A stretch of DNA of 64,000 nucleotides, taken from assembly GCF_000982955.1 (NCBI RefSeq), contig NZ_KQ058895.1, forward strand, positions 1 to 64,000. The letters run 5' to 3'. Under the pieces are notes generated by a model. The model was not told the DNA's origin, ran no database searches, and worked only from the letters and a program-made list of their open reading frames with translations. This stretch comes from Micromonospora sp. HK10. GTDB lineage: Bacteria > Actinomycetota > Actinomycetes > Mycobacteriales > Micromonosporaceae. Positions 1 to 64,000 of this stretch are shown here, piece after piece. The translations under genes were made by a program, and so were the position numbers. Every line of letters begins with the position of its first letter. Position 1 is the stretch's first letter.

Positions 1-18
1 ACGATCAAAAAGGTAACG

Positions 19-277
19 GGGGGATGGCCCAGTTTGCCGCAGTTCGAAGTTGATCAGGGTGGCCGGACAACGGCTGTCAGGTCTCGCCGCCGTTGATCGA
101 CCCGGGTTGCGGCATGTCGTGCTGTCCGGACTTGGGGATGGGCCGGTTTGCCGCAGCCTGGGTTGATCAAGGCGGGTGGGCCGCCGTGCCTCGTCGCCGT
201 TGATCGACTCGGGTTGCGGCATGTCGTGGTGTCCGGGCTGGGGGATGGGCCGGTTTGCCGCAACCTGTGTTGATCAA
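19..277. repeat. Tandem copies of a 78-bp palindromic intergenic element
   Basis: Two near-identical 78-bp copies lie at 93-170 and 200-277, 107 bp apart in the same orientation, and the right half of a third copy lies at about 19-56. Each full copy begins TTGATCGA and ends TTGATCAA. Its outer 22 bases form an inverted repeat: the left arm ends in TTGCGGCA and the right arm begins TGCCGCA. A transcript could therefore fold into a long hairpin. A left-arm-like fragment (TGATCGACTCGGGATGCGG) recurs at 37377, which suggests a dispersed family. No gene is visible between base 1 and coaE. Confidence 0.75.
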
Positions 278-386
278 CACCCACAGCGCGACGGGCGGCG
301 ACGGGCGGCGACGGGCGGCGCGGCTGGCGCCGGAGGCAGGGGCGACCGGTTTGGCGGGTGGTGCGCTGATCGGGTTGACTGGTCGG

Positions 387-1565
387 GTGCTGATCGTGGG
401 GTTGACCGGCGGGATCGGGTCGGGCAAGAGCGCCGTGGCGAACCGGTTGGCCGCGCTCGGCGCGGTGATCGTCGACTCCGACCGGATCGCCCGGGAGGTG
501 GTCGCGCCGGGCTCCGCCGGGCTGGCCGAGATCGTCGCCGCCTTCTCCGAGCGGGTCCTCGACGAGCGGGGCGCCCTGGACCGGGCGGCGCTGGGCGCGC
601 TGGTCTTCGGCGACGAGGCCGCCCGCCGCAGGCTGGAGGCGATCACCCATCCCCGGGTCCGGACGCGCAGCGCCGAGCTGATCGCCGCGGCGCCGCCGGA
701 CGCCGTGGTGGTGAACGACGTGCCGCTGCTGGTCGAGGTGGGGCTCGCCCCGACGTACCACCTGGTGGTCGTGGTGCGGGCGGCGGTCGCGACCCGGCTG
801 GAGCGGCTCGCGCGGCACCGGGGCATGGAGCGCGCGGAGGCCGAGCGGCGGATCGCCGCGCAGGCCGACGACGCCCGCCGGGAGGCGGCGGCCGACGTGC
901 TGCTCGACAACGACGGCACCCTGGACGACCTGGCCGCGGCGGTGGACGCGCTCTGGCACGACCGTCTGCTGCCCTACGAGCGCAATGTCCGCGAGCGGCG
1001 CGCGGTGCACCGTGCCGAGCTGGTGCTCACCGAGCCGGACCCGACCTGGCCCGAGCAGTACGCGCGGCTGGCCGCCCGGATCCGCCACGCCGCGGGCGCC
1101 GACCTGCGGGTGGACCACATCGGCTCCACCGCCGTGCCGGGGCTGGCCGCGAAGGACGTCATCGACATCCAGCTCACCGTCTCCTCGCTGGCCGAGGCGG
1201 ACGGGGCGCTCGGCGACCGGCTCGCCGACGCCGGCTTCCCCCGCCTGCCCGGCGACTGGTGGGACAACCCGCGCCCGCCGGGCAGCACCCGCTGGGCGAA
1301 GCGGCTGCACGGCAGCGCCGACCCCGGCCGCCCGGTCCACCTGCACCTGCGGGTGGACGGCTCGCCCGGCTGGCGGTACGCGCTGCTCATGCGCGACCAC
1401 CTGCGGGCCGACCCGGCGCAGCGGGCCGCGTACCTGCAGGTGAAGCGGGAGCTGGCGGCCGCCGCACCGGACAGCGCCACGTACGGGACGTTGAAGGACC
1501 CGTGGTTCGACGAGGAGCACCTGCGCGCCGAGGAGTGGGCCGCGCGGACCGGCTGGCGGCCCTGA
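387..1565 (+). CDS. coaE: Dephospho-CoA kinase fused to a GrpB/UPF0157 domain
   Basis: This enzyme catalyses the last step of coenzyme A synthesis, ATP-dependent phosphorylation of the 3'-OH of dephospho-CoA in the cytosol. The first ~200 residues hold the P-loop GLTGGIGSGKS near the N-terminus, a DSDRIARE segment and the NDVPLLVE segment of the CoaE family. Residues ~210-390 are a GrpB/UPF0157 nucleotidyltransferase-like domain (VDHIGSTAVPGL). This fusion is usual in Actinobacteria and makes the protein (392 aa) about twice the length of single-domain CoaE. The GTG at 387 is chosen because it places the P-loop about seven residues from the start; the open frame runs further upstream into repeat DNA. 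The role of the GrpB domain is unknown. Confidence 0.9.
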   Translation: MLIVGLTGGIGSGKSAVANRLAALGAVIVDSDRIAREVVAPGSAGLAEIVAAFSERVLDERGALDRAALGALVFGDEAARRRLEAITHPRVRTRSAELIAAAPPDAVVVNDVPLLVEVGLAPTYHLVVVVRAAVATRLERLARHRGMERAEAERRIAAQADDARREAAADVLLDNDGTLDDLAAAVDALWHDRLLPYERNVRERRAVHRAELVLTEPDPTWPEQYARLAARIRHAAGADLRVDHIGSTAVPGLAAKDVIDIQLTVSSLAEADGALGDRLADAGFPRLPGDWWDNPRPPGSTRWAKRLHGSADPGRPVHLHLRVDGSPGWRYALLMRDHLRADPAQRAAYLQVKRELAAAAPDSATYGTLKDPWFDEEHLRAEEWAARTGWRP

Positions 1566-1653
1566 CCCAGGCCGCCTGGCCGGCCCCTGACCCCGGCCGC
1601 CTGCCCCACCTGGGCACAACCGGTGCCGGCGCCCGTTCGAGTTCGGACGGTGA

Positions 1654-3546
1654 CTAGCGGCGCTGCGGTGCGGGCAGTCGCGGCACCGGCCCGGGGCGGA
1701 GGTCCAGCCGGGACCAGACGCCCCGCCCGGTGCGCAGCTCCAGCCGGCGTAGTAGGCCGCCATGGTCGATCCAGTAGCGCAGCGTCGCCCGTCCGGCCGT
1801 TACCTCGATGACGTCCACCGGCCGGTCGGCCAGCCGGTCGTCGCGGACCCGGACGGCCGCGCCGGCCGGCACGGGCGCGGCGCCGGCCCGCAGCGCGGCG
1901 GCCAGCAGCCGGTCCACGTCGTCGCCGGGCGGGCCGGGGGCCGACCAGCGGGTTCCGGCCGGCACCGGCAGGGGTGGCGGCGCGCCGGCGGCGTCGGCGG
2001 TGGGCAGTTCGGCGCGGGCCACCCGCCCGTCCAGCGTCCGCCGGAGGGTGCGCCGTCCAGGGTTGTCGTCCTCGCCGGTCGCCAGGTACGCGCCGGCGCC
2101 GGTCCAGCTCAGCCAGCCCGCGCCGGTCAGGTTGGCGGCCGGGCCGAGCGGGGCGCTGAGGGTCAGCGCCGCGCCGCCGGTGGCGCGCAGCCGGCCGGGC
2201 AGCCGGGCCAGCCGGTCCACCTCCTCGTCGGCGAGCGCGCGGGGCAGGCCGGGCCATCCGCCCAGCGCGTCCACCGGGCGCAGGGTGGGCCGGTCGGTCC
2301 GGGCCAGCTCGAGGTTGACCGCCCGGCCGTCCGGCAGCCGCCCGTCGAGCCGGTGCAGCCGGGCGTCCCGGTCGAGCCACAGGCGTGGCTGCCGGGCCGG
2401 GTCCGGATCGGCCGGCAGGGGCGCGCGGAGGACGTCCATCGGCATGCCGTCCCTGGTCTCCCGGGTCAGCCAGCGGGCCCCGGCGGGGACCGGGTCGGGC
2501 TGCGCCGCGCCGAGGCCGAGCAGCAGGTCCCGGACGGCCGCAATGCCGCCCCCGGCCGGCGGCTCGCGCAGCCGCCAGCCGTCGGCCGGCGGCACCAGCG
2601 GCGGAGGGGTCGGGACGGGCCCGGCGGGCGGCTGTGGGCGCTGCACCACCACCGTGGAGGTGGCCTGGACCAGGCCCCGCTCGGCCCCCGCGCCCGGGCC
2701 GCTCACGTCCAGGTAGACCAGGGGCCGAGCCCAGTCCACCCAGCCGACCAGTTCGGTGCGGTCCGGGCCGGTACCGATCGAGACCCGGACCCCGGCCCGG
2801 ACGTCGCGCTGATTGGTGACCCGCATCGCGGCAAGCCGGTCGGTCTCGGCGGGGCTGAGCGGGCGGGCCGGGTCGGCCGGCTCGGGCGACCAGCTCAGCA
2901 ACCCGGTGACCAGGGCGGCCGCCGAACCGGCCGCGGTGAGCCCGAGGGCGATCAGGAGCGCCCGGCGCCGGTTGGACCGTTCGGCCGGATCAGCGGTGCC
3001 GTCCGAGGCGGGTGGGGCCGGTGTGCGGGCGGCGGCACCCGCCGGATCAGCCCGTCCGGCTGGTGCCGGACCGGTCCGCCGCCGGCCGGGCGGTTCGGTC
3101 GCGGGCCGGGCCCGCCGCCGGCCGCGGCCGGGGACCGGCTGCCGGTCCCGGGAGGGGGAGCGGTGCCCGGCGGTGGCGGGGAACAGCGGGTCCGTGGGGG
3201 CGTCGACGGCGGCGTGCGGAGCGGTATCGGGTGGTGGGGTGGGGCGGGGTCCGGGGGAGGTCTCCACGAGTGGAGAACGCCCCGACGCGGCTGCGGTGAC
3301 GTGCCCGGGCGGAGGCGCGGCCCGGGGTGCCGTGTGCCGGGAGGGTGGCGCGGTGGGGGTGGCGTGCCGGGGTGGAGGCGCTGCCGGGGTGCCGCGGGCC
3401 GGAAGGTGGCGCGGTGGGGTGACGTGCCGGGGTGGAGGCGCGGCTGGAAGCGGCGGTGTGGCCGGGGTGGGAACGGAGGGCCTCGGGATGCGCCGCGACG
3501 GGCAGGGGCGCTCGCGGCGGCCGGTCTGCGCCGTCGGCGCGACCAC
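1654..3546 (-). CDS. Single-pass membrane protein with proline-rich N-terminus, unknown function
   Basis: I do not recognise a named family. A long proline/arginine/histidine-rich N-terminal part contains repeats of the type PPPRHATP. It is followed by a basic stretch and one transmembrane helix ([20 protein letters not shown]), then ~410 residues that should lie outside the membrane. The outer part looks like two similar halves, each with a 'VPAGxRW' segment and a strand like VDVIEV or MDVLRA, which suggests a duplicated lipoprotein-like beta domain. It converges with coaE and diverges from uvrB. The start is uncertain: GTG codons in frame occur at 3711, 3687, 3546 and 3267. 3546 is a compromise that leaves the uvrB promoter free. 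The proline-rich part is encoded by imperfect tandem DNA repeats around 3300-3480. Confidence 0.6.
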
Positions 3547-3734
3547 CGAGGGTGCGCACGCCGGTCGTCCCGGGTGCTGCGACCGTCGGTGCCGGGGGCG
3601 GCCTGGCCCCGGAGGGCGGCCACCCGGCCCGGTCGGCCGCCGCGAGCGGCCTACGGTACGAGCGTAGCGGCGTGAGATGTGGCACACAATGGGAATATCG
3701 AAGCCGATCACGGACCCTCCGTGCTGGCCCGGAA

Positions 3735-3757
3735 CTGTCGGACCTCCGGCGTACCGT
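3735..3757 (+). promoter_or_regulatory. RecA-NDp (PafBC-type) promoter of uvrB
   Basis: CTGTCG at 3735-3740 is followed by exactly 11 bases and TACCGT at 3752-3757. This fits the RecA-independent damage promoter described in mycobacteria (TTGTCR-N11-TANNNT) apart from the first base. The -10 box ends seven bases before the uvrB ATG, so the mRNA is probably leaderless. The same arrangement is seen upstream of uvrA, uvrC and recQ. Confidence 0.7.
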
Positions 3758-3764
3758 TGTGGGT

Positions 3765-5876
3765 ATGGCGCTCGACATTCCCCGGCTCGACGGCCGCTTC
3801 CAGGTCGTCAGCGAGTTCCAGCCGGCCGGCGACCAGCCGGCCGCCATCGACGAGCTTGAGCGTCGGGTGCGGCGCGGCGACCGTAACACGGTGCTGCTCG
3901 GCGCGACCGGCACCGGCAAGAGCGCCACCACGGCGTGGCTGGTCGAGCGGCTGCAACGGCCCACCCTGGTGCTCGCGCCCAACAAGACCCTCGCCGCCCA
4001 GCTGGCCAAGGAGTTCGGTGAGCTGCTGCCGCGCAACGCGGTGGAATACTTCGTCTCCTACTACGACTACTACCAGCCCGAGGCGTACATCCCGCAGACC
4101 GACACCTACATCGAGAAGGACTCGTCGGTCAACGAGGAGGTCGAGCGGCTGCGGCACTCGGCGACCATGTCGCTGCTCACCCGCCGCGACGTGATCGTGG
4201 TGGCCACCGTCTCGGCGATCTACGGCCTGGGCACCCCGGAGGAATACCTCGACCGCGCGGTCCGGGTCGCTGTCGGCCAGGAGCTCGACCGCGACCAGTT
4301 GCTGCGGCGCCTGGTCGACATCCAGTACACCCGCAACGACATGGCGTTCCAGCGCGGCACCTTCCGGGTCCGGGGTGACACGCTGGAGATCATCCCGGCG
4401 TACGAGGAGCTGGCCGTCCGGATCGAGCTCTTCGGTGACGAGATCGAGAAGCTCTACTACCTCAACCCGCTGACCGGTGACGTGGTCCGTGAGGTCGACC
4501 AACTGATGATCTTCCCGGCCACGCACTACGCCGCCGGCCCGGAGCGGATGGAGCGGGCGATCCGCGACATCGAGGCCGAGCTGGGCGAGCGCCTGGCCGA
4601 GCTGGAGCGGCAGGGCAAGCTGCTGGAGGCGCAGCGGCTGCGGATGCGCACCACCTACGACATCGAGATGATGCGCCAGGTCGGCTTCTGCTCCGGCATC
4701 GAGAACTACTCCATGCACATCGACGGCCGGCTGCCCGGCAGCCCGCCGCACTGCCTGCTCGACTACTTCCCCGACGACTTCCTCACCGTTGTCGACGAGT
4801 CGCACGTGACCATCCCGCAGATCGGCGGCATGTACGAGGGCGACGCGTCCCGCAAGCGGATGCTGATCGACCACGGGTTCCGGCTGCCCAGCGCGGCCGA
4901 CAACCGGCCGCTGCGCTTCGACGAGTTCCTGGAGCGGGTCGGCCAGATGGTCTTCCTCTCCGCCACCCCCGGCCCCTGGGAGCTGGAGCAGGCCCAGGGC
5001 GAGTTCGTCGAGCAGGTGATCCGCCCGACCGGCCTGATCGACCCGGAGGTGGTGGTCAAGCCCACCAAGGGCCAGATCGACGACCTGATGCACGAGATCA
5101 AGCTGCGCACCGAGCGCGACGAGCGGGTCCTGGTCACCACGCTGACCAAGAAGATGGCCGAGGACCTGTCGGACTACCTGCTGGAGAACGGCATCCGGGT
5201 CCGTTACCTGCACTCCGAGGTCGACACGCTGCGCCGGGTGGAGTTGCTGCGCGAGCTGCGCAAGGGCGACTACGACGTTCTGGTCGGCATCAACCTGCTC
5301 CGCGAGGGTCTCGACCTGCCGGAGGTCTCCCTGGTGGCGATCCTGGACGCCGACAAGGAGGGCTTCCTGCGCAGCGGCCGGTCGCTGATCCAGACCATCG
5401 GCCGGGCGGCCCGTAACGTCTCCGGCCAGGTCCACATGTACGCCGACAAGATCACCCCGTCGATGGCCGACGCGATCGACGAGACCAACCGGCGCCGGGC
5501 CAAGCAGATCGCGCACAACGAGGCCAACGGGATCAGCCCCGAGCCGCTGCGTAAGAAGATCCACGACATCCTCGACGACATCTACCGCGAGGCGGAGGAC
5601 ACCGAGGCCAGCAACGTCGGCGGGGCCGTCCGGCAGCTGTCCCGGGGCAAGGCGCCGGTCAAGGAGACCCGCAGCCGTGGTGGGCGGGGCGGCGCGGCGA
5701 CGCCGTCCCGCGAGGGGATGGCCCGGGCCGACCTGGCCAACCTCATCCAGGAGCTCAACGACCAGATGCTGGCCGCCGCGCGGGAGCTGCAGTTCGAGCT
5801 GGCCGCGCGGATCCGCGACGAGGTCGCCGACCTCAAGAAGGAGCTGCGCGGAATGGACGCCGCCGGGGTGAAGTGA
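3765..5876 (+). CDS. uvrB: Excinuclease ABC subunit B
   Basis: This is the damage-verification helicase of nucleotide excision repair. It is loaded by UvrA and recruits UvrC. The 703-aa length is normal for the family. It has the Walker A motif GATGTGKS at residues 46-53 and the beta-hairpin region with [10 protein letters not shown], which clamps one DNA strand. Further along are the helicase motifs [10 protein letters not shown] and QTIGRAARN, and a C-terminal UVR domain ([19 protein letters not shown]) that binds UvrC. The ATG at 3765 is chosen because it gives the conserved N-terminus [12 protein letters not shown] and lies just after a damage-type promoter. Its stop codon overlaps the start of the next gene by one base. 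Confidence 0.97.
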
Positions 5877-6751
5877 TGCCGGAGGGCGTCGGCGTGCTGA
5901 CCGAGGCGGTCCTCGGCCGGCCGGATCCCCGGCTGCGCCCGTACGTGGACCGTTACCTCGGCTACCGGGAGCACACCGCCGCGCCCCTGGTACGCCAGGA
6001 GGTCGCCGGTGCCTTCGTGGTGCTGATCCTCGGCTGGGGCGCCGCGCTGGACGTGACCGATCCGCGGGCGGCCGGGCGGGGCGCGTCCGGCGTGAACGCC
6101 TTCGTGGCCGGTCCGTTCGACGGCTGCTGCACGACCCGTACCGAGGGGGAGGGCGTCGGGGTGCAGGTGCTGCTGACGCCGCCCGCCGCCCGGCGGCTGC
6201 TCGGCCTGCCGCTCGGCGAGCTGGCCAACCGGGTCCTCCCGGTGGACCGGATCGGTGGCTGGCTGGCCCGGCTCCGCGAGGAACTGGCCGAGGCACCCGA
6301 CTGGCCGGGCCGGTTCGCCCGGCTCGACGCGGCGCTGACCAGCCGGCTGACCGGGAACGGGCCGGTCGACCCGCGGCTGCTGGGCGCCTGGCGGTCGCTG
6401 GCGGCCGGCCGGGTCGGCGTGGGGGCGGTCGCCGACGAGCTGGGCTGGAGTCGGCGGCACCTGGCCGTGGCGTTCCGGCGGGAGTTCGGCCAGCCGCCGA
6501 AGACCGTGGCCCGGTTGGTCCGCTTCCAGCGGGCGTACGCGACGCTCGGCCGGGAGCTGGTCACCGCGCCGCTCGACGACGGCGGGGCGAGCGGCGTGAC
6601 CGTCGCCGGTGGCGGGCCCGGGTGGGCGGAGCTGGCGGTCCGCTGCGGCTACTACGACCAGTCACACCTGATCCGTGACTTCCGGCAGTTCGCCGGGCGA
6701 ACCCCGACGGCGCTGCTCCGCGCGGGGTCACATTCGTCCAATCCCGGCTGA
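5876..6751 (+). CDS. AraC-family transcriptional regulator
   Basis: This 291-aa DNA-binding regulator has an N-terminal ligand or sensor region (DUF6597-like, about residues 1-150). The C-terminal AraC helix-turn-helix pair covers about residues 165-285: first helix unit VADELGWSRRHLAVAFRREF, second unit with YYDQSHLIRDFRQFAGRTP. Its ATG overlaps the uvrB stop, with a GTG one codon upstream as the alternative start, so it may be read through from uvrB. The downstream VOC gene, 24 bp away, is its likely partner or target; such AraC/VOC pairs are frequent in actinomycetes. The effector is not evident. The linker between the two HTH units has a glycine-rich insertion (DDGGASGVTVAGGG). Confidence 0.85.
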   Translation: MPEGVGVLTEAVLGRPDPRLRPYVDRYLGYREHTAAPLVRQEVAGAFVVLILGWGAALDVTDPRAAGRGASGVNAFVAGPFDGCCTTRTEGEGVGVQVLLTPPAARRLLGLPLGELANRVLPVDRIGGWLARLREELAEAPDWPGRFARLDAALTSRLTGNGPVDPRLLGAWRSLAAGRVGVGAVADELGWSRRHLAVAFRREFGQPPKTVARLVRFQRAYATLGRELVTAPLDDGGASGVTVAGGGPGWAELAVRCGYYDQSHLIRDFRQFAGRTPTALLRAGSHSSNPG

Positions 6752-6775
6752 CCGCCGCGGCGGCAGACTGGCGGC

Positions 6776-7144
6776 ATGCGAAGCATCTACCCGGTTCTCC
6801 GGTACCCCGACGCCTCCGCCGCCATCGAGTTCCTCCGCTCCGCCTTCGGCTTCACCGTGCACGAGGTGCACGCGGGTCCGGACGGCGAGGTGCGGCACGC
6901 CCAGCTCGGGTACGGCGACGGCCTGATCATGCTCGGCACCGGGCCCGCACCGGCCACCCGGCCCGCCGACGACGACTACCGCGTCTACGTGGCCGTGGAC
7001 GACATCGACGGCCACCACGAGCGGGCCCGGTCGGCGGGCGCGGAGATCGTCCAGCCGCCGTTCGACACGGACTACGGCTCCCGCGACTACGTGGCCCGGG
7101 ATCCGGCCGGGCTGGTCTGGTCCTTCGGCACGTACCGCCCCTGA
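6776..7144 (+). CDS. VOC (glyoxalase/bleomycin-resistance) family protein
   Basis: This is a 122-aa protein of the vicinal-oxygen-chelate superfamily. The opening RSIYPVLRYPDASAAIEFL and the closing RDPAGLVWSFGTYRP are typical of PhnB/glyoxalase-like single-domain members, which dimerise to build a metal site. The substrate cannot be told from sequence. The ATG at 6776 is 24 bp after the AraC regulator gene, which makes co-transcription likely. Confidence 0.85.
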   Translation: MRSIYPVLRYPDASAAIEFLRSAFGFTVHEVHAGPDGEVRHAQLGYGDGLIMLGTGPAPATRPADDDYRVYVAVDDIDGHHERARSAGAEIVQPPFDTDYGSRDYVARDPAGLVWSFGTYRP

Positions 7145-7347
7145 CCGGGGTGCTGCGTGGGCTGACCGTGCGCCGCCGGGTCGCCGTCGACGGCGCCAGC
7201 CCTGGCGTGCCGCCAGCACCGGCGTGCCGCCAGGGCTGCCGGGCCGGCGGGCCGCCGACGGTAGGGAGCAGGCCGCGATAGCGCTGAGCGAGCAAGGTAT
7301 TGCCCTGCGTGACGGTACTGCGTACGCTCCGTCGGTGGGAGGCGCGC

Positions 7348-8262
7348 ATGCCATCGTCAGCAAGTCCTGTGGTGCGGCGGGTGCGGCTGGGCGTGGAGCT
7401 GCGCCGGCTGCGGCACCGGGAGTCGCTCACCCTGGAGCAGGTGTGTGGCCGGCTCGGTTGGGCGTCCACGTCCAAGCTGTCCCGCATCGAGCTGGGGCAG
7501 AGCCGGCCCGACCTGGCCGACGTGCTCGACCTGCTCGACGTCTACGCGGTGCCCCCCGACCGGCGGGACGCGCTCATCGTCATCGCCCGCGACGCCGCCA
7601 CCGGGCGCGGCTGGTCCAAGGCCCTCGGCGAGATGGGGGAGCGGCAGCGGGCGTACGCGGAGCTGGAGGCGAGCGCGGCCCGGATCGTCGAGTACCAGCC
7701 GGCGGTCGTGCCCGGCCTGCTCCAGGCGCCGGGGTACGCCCGGTTGCGGGTCACCGCCGGGTCGCTGCTCGCCGACGGGGTGGACGTGGAGGCCGACATC
7801 CGGGCCCGGGCGGTGCGCCAGGAGGTGCTGCGCCGGCCGAACGCGCCGCACTACACGGCCCTGCTCGACGAGCGGGTCTGCGATCCCGGCGGCCTGCCCG
7901 ACGAGGTCTGGCGGGAGCAGCTGAGTCACCTGCTGGCCGCAGCCGAGCTGCCGAACGTCGAGGTCCGGCTGCTGCCCCGCGACGCCGCCCCGCACGGCGG
8001 GGTGCACCCGCTGGCCGCCTTCTCCTACTTCGCGCACCCGGACCCGGCCGATCCGCGCACCGTCCTGGTGGAGACGCTCACCGCCGACCTGCGCCTGGTC
8101 GACGAGACCGACATCGCCCGGTACGAGCGGCTCATCGACTGGCTGTCCGCGGCGGCGCTGCCGGCCGAGAAGTCGGCCGAGCTGCTGGCCGGGCGGCTCG
8201 GCGGGCCACCGGTGCCGCGCCCGCGAGAGGCCGCCGACGCCCCGCTCCCGCAACCCAGCTAA
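7348..8262 (+). CDS. XRE-family regulator with DUF5753 domain
   Basis: This 304-aa protein has an N-terminal helix-turn-helix of the XRE/Cro type (LTLEQVCGRLGWASTSKLSR, about residues 25-50). A C-terminal DUF5753 (Scr1-like) region runs from about residue 95 (YAELEASAARIVEYQPAVVP) and contains the typical VPGLLQAPGYAR segment. Hundreds of such genes occur in actinomycetes, often beside small DUF397 partner genes; none is visible here. The ATG at 7348 is preceded by GGGAGG at a good distance. A GTG 48 bp upstream is the alternative. Its target genes are unknown. Confidence 0.85.
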   Translation: MPSSASPVVRRVRLGVELRRLRHRESLTLEQVCGRLGWASTSKLSRIELGQSRPDLADVLDLLDVYAVPPDRRDALIVIARDAATGRGWSKALGEMGERQRAYAELEASAARIVEYQPAVVPGLLQAPGYARLRVTAGSLLADGVDVEADIRARAVRQEVLRRPNAPHYTALLDERVCDPGGLPDEVWREQLSHLLAAAELPNVEVRLLPRDAAPHGGVHPLAAFSYFAHPDPADPRTVLVETLTADLRLVDETDIARYERLIDWLSAAALPAEKSAELLAGRLGGPPVPRPREAADAPLPQPS

Positions 8263-8550
8263 CACCGCGACCCGCGATCATCCGCCGACCCGGCAATCGG
8301 CGGCCGGCTCCGCACCGACTGCCGGAGCGCACCTGACTGCCGGAGCGCGGCCATCACCCGCCGCCAGCCGGAACGCGCCTGGCTGCCGGAGCGCAACCAG
8401 CCGCCGGAGCACGGCCATCACCCGCCGCCACCCCCGCGGGCGGCGTCCGGCACGCCGGCTGCGCGCCGCCGCCGGGCCCGGCGGCCCCGATGCCCGTCGG
8501 GGCCGGCGGCTGGCGCGTCGAGAGGCACGTTAGGTCAGCGGTACGACACT
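8263..8550. repeat. Gene-free spacer with imperfect direct repeats
   Basis: This 288-bp spacer between convergent genes holds several copies of CCGGAGCGC and a direct repeat of GGCCATCACCCGCCGCCA about 64 bp apart (near 8349 and 8413). No coding signal, clear terminator or known RNA was recognised. Confidence 0.5.
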
Positions 8551-8844
8551 TCAGGCCGGCACGTCGGTGAAGTGCTCGACCAGCGGCGGGTTGGCGAAGT
8601 GCGGTCCGATCAGCTCCCGCCACCGGGTGAACCGCTCGGTCTGCCGGAAGTTGGTCTCGTGTGCCGCCACCGCGTCCCACTCCACCAGCAGCACGAACCG
8701 CGACGGCGACTCCACGCCGCGGGTCATCCGCACCGAACGGCACCCCTCGGTGCCGCTCAGGATCGGACGCGCCTGCGCGTACGCGGCGGCGAAGGCGTCC
8801 TCGTGCCCGGGAATCACATCGATCAGCGCGACCTCAAGAACCAT
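8551..8844 (-). CDS. Antibiotic biosynthesis monooxygenase (ABM) domain protein
   Basis: This 97-aa protein has the dimeric alpha/beta-barrel ABM fold pattern. It opens MVLEVALIDVIPGHEDAF, has a central segment SVRMTRGVESPSRFVLLVEW and ends HFANPPLVEHFTDVPA. The family includes small cofactor-free monooxygenases and heme-degrading or unknown proteins. The ATG at 8844 fits the conserved first strand. It lies in opposite orientation to both neighbours, so it is probably a single-gene unit. The substrate is unknown. Confidence 0.85.
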   Translation of the reverse strand: MVLEVALIDVIPGHEDAFAAAYAQARPILSGTEGCRSVRMTRGVESPSRFVLLVEWDAVAAHETNFRQTERFTRWRELIGPHFANPPLVEHFTDVPA

Positions 8845-8946
8845 GTCCGGCAGCCTCGCACGGCCGCCTCCACGCGCTGCCACGCGGGGCTGGTCCGTCC
8901 CACCGCGTCCCTCTAGGGTGGGCGCGCGGGACAGGGGGAGGGACAG

Positions 8947-9600
8947 ATGCTCGACTGGCTCACCGCCACGGCGTTCACGGTGGCGGGAACCGGCACCACC
9001 TGGGCGGAGCTGCTCGGCTTCGGCACCGGCGTGGTCAACGTCTGGCTGGTGGCGCGGCAGCACATCGCCAACTGGCCGCTCGGCATCGCCAACGTGCTGT
9101 TGCTGATGGTGCTCTTCTGGACCGCCGGCCTGTACGCCGACGCCGGCCTCCAGATCGTCTACGTCCTGCTCGGCCTCTACGGCTGGTGGCACTGGCTCTT
9201 CGGCGGCCAGCGGCGCAGCCGGCTGGTCGTGGCCCGCACCGGGCGGCGCGAGTGGTGGGCGCTGGCCGTCGCCGGGGTGCTGCTCACCGGCGGGCTCTGG
9301 GTGCTGCTGGACCGGGCCACCGACTCGACGGTGCCGTTGGCCGACGCGCTCACCACCGCGCTGTCGCTGCTGGCCACCTACGGCCAGACCCGCAAGCTGG
9401 TGGAGAGCTGGTGGCTGTGGATCGCGGCGGATCTGATCTACATCCCGCTCTACGCGTACAAGGGACTCTGGCTGACCGGTGGCCTGTACCTGATCTTCCT
9501 GGCGCTCTGCGTGCTCGGGCTGCGGGCCTGGCGGGCGGACCTGCGCCGGCGGTCGGCGGCGACCCTGCTGCCGCCCGGCCCCGCCCCGGTGGCGGCATGA
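8947..9600 (+). CDS. pnuC: Nicotinamide riboside transporter PnuC
   Basis: This 217-aa integral membrane protein facilitates uptake of nicotinamide riboside. About seven hydrophobic helices are visible. The family signatures include QHIANWPLGIANVLLL and GLYGWWHWLFG in the first half, and ATYGQTRKLVESWWLWIAAD near helix 6. A GGGGGAGGG ribosome site precedes the ATG, and a TAGGGT box lies about 27 bp before it. It overlaps nadR by four bases (ATGA), so import and phosphorylation of the vitamin are translationally coupled. Confidence 0.93.
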   Translation: MLDWLTATAFTVAGTGTTWAELLGFGTGVVNVWLVARQHIANWPLGIANVLLLMVLFWTAGLYADAGLQIVYVLLGLYGWWHWLFGGQRRSRLVVARTGRREWWALAVAGVLLTGGLWVLLDRATDSTVPLADALTTALSLLATYGQTRKLVESWWLWIAADLIYIPLYAYKGLWLTGGLYLIFLALCVLGLRAWRADLRRRSAATLLPPGPAPVAA

Positions 9601-10676
9601 GCGGACCGGACCGGCGCCGGGCGGAGTTCCGGCACGGGATGGTGGTCGGCAAGTTCTACCCGCCGCACGCCGGGCACCACGCGCTGATCGAGGCGGCCGC
9701 CGCCCGGTGCGCGGCCGTCACCGTGGTGGTGGCCCCGTCCCGCCGGGAGTCGATCCCGTTGGCCGAGCGCGTCGGGTGGCTGCGCGAGGCGCACGCCGGC
9801 ACCCCGTGGGTCCGGGTCGTCGGCCGGTACGACGACCACCCCGTCGACTACGCCGACCCGGCCGTCTGGGACCTGCACTGCGCGGTCTTCGCCGACGCGC
9901 TCGGCGGGGTGCCGGTGGACGCGGTCTTCTCCTCCGAGGCGTACGGGGCCGAGCTGGCCCGGCGGTTCGGCGCGGTGCCGGTCTGCGTGGACCCGGAGCG
10001 GCGTACCGTGCCGGTTTCCGGAACCGCGGTGCGCGCGGACCCGGCGGCGCACTGGCGCTGGCTGAGCCCGGCGGTGCGCGCGTGGCTGGTCCGGCGGGTC
10101 GTGGTGGTGGGCGCGGAGTCCACCGGCACCACGACGATGGCCGCGGCGCTCGCCGGGCACTACGGCACCGGCTGGGTCCCCGAGTACGGCCGCGAGCTGA
10201 CCGCCCGCAAGCTGGCCGAGCTGCGTCGCGGTCGGCCGGGAGCGACCGTGTTCGACGTGGTCTGGGACCGGGCGGACTTCGCCGAGGTGGTCCGCGAGCA
10301 GCAGGCGGCCGAGGACGCCGCGGCCCGGGCGAGCGGCCCGCTGCTGTTCTGCGACACCGATGCCCGGGCCACCGCGATCTGGGAGGAGCGCTACCTGGGT
10401 TCCTCCTCGGCGGCGGTCCGGGCGGCCGCCCGCCGCCCCGCGCTCTACCTGCTGACCGACCACGTGGGCGTGCCGTTCGACGACGACGGACTGCGCGACG
10501 GGGAGCACCTGCGGGCCTGGATGACCGGGCGGTTCCGGGCGGAGCTGGCCGGCTGCGGGGTTCCGGTGGTGGAGCTGCACGGGGCGCACGAGGCGCGCCT
10601 GGCCACCGCGGTCGCCGCCTGCGACGCCCTGTTGGCCGCCGGCTGGTTCTTCGCGGACCCGCTGCTGCCCGCCTGA
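9597..10676 (+). CDS. nadR: NadR-type NMN adenylyltransferase / ribosylnicotinamide kinase
   Basis: This 359-aa two-domain enzyme acts in NAD salvage. The N-terminal nucleotidyltransferase (residues ~14-165) begins VVGKFYPPHAGHHALIEAA with the HxGH-type site. The C-terminal kinase domain starts VVVVGAESTGTTTMAAAL and contains the YGRE motif. It should phosphorylate the riboside imported by PnuC and adenylate the product to NAD. The N-terminal DNA-binding domain of the E. coli protein is absent. The P-loop is odd: the usual GxxxxGKS/T lysine is replaced by threonine (ESTGTTT), so kinase activity needs checking. Confidence 0.9.
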   Translation: MSGPDRRRAEFRHGMVVGKFYPPHAGHHALIEAAAARCAAVTVVVAPSRRESIPLAERVGWLREAHAGTPWVRVVGRYDDHPVDYADPAVWDLHCAVFADALGGVPVDAVFSSEAYGAELARRFGAVPVCVDPERRTVPVSGTAVRADPAAHWRWLSPAVRAWLVRRVVVVGAESTGTTTMAAALAGHYGTGWVPEYGRELTARKLAELRRGRPGATVFDVVWDRADFAEVVREQQAAEDAAARASGPLLFCDTDARATAIWEERYLGSSSAAVRAAARRPALYLLTDHVGVPFDDDGLRDGEHLRAWMTGRFRAELAGCGVPVVELHGAHEARLATAVAACDALLAAGWFFADPLLPA

Positions 10677-10954
10677 GCGGGGGCCGTTCCGGCTGGCCGT
10701 TCCCGCCGCCGGAGCAGGACGGTGAGGACCCGCCCGTCGGGCTTGGTCGCCGGGGACGGCCGGGCCGTTCCGGCTGCCGGGCGGGCCGTTCCCGCAGCCG
10801 GACCGGGCCGGTCATCCATGGACACCTAGCCTCCTAGGATGCCCTACGCGACGTGCCATGCCGCACGGCGTGCCGCACGCCGGAACCCGGCCTCCACGCC
10901 AATACCGACCCCTGGAGATGCGGTGCCTGGGCCGGATGGTGAAGAATGGCGGCC

Positions 10955-11080
10955 GAGGAGGGGAGTATTCCCTCGCGACGGAGTCGTCAGCACGGAAGAG
11001 CGCCGGATCCTCGGCAGCCCGACCCGGCTCCGTCGGTCAGCGGCCCGGCACCTCGGGGCGGTGGCGGAAGAGACCTCCGA
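10955..11080 (+). promoter_or_regulatory. yybP-ykoY-like (manganese) riboswitch before terC
   Basis: The element has the conserved blocks of this class in order: GGGGAGTA at 10960-10967, GTCGTCAGCACGG at 10983-10995 and GGAAGAGACCTCC at 11066-11078. GGAGG at 10957-10961 can pair with CCTCC at 11074-11078 to close the basal stem. The downstream gene is a TerC protein, one of the known gene families under this Mn2+ riboswitch. A TAGGAT box at 10834-10839 could be the promoter. The identification rests on motif matching by eye; a covariance search would settle it. Confidence 0.8.
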
Positions 11081-11165
11081 CAGTCACCAGAGTCAGCGTC
11101 GACGCACCCCGGCCACCCGCCCGGCGTACGGTGTGCCCGACGCTGTGTGTCTGCCGGAGGATGGA

Positions 11166-12164
11166 TTGAACGTGTCCGCACTGGTGTGGGCCGGAACCCT
11201 GGTCGTGATGACCGCGGTTCTGCTCGCTGACCTGCTCATCATCGGTCGGCGCCCGCACGAGCCCAGCGTCCGTGAGTCGAGCCTCTGGGTCGGCTTCTAC
11301 GTTGGCCTGGCCCTGCTCTTCGGCGCCGGGCTGTGGCTCACCTCGGGGGCGAGCATCGCCGGCCAGTTCTACACCGGCTGGCTCACCGAGTACAGCCTCT
11401 CGGTGGACAACCTCTTCGTCTTCGTGATCATCATGGGCCGCTTCGGGGTGCCCCGGCAGTACCAGCAGAAGGTGCTCCTCATCGGCATCCTGCTGGCGCT
11501 GGTGATGCGGGGCGGCTTCATCGCCGCGGGCGCGGCGCTGATCTCCCAGTTCTCCTGGGTCTTCTACATCTTCGGCGCCTTCCTCATCTACACCGCGGTC
11601 AACCTGGCCCGGCAGGGGGAGCCGGACGAGGACGAGTTCAGCGAGAACGTGTTGATCCGGTGGAGCCGCAAGGCACTGCCGCTGTCCCGGGACTACGACG
11701 GGGCGCGGATGACCACCCACGAGAACGGCCGGCGGCTGTTCACCCCGATGCTGATCGTGATGATCGCGATCGGCACCACCGACCTGATCTTCGCGCTGGA
11801 CTCGATCCCGGCGATCTTCGGCATCACCCAGGAGCCGTACCTGGTCTTCACCGCGAACGTCTTCGCGCTGATGGGGCTCCGCCAGCTCTACTTCCTGCTC
11901 GGCGGCCTGCTGGACCGGCTGATCTACCTCAGCTACGGCCTGGCCGTGGTGCTCGGCTTCATCGGGGTCAAGCTGGTCCTGGAGGCGCTCGCCGACAACA
12001 ACCTGCCGTTCGTCAACGGTGGCCGGCACGTGGCCTGGGCGCCGCACATCCCGATCTGGCTGTCGCTCACGGTCATCCTGGGCACGCTGGCCGTGGCCAC
12101 CGCGGCGAGCCTGGTCAAGTCCTCCCGGGACCGGCGCCGCGAGTTGGCCGACACCCGGCGCTGA
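11166..12164 (+). CDS. TerC-family integral membrane protein (probable Mn2+ exporter)
   Basis: This 332-aa polytopic membrane protein is of the TerC/Alx family. About nine helices are visible. The family's acidic motifs are present: ELSVDNLFVFV-like EYSLSVDNLFVFVIIMGRF in helix 3 and TTDLIFALDSIPAIFGIT in helix 6. Relatives export manganese, often to load secreted metalloproteins. A yybP-ykoY-like Mn2+ riboswitch lies in the leader, which supports a role in manganese homeostasis. TTG at 11166 follows GGAGG by five bases; GTG at 11172 is the alternative. Confidence 0.92.
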   Translation: MNVSALVWAGTLVVMTAVLLADLLIIGRRPHEPSVRESSLWVGFYVGLALLFGAGLWLTSGASIAGQFYTGWLTEYSLSVDNLFVFVIIMGRFGVPRQYQQKVLLIGILLALVMRGGFIAAGAALISQFSWVFYIFGAFLIYTAVNLARQGEPDEDEFSENVLIRWSRKALPLSRDYDGARMTTHENGRRLFTPMLIVMIAIGTTDLIFALDSIPAIFGITQEPYLVFTANVFALMGLRQLYFLLGGLLDRLIYLSYGLAVVLGFIGVKLVLEALADNNLPFVNGGRHVAWAPHIPIWLSLTVILGTLAVATAASLVKSSRDRRRELADTRR

Positions 12165-12372
12165 CGGACCGCTCCGCAGGGCCGGCCGGCCCGACGCGGC
12201 TGGTGGGGCGGGCTGGCCCAACGGGCCGGTCGGGCGGACGGGCCGCAGCAGGCGGACGGCCTCCCGCAGCCCCGCCGGGCCGGTCCGCAGCGTTGTCGCG
12301 ACGAAGGTCCGGCTTCGGCAGGGCGGGGTCGCCGGCCGGCCGGGCCGGGACGGGACGCGTGCGGTCCGGGAG

Positions 12373-13341
12373 TCAGACCCGGTGCGCGCCGACCAGGGTG
12401 GCGAGCCGGTCCTCGGGGAGTTGCTCCTCGAGGACCCGGCGCTGCAGGTAGCAGGCGTGCAGCATGCGTCGGCGGCCGGCGTGCGGCTCGGCGCTGACGA
12501 TCCCGACGTGGTGGATCCGCCGGCCGGGCCGGGCGAAGAAGTAGAGGTCGCCGGGGCGCTCCTCGTCCAGCGCCAGGGGCGTGGTCGCCTCGGCCTGGTC
12601 GTCGGCGTCGCGGGGCAGCGTCACCCCGTACCGCCGCCAGGAGAGGTTGACCAGGCCGGAGCAGTCGATGCCGTCCGGGGAGAGGCCGCCCCAGACGTAG
12701 CGGAGGTCGCGCAGCCGCTCCGCGACGGCCAGGACCTCCTTGGCCTCGGGCCGCTCGGTGGGCAGCGGGACCAGGTCCCCCTCGGGGGCCCAGAGCGGCT
12801 CGGGACGGCCGGGCACGTGGACCGGACGCCACCCGTCCGCCGGCCGTCCGGCCGGGGCGAGGCGGGTGCCGAGCACGACGTCGCGCAGCACCGGCGCGCC
12901 GTCGGGAGCGGCGCGCAGCGTGGTCCGGGTGGCGTCGACCACCAGCGGTACGCCCGCGGGCGCCGCCGGGGCCGGCGCGCTGAGCTGCCCGACGGGCAGC
13001 CAGCCGGGGTAGCCGCGGCGGTCGAGCTTGGCGGCGGGCTGCCCGGCGGCGACCACGTGTGCCCAGCCGTCGGCGCGCAGGTCGGTGATCAGCACCCGCT
13101 CGCCGAGCAGCAGTTGGCTGAGCACGCAGTCGCCGACCTGCTGGTCGCGGTCCATCCCGGCGACCCAGGCGGCGATGTCCGGCGCGTCGGTCAGGGCCGG
13201 CCCGTCGACCGGCCGGACCGCCTCGGGCGCGGCCCAGAGGGTCGCCACCGGGACCCGGACGATGGCCTCGTGGCCCGGCTGCAACTCCACGTCCACCCCC
13301 AGCTTGTGCTTCCCGCCCCGCGACCCTATGAAAAATTCCAA
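12373..13341 (-). CDS. NlpC/P60 peptidase, probable murein-peptide endopeptidase
   Basis: This 322-aa protein has SH3-like N-terminal modules (residues ~25-210) and a C-terminal NlpC/P60 catalytic domain. The catalytic Cys lies in GIDCSGLVNL (about residue 232) and the catalytic His in HHVGIVSA (about 284). There is no signal peptide, so it is likely cytosolic, like YkfC, which cuts gamma-D-Glu-diamino acid bonds in murein peptides. It sits six bases after a dipeptide-epimerase-like gene, the partner expected for that pathway. The start is TTG at 13341, which gives MEFFIGSRGG; no other start codon lies close by. Confidence 0.85.
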   Translation of the reverse strand: MEFFIGSRGGKHKLGVDVELQPGHEAIVRVPVATLWAAPEAVRPVDGPALTDAPDIAAWVAGMDRDQQVGDCVLSQLLLGERVLITDLRADGWAHVVAAGQPAAKLDRRGYPGWLPVGQLSAPAPAAPAGVPLVVDATRTTLRAAPDGAPVLRDVVLGTRLAPAGRPADGWRPVHVPGRPEPLWAPEGDLVPLPTERPEAKEVLAVAERLRDLRYVWGGLSPDGIDCSGLVNLSWRRYGVTLPRDADDQAEATTPLALDEERPGDLYFFARPGRRIHHVGIVSAEPHAGRRRMLHACYLQRRVLEEQLPEDRLATLVGAHRV

Positions 13342-13347
13342 CGTCGC

Positions 13348-14445
13348 TCAACCATGGCGCTGAACTTTTACTTCACTCACGTTCGCGATGCCCAGCCCGG
13401 GCGCGTCCGGGAGCAGCACGGTCGAGCCGTCGTACCGGATGCCGCCGGTGACCGGCGACCAGGCCAGCCACCAGGCGGCGTCGAGGTCCGAGACGGCGCT
13501 GGTGCCGTACGCGGCGACCAGGCTCGCGGCGGCGCCCACCCCGACCTGGCTCTCCATCATCGAGCCGACGATGGTGCCCATGCCGTGCGCGGTGGCCAGG
13601 TCGAGCAGCGTCCGGGCGGTGTGCAGTCCGCCGCTCTTGGCCAGCTTCACGTTGACCATGTCGGCGGCCCGGCGGCGGATGACCTCCACCAGGTCACGCA
13701 GGTCGAAGACCGACTCGTCGGCGAGGATCGGCAGGTCGACGCGGTCGCTGACCCAGGCCAGCCCGTCCAGGTCGCGGCGGTGCACCGGCTGCTCGACCAG
13801 CTCCACGTCGAGCCCGGCGTCCTCGATGCCGCGGATCACCCGGACCGCCTCGCGGGGCGTCCAGCCCTGGTTGGCGTCGAGCCGGATCCGCACGTCCGGG
13901 CCGACCGCGGCGCGGACCGCCCGGACCCGGTCCAGGTCGCCCCGGGCGTCCGTGCCGACCTTCAGCTTCAGCACCGTGAAGCCCTCCGCGCGGCGCTGCT
14001 TCGCCGCCGCGGCCAGGTCCACCGCGTCGCCGGCGGCGAGCGTGACGTCGGTCGGCACGCGCAGCGCGGTGCCGCCGAGCAGGCGCACCAGGGGTACGCC
14101 GAGCCGCCGCGCCGCCAGGTCGTGCAGGGCGACGTCGACGGCCGCCTTGGCGGACTCGTTGCCGGCCACCGCGCGGCGCACCTCGGCGCACCGGGCCTGC
14201 AGGTCGTCGGCGTCCCGGCCGGCCAGCGCGGGCCCGAGCAGCTCCCGCACGCACGCCTCGGCGCCGGCGATCGACGCGCCGGTCACCTGCCACACCTGCG
14301 GGGCCTCGCCGAACCCGGACCGCCCGTCGCTGTCCACCAGCTCGACGACCAGGGTGTCCACCGTGGTGGTGCGGCGCAGCGCGGTGACGAACGGGGTGTG
14401 TAAGGGGGCGGAGAGCCGGTGGGTGCGTACCGCGGCGATCGTCAT
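13348..14445 (-). CDS. Enolase-superfamily dipeptide epimerase (L-Ala-D/L-Glu type)
   Basis: This 365-aa member of the mandelate-racemase/muconate-lactonising subgroup carries the catalytic lysine pair in LKLKVG. Metal ligands are in RLDANQGW, VEQPV and ILADESV, with a second lysine in VNVKLAKSGG. A C-terminal MMESQVGVGAAASL segment follows. With the adjacent NlpC/P60 enzyme, the best guess is epimerisation of L-Ala-D-Glu to L-Ala-L-Glu from recycled cell wall. The ATG at 14445 lies nine bases after a TATAGG box and may be leaderless; a GTG at 14454 is in frame. The exact dipeptide is not provable by sequence. Confidence 0.87.
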   Translation of the reverse strand: MTIAAVRTHRLSAPLHTPFVTALRRTTTVDTLVVELVDSDGRSGFGEAPQVWQVTGASIAGAEACVRELLGPALAGRDADDLQARCAEVRRAVAGNESAKAAVDVALHDLAARRLGVPLVRLLGGTALRVPTDVTLAAGDAVDLAAAAKQRRAEGFTVLKLKVGTDARGDLDRVRAVRAAVGPDVRIRLDANQGWTPREAVRVIRGIEDAGLDVELVEQPVHRRDLDGLAWVSDRVDLPILADESVFDLRDLVEVIRRRAADMVNVKLAKSGGLHTARTLLDLATAHGMGTIVGSMMESQVGVGAAASLVAAYGTSAVSDLDAAWWLAWSPVTGGIRYDGSTVLLPDAPGLGIANVSEVKVQRHG

Positions 14446-14454
14446 GTGCGGCAC

Positions 14455-14487
14455 CCTATACGCAGAGAGCCGGCGACAGGGGAGGGC
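14455..14487. promoter_or_regulatory. Overlapping divergent promoters
   Basis: The 44-bp gap between the epimerase and phosphatase genes holds TATA, read as TATAGG on the minus strand (14455-14460) and TATACG on the plus strand (14457-14462). The two -10 boxes overlap, so polymerase binding may be exclusive. A GGGGAGGG ribosome site follows for the plus-strand gene. Confidence 0.5.
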
Positions 14488-14489
14488 CG

Positions 14490-15287
14490 ATGGCGGTACG
14501 GGACTGGGAGCTGGTGGGCGCGCCGAACGCCCGTGACCTGGGTGGGCTGCCCACCGCGGACGGCCGGCGGGTACGCGCCGGGCGGCTGCTGCGCAGCGCC
14601 GCGCTGGGCCGGCTCACCGACGAGGACCTGCCGGTGCTGGGCAAGCTGGCCCCGGCGTGCGTGGTCGACCTGCGGCACGCCGGCGAGCAGGGGCTGGCCC
14701 CGCCGGACCGGCTGGTCGGCGAGCCCCGGGTGGTGCACCTGCCGGTGTACGACCCGGCGCACCCGGTCTTCACCTACGTCTCGGCGGTGCTGCTCGGCCA
14801 CGACGTGGACGCGTACGAGGAGTTGGCCCGGGAGGGCATGCCGGCGGCGATGGCGGCGATCTACCGGTGGTTCGTCACCGGGGAGTCGGCGCGGGCCGGG
14901 TTCGGGGCGGCGGTCCGGTTGGCCGCCGAGGCGGAGAACCTGCCGCTGCTGTTCCACTGCTCGGCCGGCAAGGACCGCACCGGGTGGCTGGCGGTGGTGC
15001 TGCTCACCGCGCTCGGTGTGGACGAGGCGGCGATCCGGGCCGACTACCTGCGGCACAACGAGCTGACCGAGAGCCTGCGCGAGGTGCTGCTGGCCGCCAT
15101 GAGCCGCCGGCGCCCGGAGCTGGACCCGGCCGCCGCACGCCCGTTGCTGGAGGTGCGGGCGGCCTACCTGGACGCCGCGTACGACGAGGTGCGGCGGGTG
15201 CACGGGTCGTTCGGGGCGTACCTGCGCGACGGGTTGGGCTTGGACGACGACGTGCTGGCGGCGCTGCGCGCGAACCTGCTCGACTGA
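14490..15287 (+). CDS. Tyrosine/lipid phosphatase of the PtpB type
   Basis: This 265-aa phosphatase has the P-loop HCSAGKDRTG near residue 155, with catalytic Cys and Arg. The extra Lys-Asp pair is typical of the M. tuberculosis MptpB group, which acts on phosphotyrosine, phosphoserine/threonine and phosphoinositides. The N-terminal NARDLGGLPTADG segment is also characteristic of the family. No signal peptide is visible. It is transcribed away from the epimerase from an overlapping promoter region. The substrate in this organism is unknown. Confidence 0.88.
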   Translation: MAVRDWELVGAPNARDLGGLPTADGRRVRAGRLLRSAALGRLTDEDLPVLGKLAPACVVDLRHAGEQGLAPPDRLVGEPRVVHLPVYDPAHPVFTYVSAVLLGHDVDAYEELAREGMPAAMAAIYRWFVTGESARAGFGAAVRLAAEAENLPLLFHCSAGKDRTGWLAVVLLTALGVDEAAIRADYLRHNELTESLREVLLAAMSRRRPELDPAAARPLLEVRAAYLDAAYDEVRRVHGSFGAYLRDGLGLDDDVLAALRANLLD

Positions 15288-15293
15288 GCGCCG

Positions 15294-15312
15294 CGCCCCC
15301 GTGGCGGGGGCG
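15294..15312. terminator. Hairpin between convergent genes
   Basis: CGCCCCC and GGGGGCG form a perfect 7-bp stem with a 5-base loop just after the phosphatase stop codon and before the convergent serine-hydrolase gene. There is no T-tract, so it may act in both directions or only weakly. Confidence 0.55.
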
Positions 15313-15351
15313 TCGTCGACCGCCTGCCACAGCGCGGTCCGTCCGCCGCGG

Positions 15352-16212
15352 TCAGAGGTCGTGCCGGGCCTGCCACACCCGGGCGGACATGCCGGCGATC
15401 AGCCGGCAGGCGTCGTCCTCGTCCTCCTCGCCGGTGGGCCCGCCGTCGGCCAGCTCGGTGGTGGTGCAGACCACAATCGCGTACGGCGGGGCGTCGTCGG
15501 GGAAGACCACCCCGGCCCCGTGCCGGACCCCCCGCACCCAGCCGTTCTTGTGCGCGATCCGGGTGCCCTCGGGCAGGCCGGCGGCGAGGTCCTCGCGGTG
15601 CTCCTGGGCGAACAGGACGTCCAGCATGGCCGCGCAGCCGGCCGGGGAGGCGAGCGGCCCTGGCCGGCTCGCCCCGAGGGCCAGTTCGCCGAGGAGCGCG
15701 GCCAGGTCGGCGGCGGTCACCAGGTTGTCGATTCCGGCGTCCCGGGCGGCGAAGTCCTCGATGCCGCGGCCGGTCAGGCTGTGCCGCGCGCCGGCCAGCG
15801 CCCACGCCTGCGCGACCGCGGGCAGCCCCACCTGGGCCAGGCAGATGTTCGTGGCCAGGTTGCTGGACCGGATGATCATGCGTTCGGCGAGCCAGCGGGT
15901 GGACGCCGTGCCGCCGACCCGGGCCCAGACCGCGTCGTCGTTGTCGTAGTGCTGGGCGTTGGCGTACCGGGGCGCGCCGGGCAGCGCGGAGTCGAACGCG
16001 TTGTGCACCGGGATCGGCTGGTCCAGGTCGAGCCGGCCGGCCTCGGCGGCGCGGTGCAGCGCCACCAGCACGGCGACCTTCATGGTGCTCGCCGCGTAGT
16101 GGGTGGCGTCGGGCAGCCGGGTCCAGGTGGGCGCCGCGTCCAGCCGCCCCACGTACGCGGAGACGGTGCCGGGCACGCTGTCCAGGTGCGCGTCGAGATC
16201 ATCCCAGGTCAT
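15352..16212 (-). CDS. Class A beta-lactamase-like serine hydrolase
   Basis: This 286-aa protein has the penicillin-recognising fold: SxxK as STMK near residue 42, SSN in the place of SDN (IIRSSNLATN), and HKNG in the place of KTG. No signal peptide is visible, unlike secreted beta-lactamases, so a cytosolic esterase or peptidase role is possible. The start at 16212 (MTWDDLDAHL) is preferred over an upstream ATG because the extra 16 residues are poor in conserved features. A KTG-to-KNG change is common in non-lactamase relatives. The real substrate is unknown. Confidence 0.8.
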   Translation of the reverse strand: MTWDDLDAHLDSVPGTVSAYVGRLDAAPTWTRLPDATHYAASTMKVAVLVALHRAAEAGRLDLDQPIPVHNAFDSALPGAPRYANAQHYDNDDAVWARVGGTASTRWLAERMIIRSSNLATNICLAQVGLPAVAQAWALAGARHSLTGRGIEDFAARDAGIDNLVTAADLAALLGELALGASRPGPLASPAGCAAMLDVLFAQEHREDLAAGLPEGTRIAHKNGWVRGVRHGAGVVFPDDAPPYAIVVCTTTELADGGPTGEEDEDDACRLIAGMSARVWQARHDL

Positions 16213-16285
16213 GCGGTGACCGTAGCGGATCATCGCGGCCGGCGAGGGGCTGCGGTCCACCCGCGCGGCGGTCTACGGTCCCGGA

Positions 16286-16348
16286 ATGCCGACCGCCGCG
16301 TACGACGCCATCGCCGACTGGTACGAGGAGTACGCCTCCGGTCCCGAG
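16286..16348 (+). pseudogene. Truncated SAM-dependent methyltransferase (N-terminus only)
   Basis: The first 20 codons read MPTAAYDAIADWYEEYASGP, the typical start of actinomycete class I methyltransferases (YDxIADWYxEY). It then switches abruptly to unrelated codons before any SAM-binding motif. TACGGT lies six bases before the ATG, so the promoter and leaderless start look intact. The rest of the gene is missing; the next feature is the typA terminator. The reading frame stays open into typA only as an antisense shadow. This is most simply a deletion remnant. Confidence 0.6.
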
Positions 16349-16380
16349 CCGCCTGACCTGCGATCAACGGGGGAAAGGGC

Positions 16381-16413
16381 GGAGCCCGGCCGCCGGTGGG
16401 CGGGCCGGGCTCC
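16381..16413 (-). terminator. Terminator hairpin of typA
   Basis: GGAGCCCGGCC (16381-16391) and GGCCGGGCTCC (16403-16413) form a perfect 11-bp inverted repeat with an 11-base loop. It begins about 20 bases downstream of the typA stop codon. There is no clear T-tract, as is usual in high-G+C actinomycetes. Confidence 0.7.
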
Positions 16414-16431
16414 GGGATGGGCCTGGTCGGG

Positions 16432-18300
<1,869 letters not shown>

Positions 18301-18431
18301 ACCCTCCATACTCCTGTCTGCGGTTGCCGGGGCACGCCTCGGGGTGACCCCGAGATGGCCCGGATCTCTGGCGAAACTGCTGTCCCGACCGTCGCAGCGA
18401 CTGGCATGCTGGCTCCCGTGCGGGGGACCGG

Positions 18432-19874
18432 ATGCCTGACCTGCTGAGCTGGCTACAAGGCCTGCCGGCCCTGCTGATCTACCTGGTCGCCGCGATGATC
18501 GTCGCGGGGGAGACCGCGGTGATCTTCGGACTGCTGGTGCCGGGCGAGGCGACCCTGCTGCTGGTCGGCTTCCTAGCGTACGCGGGGACGCTACGGCTCG
18601 CGCCCGCGCTGCTGGCCATGACGGCGGCCGCCGTGATCGGAGACACACTCGCCTTCCGGGCCGGCCGCCGGTACGGGCCGCGGCTGCGCGCCTCGGGCCT
18701 GGGCGCCCGGGTGGGCCCGTACCGCTGGCGGCGGGCCGACTCGTTGCTCGAGCGGCTCGGCGGTCGGGGCGTGCTGGCCGCCCGGTGGGTGGCCTTCGCC
18801 CGCACGCTCGCGCCGCGGCTGGCCGGGGCGGCCGGGCTGCCGTACCGGCGGTTCGCGCCGTGGAACCTGGCCGGGGTGGTGAGCTGGGTCGGTGCCTCGG
18901 TGCTGGTCGGGTACGCCGCCGGGGAGTCCTACGAGCGGGTCTCCCGGCTGTTGGGTCGGGCCACCGGCGCGGTGCTGGTGCTGCTGCTCTGCCTGACCGC
19001 CGTGGTGCTGGCCGGGCGCTGGCTGGGCCGCAACCCGGACCCGGCGCGCGCGCTGGCCGCCCGGGCCGCCGCCCTGCCGCCCCTGCGCTGGCTGCGAGCC
19101 CGGTACGGGGTGCTGTTCTTCCTGGTCGTCATGCGGGTCGGGCCGGCCTGGACGCTGCTGCTGAGCCTCGCGGCCGGGCTGCTGCTGCTCTTCGCGGCGG
19201 GGCTGGCCGTCGCCGCGGTGCTGGAGGCGGTGGTCCGGCACAGCGGGCTCGGCGTGCTCGACGGCCTGCTGGCCGAGTGGTTCGCCGCCCGGCGTACCCC
19301 CGGGGTGTCCGACGCGGCGCTGGCCGTGGTGTCGGTGCTGCGCGGGTCGTTCCTGATCCTGGCGGTGGCCCTGGTCGCCGCGGTGCTGGCCTGGCGGCAC
19401 CGGCCGTGGCGGGCCGATCCGCTCAGCGTGGTCGGCACGGCGGGGGCGTTCGTGCCGCTGGTGGTGCTGGCCGTGGTCGCCGACCTGACCGGTCCGGGCG
19501 GCCCGGCGCCGGCCGCGGAGTACCTGCCCGGGCAGAACGCGGTGGCGACCGCGAGCTTCGGCACGCTGGCCTGGCTGCTGTCCCGGGGGGCGCGCTGGCC
19601 GGTGGCGGTGGCGGTGTGGACGGCCGCCCTGGCCGGCGTCGTCGCGGTCGGCGGCGCCCGGCTCTATCTGGGCTTGAGCACGGCCAGCGGTACGGCCACC
19701 TCGGTGCTGCTCGGGGCGGCCTGGGTGACCGTGTTCGTGGTGGCCTGGGCCACCCGGGACCGGGCGCTCGACGGCACCGCGGCGCCGGCCGCCCCGGCCC
19801 GGAGCCAGCCGCCGCGCCCGCGCCGCTCCCGACCGGCGTCCCGGGCCCGCCGGGGCAGCACCGACCCGGGGTGA
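18432..19874 (+). CDS. DedA-family protein fused to a degenerate PAP2-like domain
   Basis: This is a 480-aa membrane protein. Residues 1-200 are a DedA/SNARE-associated domain ([19 protein letters not shown]; then [20 protein letters not shown]), a family thought to flip polyprenyl-phosphate or phospholipid. Residues ~215-440 form a second six-helix block with the layout of PAP2 phosphatases. Where PAP2 has PSGH there is [11 protein letters not shown], and the final motif reads [13 protein letters not shown] without the catalytic His and Asp. The PAP2 half is therefore probably non-catalytic. The tail is basic and proline-rich. Confidence 0.85.
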
Positions 19875-19897
19875 CGCCCACCGGCCCGGGACCGACC

Positions 19898-19957
19898 CCG
19901 AGTTGCGGCAGGTGGGGGTTTCCCGGGCCGTTGAGGGGCCGCGGTGCGGCAACTCGG
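19898..19957. repeat. Palindromic intergenic element
   Basis: CCGAGTTGCGGCA (19898-19910) and TGCGGCAACTCGG (19945-19957) form a 13-bp inverted repeat with one mismatch, spaced by 34 bases. It lies between two convergent genes and may terminate both. The TTGCGGCA core is shared with the palindromic elements at 93-277. Confidence 0.6.
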
Positions 19958-20033
19958 CTGCGCCGGCAGCGCCTGGGGCCGGCCGGCCCCAGGCGGGGGA
20001 GCGGTGGTCGGGTACCGGGCCCCCGCCGCCAGG

Positions 20034-22169
20034 TCAGTTCCGGGCACCGACCGGCTCGGCGGGTGCCGGGGGCGTGCCGGCCGGGGTGTCGGGCTCGCGG
20101 GTGATCCGGCCCGGCCACCAGAACCGGTCGCCGAGCAGGAAGGCCAGCGCTGGGACCAGGACCGTGCGGACCAGCAGGGTGTCCAGCAGCACGCCGACGC
20201 AGACGATGATCCCGATCTGGGTGAGGGTGAGCAACGGCAGCACGCCGAGCACGGCGAAGACCGCCGCGAGCAGCACCCCGGCGCTGGTGATCACCCCGCC
20301 GGTGACCCGCAGCGCGGAGAGCATCCCGTCCCGGGTGCCGGTCCGGCGGGCGTCCTCCCGGGCCCGGGTGACCAGGAAGATGTTGTAGTCCACCCCGAGC
20401 GCCACCAGGAAGACGAAGGCGAGCAGCAGCACCCCGCTGTCCAGCGCCGGGAAGCCCAGCACGTGGTCGAAGAGCAGCCACGCCGCGCCCAGGCTGGCGA
20501 AGAACGAGGCGATCACGGTGAGCACCAGCAGGACCGGGGCGAGCAGGCCGCGGAGCAGCAGGACCAGCACCGCCCCGACCAGCAGCAGGATGATCGGCAG
20601 GATGAGGCGCAGATCCTTGGTGTTCGCCCGCTCCGAGTCGTAGCTGGCGGCGACCGTGCCGCCGACCAGCGCGCCGTCCGGGCGGTCCGCGCCGGCCGCC
20701 GCCGGGGGCGCCGAGTCCGGCACCGCGGCGACCGCGTCCCGCAGCGCCGTCACTGCCCGGTCGGCCGCCGCGGTGCCGGGCTCGGCCGTCAGCACCACGT
20801 CGATCTGGGCGACCCGGTCCCCGGCGGCGCCGGGCCGGGCGGAGGCGACCCCGTCGACCGCGCCGGCGGCGGCCAGCACGGCCGGGGCGGCGCCCGGGTT
20901 GGTGAGCACGGCCAGCGGCTGGGTGGTGCCGGCGGGGAAGGCGCGGGCGAGGGTCTCCGCCCCGGCGACCGCCTCCGGCTTCACCCGGAACTGCTCGGTC
21001 TCGGACAGGCCGGTGCGGATGCCGAGGCCGCCGAGCGCCAGGCCGGCGAGGAGCAGCGTGGCCAGCGCGGCGACCGGCGCCGGCCGGCGGACCACCGCGG
21101 CGCCGAGCCGGCCCCAGAGCCGGCCCTCGCGGGCCGGGCTGCCGACCCGGGGTACGAAGGGCCAGAACAGCCCTCGGCCGAAGAGCACCAGCGCGGCGGG
21201 GAGCACGAAGAGCGCGGAGAGCATGGCGAACACCACACCGGTGGCGCAGGCCACCGCGAGCGCCCGGTTCGTCTCCTGCTCGGACAGCAGCAGGGTGAGC
21301 ACGCCGAGCACGACGGTGCCGCCGCTGGCCAGGATCGGCTCGGCGGTCCGGCGCAGCGCGGCCCGCATGGCGGTGAACCGGTTCTCCTCGCGGCGCAGCT
21401 CCTCCCGGTATCGGGCGATCAGCAGCAGGGCGTAGTCGGTGGCGGCGCCGAAGACCAGGACGCTGGCGATGCCGGTGACCTGGCCGTCCTGCAGGTGGAT
21501 GCCGAGCGCCGGGACGAGCGTGTCGACCGCGCGCAGGGTGACCTGTTCGGTGGCGGCGACCACCAGCAGCGGCACGATCCAGAGGAACGGGCTGCGGTAG
21601 GTGATCAACAGCAGCACCGCCACGACGCCGGCGGTGACCGCGAGCAGGGTGATGTCCGCACCGTCGAAGACCTGGGCGAGGTCGGCGGTGAAGGCGGGCG
21701 CCCCGGTCACCTCGACGGTCAGCGCGTCGGGCAGGTCGGCCAGCGTCTCGCGCAGCGAGGTCACCTCGTGGACCAGGGCGTCCCGGCCGCCGGCGGCGGA
21801 CAGGGGCACGGCCACCAGCGCCACGGTGCCGTCGGGGGAGAACTGGGCGGGCGCGACCCGGCCCCCGGCGGCGAGCCCGCCCAGGGTGGCCGACGCGCCG
21901 TCGAGCGCCGCCCGGTCGGACTCCGACAGCGGCGCCCGGTCGGCCCGGGAGACCACCACGACCGCCGGCTGGACGTCGCTCGCCGGCAACTGCTCCTGGA
22001 GGCGCTCGACCTGGGTCGACTGCCACTCCACGGAGAGGCCGGTGGCGGAGACCGGGGCGGGGTTGTCAGGCTGGGGCAGGCCGAAGACGAGCGCGCTGAC
22101 GACGAGCGCGGCGGCCACGGTGAGCCAGGCGGCCAGCCGGCCCCGGGCGACGCGGGTGAACAGAGACAT
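20034..22169 (-). CDS. MMPL/RND-family transporter
   Basis: This 711-aa membrane protein has the RND duplication. Helix 1 is followed by a large outer domain, a block of helices with GAATDYALLLIARYREEL, and a second outer domain. A second block then carries GVDYNIFLVTRAREDA. The DY pairs are the proton-relay signature of the MMPL group, which exports lipids or drugs in actinomycetes. It is divergent from a MarR regulator with an operator-like palindrome between them, so drug- or lipid-responsive repression is likely. The substrate is unknown. Confidence 0.9.
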   Translation of the reverse strand: MSLFTRVARGRLAAWLTVAAALVVSALVFGLPQPDNPAPVSATGLSVEWQSTQVERLQEQLPASDVQPAVVVVSRADRAPLSESDRAALDGASATLGGLAAGGRVAPAQFSPDGTVALVAVPLSAAGGRDALVHEVTSLRETLADLPDALTVEVTGAPAFTADLAQVFDGADITLLAVTAGVVAVLLLITYRSPFLWIVPLLVVAATEQVTLRAVDTLVPALGIHLQDGQVTGIASVLVFGAATDYALLLIARYREELRREENRFTAMRAALRRTAEPILASGGTVVLGVLTLLLSEQETNRALAVACATGVVFAMLSALFVLPAALVLFGRGLFWPFVPRVGSPAREGRLWGRLGAAVVRRPAPVAALATLLLAGLALGGLGIRTGLSETEQFRVKPEAVAGAETLARAFPAGTTQPLAVLTNPGAAPAVLAAAGAVDGVASARPGAAGDRVAQIDVVLTAEPGTAAADRAVTALRDAVAAVPDSAPPAAAGADRPDGALVGGTVAASYDSERANTKDLRLILPIILLLVGAVLVLLLRGLLAPVLLVLTVIASFFASLGAAWLLFDHVLGFPALDSGVLLLAFVFLVALGVDYNIFLVTRAREDARRTGTRDGMLSALRVTGGVITSAGVLLAAVFAVLGVLPLLTLTQIGIIVCVGVLLDTLLVRTVLVPALAFLLGDRFWWPGRITREPDTPAGTPPAPAEPVGARN

Positions 22170-22216
22170 CGGGGTGCCCTCACGTTATCGGGTGCCGGGT
22201 TACTCGGTCACCTAGT

Positions 22217-22233
22217 ATCTTGACAACCGAGAT
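22217..22233. promoter_or_regulatory. MarR-type operator between mmpL and marR
   Basis: ATCTTG, five bases, CGAGAT forms a 17-bp palindrome with one mismatch. It resembles MarR-family sites of the ATCTTGA-TCAAGAT type. It overlaps a TTGACA hexamer at 22220-22225 and lies in the gap between the divergent transporter and regulator genes, where one dimer could repress both. Confidence 0.6.
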
Positions 22234-22249
22234 TATCCGCCGGGGTTCT

Positions 22250-22849
22250 ATGCTGCAACCGGACCGGTCGGACAGGGGGCGGCAGCGAGACGTGGCAGCG
22301 CAGAGCATGTACCGGCGGCGGGACGACCGGCGCGCCCGGATGATCGCGGACATCACCAACGACCTGCGGCGCTACGCGGCGGACGCCCAGCACGTCGGGC
22401 ACGCGTTCGCCGGCCTGCACGGGCTCAACGCCACCGACCTGCAGGCCCTCATCGCCGTGATGGACGCCGAACTGGTCGGTGAGCCGATCACCCCCGGCCG
22501 GCTCGGCGAGCGGCTGAACCTCTCCTCCGGCTCGGTGACCGCGCTGATCGACCGCCTCGAGCGGGCCGGGCACATCCGCCGGGACCGGGACACCGCCGAC
22601 CGGCGCAAGGTGTTCCTGCGCTACGCCGACCGGGGCGCGGAACTGGCCCGCAGCTTCTTCGCCCCGCTCGGGCGCCGCAACGACCAGGTCATGGCCCGGT
22701 TCAGCGACGAGGAGCTGGAGACCGTGCACCGGTTCATGGCCGAGATGGTGACCTCGATGCGCGAGCACCGCAACGCGATGCGCGCCGCCCGGGGCGAGCC
22801 GCCGAAGCACGCCGCGGAGGCGGGGGCGGCGGACCGCGCGGCGGACTGA
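22250..22849 (+). CDS. MarR-family transcriptional regulator
   Basis: This ~199-aa protein has a winged helix-turn-helix: GRLGERLNLSSGSVTALIDR as the recognition region, followed by the wing DRDTADRRKVFLR. It is probably the repressor of the divergent MMPL gene. The start is uncertain: ATG at 22250 is used, and ATG at 22307 or GTG at 22292 would give a size nearer the family norm. Its last three codons and stop lie inside the first unit of a 32-bp tandem repeat, so the C-terminus may vary between strains. Confidence 0.85.
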   Translation: MLQPDRSDRGRQRDVAAQSMYRRRDDRRARMIADITNDLRRYAADAQHVGHAFAGLHGLNATDLQALIAVMDAELVGEPITPGRLGERLNLSSGSVTALIDRLERAGHIRRDRDTADRRKVFLRYADRGAELARSFFAPLGRRNDQVMARFSDEELETVHRFMAEMVTSMREHRNAMRAARGEPPKHAAEAGAADRAAD

Positions 22850-22976
22850 GCGTCGCCGCGGGCGCCGGGGTGGCGGACTGAGCGTCGCCGCGGGCGCCGG
22901 GGTGGCGGACTGAGCGTTGCCGCGGGCGCCGGGGTGGCGGATCGGGCGGCGGACTGAGTGTCGCCGCGGGCGCCGG
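22840..22976. repeat. 32-bp tandem repeat at the marR 3' end
   Basis: Three abutting 32-bp units (22840-22871, 22872-22903, 22904-22935) begin GGCGGACTGAGCG. After a 12-base break, a fourth unit lies at about 22948-22976. Unit 1 supplies the stop codon of marR and units 2-4 repeat the same GGACTGA. The units are almost identical, so the expansion looks recent. From 22977 to 23308 no gene is seen; that stretch is less G+C-rich than its surroundings. Confidence 0.8.
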
Positions 22977-23308
22977 AGCGCGGACCGGCCGTCGGCCGGG
23001 AGACCCACCGGGCGATGTCGGCGGACCGCCGGACATAGTCGTGACTCTGCGTGCTGGATCGCCGAGGGCACCCCGGATTCGCGAGTGTCCTTCGTGGCTG
23101 GTCCCGAACCGCGTCGTGGCACCGTCCACAGCCGGCCCATAGTTCCAGATAGTGCCTCTGACCTGGGCATTTAGTCGTTCGCGTGGATATTCTCGGTGCA
23201 AGTGCCCGGCGCTGTGCATCATCCCGGCCGGACGTGTCCCCGCGTCGTTTGCCTCACGGGCAGTGATTGCCCTGTCCGGTCGGCGAACGACCCGGAAGGC
23301 GGTTCCGT

Positions 23309-24178
23309 ATGACCACAGCTCCACCCAATCTGCTGGCAGTCCGCAACCTGCTCCTCACCCACCTCAACATCGACAAGGGCGCCGTGCGCGCCGCGGACCT
23401 CGAACCCGCCGAGGTCGGCATCGTCGGCGACGCCGGCCATCGCGGCGGTTACCACTGTGGCTCGGACCGGGTGGTGACCCGGGACTACTCCGTCGTGGAG
23501 TCCACCCGGGACTCCTCCGGGCTGACCCTGTACGCGTCCGCGCTGGACGTCGGTGACTTCACCGTGCAGTCCGGCGGTGCCACCCACAACCTGCGTACGT
23601 TCTCCACCTGGTGCGTCGCCCAGTGCGCGGCGGGCGCGGCCGGCACCGGCGACATCAGGGAGATCATCTACTCGCCGGACGGGCGGACCGTGCGGCGGTG
23701 GGACCGGCTGGGTAAGCGCAGTACCGGCGACTCCAGCCACCTCTTCCACACCCACTTCAGCTTCTTCCGCGACTCCACCAAGGCGGGCCGGGACCAGACC
23801 CCGCTGTTCCGCCGCTACCTCACCACCATCGGACTTCTGAAGGAGAACGACATGAGCGCCACCAGCGAGCGGCAGGTCGCCAACATCTACCAGGGACTGT
23901 TCCATGGCGGCCCGAGCATGGGTCGCAGCGTCGATCCGGACGGCTCCGGCCCGAGCGCGGCCGGGAACAGTCTGGTCGCGAAGCTCGACTACCTGATGCT
24001 CCGGGTGGACGCGCTCGCCGCGCAGGTGACCGCGCTGGCCAGCAAGGATACGACCGACGAGCAGGCGATCGTCACCGGTGTCCTGGCCGGCCTGCCGCCG
24101 GAGAAGATCGCCGCCGCCATCCCACCCCAGCTGGCCAAGAACGTGGCCGACGAGTTGGCCCGGCGGATGGTCGCCTGA
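23309..24178 (+). CDS. Phage-lysin-like protein with putative M15-type zinc site
   Basis: This 289-aa protein's first ~170 residues resemble a domain seen in actinomycete and phage lysin or tail proteins. GGYHCGSDRV, YASALDVGDF and HLFHTHFSFFRD supply the His, Asp and His layout of M15/VanY peptidases, so a peptidoglycan peptidase fold is likely. A linker (MSATSERQVANIYQGLFHG) and a short coiled-coil-like tail (KLDYLMLRVDALAAQVTAL) follow, as in tail-associated proteins. No signal peptide is visible. GGAAGGCGG precedes the ATG. No other phage genes lie nearby, so it is an isolated or domesticated gene. The function is inferred, not certain. Confidence 0.6.
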   Translation: MTTAPPNLLAVRNLLLTHLNIDKGAVRAADLEPAEVGIVGDAGHRGGYHCGSDRVVTRDYSVVESTRDSSGLTLYASALDVGDFTVQSGGATHNLRTFSTWCVAQCAAGAAGTGDIREIIYSPDGRTVRRWDRLGKRSTGDSSHLFHTHFSFFRDSTKAGRDQTPLFRRYLTTIGLLKENDMSATSERQVANIYQGLFHGGPSMGRSVDPDGSGPSAAGNSLVAKLDYLMLRVDALAAQVTALASKDTTDEQAIVTGVLAGLPPEKIAAAIPPQLAKNVADELARRMVA

Positions 24179-24225
24179 CCCGGTCGGTGCGGCGGCACCC
24201 GCCGCCGCACCGACCACAAGAATAG

Positions 24226-24253
24226 GCAACAGTTATTGCGCAACAACTCTTGC
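24226..24253. promoter_or_regulatory. Two abutting 14-bp operators for the ArsR-type regulator
   Basis: GCAACAGTTATTGC (24226-24239) and GCAACAACTCTTGC (24240-24253) are two adjacent imperfect palindromes with GCAA...TTGC ends. They lie 19 bp before the regulator's ATG in an AT-richer patch. This is the expected place for an autoregulatory operator of the arsR-MFS operon. Confidence 0.65.
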
Positions 24254-24272
24254 GCATGCGACGATCTGACCC

Positions 24273-24848
24273 ATGCAGCGACCCGATGTCCGGCAGGTGA
24301 GCGACTCCCGGGTGCTCGCCGCGCTCGCCCACCCGCTGCGCCGCCGGCTGATGGACGTGCTGAAGGTGCACGGCCCGGCCACCGTCGGCCAGCTCGCCGA
24401 GCGGACCGGGCAGGCACCGGCGAACGTCAGTCACCACCTCAAGGTGCTCGGCGCCGCCGACCTGGTCGCCGAGGCGCCCGAGCTGGCCCGCGACCGCCGG
24501 GAGCGGTGGTGGCGGCTGCGCGACCGGGCGGTGCGCTGGTCCCGTTCGGACTTCGACGACGATCCGGCCGCCCTGGCCGTGGCCGACGCGGCCAGCTCGC
24601 TCAACCTCGACCGGCACGTCGAGCTGGTCCGGGCCTGGAACGCCGCCGATGACGAGGCCCACGCCAGCTGGGGAGAGGGACCGTTCAGCACCGACCGGTG
24701 GCTGCACCTCACCCCGGAGGAGCTGGCCCAGCTCGGACGGGAGGTGACCGAGCTCTTCGCCCGCTGGGCCGACCGGCCGGCGCCATCGGACGGCCGACAG
24801 CGCGAACCGGTCTTCCTGTTCGCCCACGGCGTCCCGGCCCGACCGTGA
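24273..24848 (+). CDS. ArsR-family transcriptional regulator
   Basis: This 191-aa winged-helix protein has its DNA-binding region at residues ~12-75: LAALAHPLRRRLMDVLKVHG, then AERTGQAPANVSHHLKVLGA as the recognition helix. The C-terminal ~110 residues are longer than in metal-sensing ArsR proteins and lack obvious Cys metal ligands, so a small-molecule or unknown signal is more likely. It overlaps the next MFS gene by four bases and probably controls it through the tandem operator just upstream. Confidence 0.88.
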   Translation: MQRPDVRQVSDSRVLAALAHPLRRRLMDVLKVHGPATVGQLAERTGQAPANVSHHLKVLGAADLVAEAPELARDRRERWWRLRDRAVRWSRSDFDDDPAALAVADAASSLNLDRHVELVRAWNAADDEAHASWGEGPFSTDRWLHLTPEELAQLGREVTELFARWADRPAPSDGRQREPVFLFAHGVPARP

Positions 24849-26119
24849 GCGCACCCACCCGTACGCCCGATCCGGCGACCCGCCGGCCCGGTGGCCTGCT
24901 CCGGCACCGCGACTTCCGGCTGCTCTGGGCCGGGCAGACGGTCAGCGCGGTCGGCAGCAACGTGACCACGGTGGCGCTGCCGCTGGTCGCGGTCGCCGCG
25001 CTGGACGCGACCACCTTCCAGGTCGCGATGCTCACCGCGGCCGCCTGGCTGCCCTGGCTGCTGGCCGGCCTGCCCGCCGGGGCCTGGGTGGACCGGGTCC
25101 GCCGCCGGCCGTTGATGATCGCCTGCGACCTGATCTCGGCCGGGCTGTTCCTGAGCGTCCCGGTGGCCGCTGTGCTGCACCTGCTCACCGTCGCCCAGCT
25201 GGTGGCCGTGGCGTTCGCCGCCGGCCTGGCCCGGGTCTTCTTCGAGACCGCCGACCAGGTCTACCTGCCCACCCTGCTGCGACCCGAGGAGGTGCCGGAG
25301 GGCAACGCGAGGCTGCACGTCACCCAGACCGCGAGCTATCTCGTCGGCCCCGGGCTGGCCGGCCTCATCGCCCAACTCGCCGGCGCGGTCACCGCGGTGC
25401 TGCTCGACGCGCTGAGCTTCCTGCTCTCCGCCCTGTGCCTGCGCGGCATCCGGGCGGTCGAGCCCCGACCCGGGCGGCCGGCGACGGCGCCCTCGCTGCG
25501 CCGGGAGGTGGCCGACGGGCTCCGGTTCGTCGCCCGCGACCCGTACCTGCGGGTGCTCACGCTCTTCGGCGCGGCCAGCAACATCGGGCTGGTCGGCTAC
25601 CAGGCCGTGCTGGTGGTCTTCCTGGTCCGTTCGGCGGGGCTGGCGGCCGGCCCGGTCGGCGTCCTGATCGGGCTGTCCAGCGTGGGCGGGATCGTCGGCG
25701 CGACGCTCGCCACCCGGCTCGCCCGGCGGCTCGGCTCGGCCCGCGCGCTGCTGCTCGCCGGTGCGCTCACCGGGCCGCCGGCGCTGCTCGTCCCGCTGGC
25801 CGGCCCCGGGGTGCGGGTGGCCTGGCTGGTCCTGGGCGGCACGCTGGTCAGCCTGGGCGTCGCGGTGGGCAACGTGATCAAGGGCAGCTTCCGGCAGACG
25901 TACACCCCGCACCGGCTGCTCGGCCGGGTGACGGTGAGCATGCAGCTGCTCAACTACGGCACGATCCCGGCCGCGGCCGTGCTGGCCGGCGCGCTGGGCG
26001 CGGTGTGGGGGCCGGCCGGAGCGATCCGGACGATGACCGCCTGGCTGGCGCTGACCCCGCTGATCCTGCTGGCCGGGCCGCTGCGGCGACGCCGTGACCT
26101 GCCGGCCGCCCCGGCATGA
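24845..26119 (+). CDS. MFS exporter (MFS_3 / EntS-like group)
   Basis: This 424-aa protein has twelve predicted membrane helices. It opens GLLRHRDFRLLWAGQTVSAV, typical of actinomycete drug or siderophore exporters of this group. The motif-A-like loop is GAWVDRVRRRPLM between helices 2 and 3. GTG at 24845 overlaps the ArsR stop codon, indicating translational coupling and regulation by that repressor. The substrate is unknown. Confidence 0.9.
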   Translation: MSAPTRTPDPATRRPGGLLRHRDFRLLWAGQTVSAVGSNVTTVALPLVAVAALDATTFQVAMLTAAAWLPWLLAGLPAGAWVDRVRRRPLMIACDLISAGLFLSVPVAAVLHLLTVAQLVAVAFAAGLARVFFETADQVYLPTLLRPEEVPEGNARLHVTQTASYLVGPGLAGLIAQLAGAVTAVLLDALSFLLSALCLRGIRAVEPRPGRPATAPSLRREVADGLRFVARDPYLRVLTLFGAASNIGLVGYQAVLVVFLVRSAGLAAGPVGVLIGLSSVGGIVGATLATRLARRLGSARALLLAGALTGPPALLVPLAGPGVRVAWLVLGGTLVSLGVAVGNVIKGSFRQTYTPHRLLGRVTVSMQLLNYGTIPAAAVLAGALGAVWGPAGAIRTMTAWLALTPLILLAGPLRRRRDLPAAPA

Positions 26120-26169
26120 GAATGCGCTGCGGCGGCGGTCGGGCTCCGACCGCCGCCACCGGCACGTAG

Positions 26170-26373
26170 CTACATCGGACGGACGTTGTCCGCCTGCGGG
26201 CCCTTCTGGCCCTGGGTCACCTCGAACTCGACCTTCTGGCCCTCGTTCAGCTCGCGGTAGCCGCTGGATTGAATGGCCGAGTAGTGGACGAACACGTCCG
26301 GACCTCCGCCGTCCTGCTCGATGAAGCCGAAGCCCTTTTCCGAGTTGAACCACTTGACCGTGCCGGTTGCCAT
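26170..26373 (-). CDS. Cold-shock protein (CspA family)
   Basis: This 67-aa OB-fold nucleic-acid-binding protein contains RNP1 (KGFGFIEQ) and RNP2 (VFVHYSAI). It should bind single-stranded RNA or DNA and keep mRNA unfolded. It opens [16 protein letters not shown], as usual. AGGGAGAG precedes the ATG. It stands alone, convergent with the MFS gene and divergent from a methyltransferase gene, with a leader of up to ~170 bp. Confidence 0.96.
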
Positions 26374-26552
26374 GCGTCTCTCCCTGTTCCAATGCGGGTG
26401 AGCACCGGTCGCTGCCGGTGATCGCCCTGTGCTGTCCCGACAGTAACCGCCCGGACGGGGATCCGCTGGCGGAAGTGCCCGGGCGCGCCCACGAATACGT
26501 CGCCGGCGGGAAATCCCTCCGCCGAGGGCCGCTGCGGGGCATGCTTGCCCCG

Positions 26553-27227
26553 ATGAGCACCCGGACGGCGCTGGCCGACCTGGAACGGGAGATCGCGGGC
26601 GACGGTGGTGGCCTGGACGGTCTCCGGCTCGTCGACACCCCGTTCGTGCCGGAGGTGCGGCTGCACCTGGCCGAGGACGCCATCCTCTGGTGGGCCCGGA
26701 TGGAGGCGGCCGCCGGCCGGTCCCTGCCGCCGCCGTACTGGGCGTCCGTCTGGGCGGGCGGGCAGGCGATCGCCCGGCACCTGCTCGACCACCCCCAGCT
26801 GGTCACCGGGCGGCGGGTGCTCGACCTGGCCGCCGGATCCGGGCTGGTCGCCGTCGCCGCCGCGCTCGCCGGCGCCGAGCTGGTGGTCGCCAACGACGTC
26901 GACCCGTACGCGGTGGCCGCCGTGACCGTCAACGCGCGGGCCAACCGGGTGAGCGTGGTCGCCACCGGCGGCGACCTGCTGGACGGCACCGCCGACGTCG
27001 ACCTCGTGGTCGCCGGTGACGTGTTCTACGACGCGGCGCTGGCCGCCCGGGTGCTGCCGTTCCTGCAGCGGTCCGCCGCGCGCGGCGCGCAGGTGCTGGT
27101 CGGCGATCCGGACCGGGGACACCTGCCGGCGGACGGGCTGGAGGTGGTGGCCAGCTACCGGGTGCCCACCACCGAACCGGCGGTCGACTCCCCGGTCCGC
27201 CGGGTCCAGGTGCTGCGACCGCACTGA
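26553..27227 (+). CDS. Class I SAM-dependent methyltransferase (METTL20/ETFB-lysine-like)
   Basis: This 224-aa protein has the SAM-binding motif [20 protein letters not shown]. Other family features are the upstream [19 protein letters not shown] typical of lysine methyltransferases of the Nnt1/METTL20 type, [11 protein letters not shown] for the acidic ribose contact, and [17 protein letters not shown] as the post-I region. The target may be a protein lysine, but this is inferred from family only. ATG at 26553 is chosen; ATG at 26541 is also in frame. It lies head-to-head with the cold-shock gene. Confidence 0.8.
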
Positions 27228-27320
27228 GTGGACCGGGGGTCGACCCCGAGGGCGTAGTCAGGGTCGGGTGGGGGATCGGGCCGGATGTGCCGGGTGGGTC
27301 GCGGCCATAGCGTTCGAGCC

Positions 27321-27944
27321 GTGATCGACTTACTGGCCCACCTCGGCGAGCTGCCCGTCGAGTCGCTGATGGCGGCCCTCGGCCTGGTCATGCTCGCCGA
27401 CGCCGTACCGCTGGTCGGGGTGCTGGTGCCCGGTGACGCGGCGGTCCTCGCCGCGGTGGGGGCGGGCCGGCCGTCGACCGCGGTGGCCACCGTGGTGACG
27501 GTGGTGCTGGGCTGCCTGGCCGGCTGGTCGCTGAGCTTCCTGGCCGGGCGGCGCTGGGGGGTGGCGCTGCGGGGCAGCCGGCTGGGCGGCTGGATCGGCG
27601 AGTCCCGGTGGGCCGCGGCGGAGACGGTGCTGCGCCGCGGCGGCGGCCGGATGGTGCTGGTCGCGCCGTTCCTGCCGGTGTTCAACGCGCTGCTGCCGCT
27701 GGCCGCCGGCGGGCTGCGGATGTCGTACCCGAGGTTCCTGGCCGCGGCCGCGCCCGGGGCGACCCTCTGGGCGGGCCTCTACGTGGGGCTCGGCACCGCG
27801 GCCCGGACGGTGTCGGGGCTGCTGCCCGGCGCGCCCAGCCCGGCGCTGCTCACCATGCTGGTCGGGCTGCTGCTCGCCGGGGCGATGCTCTACGGCGCGC
27901 GGCGCCCGCTGCGCGCGCTGACCGGGGTGGGGTCGGCGGGCTGA
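27321..27944 (+). CDS. DedA-family membrane protein
   Basis: This 207-aa membrane protein carries the DedA features PLVGVLVPGDAAVLAA in the first re-entrant region and FLPVFNALLPLAAGGLRMSY in the second. The usual GR...P segment is replaced by APFLPVFNALLP. DedA proteins are linked to lipid-carrier flipping and membrane potential. GTG at 27321 follows TAGCGT (27308-27313) by seven bases, so translation is probably leaderless. It is distinct from the DedA-PAP2 fusion at 18.4 kb. Confidence 0.85.
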   Translation: MIDLLAHLGELPVESLMAALGLVMLADAVPLVGVLVPGDAAVLAAVGAGRPSTAVATVVTVVLGCLAGWSLSFLAGRRWGVALRGSRLGGWIGESRWAAAETVLRRGGGRMVLVAPFLPVFNALLPLAAGGLRMSYPRFLAAAAPGATLWAGLYVGLGTAARTVSGLLPGAPSPALLTMLVGLLLAGAMLYGARRPLRALTGVGSAG

Positions 27945-27999
27945 CCGCCCGGGGGGACGGGTGCGCCGGCGCGGGTCCACGACCCGCGCCGGCGGCGGC

Positions 28000-28653
28000 T
28001 CACCAGCCGCGGGCCCGCCACTGCGGCAGCGCCGGGCGCTCGGCACCGAGCGTGCTGTCCTTGCCGTGGCCCGGATAGAACCAGGTCTCGTCGGGCAGCC
28101 GGTCGAAGAGCTTGTTCTCCACGTCGTCGAGGAGCTGGCCGAACCGCTCCGGGTCCTGGTTGGTGTTGCCGACGCCGCCGGGAAAGAGCGAGTCGCCGGT
28201 CCACAGGTGCGGGACGCCGGACGGGTCGCGGTAGAGCAGCGCGATCGAGCCCGGAGTGTGCCCCCGCAGGTGGATGACCTCCAGGGCGCAGGCGCCCACC
28301 GGCACGGTGTCGCCCTCGCGCAGCGGGGCGGCGTCGATCGGCAGACCCTCGGCGTCCTCGGCGCCCACCAGCGGGCGGGCACCGGTCTTCGCCACCACCT
28401 CCTCCAGCGCCACCCAGTGGTCCATGTGCTGGTGGGTGGTGACCACGGTGGCCAGCCCGCCGTCGCCGATCAGCTCGAGCAGCCGCGGCGCCTCGTTGGC
28501 GGCGTCGATCAGCAGCTGCTCGCCGGTCTCCCGGCAGCGCAGCAGGTACGCGTTGTTGTCCATCGGCCCCACCGAAACCTTGGTGATGGTGAGCCGGTCG
28601 AGGTCGCGGACGTCCGGCGTGCCGCCGGGCGTGACGTCTCCGGTGTAGGTCAT
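28000..28653 (-). CDS. Metallo-beta-lactamase-fold hydrolase
   Basis: This 217-aa protein has the dinuclear metal motif THQHMDHW (HxHxDH), GHTPGSIAL, TGDSLFPGG and PGHGKDS, as in glyoxalase II-like thioester hydrolases. It starts seven bases after the stop codon of a mycothiol-dependent isomerase-type gene. A thiol-adduct or thioester of mycothiol is thus a reasonable but unproven substrate. The pair is transcribed away from rsgA and uvrA. Confidence 0.88.
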   Translation of the reverse strand: MTYTGDVTPGGTPDVRDLDRLTITKVSVGPMDNNAYLLRCRETGEQLLIDAANEAPRLLELIGDGGLATVVTTHQHMDHWVALEEVVAKTGARPLVGAEDAEGLPIDAAPLREGDTVPVGACALEVIHLRGHTPGSIALLYRDPSGVPHLWTGDSLFPGGVGNTNQDPERFGQLLDDVENKLFDRLPDETWFYPGHGKDSTLGAERPALPQWRARGW

Positions 28654-28660
28654 GCGGCTT

Positions 28661-29377
28661 CTATATCCATTCCGGTGGGATCGGCAGGGGACCGTCGGGC
28701 GTGACGGTGAGCACCTCGCCGGTGCTGCGCCCGGTCAGCCAGGCGGCGAGTTCCGGCGCGGGGCCGGTGATCGTGGGCGCCCCCTCGGGGTCACCCACGA
28801 CGAGTTCGTGCCGGACGCCGTCGAAGCGCAGCACCATGGCCGGCGCCGCCGGGTTGCCGGCCAGGCCGGTGGCCACCTCGTGCAGCAACCGCTGGGCGAA
28901 CGCGTCCGGCCAGTCCGCCGGCCGGTAGCCGGCGGCCAGGTCCACGTGGTGCACCTCGATCTCCCGCAGCCGCCCCCAGACCAGCATCGCGGCCGGCCAC
29001 GGGCCGCGCCGGGCCTGCACGGTGGCCGCCCACGCCTCGACCGGCATGGCCGCCACCGCCGCGGTGAACCGCTCGGCGCTGTCCCGCAGGTCCGCCAGCA
29101 GGTCGGCGGCCGGCCGCCCGGACCCGGTCTCGATGTCGGCCGAGCGGGCCTGCGGGCTGGCGTACATCGGGATCGGCTCGCCGGTGCGGGCGGCGGTGAG
29201 CAGGTTGACGAAGCCGTCGGCGTTGCGGGCCAGGTGGGTCAGCACGTGGCCGCGGGTCCAACCCGGGAGCAGGGAGGCGGCGGCGACGTCCGCCGGGCCG
29301 AAGCCGGACACGGTACGCAGCAGCCGCGCCATGGCCTCGTCCAGCTCGCCGGTCAGCAGGAGGGGATCGCTGGTCAC
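28661..29377 (-). CDS. Maleylpyruvate-isomerase-family mycothiol-dependent enzyme
   Basis: This 238-aa protein is of the DinB/MDMPI fold. The N-terminal helical bundle has LLPGWTRGHVLTHLARNADG, where the conserved His helps bind metal. REIEVHHVDLAAGY adds two more His ligands near residue 145. The C-terminal SCP-like domain spans residues ~165-238. Relatives use mycothiol for isomerisation or detoxification. GTG at 29377 follows TAGGGT by six bases, which suggests leaderless translation. It likely forms an operon with the MBL hydrolase. Confidence 0.88.
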   Translation of the reverse strand: MTSDPLLLTGELDEAMARLLRTVSGFGPADVAAASLLPGWTRGHVLTHLARNADGFVNLLTAARTGEPIPMYASPQARSADIETGSGRPAADLLADLRDSAERFTAAVAAMPVEAWAATVQARRGPWPAAMLVWGRLREIEVHHVDLAAGYRPADWPDAFAQRLLHEVATGLAGNPAAPAMVLRFDGVRHELVVGDPEGAPTITGPAPELAAWLTGRSTGEVLTVTPDGPLPIPPEWI

Positions 29378-29605
29378 GAAACGACCCTAGCGGTACGGCC
29401 TGGCGACGTCGCCGGGGAAATAGCTTTCGGCGCGCCGTCGCGCCCCCTACCGTCTGGGCGACGGCTTCGGTCGCGGCGCCGGTTCGACGCGCCCGGTCGG
29501 CGTCGTCGCCGGACGCGGCAGCCGGGAGTCGGGGGGAGGTGGTGAGCATGCCGGTCGCAGCACCCGTGTTCCGCCCTGAACCCCCTCGACACCGATGAGG
29601 ACACC

Positions 29606-30685
29606 ATGACACTGGATCTGACCGCCCTCGGCTGGGACGCCGACCGGGCGGCCCACCTACCGCGGCACGCCGACCGCCGGCCGGGCCGGGTGGCCCGCGT
29701 CGACCGTGGCGTCTGCACCGTGCTCTGCCCGGACGGGCCGGTCCGGGCCAGCCTGGGCGGGGCCGTACTGGCCGCCGCCGCCCGCGACCTGACCGCGCTG
29801 CCCTGCGCCGGCGACTGGGTGCTGCTCGCCACCTGGCCGGACGGGCCGGTGACGGTCGAGACGGTGCTGCCCCGGCGTACCGCCCTGATCCGCCGCACCG
29901 CCGGCAAGGACGCCAGCGGGCAGGTGCTCGCCGCCAACCTCGACGCCGCCGCGGTGGTCGAGCCGGTGCACCCCGCGCCGGACGCCGAACGGATCGAACG
30001 ACTGCTCTCCCTGGCCCACGAGTCCGGGGCCGAGCCGCTGCTCGTGCTCACCAAGGCGGACCTGGCCGCCGACCCGGTGGCGGTGGCCCGGCAACTCGCC
30101 GCGCTCGCCCCCGGGGTGCCGGTGCTGCCGGTCAGCGCCGAGCGGGGCACCGGGCTGGACCCGCTGCGCCGCCACGTCGCCGCGGGGCGGACGCTCGGGC
30201 TGCTCGGGCCCTCCGGCGCGGGCAAGTCGAGCCTGGTCAACGCCCTGGCCGGGGCGGACGTGATGCGTACCCAGGCGATCCGCCGCTCCGACGGCAAGGG
30301 CCGGCACACCACCACCTGGCGGGCCCTGGTGCCGATCCCCGGCGGCGGCGCGGTGCTGGACACCCCCGGCGTCCGGGCCGTCGGCCTGCTCGACGGCGCG
30401 GCCGGCCTGGACTGGGCCTTCGCGGACATCGCCGAGCTGGCCAGCGGCTGCCGGTACGCCGACTGCGCGCACGACGCCGAGCCGGCGTGCGCGGTGCGCG
30501 CCGCGCTGGACAGCGGTGAGCTGCCGGCCCGGCGCTGGGAGAGCTGGCGCCGACTCCAGCGCGAGGTGGCCTTCGAGAGCGGCCGCCGGGAGTCCCGGCT
30601 CGCGGCCGAACGGCGGGGCAACTGGCGGGGTGGCCGGCGCCGGACGGGGCGTCCGACGGCGCCGCCGGCGCCGGGCGGATTCTGA
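29606..30685 (+). CDS. rsgA: Ribosome small-subunit biogenesis GTPase RsgA
   Basis: This 359-aa circularly permuted GTPase matures the 30S subunit. The N-terminal OB fold is followed by G4 (LVLTKADLA) before G1 ([17 protein letters not shown]) and G3 (VLDTPGVR), the permuted order diagnostic of RsgA. A zinc motif of the CX4CxHx5C kind is present in [14 protein letters not shown], and a basic C-terminal tail follows. It lies about 200 bp upstream of uvrA on the same strand, but the damage promoter in between makes separate control likely. Confidence 0.93.
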
Positions 30686-30766
30686 CCGGAGGACGGCGGC
30701 GGTCGGGTGGGGCGAGCGCGCCCCGCCCGACCGAGCTGACCTGGGGGAATGTGCGCGCGCGGAAAC

Positions 30767-30789
30767 TTGTCATACCTCGGGGCTAGAGT
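30767..30789 (+). promoter_or_regulatory. RecA-NDp (PafBC-type) promoter of uvrA
   Basis: TTGTCA at 30767-30772, 11 bases, then TAGAGT at 30784-30789. This is the best match in the window to the mycobacterial RecA-independent damage promoter, with all bases of TTGTCR present. Transcription would start about 95 bases before the uvrA GTG. Confidence 0.8.
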
Positions 30790-30893
30790 TGCCCGGGCGT
30801 CTTCCGTGCGCCTCGACAACCTTCGAAAACCGCTCAGAGCACGCTCCGAGCGGACAGATCCGCCTCCATTCTTTCTCCGGGAGCACAGGCACT

Positions 30894-33839
<2,946 letters not shown>

Positions 33840-33851
33840 CCCGGGCGTACG

Positions 33852-33883
33852 ACGGGCGGGCCGCCGCGCAGCGGCCCGCCCGT
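33852..33883 (+). terminator. Terminator hairpin of uvrA
   Basis: ACGGGCGGGCCGC and GCGGCCCGCCCGT form a perfect 13-bp stem with a 6-base loop, 12 bases after the uvrA stop codon. There is no T-tract. Confidence 0.75.
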
Positions 33884-33956
33884 GCCGCGCCCACTCCACG
33901 CCGCGCCCACTCCACGCCGGCTGCGGCCCCGGGTCCCGGGTCGGCACGACGTCTGT

Positions 33957-33968
33957 TCGGATATCCGA
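33957..33968. promoter_or_regulatory. Perfect palindrome upstream of the Rieske gene, possible operator
   Basis: TCGGATATCCGA is a perfect 12-bp palindrome about 100 bp before the Rieske start codon. It is enclosed by GGCACG (left) and CGTGCC (right), so a larger dyad may exist. It could be an operator; the binding protein is unknown. Confidence 0.4.
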
Positions 33969-34070
33969 TTGGTGACGTGCCGGTATGAACCGTGCGGCAC
34001 CCTGGTCCGTGTTGCGAAGCGGGGCCACGGGATCATGGCGAGTGGCGGCAGCCGAGAGAAGGGCCGGACA

Positions 34071-34562
34071 TTGAGTGACGATCAGGAGCTGACCGGACCG
34101 GGTGGGCAGACCCGGCGCACCCTGCTGGCGGGCGCCGGCGCGGTCGGGGCCGCGGTGGTGCTGGCGGGCTGTGGCGACGACGCGGGGGACACCGCCGGCG
34201 GTTCGGCGCCGACCAGCGCCGGTCCTCCCGGCGCCACCAACGCCGGCGATCCGGAGGGCGGCCAGCGGGACAGCAGCGGCCCGCTCGCCCGGACCACCGA
34301 CATCCCGGTCGGCGGCGGGGCCGTGTTTGCCACCAAGGGCGTCGTGATCACCCAGCCGGTGGCCGGCGAGTTCAAGGCCTTCGACCCGATCTGCACCCAC
34401 CAGGGCTGCCCGGTGTCGAACGTCGACGGCGGCACGATCAACTGCACCTGCCACAACAGCCGGTTCTCGATCACCGACGGCTCGGTGAAGCAGGGCCCGG
34501 CGACCAGGCCACTGGCGCCGAAGAACATCAAGGTCACCGGGGAGCAGATCACCCTGGCCTGA
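34071..34562 (+). CDS. Rieske [2Fe-2S] lipoprotein
   Basis: This 163-aa exported iron-sulfur protein has an N-terminal twin-arginine and lipobox signal (TRRTLLAGAGAVGAAVVLAG followed by Cys), then a Gly/Ser/Pro-rich linker. The Rieske domain has cluster ligands in CTHQGCPV and CTCHNSRF (Cys-x-His and Cys-x2-His). It is a stand-alone type, not part of a bc complex, and the redox partner is unknown. Start TTG at 34071 is chosen as giving a short n-region; ATG at 34035 is an alternative. It lies between uvrA and uvrC but has no obvious link to repair. Confidence 0.87.
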   Translation: MSDDQELTGPGGQTRRTLLAGAGAVGAAVVLAGCGDDAGDTAGGSAPTSAGPPGATNAGDPEGGQRDSSGPLARTTDIPVGGGAVFATKGVVITQPVAGEFKAFDPICTHQGCPVSNVDGGTINCTCHNSRFSITDGSVKQGPATRPLAPKNIKVTGEQITLA

Positions 34563-34620
34563 GCCGTACCGCCGCGTTCCCCCGCCCGCGCGGCCGTGGC
34601 CGGGGGCGCGCGGCGCGCGG

Positions 34621-34802
34621 CGACGGTGGCCGGGGGCGCGGCGACGGTGGCTGGGCGCGCGCGGCGACGGTGGCCGGGAGCGCCTGGCGACGGTGGCCGG
34701 GGGCGCGTGGTGACGGTGGCCGGGAGCGCCTGGCGACGGTGGCCGGGGGCGCGTGGTGACGGTGGCCGGGGGCGCGTGGTGACGGTGGTCGGGGGCGCGC
34801 GG
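34621..34802. repeat. 23-bp minisatellite upstream of uvrC
   Basis: Eight tandem units of about 23 bp (the first is 21 bp) share the core GACGGTGGCCGGGGGCGCG. They alternate between variants with GAGCGCCTGG and GGGCGCGTGG. The array ends nine bases before the uvrC damage promoter, so changes in copy number could alter the DNA next to it. No protein of plausible composition is encoded. Confidence 0.8.
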
Positions 34803-34811
34803 TGACGGGCG

Positions 34812-34834
34812 CTGTCGGGGGTGCGGACTAGGCT
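34812..34834 (+). promoter_or_regulatory. RecA-NDp (PafBC-type) promoter of uvrC
   Basis: CTGTCG at 34812-34817, 11 bases, then TAGGCT at 34829-34834. The -10 box ends six bases before the uvrC GTG, which indicates a leaderless mRNA, as at uvrB. Confidence 0.7.
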
Positions 34835-34840
34835 TGCGGC

Positions 34841-36781
34841 GTGGCTGACCCCTCGACCTACCGTCCCGCGACCGGCACCATCCCGGAGTCGCCAGGGGTC
34901 TACCGCTTCCGCGACGGCACCGGCCGGGTGATCTACGTGGGCAAGGCGCGCAACCTGCGCAGCCGGCTCAACTCCTACTTCGCCGACCCGGTCAACCTGC
35001 ACCAGCGCACCCGGCAGATGGTCTTCACCGCCGAGTCGGTGGACTGGATCACCGTGGCCACCGAGGTCGAGGCGCTCCAGCAGGAATACACCTGGATCAA
35101 GCAGTACGACCCGCGGTTCAACGTCCGCTACCGCGACGACAAGTCGTACCCCTATCTCGCGGTCACCCTCGACGAGGAATACCCGCGCCTGCAGGTGATG
35201 CGCGGCGCCAAGCGCAAGGGGGTGCGCTACTTCGGGCCGTACTCCCACGCCTGGGCGATCCGCGAGACGCTGGACCTGCTGCTGCGGGTCTTCCCGGCGC
35301 GGACCTGCTCCTCCGGAGTGTTCAAGCGGGCCGGCCAGGTGGGCCGGCCCTGCCTGCTCGGTTACATCGGCAAGTGCTCCGCGCCCTGCGTCGGCAGCGT
35401 CACCGCCGAGCGGCACCGGGAGATCGTCAACGGCTTCTGTGACTTCATGGCCGGCCGCACCGACACCATGGTCCGGCGGCTGGAGAAGGAGATGCTGGAG
35501 GCCAGCGAGCAGCTGGAGTTCGAGCGGGCCGCCCGGCTGCGCGACGACGTGGCCGCGCTGCGGCGCGCCATGGAGAAGCAGACCGTGGTGCTCGGTGACG
35601 GCACCGACGCCGACGTGGTGGCCTTCGCCGACGACCCGCTCGAGGCCGCGGTCCAGGTCTTTCACGTCCGCGACGGTCGGGTCCGCGGCCAGCGCGGCTG
35701 GGTGGTGGAGAAGACCGAGGAGCTGACCACCGGTGACCTGGTGCACCACTTCTGCACCCAGGTCTACGGCGGCGAGCAGGGCGAGGCCGACGTGCCCCGC
35801 GAGCTGCTCGTTCCCGAGCTGCCCGGCGACGCCGAGGCGCTCGCCGACTGGCTCTCCACCCGACGGGGCAGCCGGGTGTCCCTGCGGGTGCCGCAGCGCG
35901 GCGACAAGCGCGCGCTGCTGGAGACCGTCGAGCGCAACGCCAAGGACGCGCTCGCCCGGCACAAGCTCAAGCGGGCGGGCGACCTCACCACCCGCAGCCA
36001 GGCGCTCGACGAGATCGCCGAGGCGCTCGGCATGCGTACCTCGCCGCTGCGGATCGAGTGTTTCGACGTGTCCCAGATCCAGGGCACCGACGTGGTGGCC
36101 AGCATGGTCGTCTTCGAGGACGGGTTGCCCCGCAAGAGCGAGTACCGGCGGTTCATCGTCCGCGGCGCCACCGACGACCTCTCCGCCATGTCCGAGGTGC
36201 TGCGCCGGCGCTTCGCCCGCTACCTCGACGCCCGCGCCGAGACCGGTGAGATCGGCGAGGAGACCGCCGGTGACCCGGACCGGCCCGGCATCGACCCGAC
36301 CACCGGCCGGCCGCGCCGGTTCGCGTACCCGCCGCAGCTGGTCGTGGTCGACGGCGGCGCGCCGCAGGTGGCCGCCGCCGCGCAGGCCCTCGCCGAGCTG
36401 GGCATCGACGACGTGGCGCTCTGCGGCCTGGCCAAGCGGCTGGAGGAGGTCTGGCTGCCCGACGACGAGTTCCCGGTCATCCTGCCGCGCACCTCCGAGG
36501 CGCTCTACCTGCTGCAACGCGTACGCGACGAGGCGCACCGGTTCGCCATCACCTTCCATCGGCAGCGCCGCTCGAAGCGGATGACCGAATCGGCGCTCGA
36601 CAACATCCCCGGCCTCGGCGAGGTACGCCGCAAGGCGCTGCTGCGGCACTTCGGCTCGCTCAAGCGGCTTTCCGCCGCCACCGTCGAGGAGATCACCGAG
36701 GTGCCCGGGGTGGGCCGGCGGACCGCCGAGGCGATCCTCGCCGCCCTCGACGAGTCGGGCTCGGCCAAGACCCACTCCTGA
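34841..36781 (+). CDS. uvrC: Excinuclease ABC subunit C
   Basis: This 646-aa nuclease makes both incisions in nucleotide excision repair. It has an N-terminal GIY-YIG domain ([20 protein letters not shown], residues ~12-95) and a UVR domain ([20 protein letters not shown], ~215). An RNase H-like nuclease domain ([20 protein letters not shown] and [10 protein letters not shown]) and a helix-hairpin-helix pair at the C-terminus ([20 protein letters not shown]) complete it. The GTG at 34841 fits both the family start and the promoter. A ~1.5-kb gene-free repeat region follows. Confidence 0.98.
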
Positions 36782-36908
36782 GGCAGGGCCGGTGGGCTGC
36801 CGGGTAGCGGCCCGGTGGCGGGCGGAGCAGAACTGCCTCGCGTCCCGCTTGCTTGGGTTTTGGCGGCTGTGGGTGTCCGGCGTTCGGCTCACGGCCTGGT
36901 TTCCGCAC

Positions 36909-37279
36909 GCTACCGACTTGATGACGGGAACGACTCACAGGTGGGACGCTACCGACTCAATGACGAAACGACTCAACGCGGGACGGTACCGACTCGCGCC
37001 GGCAAACGACTCAGGCCGGATGCTACTGACTGGCTGGCGCAAACGACTCACGACGTGATGCGCGTGGCGCTGCCGAACTCACTGACGGAAACGACCCACG
37101 GCGGGGTGCTACTGACTTGATGGCGCAAACGACTTACGACGTGATGCGCGTGGCGCTGCCGAACTCACTGACGGAAACGACCCACGGCGGGGTGCTACTG
37201 ACTTGATGGCGGAAACGACTCAGGCGGGGCGGCGTGACCGTGCCGACTCAATAACGGCAACGACTCACGGGGGAGGCAG
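36909..37279. repeat. Tandem array of ~36-46-bp units with an 86-bp higher-order period
   Basis: About nine units share the pattern GCTAC(C/T)GACT...GATGGCG.AAACGACTCA. Within it, an 86-bp composite unit starts at 37022, 37108 and 37194 (two full copies and the start of a third), differing at only a few bases between the full copies. This stretch is clearly lower in G+C than flanking genes. A single inverted copy of the unit lies at 37616-37651, and an inverted pair occurs at 48556-48714. It is not coding and not a CRISPR, since the whole unit is conserved rather than repeat plus unique spacer. Confidence 0.8.
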
Positions 37280-37376
37280 AGGAGGGCGGCTGGGGGTGAG
37301 TGTCGATACCGGCTCGGTTCGGCGGGGCGGGGCGACGAACCGGGACCGGGGGACGGCCGCGACTTTCCGGGGCTGG

Positions 37377-37397
37377 TGATCGACTCGGGATGCGGCA
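37377..37397. repeat. Fragment of the TTGATCGAC palindromic element
   Basis: TGATCGACTCGGGATGCGG, then CA, matches the left arm of the elements at 93-277 with one or two changes. The right arm is not evident, so this looks like a half element. Confidence 0.55.
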
Positions 37398-37615
37398 AGC
37401 AGGCGTATCCCAGGTCAGGGAGGCTACCGATTGACAGCATCCTGAGCGAACCGCGCACCCGGGGCGGTGCTAGAAGCCGGGGATGCCGCGCCTTGAGGGC
37501 TTGCGCAGGCGCTCGGGCGTTCGAATGCCCCGTTTTGTCGGTCCGCGTCGCCGCGCCTGGGCCGTACAGCTGCCGCCACCACAGCCGCTGCCTCCGCCGC
37601 CGCGAGTCCTTCCGC

Positions 37616-37651
37616 CCGTGAGTCGTTTCCGCCATCAAGTCGGTAGCGCCC
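37616..37651. repeat. Inverted copy of the GCTACCGACTTGATG unit
   Basis: Read on the minus strand this is GGCGCTACCGACTTGATGGC, then GGAAACGACTCACGGG. It is the same unit as in the array at 36909-37279 but in opposite orientation, so the two enclose about 0.35 kb. No gene is recognised in 36782-37736. Confidence 0.7.
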
Positions 37652-37736
37652 GGAAACCCCACGCGGCCGGACGAGATTCACCTTCGCGTCGAGGACACTC
37701 CGGCAACGCGGAAGGCCCGGGTGCCCGAGTGCCCGT

Positions 37737-37813
37737 TTTGGGGGCTGGCGTCCCGTGGTCGGGGCCACCCGCAGATTTGGGGGCTGGCGTCCCGTGGTCG
37801 GGGCCACCCGCAG
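37737..37813. repeat. 39-bp tandem duplication
   Basis: Two almost identical copies start TTTGGGGGCTGGCG at 37737 and 37776. Each contains the dyad GTGGTCGGGGCCAC. Upstream and downstream DNA (37652-37895) shows no gene. Confidence 0.75.
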
Positions 37814-37895
37814 GGCGGAATCATGCCGGGGCCGGGGTCGTTGAACATGGCAGACCGCGGAGCAGCCCCACCCCAGGGTGAGCGGCCCCCGGTCG

Positions 37896-38163
37896 GAAAT
37901 GATCGGCCACCGGCCGTCGTTACATCCCCCGCACCGCGCACCACCGGTCCACCCCCGGGTGACGCCGGGGAAGCCAGGGAATGACGTCCCGGCCTCCGTC
38001 GTTACATCCCCCGCCACCACGCACCACCACTCCCGGGTGAGCCAGGGGAATGACGTCCCGGCCCCCGTCGTTACACCCCCCCGGACCGCGCACCACCGGT
38101 CCACCCCCCGGGGGGCATCGGATCCAGGCCGAGGGAATCACTTCCCCGCCACCGATGGTTACA
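37896..38163. repeat. Four spaced hairpin repeats upstream of the C39 peptidase gene
   Basis: A ~30-bp element with consensus GGAATGACGTCCCGGCC and CCGTCGTTACA occurs four times; GTTACA lies at 37919, 38001, 38070 and 38158 (intervals 82, 69 and 88 bp). AATGACG and CGTCGTT within one copy form an inverted repeat, so each unit is a small dyad. Between copies, GCACCACC(GG) and CCGGGTGA segments also recur. The last copy ends ~127 bp before the C39 ATG, which makes a regulatory role possible. Confidence 0.65.
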
Positions 38164-38289
38164 CCCCCCGGACGCCCGAGCAGGTCACCCCCGACCGCCA
38201 GGCACCCAGACTTTCCCCCCTTTTTCGGCGGCGCCTCGCGCACCCCCGCGCCCGCGCGCCGCCAACCCCCGACCAGAGAGGCACTCATC

Positions 38290-38940
38290 ATGCGTACCAC
38301 TCTGCTGCGTAACACCGTCCTGACCGCCGCCGGCTTCGCCGCCACCACCGCCGGAATCGCCGGCCCCGCCATCGCCGCACACGCCGCCCCCGCGCAGAAG
38401 ACCACCCAGGTCAGCACCGACCGCAAGGGCCACGGCGAACGCGAACTCGACGTGCGCTACGAAGCCCAGCCCAACTTCTACTACTGCGGCCCCGCCGCCA
38501 CCCGCAACGCCCTGTCCGTGCTCGGCAAGAACATCGACGTCGACGCCATGGCCAAGGAAATGGGCACCACCGAGAACGGCACCAACAGCATCAACGACAT
38601 CACCCCCGTCCTGAACAAGGAAACCGGCAAGCACTACCGGTCGGTCGAGATCAAGAACAGCAACGCCGACGACAAGCAGACCGACACCCTGCGCACCGAC
38701 ATCGTCCGCACCATCGACGACGGCCGCGCCGTGGTCGCCAACATCGCCGGCACCACCACCGACACCGACGGCAACACCCACTCCTTCGAAGGCGGCCACT
38801 ACATCAGCGTCGTCGGCTACCGCGACAACGGCCACACCGTCACCATCGCTGACAGCGCCAACCCGAACACCGCCTCCTACCACATCAGCATCGACAACCT
38901 CGCCGACTGGATCGCCACCCGCGGCTACAGCGCCTCCTGA
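38290..38940 (+). CDS. Secreted C39-like cysteine peptidase
   Basis: This 216-aa protein has a signal peptide (MRTTLLRNTVLTAAGFAATT followed by a small-residue cleavage region ending AAHAA). The mature part is a papain-like C39 domain: catalytic Cys in YYCGPAATRNAL, catalytic His in GGHYISVVGY and an Asp in IADSANP. It is not fused to an ABC exporter, so it is not a bacteriocin-processing transporter and probably acts outside the cell. Third positions strongly prefer C over G compared with neighbours, a mark of high expression. AGAGAGG precedes the ATG, and a very strong terminator follows. Confidence 0.85.
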   Translation: MRTTLLRNTVLTAAGFAATTAGIAGPAIAAHAAPAQKTTQVSTDRKGHGERELDVRYEAQPNFYYCGPAATRNALSVLGKNIDVDAMAKEMGTTENGTNSINDITPVLNKETGKHYRSVEIKNSNADDKQTDTLRTDIVRTIDDGRAVVANIAGTTTDTDGNTHSFEGGHYISVVGYRDNGHTVTIADSANPNTASYHISIDNLADWIATRGYSAS

Positions 38941-38966
38941 CCGGCCATCCGCTGACAGGAGCGAAC

Positions 38967-39003
38967 ACGAAGGGCCGGCCCTCACAAGGGGTCGGCCCTT
39001 CGT
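38967..39003 (+). terminator. Terminator hairpin after the C39 peptidase gene
   Basis: ACGAAGGGCCGGCCC and GGGTCGGCCCTTCGT form a 15-bp stem with one mismatch and a 7-base loop. It lies 26 bases after the stop codon and just before the convergent recQ gene, which it may also serve. Confidence 0.8.
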
Positions 39004-39026
39004 CGTGTCCGCGGACGGACCTGGTC

Positions 39027-40868
<1,842 letters not shown>

Positions 40869-40874
40869 CCGCGC

Positions 40875-40897
40875 AGTCTACGATCGTCCCCCGACAC
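40875..40897 (-). promoter_or_regulatory. RecA-NDp (PafBC-type) promoter of recQ
   Basis: On the minus strand, GTGTCG (40897-40892) is followed by 11 bases and TAGACT (40880-40875). The recQ ATG begins seven bases further, so the mRNA is probably leaderless. Spacing is identical to the uvr promoters; only the first base of TTGTCR differs. Confidence 0.65.
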
Positions 40898-41190
40898 CAC
40901 CCGGCCGCCGGCGGGCGCGTCGGCACCCGAGCGGGAACCGCCGTCCCGGGCCGACCCAGGGCCGGGGACGGCGCGGAAGCCGGCGGCGTCGCCGGCCCCC
41001 GGAGGTACGGGACGCCGACGTACCGGCGTGTCGGAAGGACGACCCGGGTGGAGGGCCGGATCCGGCAAACCGGACAAGTACCTGTTCCCGTCGTCACCCC
41101 GTGGAATCCCGGGCGGGGTCGGAGCCGTTAGAGTCGCTGACTGACCAGGCGCGGCCGACCGGCCGCGGCGCCACAGCTTGGGGGTAGCGG

Positions 41191-42129
41191 GTGAGCGAGG
41201 CGCGGACGGGAGACCCGGTGTCGACGGCCGGTACGGAGCCGGCCCTCGGCCGGCCGGCGCCGGCCGAGGCGGACACCACGTTGGTCGTGGTCACCGGCCT
41301 CTCCGGCGGTGGCCGCAGCACGGTCGCCCGGGCGTTGGAGAACGTCGGCTTCTACGTGGTCGACAACCTGCCCCAGGCGCTGATGCTCGACATGGCCGAG
41401 CTGGCCTTCAAGGCCGGCGGCGCGGCCCGGCGTACCGCCATGGTGCTGGACGTGCGCTCCCGCGCCTTCTCCACCGACCTGGCCGGAGCGATCCGGGAGC
41501 TGCGCGAGCGCGGCTTCCACCCCCGGGTGGTCTTCGTCGACGCCGACGACGAGGTGCTGATCCGCCGCTTCGAGAGCGTCCGCCGGTCCCACCCGTTGCA
41601 GGGCGAGGGGCGGCTGGCCGACGGGATCGCGGTGGAACGGGCGTTGCTGGAGGAGGCCCGCGACCAGGCCGACGTGATCATCGACACCAGCCACCTGAAC
41701 GTCAACCAGCTGCGCCGCCGGGTCGAGGAGCTCTTCGGCGGCGAGGACGCCCGCCGGCTGCGGATCACCGTGCTCTCCTTCGGCTTCAAGTACGGCCTGC
41801 CCCCGGACGCCGACTTCGTGATGGACGCCCGGTTCCTGCCCAACCCGTACTGGGTGCCGGAGCTGCGCGAGCACACCGGCCGGGAGGAGGCGGTCAGCGC
41901 GTACGTGCTGGGCCAGGAGGGCGCGGAGGGCTTCGTGGCCGGCTACGCCGACCTGGTCAACGCCACCACCGGCGGTTTCGAGCGGGAGGGCAAGCGCTAC
42001 CTGACCGTCGCGGTCGGCTGCACCGGCGGCAAGCACCGCAGCGTCGCCATCGCCGAGGAGCTGGCCGCGCGGCTGCGCCAGTCCGGCATCGCGGCCAACG
42101 CCCAGCACCGGGACCTGGGGCGGGAATGA
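41191..42129 (+). CDS. rapZ: RNase adapter protein RapZ (P-loop family)
   Basis: This 312-aa P-loop protein of the YvcJ/RapZ family binds RNA and, in enterics, tunes GlmS levels through small RNAs; its actinobacterial role is less clear. The P-loop is VTGLSGGGRSTVARALE, with Arg in place of the usual Lys, as in this family. The C-terminal signature is GCTGGKHRSVAIAEELA. It overlaps yvcK by four bases (ATGA) in the conserved rapZ-yvcK-whiA order. A TAGAGT box at 41129-41134 is a candidate promoter. Confidence 0.95.
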   Translation: MSEARTGDPVSTAGTEPALGRPAPAEADTTLVVVTGLSGGGRSTVARALENVGFYVVDNLPQALMLDMAELAFKAGGAARRTAMVLDVRSRAFSTDLAGAIRELRERGFHPRVVFVDADDEVLIRRFESVRRSHPLQGEGRLADGIAVERALLEEARDQADVIIDTSHLNVNQLRRRVEELFGGEDARRLRITVLSFGFKYGLPPDADFVMDARFLPNPYWVPELREHTGREEAVSAYVLGQEGAEGFVAGYADLVNATTGGFEREGKRYLTVAVGCTGGKHRSVAIAEELAARLRQSGIAANAQHRDLGRE

Positions 42130-43160
42130 TCCCGACCAGGGTGGTCGCGTTCGGCGGCGGGCACGGGCTCTCGGCGTCGCTGCGGGCGCTGCGGCACTGC
42201 GTACCCGGGCTGGACCTGGACATCACCGCGGTGGTCACGGTGGGCGACGACGGCGGCTCCAGCGGGCGGCTGCGCGCCGAGCGCGGCGGCCTGCCCCCCG
42301 GTGACCTGCGGCAGGCGCTGGTCGCCCTCGCCGGCGACCACCCGGCCACCCGGCGCAGCGCCGCGCTGTTCCAGCACCGCTTCGCCGCCGCGGCGCGGCA
42401 GGCGGGCGTCACCGTGGGACCGCCGCCCGGCGGCGCCGCGGTGAGCGCCGGGGCCGGCGCGACGGCGGCCGACCCGCTCGCCGGACACGCCGTCGGCAAC
42501 CTGTTGCTGCACGGGCTGATGGAACTCCTCGGTGACCCGGTGGCCGCGCTCGACCACGCCGGGGCGATGCTCGGCGCGGTCGGCCGGGTGCTGCCCATGT
42601 CGTGCCAGCCGGTGGGCATCGAGGCCCGGGTACGCGGCGCCGACCCGGACCACCCCGACGAGGTACGCGTGCTGCGTGGCCAGCACCAGGTGGCGGTCAC
42701 CACGGGGCGGGTGGAGTCGCTGCGGCTCACCCCGGCCGCGCCGGCGGCCTGCGCGGAGGCGGTCGCCGCGGTCCGCGCCGCCGACTGGTTGATCTTCGGG
42801 CCGGGCAGCTGGTACACCAGCGTGCTGCCCCACCTGCTGGTGCCCGGGCTGGCCGACGCGATCGTGTCCAGCCCGGCCCGCCGTCTGGTGACCCTCAACC
42901 TGGTGGCGGAGAAGGAGACCTTGGGGCTCTCCCTGCCCGACCATCTGGACACCCTCGGGCGCTATCTGCCCGAGCTGAAGGTGGACATGGTGCTGGCGGA
43001 CTCCACGGCGGTGGGTGATCCCGAGGCGGTCGAACGTGCGGCAGAATCGCTGGGTGCCCGGCTGGTCCTCGCCCCCGTCGCCGTCACCGACGGCACGCCC
43101 CGTCATGATCCAGCCGCGCTGGGCGCCGCACTGGTGCCGGTCCTGGGCGCCGATCGTTAG
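42126..43160 (+). CDS. yvcK: Gluconeogenesis factor YvcK/CuvA family protein
   Basis: This 344-aa protein is related to the CofD 2-phospho-L-lactate transferase fold. It is required for growth on gluconeogenic carbon and for cell-wall homeostasis in other Gram-positives. Signatures are VVAFGGGHGLSASLRAL at the start, VGDDGGSSGRLR, and FGPGSWYTSVLPHLLVPG in the second half. Residues ~98-118 form a Gly/Ala-rich insertion. It is translationally coupled to rapZ and lies 54 bp before whiA. Confidence 0.93.
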   Translation: MIPTRVVAFGGGHGLSASLRALRHCVPGLDLDITAVVTVGDDGGSSGRLRAERGGLPPGDLRQALVALAGDHPATRRSAALFQHRFAAAARQAGVTVGPPPGGAAVSAGAGATAADPLAGHAVGNLLLHGLMELLGDPVAALDHAGAMLGAVGRVLPMSCQPVGIEARVRGADPDHPDEVRVLRGQHQVAVTTGRVESLRLTPAAPAACAEAVAAVRAADWLIFGPGSWYTSVLPHLLVPGLADAIVSSPARRLVTLNLVAEKETLGLSLPDHLDTLGRYLPELKVDMVLADSTAVGDPEAVERAAESLGARLVLAPVAVTDGTPRHDPAALGAALVPVLGADR

Positions 43161-43214
43161 ACACGTACGTAATCACCGGCGACACGCCGGTACCGGTCCG
43201 TGAGGGGGCGCACT

Positions 43215-44195
43215 ATGGCGATGACGGCCGCGGTCAAGGACGAGCTGAGTCGGGTCGACGTACCCAAGCCGTGCTGCCGGCGCGCGGAGATGGCCGCCCT
43301 GCTGCGCTTCGCGGGTGGCCTGCACATCGTGTCCGGCAGGGTGGTGGTCGAGGCGGAGCTGGACACCGGCGCGGTCGCCCGGCGGCTGCGCCGCGAGATC
43401 GCCGAGGTCTACGGCTACTCGAGCGAGATCCACGTGCTCGCCTCCGGTGGGCTGCGCAAGGGCAGCCACTTCATCGTCCGGGTGGTCAAGGACGGGGAGG
43501 CCCTCGCCCGGCAGACGGGCCTGCTCGACGTCCGGGGCCGTCCGGTGCGCGGGCTGCCGCCGCACGTGGTGGCCGCGAACGTGTGCTGCGCGGTCTCCGC
43601 CTGGCGGGGCGCCTTCATGGCGCACGGCTCGCTCACCGAACCGGGCCGCTCCAGCGCGCTGGAGATCACCTGCCCGGGCCCGGAGTCCGCGCTGGCGCTG
43701 GTCGGCGCGGCCCGCCGGATCGGCATCACCGCGAAGAACCGAGAGGTACGCGGGGTGGACCGGGTCGTGGTCAAGGACGGCGACGCGATCGCCGCCCTGC
43801 TCACCCGCATCGGCGCCCACTCCAGCGTGCTGGCCTGGGAGGAGCGGCGGGTGCGCCGGGAGGTCCGGGCGACCGCCAACCGGCTGGCCAACTTCGACGA
43901 CGCCAACCTGCGCCGCTCGGCCCGCGCCGCGGTGGCCGCCGCCGCCCGGGTCACCCGCGCGCTGGAGATCCTTGCCGACGACGCCCCCAACCACCTCACC
44001 TCGGCCGGCCGGCTGCGGCTTGAGCACCGGCAGGCCTCGCTGGAGGAGCTGGGCGCGCTCGCCGACCCGCCGCTGACCAAGGACGCCATCGCCGGCCGGA
44101 TCCGGCGGCTGCTCGCGCTGGCCGACAAGCGGGCCCGCGACCTGGGCATCCCGGATACCGAAGCGGCCGTCACGCCCGACATGCTCGTGGTCTGA
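43215..44195 (+). CDS. whiA: Sporulation/cell-division regulator WhiA
   Basis: This 326-aa DNA-binding protein acts with WhiB to drive sporulation septation in streptomycetes. The N-terminal half has the LAGLIDADG-like fold ([22 protein letters not shown]; two-fold repeat with [20 protein letters not shown]). The C-terminal helix-turn-helix is in [20 protein letters not shown]. The ATG at 43215 follows GTGAGGGGG; an in-frame start 15 bp upstream is less likely. It is the third gene of the rapZ-yvcK-whiA group. Confidence 0.96.
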
Positions 44196-44264
44196 TAGGA
44201 CCGTGCGGCTGTTCGCGTGCGGGCGGGATCACCACCCGCCGCAGCGCGGTGGCGCACGCTCGGA

Positions 44265-46663
<2,399 letters not shown>

Positions 46664-47455
46664 ATGGCGAGCTCGACCCGCCGGCCGCTGATGGCCGGCA
46701 ACTGGAAGATGAACTTGAACCACCTCGAGGCCAACCTGCTGGTGCAGAAGCTGGCCGCGAGCCTCAACGAGAAGCAGCTCACCGACGTCGAGTGCGTGGT
46801 GCTGCCGCCCTTCACCGACCTGCGCACCGTGCAGACCGCGGTGGACGGCGACAAGCTGCTGATCGGCTACGGCGCGCAGGACCTGTCGCCGTACCAGTCG
46901 GGCGCGTACACCGGGGACATCTCCGGGCCGATGCTCGCCAAGCTGGGCTGCACCTACGTGGTGGTCGGCCACTCCGAGCGGCGGCAGTACCACCACGAGG
47001 ACGACGCGCTGGTCAACGACAAGGTGACCGCCGCGCTGGCGAACGGCCTGACCCCGATCCTCTGCATCGGCGAGGGCCTGGAGGTCCGGGAGCAGCTGCG
47101 GCACGTGCCGCACTGCTGCGACCAGCTCGACGGCGCGCTCCGCGGGCTCACCGGCGAGCAGGTCACCAAGGTCGTCGTCGCGTACGAGCCGGTCTGGGCG
47201 ATCGGCACCGGCAAGACGGCGACGCCGGAGGACGCCCAGGAGGTCTGCGGCGAGGTGCGCAAGCGGCTCGTGGAGACCTTCGGCCAGGACACCGCGGACC
47301 AGGTCCGGATCCTCTACGGCGGCTCGGTGAAGTCGTCCAACGTCGCCGCGATCATGGCCCAGCCGGACGTGGACGGCGCTCTGGTCGGCGGCGCCAGCCT
47401 GGACGCCGAGGAATTCGCGCAGATCTGCCGGTTCCCGGAGCACATCTCCCGCTGA
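46664..47455 (+). CDS. tpiA: Triosephosphate isomerase
   Basis: This 263-aa TIM-barrel enzyme interconverts dihydroxyacetone phosphate and glyceraldehyde 3-phosphate. Lys in [10 protein letters not shown], catalytic His in VVGHSERRQ, catalytic Glu in [11 protein letters not shown] and the phosphate loop YGGSVKSSN are all present. It starts directly after pgk. A TATCCT box at 47464-47469 suggests that secG downstream also has its own promoter. Confidence 0.98.
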
Positions 47456-47549
47456 TCGCTCGCTATCCTTGACGCTGCCCGTCCACCGGTCGGTGCCACC
47501 GTGCCCGACAGGACGGGCAGTGATCGCAACGAGAGGACTGACCCCCGCC

Positions 47550-47810
47550 ATGCCGATCTGGTTCGCCTACACGATGATCGTGTTGCTGGTCATCACGAGC
47601 ATCCTGCTCACCCTGCTGATCCTCCTGCACCGCGGCAAGGGTGGCGGGCTGTCGAGCATGTTCGGCGGCGGCGTCAGCTCCAGCCTGGCCGGCTCCTCGG
47701 TGGCGGAGAAGAATCTCGACCGTTACACCGTGCTGGTCGGGATCGTCTGGTTCGCGTGCATCGTCGGGATCGGGCTCTGGCTCCGCCTCCAGCTCAACAG
47801 CGCCACCTGA
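47550..47810 (+). CDS. secG: Preprotein translocase subunit SecG
   Basis: This 86-aa small membrane subunit of SecYEG has two hydrophobic helices (WFAYTMIVLLVITSILLTLL and YTVLVGIVWFACIVGIGLWL). They are joined by a glycine-rich loop with GKGGGLSSMFGGG, the family signature. ATG at 47550 gives MPIWFAY; an ATG-type start further upstream would add non-conserved residues. Gene order tpiA-secG is conserved in actinomycetes. A strong terminator follows. Confidence 0.95.
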   Translation: MPIWFAYTMIVLLVITSILLTLLILLHRGKGGGLSSMFGGGVSSSLAGSSVAEKNLDRYTVLVGIVWFACIVGIGLWLRLQLNSAT

Positions 47811-47833
47811 GTCGGCACTCAGAGGCGTACAAT

Positions 47834-47872
47834 CTGCGCGCGGTCCGTCACGGACCGCGCGCAGTTTTGTTT
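47834..47872 (+). terminator. Intrinsic terminator after secG
   Basis: CTGCGCGCGGTCCG and CGGACCGCGCGCAG form a perfect 14-bp stem with a 3-base loop, followed at once by TTTTGTTTT. This is the most classical rho-independent terminator in the window. Confidence 0.92.
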
Positions 47873-47944
47873 TCCGCTGTGCACCGCGTCGCCCGCCGCC
47901 CACCCCCCGGCGGTGGTCCCCTCCGACGACAGGAGCGAGCAGCC

Positions 47945-48289
47945 GTGCCGAGTGGCAACGTCATCCGGGGTTCCCGGATCGGGTCCGCCCCCGAACGCTT
48001 CGACCAGCGCACCGAGCCGGCCCCGCGCCGCCCGGTCGCCTACTGGTGCCGCAACGCCCACCGGGTCGAGTTTCTCATCGCCGCCGAGGCCGAGGCCCCC
48101 GCGGTCTGGGACTGCCCGCGCTGCGGCGAGCCGGCCGGCCCCGACCCCGACAACCCACCGGGTCAGGCCCGCACCGAGCCCTACAAGACCCATCTGGCGT
48201 ACGTGCAGGAGCGGCGCACGCCCGAGCAGGCCGAGGCACTGCTCGCCGAGGCACTCGACGCGCTGCACCGCCGTCGCGGTCGGGGCTGA
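47945..48289 (+). CDS. rbpA: RNA polymerase-binding protein RbpA
   Basis: This 114-aa actinobacterial transcription factor stabilises sigma A holoenzyme at promoters. It has the N-terminal tail SGNVIRGSRIGSAPE, a core domain with two Cys (CRNAHRVEF and DCPRCGEP), and a basic linker. A C-terminal sigma-interacting helix (RTPEQAEALLAEALDALHRR) completes it. GTG at 47945 follows AGGAG at seven to eight bases. It is separated from secG by a strong terminator, so it must have its own promoter, though none is obvious. Confidence 0.93.
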   Translation: MPSGNVIRGSRIGSAPERFDQRTEPAPRRPVAYWCRNAHRVEFLIAAEAEAPAVWDCPRCGEPAGPDPDNPPGQARTEPYKTHLAYVQERRTPEQAEALLAEALDALHRRRGRG

Positions 48290-48555
48290 GCGGGTTCGGC
48301 ACGTCCGCCCTGGTTGTGGGTGCGGCACCCGCGTCGCGCTCAAGGGCTGAGCCGGCGCTCGGCGCGTCCGCCGCTCGGGTGCGGCGGGTGCCGTCGCCGT
48401 CGCGGTCGGAGCTGAGCGGATTCGGCACGCTGCCGGCGCCGGGTTCGCTCGCGCACGCTGCCGGCGGCCCGGTTCGCTCGCACACGCTGCCGGCGGCCCG
48501 GTTCGCTCGCACATCGGCGGCCCGGTTCGCTCACGACGGCGGGTGGTTTTGACCC

Positions 48556-48714
48556 GCTACCGACTTGATGACGTGAATGAATCACTCTCGGCCACCGCCA
48601 CCGCCACCGCCACCGCCACCGTTGGCGTTGCGACCACCGCCACCGCCACCGTCGGCGTTGCGACCGGCGTCGGCGTCAGTGCCGTGATTCGTCTGCGTCA
48701 TCAAGTCGTCAGGC
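48556..48714. repeat. Inverted-repeat element with CCACCG core (MITE-like)
   Basis: The left end GCTACCGACTTGATGACG (48556 on, running to AATCAC at 48585) and the right end, read on the minus strand as GACTTGATGACG...AATCAC (48714-48684), are inverted copies of one ~30-bp unit. The core between them is built from CCACCG triplets and two copies of GCGTTGCGACC. The ends match units of the array at 36909-37279. There is no ORF of natural composition. It lies in a 779-bp gene-free gap. Confidence 0.65.
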
Positions 48715-48747
48715 GCCGAACGGTTCACCCGCCGGTCCGGTCCGCAC

Positions 48748-48816
48748 CTTCGGTAAGGGGATCTTGGCAAGTTCTGGCCCCCGCAGGCGCTGAAATCGTG
48801 AAAGATCTCGACCTGT
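48748..48816. repeat. Possible long hairpin with GATCTT/AAGATC ends
   Basis: GATCTTGGCAAGTTCTGG begins near 48759 and GAAAGATC lies near 48800, so GATCTT and AAGATC can pair around a G+C-rich centre. It may be another palindromic intergenic element. The match is short and support is weak. Confidence 0.3.
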
Positions 48817-48860
48817 CCAGGCTGAGGAGGCCAGCGCCACCCTGGTGGTGCGGCGCTGCA

Positions 48861-49056
48861 CCACCGTCGCCGTGAGCCCGAGCCACCACCGTCGCGCTGG
48901 GCCCGAGCCGCCGCCGTCGCGCTGGGCCCGAGCCGCCACCGTCGCGCTGCGCCCGAGCCGCCACCGTCGCCGTGAGCCCGAGCCACCACCGTCGCGGTGA
49001 GCCGGAGCCACCACCGTCGCGGTCAGCGGCAACCGCCGTCGCGGTGAGCCCGGGCC
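48861..49056. repeat. 25-bp minisatellite downstream of pgl
   Basis: About eight units of 25 bp share the core CACCGTCGCGCTGGGCCCGAG (given as positions 48886-48910 for one unit), with variants GTGAGCCC and CTGCGCCC. The 25-bp period is not a multiple of three, so it is not a coding repeat. It ends 12 bases before the pgl stop codon. Confidence 0.75.
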
Positions 49057-49068
49057 GGTGGGGCCCGC

Positions 49069-49839
49069 TCAGCGCAGGCTGCGCAGCCGGTGCGGTACGT
49101 CGGCGGCCGCGGCCCGGTCCAGCAGCCAGAGGGTACGGGTCACTCCGTGCGCCCCGGCCGCCGGCAGCTGTACCGGACCGGCCCCGGCCAGGGCCATGCC
49201 CACCGCCCGGGCCTTGTCGCTGCCCGCCGCCACCAGCCAGACCTCCTCGGCCGTGTTGATCGCCGGCAGGGTGAGCGTGGTGCGTACCGGGGGTGGCTTC
49301 GGGCTGCCGCGGACCGCGCTGACCGGGCGGTTGTCGTGGTGCACCGGGTGCTCCGGGAAGACCGAGGCGACGTGCCCGTCCTCGCCGACACCGAGCAGGA
49401 GCACGTCGAAGTGGGGGAGCGCGGCATGCCCCGGCCGGGCGGCCCGGGCCAGTTCCTCGGCGTACCCGGCGGCGGCGGTCTCCGGGTCGTTGCCGGCCGG
49501 TCCGTCGGAGGCCGGCATCGGGTGGATCCGCGCCGGGTCCAGCGGCACCACGTCCAGCAGCGCCGCCCGGGCCTGGGTCTCGTTGCGCTCCGGATCGCCG
49601 GCCGGCAGGAACCGCTCGTCACCCCACCAGACATCCACCCGGGACCAGTCCACGGCGTCCCGGGCCGGCAGCCCGGCCACCGCCCGGTAGACCGCCGCGG
49701 CGATCCGTCCACCGGTCAGCACCACCGACGCCTGGCCACGGTCCGCCTGTGCGTCGAGCAGCTTCACCACCAGCCGGGCCGCCACGGCCTGCGCCAGCAG
49801 GTCGGGATCGGCGTGTACGGCGACACTCGCCTCACTCAT
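49069..49839 (-). CDS. pgl: 6-phosphogluconolactonase
   Basis: This 256-aa enzyme hydrolyses 6-phosphogluconolactone in the oxidative pentose phosphate pathway. Family motifs are VVLTGGRIAAAVYRAV, VDVWWGDERFLP, LLLGVGEDGHVASVFPEH and VWLVAAGSDKA. It is the last gene of the tkt-tal-pgi-zwf-opcA-pgl operon and lies 79 bp after opcA. The final codons border a 25-bp minisatellite. Confidence 0.95.
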   Translation of the reverse strand: MSEASVAVHADPDLLAQAVAARLVVKLLDAQADRGQASVVLTGGRIAAAVYRAVAGLPARDAVDWSRVDVWWGDERFLPAGDPERNETQARAALLDVVPLDPARIHPMPASDGPAGNDPETAAAGYAEELARAARPGHAALPHFDVLLLGVGEDGHVASVFPEHPVHHDNRPVSAVRGSPKPPPVRTTLTLPAINTAEEVWLVAAGSDKARAVGMALAGAGPVQLPAAGAHGVTRTLWLLDRAAAADVPHRLRSLR

Positions 49840-49918
49840 CCATCGCGCCTTCGCGTTCCGACCGCCCCACGGCGGTCACCTGTGCTGTCCGGCCGCGGTG
49901 CGACCGGGCCACCGCCGG

Positions 49919-50935
49919 TCACCCGTTGGCGGTCGCGCCCGCGTGCGCGGAGATCCCGGCCTCGGCCCGCTCGGCGGTCGCCGGATCCTTCCACACGTGC
50001 ACCCGCTGGCTGGGCCGCTGGTCCAACCCGGAGAGGCCGGCGGTGGCGCCGAGCGCCTCCGCGTACACCTGGTCGGCGTCGAGGCGGCGCAGCTCCTCGG
50101 CCAGCTCGTCGCCGAGCGGGCGGCGGACCAGCGGCAGGGTCCGGTCCTCCTGCCCGGTACGCCGGAAGACCGCCACGCTGTCGTCCCGGGTCAGGGTCAG
50201 CGAGTCGCCGTTGGCGCAGCGCAGCTGCACCTCCCGCATCCGGGGGTACTCGTCGGTCTCCTTGCGGACCGGGTCGATGCCGAGCCGGGCCGCGAGCCAA
50301 CCGCGCATCAGCGCCGCCGTCGGGTCGCTCCGGGGTGCCACCACGGTCGCCTCGGTGATCCTGGCCTGGGCGGTGTCGAACGCGCCGGCCACCAGGGTGC
50401 GCCACGGGGTGATCCGGGTCCAGGCCAGGTCGGTGTCGCCCGGGGCGTAGTCGGCGGCCCGCTGCCGCAGCGCGGCGATCGGGTCGGCGGCCTGCGCCGC
50501 GTCGGTGATCCGCCGGTCCGCCACCACGCCGAGGAAGTCGGTCGCGATCTCCTGCGGCGGCTCACCGTGCCACCAGGTCACCACCGGCACGTCGGGCACC
50601 AGCAGCGGCATTACCACCGATTCGGCGTGCAGCGCGAGCCGGCCGTACATCCGCATGACCACCGCCTCGCACGGGCCCAGCCGGCCGCCGACGACGATCT
50701 CCGCGTCCAGCCGGTTGCGCTCCCGCTCGACGTCGCTGCGTACCACCACGAGCAGCCGGCAGGGGTGCGCGGCGGCCGCGATGGTCGCCGCCGCCTCCGC
50801 CTCCCGGACCCGCTTCTCGTCCACCACCACGATCAGGCTGAGGGCCATGCCACTGGCCACCCCGCCCGCGCTGCGCCGCTCGGCGGCGAGCGCCTTGACC
50901 ACCTCGTTGCCGGTCGTGTCCCACAGCCCGATCAC
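49919..50935 (-). CDS. opcA: Glucose-6-phosphate dehydrogenase assembly protein OpcA
   Basis: This 338-aa protein, found in actinobacteria and cyanobacteria, is needed for active Zwf and works as an allosteric partner in the cytosol. It opens IGLWDTTGNEVVKALAAERR and has VPDVPVVTWWHGEPP and DLAWTRITPWRTLVAG, as in the family. GTG at 50935 follows GGAGG. It sits directly between zwf and pgl, and a small open frame ends exactly on its start codon. Confidence 0.95.
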   Translation of the reverse strand: MIGLWDTTGNEVVKALAAERRSAGGVASGMALSLIVVVDEKRVREAEAAATIAAAAHPCRLLVVVRSDVERERNRLDAEIVVGGRLGPCEAVVMRMYGRLALHAESVVMPLLVPDVPVVTWWHGEPPQEIATDFLGVVADRRITDAAQAADPIAALRQRAADYAPGDTDLAWTRITPWRTLVAGAFDTAQARITEATVVAPRSDPTAALMRGWLAARLGIDPVRKETDEYPRMREVQLRCANGDSLTLTRDDSVAVFRRTGQEDRTLPLVRRPLGDELAEELRRLDADQVYAEALGATAGLSGLDQRPSQRVHVWKDPATAERAEAGISAHAGATANG

Positions 50936-51009
50936 GGGAGCCTCCTGGTCCGTCGGCCCGCGCCGCCGCGCGACGCCGCCACGTTGCTGTGCCCGTTGGT
51001 CCGCTCGCT
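50932..51009 (-). CDS. Possible 25-codon leader ORF coupled to opcA
   Basis: An ATG at 51009, nine bases after the zwf stop, opens a 25-codon frame (MSERTNGHSNVAASRG..., Arg-rich end). Its TGA overlaps the opcA GTG by four bases (GTGA). No strong ribosome site precedes it. It might help ribosomes bridge from zwf to opcA, or be chance. Confidence 0.3.
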   Translation of the reverse strand, partial: SERTNGHSNVAASRGGAGRRTRRLP

Positions 51010-51017
51010 CATGCCAG

Positions 51018-52634
51018 TCACGCCCGCCGCCAGGCCCGGCCGTCGCGGGCCAGCATCTCGTCGGCGGCCCGCGGACCCCACTCGCCGGCCCGGTACGGCT
51101 CCGGCTTGGTGCCCACCCAGGCGTGCTCCAGCGGGTCCACGACCTGCCAGCTCTGCTCCACCTCGGCCGCGTCCGGGAAGAGCGTCCGGTCGCCGATCAG
51201 CACGTCCAGCACCAGCCGCTCGTACGCCTCCGGGCTGGACTCGGTGAACGCCTCGCCGTACTGGAAGTCCATCGCGATGTCCCGGACCTCCATGGTGGTG
51301 CCCGGCACCTTGGAGCCGAACTTCAGCACCACGCCCTCGTCGGGCTGCACCCGGATGACGAGCTGGTTGGGGCCGAGCGACTCCATGTCGGCCGCGTTGA
51401 ACGGCAGGTGCGGCGCCTTCTTGAACATGATGGCCACCTCGGTGACCCGCCGCGGCAGCCGCTTGCCGGCCCGGATGTAGAACGGCACCTCGGCCCAGCG
51501 CCGGTTCTGGATGCCGAGCTTGACCGCCACGTACGTCTCGGTGGTGGAGTCCGCGGGGACGCCCTCCTCCTCCAGGTACCCGACGGCGCGTTCGCCGCCC
51601 ACCCAGCCGGGCAGGTACTGGCCGCGCACGGTGTCCCGGGCGACGTCCTGCGGCACGGTGATCGCCTTGAGCACCTTCAGCTTCTCGGCCCGGATCTCGT
51701 CGGCGTCGAAGCTGGTCGGCTCCTCCATGGCGACCAGGGCGAGCAGCTGGAGCAGGTGGTTCTGCAGCACGTCGCGGGCGGTGCCCACCGAGTCGTAGAA
51801 GGCGGCCCGGGTGCCGATGCCGACGTCCTCGGCCATGGTGATCTGCACCGAGTCGACGTACTTGGAGTTCCACAGCGGCTCGAACAGGTTGTTGGCGAAC
51901 CGCAGGGCGAGGATGTTCTGGACCGTCTCCTTGCCCAGGTAGTGGTCGATCCGGAAGACGTCCTGCCGGGTGAAGACGTCGTCGACCAGGTCGTTGAGCG
52001 CCTTGGCCGAGGGCAGGTCGTTGCCGAACGGCTTCTCCACCACCACCCGGCGCCAGCCGCCGGACTTGGCGTTGTCCGCCATGCCGGTGCGGGCGAGCTG
52101 CTTGAGCACCACGGGAAAGGCCGCCGGGGGGATGGAGAAGTAGAAGGCGGCGTTGCCGGTGATGCCGTGCGAGTCGCGCAGCTCGTCGAGGGTGGCGGCG
52201 AGGTGGTCGAACGCGGCGTCGTCGTCGAACGAGCCGCCGACGAACTTGATGTTGCCGGCGAGCCGGGCCCAGACCTCCTCCCGCCAGGGGGTGCGGGCGT
52301 GCTTCTTCGCCGCGTCGTGGGCCAGCGACTCGAAGTCGCCGTCGCCCCAGTCGCGCCGGGCGAAGCCCAGGACCACGAAACCGGGCGGCAGCAGTCCCCG
52401 GTTGGCCAGGTCGTAGACCGCCGGCAACAGCTTCTTGCGGGCCAGGTCACCGGTCACCCCGAAGATCACCAGGGCGCACGGCTCCGGGATCCGGGGCAGC
52501 CGCCGGTCCTGCGGGTCGCGCAACGGGTTCCCCGTGGCCGCTTCGCCCGACGACTGCGGGTCCCGCAGGTCCGGCTCACTGCTCGCGCTCACGGTGCCTC
52601 CTCGCTCCGCCGAATCCACATCGTTCATCGTCAC
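51018..52634 (-). CDS. zwf: Glucose-6-phosphate 1-dehydrogenase
   Basis: This 538-aa NADP-dependent enzyme commits glucose 6-phosphate to the pentose phosphate pathway. The N-terminal coenzyme motif is [20 protein letters not shown], the active site is [13 protein letters not shown], and [11 protein letters not shown] precedes it. GTG at 52634 overlaps the pgi stop (GTGA) and ATG at 52628 is the alternative. The first ~45 residues are a variable polar extension. Activity probably depends on OpcA, encoded next. Confidence 0.97.
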
Positions 52635-54274
52635 GTCCGTGTCCGTCCGGCCGCATCCAGCAGCTGGGCGACGCCCGCCGCCCGCTCGGTCAGGTGCAGT
52701 CGTAGCACCGCTCGCCCACGACCGGCCACCGCCTGCCGGTCGCCGGCGGCCTGGGCCGCCTGGAGCTCTCCGAAGGTGTACGGGCGGCCGGGCACCGGCA
52801 GATCGGTGGTGGCCGCGCCGGTCACCTGAAGGTAGCTCCCGACCGGGGGACCGCCCAGGTGGTACTGCCCGGTGGCGTGCGGGTGCCGCGGGCCCCAGCC
52901 GAAGGTGACCGGTCGGCCGGTCGCCCCCGCCAGCAGCGCGCGCAGCCCGGCCACCGCCGCGTCGGCGGACCGGTCGAGGTACGCCGTCACGGCCAGGTAC
53001 CCGTCGTCACCGAGCCCGTCGAGCAGCCGGCGCAGCACCCCGCCCAGGTCGGTGGGGAAGCCGTCCGGGGCGTGCACCTCGACCGCGCCCTCGGTGAACG
53101 AGGGGGTCTCCGCCGGCACCCCGGCGCCGAGCAGCCGGGCGGTGTGCTCCTGGCTCGCGGCGACGTCCGGTTCGTCGAACGGGTCGACGCCCAGCGTCAC
53201 GGCTGCCACCGCGGTGGCGTATTCCCAGGTCAGGAAGTGGGCGCCGAGGGGGCCGTTGACCGCCACGGCCGCGCCGACGGCCGGCGCCCGGCCGGGGGCG
53301 AGCGCACCGCCGTAGCTGATCGTGAGCACGTCCGGGCCGGCGGCGCCGGGCGCGTCGGGGGCCTCCACGACCACCGGCAGCAGGCCCATCCCGGCCTTGC
53401 CGGTGGACTCGGCGATCAACTGCTCGGCCCAGTCGCCGAGCCCTTCGGCGCCGGTGCCGTCGGGCACCAGGGCGACGGTGGCCCGGCCGGTGGTGGCCGC
53501 CGCGCCCAGCGCCGCGCCGAGGGCCAGGCCGGGATTGTCCCGGTCGCGTCCCAGCGCCCCGGCGAGCGCGTCGGCCTCGTCCAGGAGATCGGCCACCGGC
53601 ACCCCGGCCAGCGCCGTGGGGACCAGCCCGAACGCGGTCAGCGCGGCGTACCCGCCGCCCACCTGCGGGTCGGCCGGGATGGTCAGCACGCCCAGCTCGT
53701 TCGCGGTCGCCTCCAGCGCCGAGCCGGGGTCGGTGACCACCACGAAGTGCCGGGCGGTCTCCGCCTCGGTCATCCCGGCGTCCAGGAACGCCTGCCAGTA
53801 GGCCCGCCGGTGGCTGTCGGTCTCCACCGTCGCGGCGGACTTGCCGGAGACCACCACCACGGTCCGCTCCAGCCGGTCGGCGAGAGCGGCGCGGACCTGC
53901 CCGGGGTCGGTGCTGTCCAGCACGGTCAGCGGCCGGCCGAGGGTACGGGCGGTCGCCTCCGCGGCGAGCGACGAGCCGCCCGTCCCGGCGAGCACCACGT
54001 GGTCCAGCCCGTCCAGCTCGGCGGTCAGCTCGGCGAGCTGGGGGAGGAGTTCCCGGCTGCGCCGGTGGGTGTCCAGCCAGCCGAGCCGGAGCTTCGCCCC
54101 GGCCGCCGCGGCCGGGCCCCAGAGGGTGGGGTCCTGCCCGGCGAGCCGGCCCGGGACGCCCCGGGCGACCAGGTCCTGCCGCACGGAGGCGGGCGCGGAC
54201 CGGTCGACGGCGTCGGCGCCGCGTACGGCCAGCCCGCCGGCGCTCTCCGCAGGGCCGGCGAGCGGCTCGCTCAC
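52631..54274 (-). CDS. pgi: Glucose-6-phosphate isomerase
   Basis: This 547-aa enzyme interconverts glucose and fructose 6-phosphates. The sugar-isomerase fold is seen in [33 protein letters not shown] and [13 protein letters not shown]. The sequence belongs to the divergent actinobacterial type found beside tal; motifs of the E. coli-type enzyme are weak. GTG at 54274 gives [11 protein letters not shown]. It overlaps zwf by four bases. The 145 bp between it and tal show no other feature. Confidence 0.88.
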
Positions 54275-54419
54275 GGGGTCACCCCGGTTGGCGACCACGG
54301 GGCGTGCCGGACCGGCGCACGTCCCGCGCGCGCGATCCGTACCGCGTGCGGGCCGATCCGGGTGGGAACGGCGGGGCACGTCCCGGGGCGCTGCCCCGGG
54401 ACGCGTCCGGCGCCGTTCG

Positions 54420-55598
54420 TCACGCGTTGCCTCCGGCCTGGGCGGCGGCCTGCGCGTTGCCCTTCGCGGCGCGGCGCGGCTGCCCACTGCCCTGCGCGGC
54501 CGCCTCGAGCGACTTGCGCACCCCGTCGAGCAGCTCCCGCCAGCTCGCCTCGAACTTCTCCACGCCCTCCCGCTCCAGCGTCTCGATCACGTCCGCCATG
54601 TCGACGCCCACCGACGCCAGGTCGGTGAAGACCTTGCGCGCCTCGTCGTACCCGCCGGTGACGGTGTCGTCGCGGGTCTCGCCGTGGTCGGCGTACGCGT
54701 GGATGACCGCTTCCGGCATGGTGTTGACCGTGCCGGGCGCGATCAGCTCCTCGACGTAGATGACGTCCCGGTAGTCCGGGTTCTTGGTCGACGTGGAGGC
54801 CCAGAGCGGGCGCTGCGGGTGGGCGCCCGCCTCGGCCAGCTGCTGCCACCGCGCGGAGCCGAAGACCTCGCAGTACCGCTCGTACGCCAGCCGGGCGTTG
54901 GCCACCGCGGCCTTGCCGCGCAGCGCCTTGGCCTCGTCCGAGCCGATCTTCTCCAGCCGCTTGTCGACCTCGGTGTCGACCCGGGAGACGAAGAACGACG
55001 CCACCGACCCGATCTTCGACAGGTCGTGGCCGTTCGCCTTCGCCTGCTCCAGACCGGCCAGGAAGGCCTCCATGACCTGCGAGTACCGGTCCAGCCCGAA
55101 GATCAGGGTGACGTTCACGCTGATCCCCTCGGCCAGCGTGGCGGTGATCGCCGGCAGGCCCGCCTCGGTGGCCGGGATCTTGATGAACAGGTTCGGCCGG
55201 TCGACCAGCCACCAGAGCGACTTCGCCTCGGCGACGGTGCGGTCGGTCTCGTGGGCCAGCCGCGGGTCCACCTCGATGGAGACCCGGCCGTCCACCCCGG
55301 CGCTCGCGTCGTACGACGGGCGCATCACGTCGCAGGCCCACCGCACGTCGTACGTGGTGAGCAGGCGGACCGCCTCCTCCACCTCGACGCCCCGGATGGC
55401 CAGGTCGTGCAGCTGCCAGTTGTACTCGTCGGCGTCGGCGAGCGCCTTGGCGAAGATGGTCGGGTTGGTGGTCACGCCGGCCACGTGGGACTCGCGGCGG
55501 AGCTGGTCCAGCCCGCCGGAGCTGAGTCGTACCCGGGAAAGATCATCGAGCCAGATGGCCACACCCGTGGCCTGGAGCTCGCTCAGCCGGTCCGTCAT
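54420..55598 (-). CDS. tal: Transaldolase
   Basis: This 392-aa class I aldolase-type enzyme transfers dihydroxyacetone between sugar phosphates. The N-terminal [13 protein letters not shown], the substrate segment [17 protein letters not shown] and the Schiff-base Lys in [15 protein letters not shown] are present. The C-terminus is Ala/Gln-rich and variable. ATG at 55598 follows GAGGGGAG; a GTG three codons upstream is also in frame. It lies 16 bp after tkt in the same operon. Confidence 0.97.
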
Positions 55599-55614
55599 GA
55601 CGTCCACGCTCCCC

Positions 55615-57753
55615 TCAGTTGCCGGTCGTGAAACCGGTGATGTCGCCCACCCGGGTCAGCGCCGCGTGCGCGGCGGCCACGATCCGGTCGGGGGTGAACC
55701 CGAACTGCTCGAACAGCACGGTGTGCGGCGCGCTCGCCCCGTAGTGCTCCAGGCTCACGCTCTCGCCGCTGTCCCCGACGATGCCCCGCCAGGACATGGC
55801 GATTCCCGCCTCCACGCTCACCCGTGCCTTTACCCCGCGCGGCAGCACCGACTCCCGGTACGCCTCGTCCTGCTCGAAGAACCACTCCTGGCAGGGCATC
55901 GAGACGACCCGGGTGGGGGTGCCGTCGGCCTCCAGCCGCTCCCGCGCGGTGAGGCAGAGCTGCACCTCGGAACCGGTGCCGACGATGATCACCTGCGGCT
56001 TGCCGTTGGACGCCTCGGCCAGCACGTAGCCGCCCTTGGCGACGCCCTCGGCGCCGGCCAGCTCGGTGCGGTCGAGGGTGGGCAGCGCCTGCCGGCTGAG
56101 CGCCAGCGCGGTCGGCCGGTCGGTGTGCTCCAGGGCCTGCCTCCACGCCCAGGCGGTCTCGTTGGCGTCGGCGGGGCGGACCACGTCGAGGCCGGGGATG
56201 GCGCGCAGCGCGGTCAGGTGCTCCACCGGCTGGTGGGTCGGGCCGTCCTCGCCGAGGCCGATCGAGTCGTGCGTCCAGACGTAGACCACGGGCAGCTTCA
56301 TCAGCGCGGCCAGCCGCACCGAGGGGCGCATGTAGTCGCTGAACACCAGGAAGGTGCCGCCGTAGGGGCGGGTGCCGCCGTGCAGGGCGATGCCGTTGAG
56401 GATCGCGCCCATGGCGTGCTCGCGGATGCCGAAGTGCAGGGTGCGGCCGTACTCGTCGCCCGGGAAGTCCTTGGTGGCGTGCACCGCGGGGACGAACGAC
56501 GGCTCGCCCTTCATGGTGGTGTTGTTGCTCTCCGCGAGGTCGGCGGAGCCGCCCCAGAGCTCGGGCAGCACCGGGGCGAGCGCCTCCAGCACCTTGCCGG
56601 AGGCGGCCCGGGTGGCGATGCCCTTGGCGTCGGCCGGGAAGGTCGGCAGGTTGTCGGCCCAGCCCTGCGGGAGGGTACGGGTCGACATCCGCTCCCAGAG
56701 CGCCTTGCGCTCCGGGTTGGCCTGCGCCCAGGCGTCGAACGAGGTGGTCCACTCCGCCTGCGCCTCGGCGCCGCGCTCCATCACCTGGCGGGCGTGCTTG
56801 AGCACCTCCTCGTCGACCTCGAAGGTGCGCTCCGGGTCGAAGCCGAGGATCTCCTTGGTGGCCTTGACCTCGTCGGCGCCGAGCGCCGAACCGTGGATCT
56901 TGCCGGTGTTCTGCTTGTTCGGCGCGGGCCAGCCGATGATGGTGCGCAGCGCGATGAAGGAGGGGCGGCCGGTCTCCGCCTTGGCGGCCAGCAGCGCCTG
57001 GTACAGCGCCTCCACGTCCTCGTGGTAGTTGCCCTGGTCGGCGTCGCCGCGGCGCCAGTCGACCGTCTGCACGTGCCAGCCGTACGCCGCGTAGCGGGCC
57101 GCCACGTCCTCGCTCTTGGCGATCCGGGTGTCGTCCTCGATCGAGATCTCGTTGTCGTCGTAGATCACGCAGAGGTTGCCGAGCTGCTGGTGGCCGGCGA
57201 GGGAGCTGACCTCGTGGCTGATGCCCTCCTCGATGTCGCCGTCGGAGGCGATGCACCAGATGTCGTGGTCGAAGGGGGACCGCCCAAAGTCCGGGTCCGG
57301 GTCGAACAGGCCGCGCTCGCGGCGGGCCGCCATCGCCATGCCGACCGCGTTGCCGAGGCCCTGGCCGAGCGGGCCGGTGGTGGTCTCCACGCCCGGCGTG
57401 TGGCCGTGCTCCGGGTGGCCGGGGGTGAGCGAGCCCCACTGGCGCAGCGCCTTGAGGTCCTCCAGCGCCAGCGGGTAGCCGGAGAGGAAGAGCTGGATGT
57501 AGAGGGTGAGGCTGGAGTGGCCGGCGGAGAGGACGAAGCGGTCCCGGCCGGGCCAGTTCGGGTCCGCCGGGTTGTGCCGCATCACCCGGTTGAAGAGCAA
57601 GTACGCCGCCGGGGCGAGACTCATCGCCGTGCCCGGGTGGCCGTTGCCGGATTTCTCCACGGCGTCCATGGCCAGCACGCGGACCGTGTCGACGGCCCTG
57701 CGGTCGAGGTCGGACCAGTTGAGAGCGGGAAGCTCGGGTCGGTTGGCAGCCAC
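55615..57753 (-). CDS. tkt: Transketolase
   Basis: This 712-aa thiamine-diphosphate enzyme of the non-oxidative pentose phosphate pathway carries [11 protein letters not shown], the TPP motif [12 protein letters not shown] with the downstream [25 protein letters not shown] and [17 protein letters not shown] at 57753 follows GAGGAG by ten bases. ACCCTA at 57797-57802 is TAGGGT on the coding strand, a likely -10 box. It is the first gene of the six-gene operon and is divergent from ctaB. Confidence 0.98.
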
Positions 57754-58021
57754 GATTGGTGTGCTCCTCGGGAGATGGGCGGAACCCTCACTGATGACCC
57801 TATCGAGCGGCCCTAAACGTCCGCCCGGGGATCTCTGCATGCTCGTCTGTACGGCTCCGACCGGATCCATCGTTCACCTCGCCGTGTGACGGTCCGCACC
57901 GTTGCCGGGTCCCCGGGGCAGCCAAAACGACGACGCGTAGTGTGTGGGGCGGTGTGTGGGCCCGCCGGGCGGGTCCGGGCCGACCCCGACCTCCCCCGCC
58001 GAAGCCGGAAGGTGGCAATCC

Positions 58022-58981
58022 GTGAGCATGATCACCGAGCGCCCCGTCAGCAACTCTGCCGGGCAGCCGCCGGTGAGCACGTTGACGGAGACGCCGGCGG
58101 CCGGCCGGCGGGACGTGCGGGCCGTGGTGAGCGCGTACGTGGCGCTGACCAAGCCGCGGATCGTCGAGCTGCTGCTGGTCACCACCGTGCCGGCGATGAT
58201 GCTCGCCGACGGCGGGATGCCGTCGCTCTGGTTGGTGGCCGTGGTGCTGCTCGGCGGATCGCTCGCCGCCGGGGCGGCCAGCGTGCTCAACTGCTACATC
58301 GACCGGGACATCGACCAGTTGATGCGGCGTACCAAGCGCCGGCCGCTGCCCGCGCACACCGTGTCGCCGCGCAGCGCGCTCATCTTCGGGCTGGTGCTGG
58401 CGGCGATCTCGGTCGCGCTGATGGCGGCGACCACCAACTGGCTGGCGGCCGGCCTCACCCTCGCCGCGATCGCCTACTACGACCTGGTCTACACGCTCTG
58501 GCTCAAGCGGACCACGGCGGCGAACACGTTCTGGGGCGGGATCTGCGGGGCCGCGCCGGTGCTGATCGGCTGGGCCGCGGTCACCGGTTCGCTGGCGCCG
58601 GCCGCGTGGGGCCTGTTCCTGGTGGTCTTCTTCTGGCAGTTGCCGCACTTCTACGCGCTGGCGATCAAGTACAAGACCGACTACGCCCGCGCCGGCATCC
58701 CGATGCTGCCGGTGGTGGCCTCGGTCCGCCGGGTCAACGCCGAGATCCTGGCCTTCTCCTGGCTGACGCTGCTCTCCTCGCTGGCCGTCTGGCCGCTGGG
58801 CATGAGCCCGATCTACGGGGTCACCGCGCTGGTGGTCGGCGGCGTCTTCGTGGTCGAGGCGCACAAGCTGTGCCGGCGTGCGACGCGCGGCGAGGCGGTC
58901 AAGCCGATGCGGCTGTTCCACTGGTCCACCACCTACCTCACCATCCTCTTCGCGGCCGTCGCGCTCGACGCCCTGCTGTGA
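58022..58981 (+). CDS. ctaB: Heme O synthase (protoheme IX farnesyltransferase)
   Basis: This 319-aa membrane prenyltransferase attaches farnesyl to heme B. The UbiA-family motif [20 protein letters not shown] is near residue 95 and [13 protein letters not shown] is in the second half; about nine helices are visible. GTG at 58022 follows GGAAGGTGG; ATG at 58028 is the alternative. It is divergent from tkt, as in many actinomycetes, with TAGTGT at 57938-57943 as a possible -10 box. The product feeds CtaA, encoded 3.3 kb away. Confidence 0.96.
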
Positions 58982-59025
58982 GGCCCGCGCCGGCCCCGCC
59001 GGGCTGGCTGGTTTCCCGGGCGCGC

Positions 59026-59045
59026 GGAATTCATCAGAATTTTTT
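59026..59045 (+). terminator. AT-rich hairpin with T-tract after ctaB
   Basis: AATTC and GAATT form a 5-bp stem around ATCA, followed by TTTTT. It is short but unusual for this G+C-rich DNA and fits a terminator about 45 bases after ctaB. Confidence 0.5.
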
Positions 59046-59232
59046 CTGGGCCCCGCCAGGGTCATCGAAGTGGGACAGACTGTGACGATCCCGGCCGTCC
59101 GTTTCGCCCCTCCATAGGCGGACACAGGGGGGTGAATCACCTGTGGTCTTCCTTAAACCCGTAGGTAATTGGCATCACAATTAGTTCATCGTTCTCGCAC
59201 ACGTGGGTGGAAGTCTGCTTAGGCTTCGCGTC

Positions 59233-59565
59233 ATGGCAGATGGTTCCGATACGACGCTGACGGCTGACAAGACCGCCGAGCAGGCCCCCAACGGCCTGGT
59301 CGCGGGCATCAAGTCGTTCGCCGCCGGGCACGGCGGGGCGAAGGCGGTCATCGAGTACGTCGGTAAGCGTGGCGCGCGCATCGTCCTGGTGGGCTCCGAC
59401 GGAGTGTGGGCCGACCAGTTCGCGGACGGCACCGACGTGGCACGGCAGGCCTGCGCCACGGCGGGAGTCACCGTCGAGAACGCCTGGGAGCGTGAGCTGA
59501 TGGACCAGATGCGTCCGAGCAACGACCTCTGGCGGTCGATGGCCCGGCGCACGATGTCCCGTTGA
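59233..59565 (+). CDS. Conserved small protein of unknown function
   Basis: This 110-aa soluble protein has no recognised domain. The centre reads VIEYVGKRGARIVLVGSDGV and the end DQMRPSNDLWRSMARRTMSR, suggesting a small alpha/beta fold with a basic C-terminal helix. TAGGCT at 59220-59225 lies seven bases before the ATG, so it is probably leaderless. The preceding ~70 bp are unusually AT-rich, consistent with a strong promoter. The ATP-grasp gene starts six bases after its stop. Confidence 0.75.
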   Translation: MADGSDTTLTADKTAEQAPNGLVAGIKSFAAGHGGAKAVIEYVGKRGARIVLVGSDGVWADQFADGTDVARQACATAGVTVENAWERELMDQMRPSNDLWRSMARRTMSR

Positions 59566-59571
59566 TATAAA

Positions 59572-60492
59572 TTGACCGATCACCACCAGTCGACCCGGGG
59601 GAAACCCCGGGTCGCTCTCGTCACCTGCACAGCCCTGCCCGACCTCGACCCGGACGACCGGCTCGTGCTCGCCCCGCTCGCCGCCCGCGGCATCGCCGCG
59701 GAGGCGGTGGTCTGGGACGACCCGGCCGTGACCTGGACGGCGTACGACCTGACCGTGCTCCGCTCGCCCTGGGACTACGCGCTGCGGCGCGACGAGTTCG
59801 TCGCCTGGGCGCGCACCGTGCCCACCCTGGCCAACCCGGTCGACGTGGTCGCCTGGAACACCGACAAGCGCTACCTGGCCGAGCTGGCCGCGGCCGGCGT
59901 GCCCACCGTGCCGACCGCCTGGGTGGAGCCGGGCGCGGACTGGCATCCGCCCGCCGACACCGGCGAGTACGTGATCAAGCCGGCGGTCAGCGCCGGCAGC
60001 CAGGACACCGGCCGGTACGACCTGGCCGACCCGGAGCACCGGAAGCTGGCCGCCGCGCACCTGCGGCGGCTCGGTGGTGCCGGCCGGGTCGCCATGGTCC
60101 AGCCGTACCTCGACGCGGTGGACACCGCCGGCGAGACCGCGCTGCTCTTCCTGGCCGGCCCGGACGGCCTGGCCTTCAGCCACGCGATCCGCAAGGGGCC
60201 GATGCTCACCGGGCCCGACCTGGGCGTGGCGGCGCTCTACAAGGAGGAGCGGATCGAGTCCCGGACGGCCACGCCGGCGCAGCGGGACGCCGCCGAGCGG
60301 GCCCTGGCCGCCGTTCCCGGCGGCCCGGACCGGCTGCTCTACGCCCGGGTGGACCTGATTCCCGGCCCGGACGGGGCGCCCGTCCTGGTCGAGCTGGAGC
60401 TGACCGAGCCGAGCCTGTTCGTCGGCTACGCCGACGGCGCCCCGGACCGGCTCGCCGAGGCGGTCGCCACCCACCTGGCCCGCCCGTCCTGA
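59572..60492 (+). CDS. ATP-grasp family ligase (DcsG-like)
   Basis: This 306-aa protein has the ATP-grasp layout. An N-terminal domain has LVTCTALPDLDPDD and a RSPWDYALRRDEF segment. NTDKRYLAELAAAGVPTVPT leads to the ATP-binding lid YVIKPAVSAGSQDT, and a metal site lies in VLVELELTEPSLF. It resembles the O-ureido-serine cyclo-ligase DcsG and many uncharacterised homologues, which form amide-type bonds. Start TTG at 59572 is the only start codon before the first conserved strand. It is likely co-transcribed with the small protein gene upstream. The substrate is unknown. Confidence 0.8.
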   Translation: MTDHHQSTRGKPRVALVTCTALPDLDPDDRLVLAPLAARGIAAEAVVWDDPAVTWTAYDLTVLRSPWDYALRRDEFVAWARTVPTLANPVDVVAWNTDKRYLAELAAAGVPTVPTAWVEPGADWHPPADTGEYVIKPAVSAGSQDTGRYDLADPEHRKLAAAHLRRLGGAGRVAMVQPYLDAVDTAGETALLFLAGPDGLAFSHAIRKGPMLTGPDLGVAALYKEERIESRTATPAQRDAAERALAAVPGGPDRLLYARVDLIPGPDGAPVLVELELTEPSLFVGYADGAPDRLAEAVATHLARPS

Positions 60493-60571
60493 TCCCCGCC
60501 CGATCGGCCGGTGCCCGATCGGCCCGTCGTGCCCGATCGGCCGGTCGTGCCCGAGCGCGCCGCGGCCGGGG
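60493..60571. repeat. 18-bp repeats between convergent genes
   Basis: About three units of 18 bp with CCCGATCGGCC(G/C)GTCGTG lie between the ATP-grasp and beta-helix genes. CCGATCGG is self-complementary, so several short hairpins are possible and may serve as a bidirectional terminator. Confidence 0.55.
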
Positions 60572-62239
60572 TCACCGCTCGTCGCAGTGGTTGCGTTCCC
60601 AGCGGCCGCCGATCGGCGGGGTGTCCAGCCGGACGGCGGCCTCGTTGCCGGCGAGGTCGTTCTCCTCCACCCGGCAGGACACGCAGCTGCCCGCGCCGGT
60701 GATCCAGAACCCGTAGGTCTGGGTGTGCTCGTCCCGGTGCCAGATCCGGTTGCCCCGCACGATGGCCGAGTCGAACGGGGCGTTCACCGCGATCCCGGCG
60801 CGCTCCGGCGGCCCGGCCGGCAGCTCGTACGGCGTGCCCGGCTCCGGGGTGGCCTCGTTCCAGCCGGTGGCGCCGTCCGGGCGGACCTCGGCCAGGGACA
60901 GCTCGGTGCCGGTGTTGTCGGCCACCACGGCGGTCCGCGAGCCGACGTGCACGACCTTGCCCCGGTGCCCGCCGGCCGGCCAGTCCGCGGCCCCGTCGGT
61001 GACCCGCCGCGGGCCGTAGCGCACCGTGTCGCCCGAGCCCCGGCAGGCCGGCGCGGATCGCCGCCCGTTGTCCCGGAGCCGGTTGCCCACCAGCGCCGCG
61101 TCGATCATCGGCCGGTCGATCCGGATCCCGTCGAGCCCGTTGTCCCAGATGTCGTTCTCCTCGACCACCACGTCCGCGGCCGCACCCCGGTACCCGTGGC
61201 CCAGGTCGTGCTCGTGGTAGCCGTACCCGCCGTTGCGGCTGATCCGGTTGCCGCGCACGGCGTACGGGCCGGGGGTGTTGCCCATGCTGATCCCGTCGCC
61301 GACGTTGCGGTCGACCACGCAGCCGGTGAGCAGTCCGCCGCGACCGGCGATCCCGGCCGTGCCGTTGGCCGAGACGTCGAAGCCGGCCTCCAGGTTGTTG
61401 GTGAGCGTGCAGCCGGAGACGATCAGGCCGTCCGCGCCCCAGTCGGAGATGCCGAACCGGTTCGCCTGGCTGTGGCAGCCGATGATGCGGAAGCCGCGCG
61501 GCGGCGCCCAGTAGTCCTTCTGCAGTTCCAGGAAGATCCCGTTGGTCCCGTTGCCGAGGGTGGTGCAGTTGGCGATGGTGAGCCGCTCCACGTCACCCCA
61601 GCCGCCGATGCCCACGCCGATGCCGGCGCCGCCCATCTGTTCGCCGTTGTCCAGCCGGCCGCAACCCACCACGACCACCCCGTCGATCAGGCTGTCCTGG
61701 AGGAAGTCGCAGCCCAGCCCGGTCGCACCGGTGTGGTGGATGTAGAGGTTGCGGAACACGCCGCGTACCACGTACTGCAGGCCCAGGCCCTTGGCCAGGT
61801 AGTTGTACCGGGCCAGGCCGACGCCGGAGCCGTCGATCTCGAAGTCGGCGAACGTGCATTCGGCGATGTGCCGGTCCCGGTCCGCGCCGTGCTGCACCGT
61901 GGTCCAGTACGCCAGCGGGACCGGGTCGTTCCGGTTGCCCTCGTTGCTGAGCAGGAACCGGGTGGCCGCCGGTCCGGCGCCGATCAGCGAGACGCCGCTG
62001 CGCCAGACCGTGCCGGCGTCCCGGATCGAGTAGATGCCGGGCGGGCAGTAGATCACCCGGGCACGGCCGTCGGCCTCGTACCCCTCGCCCAGCCGGTCCA
62101 CCAGGGCGGCCAGCGCCGGCTGATCGTTGGTCACGCCGTCGCCGGTGAGCCCGAACTGCTGGGCGTCACACCACAGCGGCGCGCCGGCCACCGGGGTCAG
62201 CCGTTGCGGGACGGTCGTGGATAGGCCCTTGCGCGACAC
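60572..62239 (-). CDS. Right-handed beta-helix protein (pectate-lyase superfamily)
   Basis: This 555-aa protein has the opening AQQFGLTGDGVTNDQPALAA and VIYCPPGIYSIRD of the pectate-lyase/Pfam 'Pectate_lyase_3' group. It continues as a long series of beta-helix rungs rich in Asn ladders (VEENDIWDNGLDGIRIDRP, IVSGCTLTNNLEAGFDVS). No signal peptide is visible. A glycan-active or binding role is inferred from the fold only. GTG at 62239 follows GAGGGGAG. It sits just downstream of ctaA on the same strand, 80 bp away. Confidence 0.82.
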   Translation of the reverse strand: MSRKGLSTTVPQRLTPVAGAPLWCDAQQFGLTGDGVTNDQPALAALVDRLGEGYEADGRARVIYCPPGIYSIRDAGTVWRSGVSLIGAGPAATRFLLSNEGNRNDPVPLAYWTTVQHGADRDRHIAECTFADFEIDGSGVGLARYNYLAKGLGLQYVVRGVFRNLYIHHTGATGLGCDFLQDSLIDGVVVVGCGRLDNGEQMGGAGIGVGIGGWGDVERLTIANCTTLGNGTNGIFLELQKDYWAPPRGFRIIGCHSQANRFGISDWGADGLIVSGCTLTNNLEAGFDVSANGTAGIAGRGGLLTGCVVDRNVGDGISMGNTPGPYAVRGNRISRNGGYGYHEHDLGHGYRGAAADVVVEENDIWDNGLDGIRIDRPMIDAALVGNRLRDNGRRSAPACRGSGDTVRYGPRRVTDGAADWPAGGHRGKVVHVGSRTAVVADNTGTELSLAEVRPDGATGWNEATPEPGTPYELPAGPPERAGIAVNAPFDSAIVRGNRIWHRDEHTQTYGFWITGAGSCVSCRVEENDLAGNEAAVRLDTPPIGGRWERNHCDER

Positions 62240-62319
62240 CGGCGGCTCCCCTCGGGCGGACGGTCCTGCCGCGGGGCGCATTCCCGCTGCCGCCGGGCGG
62301 TAACGCCGGGAGCGCGCCC

Positions 62320-63264
62320 TCAGGCGGCGGCGGTGACCCGCTGCCCGGTCGGGGCGGCCGGGGCCGGCGGGGCGGCCGGCAGCCGCTCCCGGGTGGCCCA
62401 GAGCACGCCCAGGGTGGCCAGCAGCACCAGGCAGGAGCCGAGCATGTGCGCGGCGACCAGCGCGGCGGGCAGGTGGGTGAAGTACTGCACGAAGCCGATC
62501 AGCCCCTGGCCCAACTCGACCGCGACCAGCACGCCGGCGGCCCGGGCGGCGCGCGCGGCACCGACCGCCCGGAACGCGAAGAGCAGCGCCACCGAGAGGC
62601 CGATCAGCAGGAACACCCCGTCGGCGTGCACCTGGGAGATCGCCTCCGGGTCCAGCCCGTTGCGGGCCGCGCCCTGGTCGCCCGCGTGCGGCCCGCTGCC
62701 GGTCACCCAGGTGCCGACCACGAGCACGGCCGCGCTCACCACGGTGGTGAGCGCGGCGAGGGTACGCAGCGGCGCGGGCACGGTGGGGGTGACCGGTCCG
62801 TCCGGCTCGGTGGTGCGCTTCCACAGCGCGTACGCGGCGGCGATCACCGCCATCGAGGCGAGGAAGTGCAGCCCGACCACCCACGGGTTGAGGTTGGTGA
62901 GCACGGTGATGCCGCCGATCACCGCCTGGGCGGGGATGCCCAGGAGCACGGCGACCGCGAGCGGCAACAGCCCGCGCCGGCGGGGGCGGTGGGCGAGCAC
63001 GGCCAGCACCACGGCCAGCGCGATGATCCCCACCACGAAGGTGAGCAGCCGGTTGCCGAACTCGATGACCCCGTTGATGCCCATCTCCGGGGTGGTGGTG
63101 TAGGACTCGTCGGTGCACCGCGGCCAGGTCGGGCAGCCCAGCCCGGATCGGGTGAGCCGGACCCCCCCGCCGGTGACCACGATCGCCACGTTCGCGATGA
63201 TCGAGGTGTACGCGAGGCGGCGCAGCAGCGCGGCGGAGACCGGGAACCGGACGGAAGCCTTCAC
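62320..63264 (-). CDS. ctaA: Heme A synthase
   Basis: This 314-aa eight-helix membrane enzyme oxidises heme O to heme A. Conserved features are GGGVRLTRSGLGCPTWPRC with the paired Cys, EFGNRLLTFVVG with a heme-ligand region, VVGLHFLASM, and the repeated pattern in the second half (VHADGVFLLIGL and VAAHMLGSCLVLL). GTG at 63264 follows TAGGAT by seven bases, so it is probably leaderless. It is divergent from the sufR-like gene. Confidence 0.95.
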   Translation of the reverse strand: MKASVRFPVSAALLRRLAYTSIIANVAIVVTGGGVRLTRSGLGCPTWPRCTDESYTTTPEMGINGVIEFGNRLLTFVVGIIALAVVLAVLAHRPRRRGLLPLAVAVLLGIPAQAVIGGITVLTNLNPWVVGLHFLASMAVIAAAYALWKRTTEPDGPVTPTVPAPLRTLAALTTVVSAAVLVVGTWVTGSGPHAGDQGAARNGLDPEAISQVHADGVFLLIGLSVALLFAFRAVGAARAARAAGVLVAVELGQGLIGFVQYFTHLPAALVAAHMLGSCLVLLATLGVLWATRERLPAAPPAPAAPTGQRVTAAA

Positions 63265-63380
63265 GGAGCGAATCCTACGCACCGTAGTGGACCACGATCG
63301 GGTGACTCCGCCGGCCCGGTGGTCGGGATCACCGGACCCCGGGTTTGCGGCCCTCCGGCGAATTACGTAACGTTGGCGTT

Positions 63381-64000
63381 GTGAAAAACGCGGCGGCGCT
63401 CTCCGGGCCCCAGCCGGCGGCCGGTCCGGTCACCGCTGACGGCTTCCGGCCGCGTGCCCTCCGGGGCGCCGAGCCCGAGTCGTCGCCGGCCGCGTCCGCC
63501 GATCTCTCCACCCGGGACCGGGTCACCCAGCTGCTGCTGGAGCGGGGGGCGACCACCGCCGCCCAGCTCGGCTCGGCGCTCGGGCTCAGCCCGGCCGCGA
63601 TCCGCCGGCATCTCGACGCGATGCTCGCCGACGGCGACGTGGTGGCCCGCGAGCAGGTCGTGCGGGGCAGCCGGGGCCGGGGCCGGCCGGCCAAGGTCTT
63701 CGTGCTGACCGAGGCGGCGCGGGTGCGGTGCGGCACCCACCACTACGACAACATCGCCACCGCAGCGCTGCGCTGGATCGCCCGCAGCGGCGGCCCGCGG
63801 GCCGTCGAGGCGTTCGCCGCCGAGCAGGTGACCGCGCTGGAGGAGCGCTGCCGGGCCGCCATGGAGGACGCCGGCGACGACCCGCTCGCCCGGGCGGAGG
63901 CGCTCGCCGGGGCGCTGACCGCCGAGGGCTACGCTGCCAACGCGTCCACGATCGCCTCCGGCGGCCAGCTCTGCCAGCACCACTGCCCGGTGGCGCACGT
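63381..64000 (+). CDS. sufR: SufR-like iron-sulfur regulator (partial at window end)
   Basis: At least 206 residues are visible before the window ends. A variable N-terminus (~50 aa) precedes a winged helix-turn-helix (AAQLGSALGLSPAAIRRHLD and RGRGRPAKVFVLTE). The sequence then runs to GGQLCQHHCPVAHV, where the CxxxC pair matches the Fe-S ligand region of SufR, the repressor of the suf operon. That operon would be expected just downstream. GTG at 63381 follows TAACGT by seven bases. TTACGTAA (63363-63370) is a perfect palindrome overlapping the promoter and may be an operator. Confidence 0.85.
   Translation, partial: MKNAAALSGPQPAAGPVTADGFRPRALRGAEPESSPAASADLSTRDRVTQLLLERGATTAAQLGSALGLSPAAIRRHLDAMLADGDVVAREQVVRGSRGRGRPAKVFVLTEAARVRCGTHHYDNIATAALRWIARSGGPRAVEAFAAEQVTALEERCRAAMEDAGDDPLARAEALAGALTAEGYAANASTIASGGQLCQHHCPVAH

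Follow-up and report, generated by a model that had tools for sequence, protein, structure and literature searches.

In mycobacteria and other actinobacteria, the RecA-NDp/PafBC promoters found at recA and uvr genes consist of a sigma-A -10 element and a box whose centre lies at about -26, and the mycobacterial box is TTGTCR. According to a preprint the contact lies at -24 (PMC12340889), and a study on M. smegmatis describes recA and uvrB as dependent on PafBC and lists, in its Table 1, the 'RecQ' protein MSMEG_5935 at -1.9 (1.9-fold lower) in the proteome of a pafBC deletion (PMC5656591). MSMEG_5935 is, like the recQ product considered here, a RecQ-family helicase, and according to these data its level is PafBC-dependent. 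Unlike recQ here, it is not a classical RecQ but RqlH, described as a helicase of the RecQ-like type that carries a phosphoribosyltransferase domain at its C terminus (PMC4670107); we therefore rejected it as a direct precedent and took it as an indirect precedent only. In the LexA SOS regulon of S. venezuelae, as far as the accessible text goes, DNA damage induces recA, dinP, and perhaps uvrA, and the word 'recQ' is absent from the main text of that paper (PMC9380542). Among the matches listed for open-licence PMC papers we found no report of a classical recQ in a PafBC regulon, and the 2018 regulon and 2004 motif papers may list recQ. A search of open-licence PMC papers for leaderless transcripts, DNA damage, and Micromonospora together also returned no paper.

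The DNA analyzed here (the window) comprises positions 1 to 64,000 of contig NZ_KQ058895.1 of Micromonospora sp. HK10. The open reading frame at 39027-40868 on the minus strand encodes a classical RecQ helicase of 613 amino acids, with a score of 772.6 bits to the TIGR01389 profile against a curated cut-off of 640.2, and it was the best of three recQ_fam matches above the cut-off in the genome. In the stretch 34841-44195, uvrC and rapZ are separated by recQ and a C39 peptidase-like frame, and whiA lies farther on; recQ is encoded on the other strand than uvrC and rapZ and is divergent to rapZ, and uvrC-rapZ-whiA is the usual gene order. Upstream of recQ, the minus strand from 40897 to 40875 reads GTGTCG GGGGACGATCG TAGACT, followed by GCGCGG and the ATG at 40868. 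This was the motif, GTGTCG-N11-TAGACT ending six bases before the ATG, that had been described in the sequence-only reading, and we confirmed it as stated. From the sequence and the spacing in relatives, GTGTCG (40892-40897, minus strand; TGTCR core) was assigned as the putative -26 box of a PafBC/RecA-NDp-type promoter, and from the sequence and the genus alignment TAGACT (40875-40880, minus strand) as its -10 element. The six nucleotides between the -10 element and the ATG suggested that transcription starts at the A of the ATG (40868, minus strand), which would give a leaderless mRNA. When the -10 element was set at -12 to -7, the box occupied -29 to -24, in agreement with the PafBC/RecA-NDp geometry, and the promoter had the features of that class, namely a TGTCR box at -26 separated by N11 from a TANNNT -10 element. 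A sigma -35 element sits 16-18 bases from the -10 element; we set aside a -35 reading of the recQ box since it lies 11 bases away. The exact string GTGTCG-N11-TAGACT occurred once in the whole genome, at recQ, and in the fetched stretches around the two further RecQ-family loci there was no such site on the strand of the gene.

The spacing of N11 at recQ is also that of the uvr and recA sites of the genome (the recA site is in L164). In the window, promoters of the same type were found from the sequence on the plus strand at 3735-3757, 7 nt before the uvrB ATG (3765), at 30767-30789 upstream of uvrA, and at 34812-34834, 6 nt before the uvrC GTG (34841), the three genes being assigned by Pfam. 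The uvrA start, a GTG at 30894, lies 104 nt downstream of its site, and therefore the uvrA mRNA would carry a leader of about 100 nt. The earlier claim that recQ has exactly the spacing of the three uvr genes was thus correct for the distance between the two boxes, N11 in all three, but it does not extend to the start codons, as that of uvrA lies farther away. A fifth match, at 8527-8549 on the minus strand, had no coding-like start within 250 nt and adjoins the end of an ABM monooxygenase frame; it is perhaps a chance match. The five matches of NTGTCR-N11-TANNNT in the window compared with a mean of 0.37 and a maximum of 3 in 100 dinucleotide shuffles (Poisson tail, 4e-5), a count that is biased by the uvr genes and recQ having first been chosen for the motif, whereas the counts in the whole genome and in relatives are unbiased.

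Genome-wide, NTGTCR-N11-TANNNT matched 63 times and a reversed control pattern 26 times, from which about 40% of the 63 matches may be due to chance; when a G was required after TGTCR, the counts were 38 and 7, respectively. Unlike the mycobacterial promoter, the first base of the box was mostly C or G. At 30 of the 63 sites a start codon of a coding-like frame followed 6-7 nt downstream, compared with 302 of 20,000 positions drawn at random and 15 of 180 plain TANNNT elements in the same stretches (Fisher, 1e-10); about half of the sites were thus of the leaderless type, in which respect they differ from the described RecA-NDp/PafBC promoters. A weight matrix built from 28 leaderless sites outside the window, including spacer columns that have few counts, ranked the recQ site only 59th of the 63, and this low rank is counter-evidence to the reading of the site as a PafBC promoter. 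The recQ spacer is unusual in having TCG before the -10 element, a feature that is itself conserved in the genus.

For 44 of the 63 sites, the frames that follow (40 plus the 4 window genes) were scanned for families. By our own classification, 16 of the 44 sites precede genes of repair or replication: recA, recN, dinB (DNA polymerase IV), a polA-like gene (DNA polymerase I fragment), ligA (NAD ligase), a DinG/YoaA-like helicase, a DEDD exonuclease with a UvrC-like part, tag (methyladenine glycosylase), an AlkZ-like gene, a UDG-like gene (uracil glycosylase), a gyrB/parE-like gene, a PD-(D/E)XK nuclease, uvrA, uvrB, uvrC, and recQ. Compared with the known RecA-NDp/PafBC regulon, classical recQ is an addition to the list. 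For the other 28 frames a role in repair was not evident; they include ABC transporters, a GDSL lipase, and a luciferase-like monooxygenase. The same promoter type also stands before genes for a sigma-70 family factor (L100:1529-2482), a WYL regulator (L149:549-1238), a pentapeptide-repeat protein (L084:903-1493), and a Schlafen AlbA_2 protein (L156:1-1182); these may belong to the regulon, but none has an obvious function in repair. The PD-(D/E)XK nuclease gene, with its site at C9:26876 (L188), has a Pup-ligase-family gene about 5 kb away (C9:32361). As in the RecA-NDp/PafBC system, both PafB and PafC are encoded in the genome, by adjacent frames near tatC (L189). These frames matched PafBC structures with E values of 9.6e-68 (9fnd_X) and 8.2e-80 (7p5x_AX), and Pfam identified HTH_PafC, WYL, and WCX domains at this locus, with TatC nearby.

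Starting from what was directly observed, that is, the sequence, its geometry, the pattern of conservation, the PafBC genes, and the set of genomic sites, we consider it highly probable that the element upstream of recQ is a PafBC-dependent damage promoter of the RecA-NDp type that yields a leaderless mRNA. RNA polymerase with the housekeeping sigma factor would contact the TAGACT -10 element, while the GTGTCG box near -26 would take the place of the sigma -35 element and be read by PafB of the PafBC heterodimer. PafBC, activated by single-stranded DNA after damage, would adapt sigma to the promoter, as has been shown in mycobacteria. Transcription would then start at or next to the A of the ATG to give the leaderless recQ mRNA, and RecQ, a helicase of recombinational repair, would be co-induced with RecA, RecN, and UvrABC. 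The earlier proposal that recQ belongs to the damage regulon of the uvr genes and is leaderless is supported by the PafBC geometry, the conservation in the genus, and the encoded PafBC.

The sequence-only reading had also proposed to compare relatives and see whether the two boxes are conserved while the flanks drift, and this applied to most of the genus (TGTC in 30 of 44 genomes) but not to one six-species clade, where the box was lost or altered, nor to the family, where it was patchy. Among 37 genus members, all 36 with a recQ match were used, of which 25 have TGTC as the recQ box, 6 have nGTC, and 5 lack the box; another eight genus genomes had TGTC (5) or nGTC (3). Column statistics were calculated from 35 of the 36 aligned rows (G015, with a 7-nt gap, was dropped), which were picked by TANNNT-N6-ATG; this choice fixes the letters T, A, and T of the -10 element and the ATG, and position -9, which was free to vary, was A in 35 of 35. 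The box columns T, G, T, and C had 1.59, 1.03, 1.88, and 0.85 bits, respectively, and the upstream flank had at most 0.42 bits in columns -70 to -36, at most 0.58 bits in columns -35 to -31, and 0.91 bits at -30. At uvrC, a TGTCR box with the right geometry was present in 35 of the 36 genomes, and it was more constant than the recQ box (Fisher, 0.003; Fisher values of this kind compare related genomes, which are hence not independent). The five boxless recQ genomes all fell in one clade of six species (SH-aLRT 100 in a quick tree), the sixth of which has CGTC (G001, G003, G005, G007, G031, and G036, corresponding to L138, L168, L140, L141, L135, and L175). All six members keep TGTCR at uvrC; therefore, the regulon seems to persist in this clade and recQ to have left it. 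The -10 element of recQ in the clade is TAGAAT. We do not claim replacement of a lost box by TAGAAT as a rule, since it was seen in one clade only and boxed promoters of other genera also have TAGAAT.

In 80 genomes from other genera of the family, the recQ promoter had TGTC in 26, nGTC in 17, and no box in 35, with no recognizable promoter in 2; a leaderless-type -10 element was thus present in 78 of the 80, and 10 of 22 genera had at least one genome with TGTC at recQ. The corresponding numbers for 33 other actinobacterial recQ loci were 11, 6, 10, and 6, and the box was found in Streptomyces, Amycolatopsis, Lentzea, and Cellulosimicrobium. The box is not essential, since 5 of the 36 genus genomes and 35 of the 80 other family genomes are without it, while 78 of the 80 retain the -10 element. 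In the family, it would be the leaderless -10 element that stays constant, with the -26 box as an addition that evolution can dispense with, and recQ is a likely but evolutionarily dispensable member of the PafBC regulon, for which induction is predicted. The gene itself is not universal, with a match at E 1e-150 in 96 of 150 family genomes, and Phytohabitans suffuscus is apparently present twice among the relatives (L004 and G128). When the -10 element was chosen blind to the box, TGTC stood at a spacing of 11 in 67 of 149 actinobacterial recQ promoters, whereas the 21 remaining spacings between 2 and 23 together gave 3. The 149 promoters are those of 157 recQ loci minus 8 without a recognizable leaderless-type promoter; the full pattern is nevertheless present at 3 of these 8, all from Streptomyces. 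Within 300 nt upstream of recQ, the full pattern was present at 24 of the 36 loci from the genus, at 12 of the 33 from other actinobacteria, and at none of 52 other recQ loci, and the reversed pattern in none of the three sets; a relaxed GTCR version gave 30, 19, and 0 matches against 0, 0, and 2 for its reverse (L008, titled as an Acidobacteria MAG, was left out of both the actinobacterial and the other set). Outside the genus uvrC itself was less constant, with TGTC-N11-TANNNT upstream in 5 of the 11 order-level genomes that were fetched out of 24.

The retention of the -10 element and the start in boxless relatives would also be expected if recQ were a constitutive leaderless sigma-A gene whose -26 box is a remnant or has only a slight effect. 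TAGAAT, which is nearer to the sigma-70 consensus TATAAT, occurred in 5 of 5 boxless genus members, all of one clade, versus 3 of 30 others, and a conserved T at -15 (32 of 35) may add promoter strength, both of which agree with such a gene. However, neutral decay would not maintain TGTC at one exact spacing while the flanks drift, and the box stands at recQ also in the four genera named above; we consider a constitutive promoter improbable.

The box could instead be read by something other than PafBC, for instance LexA or another activator of the WYL type, and ten WYL-domain matches in the genome would provide candidates. Against this stand the PafBC geometry, the presence of the motif at recA and the uvr genes, and the dependence of recA and uvrB on PafBC in M. 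smegmatis reported in the accessible text of PMC5656591. Unlike the LexA SOS regulon, recQ here has no SOS-like box nearby: CGAAC-N4-GTTCG with up to one mismatch was absent within 13 kb of recQ, the nearest matches were at 27173 and 56493, and the four matches in the window were within chance. We therefore set aside LexA control of recQ and regard a regulator other than PafBC as very unlikely. The low score in the spacer-inclusive matrix would also fit a chance match at recQ, but the 67 of 149 promoters with TGTC at one spacing versus 3 at 21 others, and the 0.37 matches expected per window, make the probability of such a coincidence negligible. The PafBC-dependent leaderless promoter is the reading that we prefer.

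In the accessible text of the S. venezuelae study, an initial search had suggested that the PafBC motif of M. smegmatis is not conserved there (PMC9380542), and RecA-NDp promoters have been described in S. coelicolor, with SCO6735 being UV-induced, according to the accessible text of PMC5087735. In eight Streptomyces genomes (L002, L003, and L009-L014), the relaxed motif occurred 44, 82, 73, 73, 107, 106, 74, and 93 times and the reversed control, in the same order, 5, 3, 12, 6, 13, 10, 14, and 7 times, which puts the ratio of motif to control between 5 and 27 in all eight. The set contained not S. venezuelae itself but its close relative S. narbonensis. The motif also exceeded its control in Lentzea (183 versus 11), Amycolatopsis (158 versus 7), Cellulosimicrobium (19 versus 4), and Nonomuraea (64 versus 14), and the excess in Phytohabitans, of the same family, was only twofold (28 versus 14). 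In Streptomyces the motif preceded uvrC and the main recA in 8 of 8 genomes each, and a second recA in one of them was without it. It lay within 300 nt of recQ in 6 of 8, in 3 of which it was not at an in-frame leaderless start.

A broader reading is that a PafBC-type regulon including classical recQ spans Micromonosporaceae, Streptomyces, and other actinomycetes, and that point changes at -26 have repeatedly switched recQ between a damage-inducible and a stand-alone leaderless gene; we give this even chances. In this reading uvrC would have remained a member within the genus (35 of 36 genomes) while recQ varied, as would both uvrC and recA in Streptomyces (8 of 8 each). If correct, the reading would also revise the impression given in the literature that Streptomyces has not conserved the motif. 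The promoter type is known, and classical recQ would be its new member; a recombination helicase is thereby predicted to share its switch with excision repair and RecA. Genomes in which the recQ box is present or lost, with uvrC as the internal control, offer a natural comparison for the worth of PafBC control of recQ. The excess of the motif in the eight Streptomyces genomes, and its place at uvrC and the main recA in all of them, make testable the question raised in PMC9380542 of a RecA/LexA-independent damage response in Streptomyces.

In two family genera (g38 and g61), 13 recQ matches contained one in-frame TAG. Because the start was seen 24 nt further in for 3 of the 13, this TAG is probably the TAG of the -10 element, read within an N-terminal extension.
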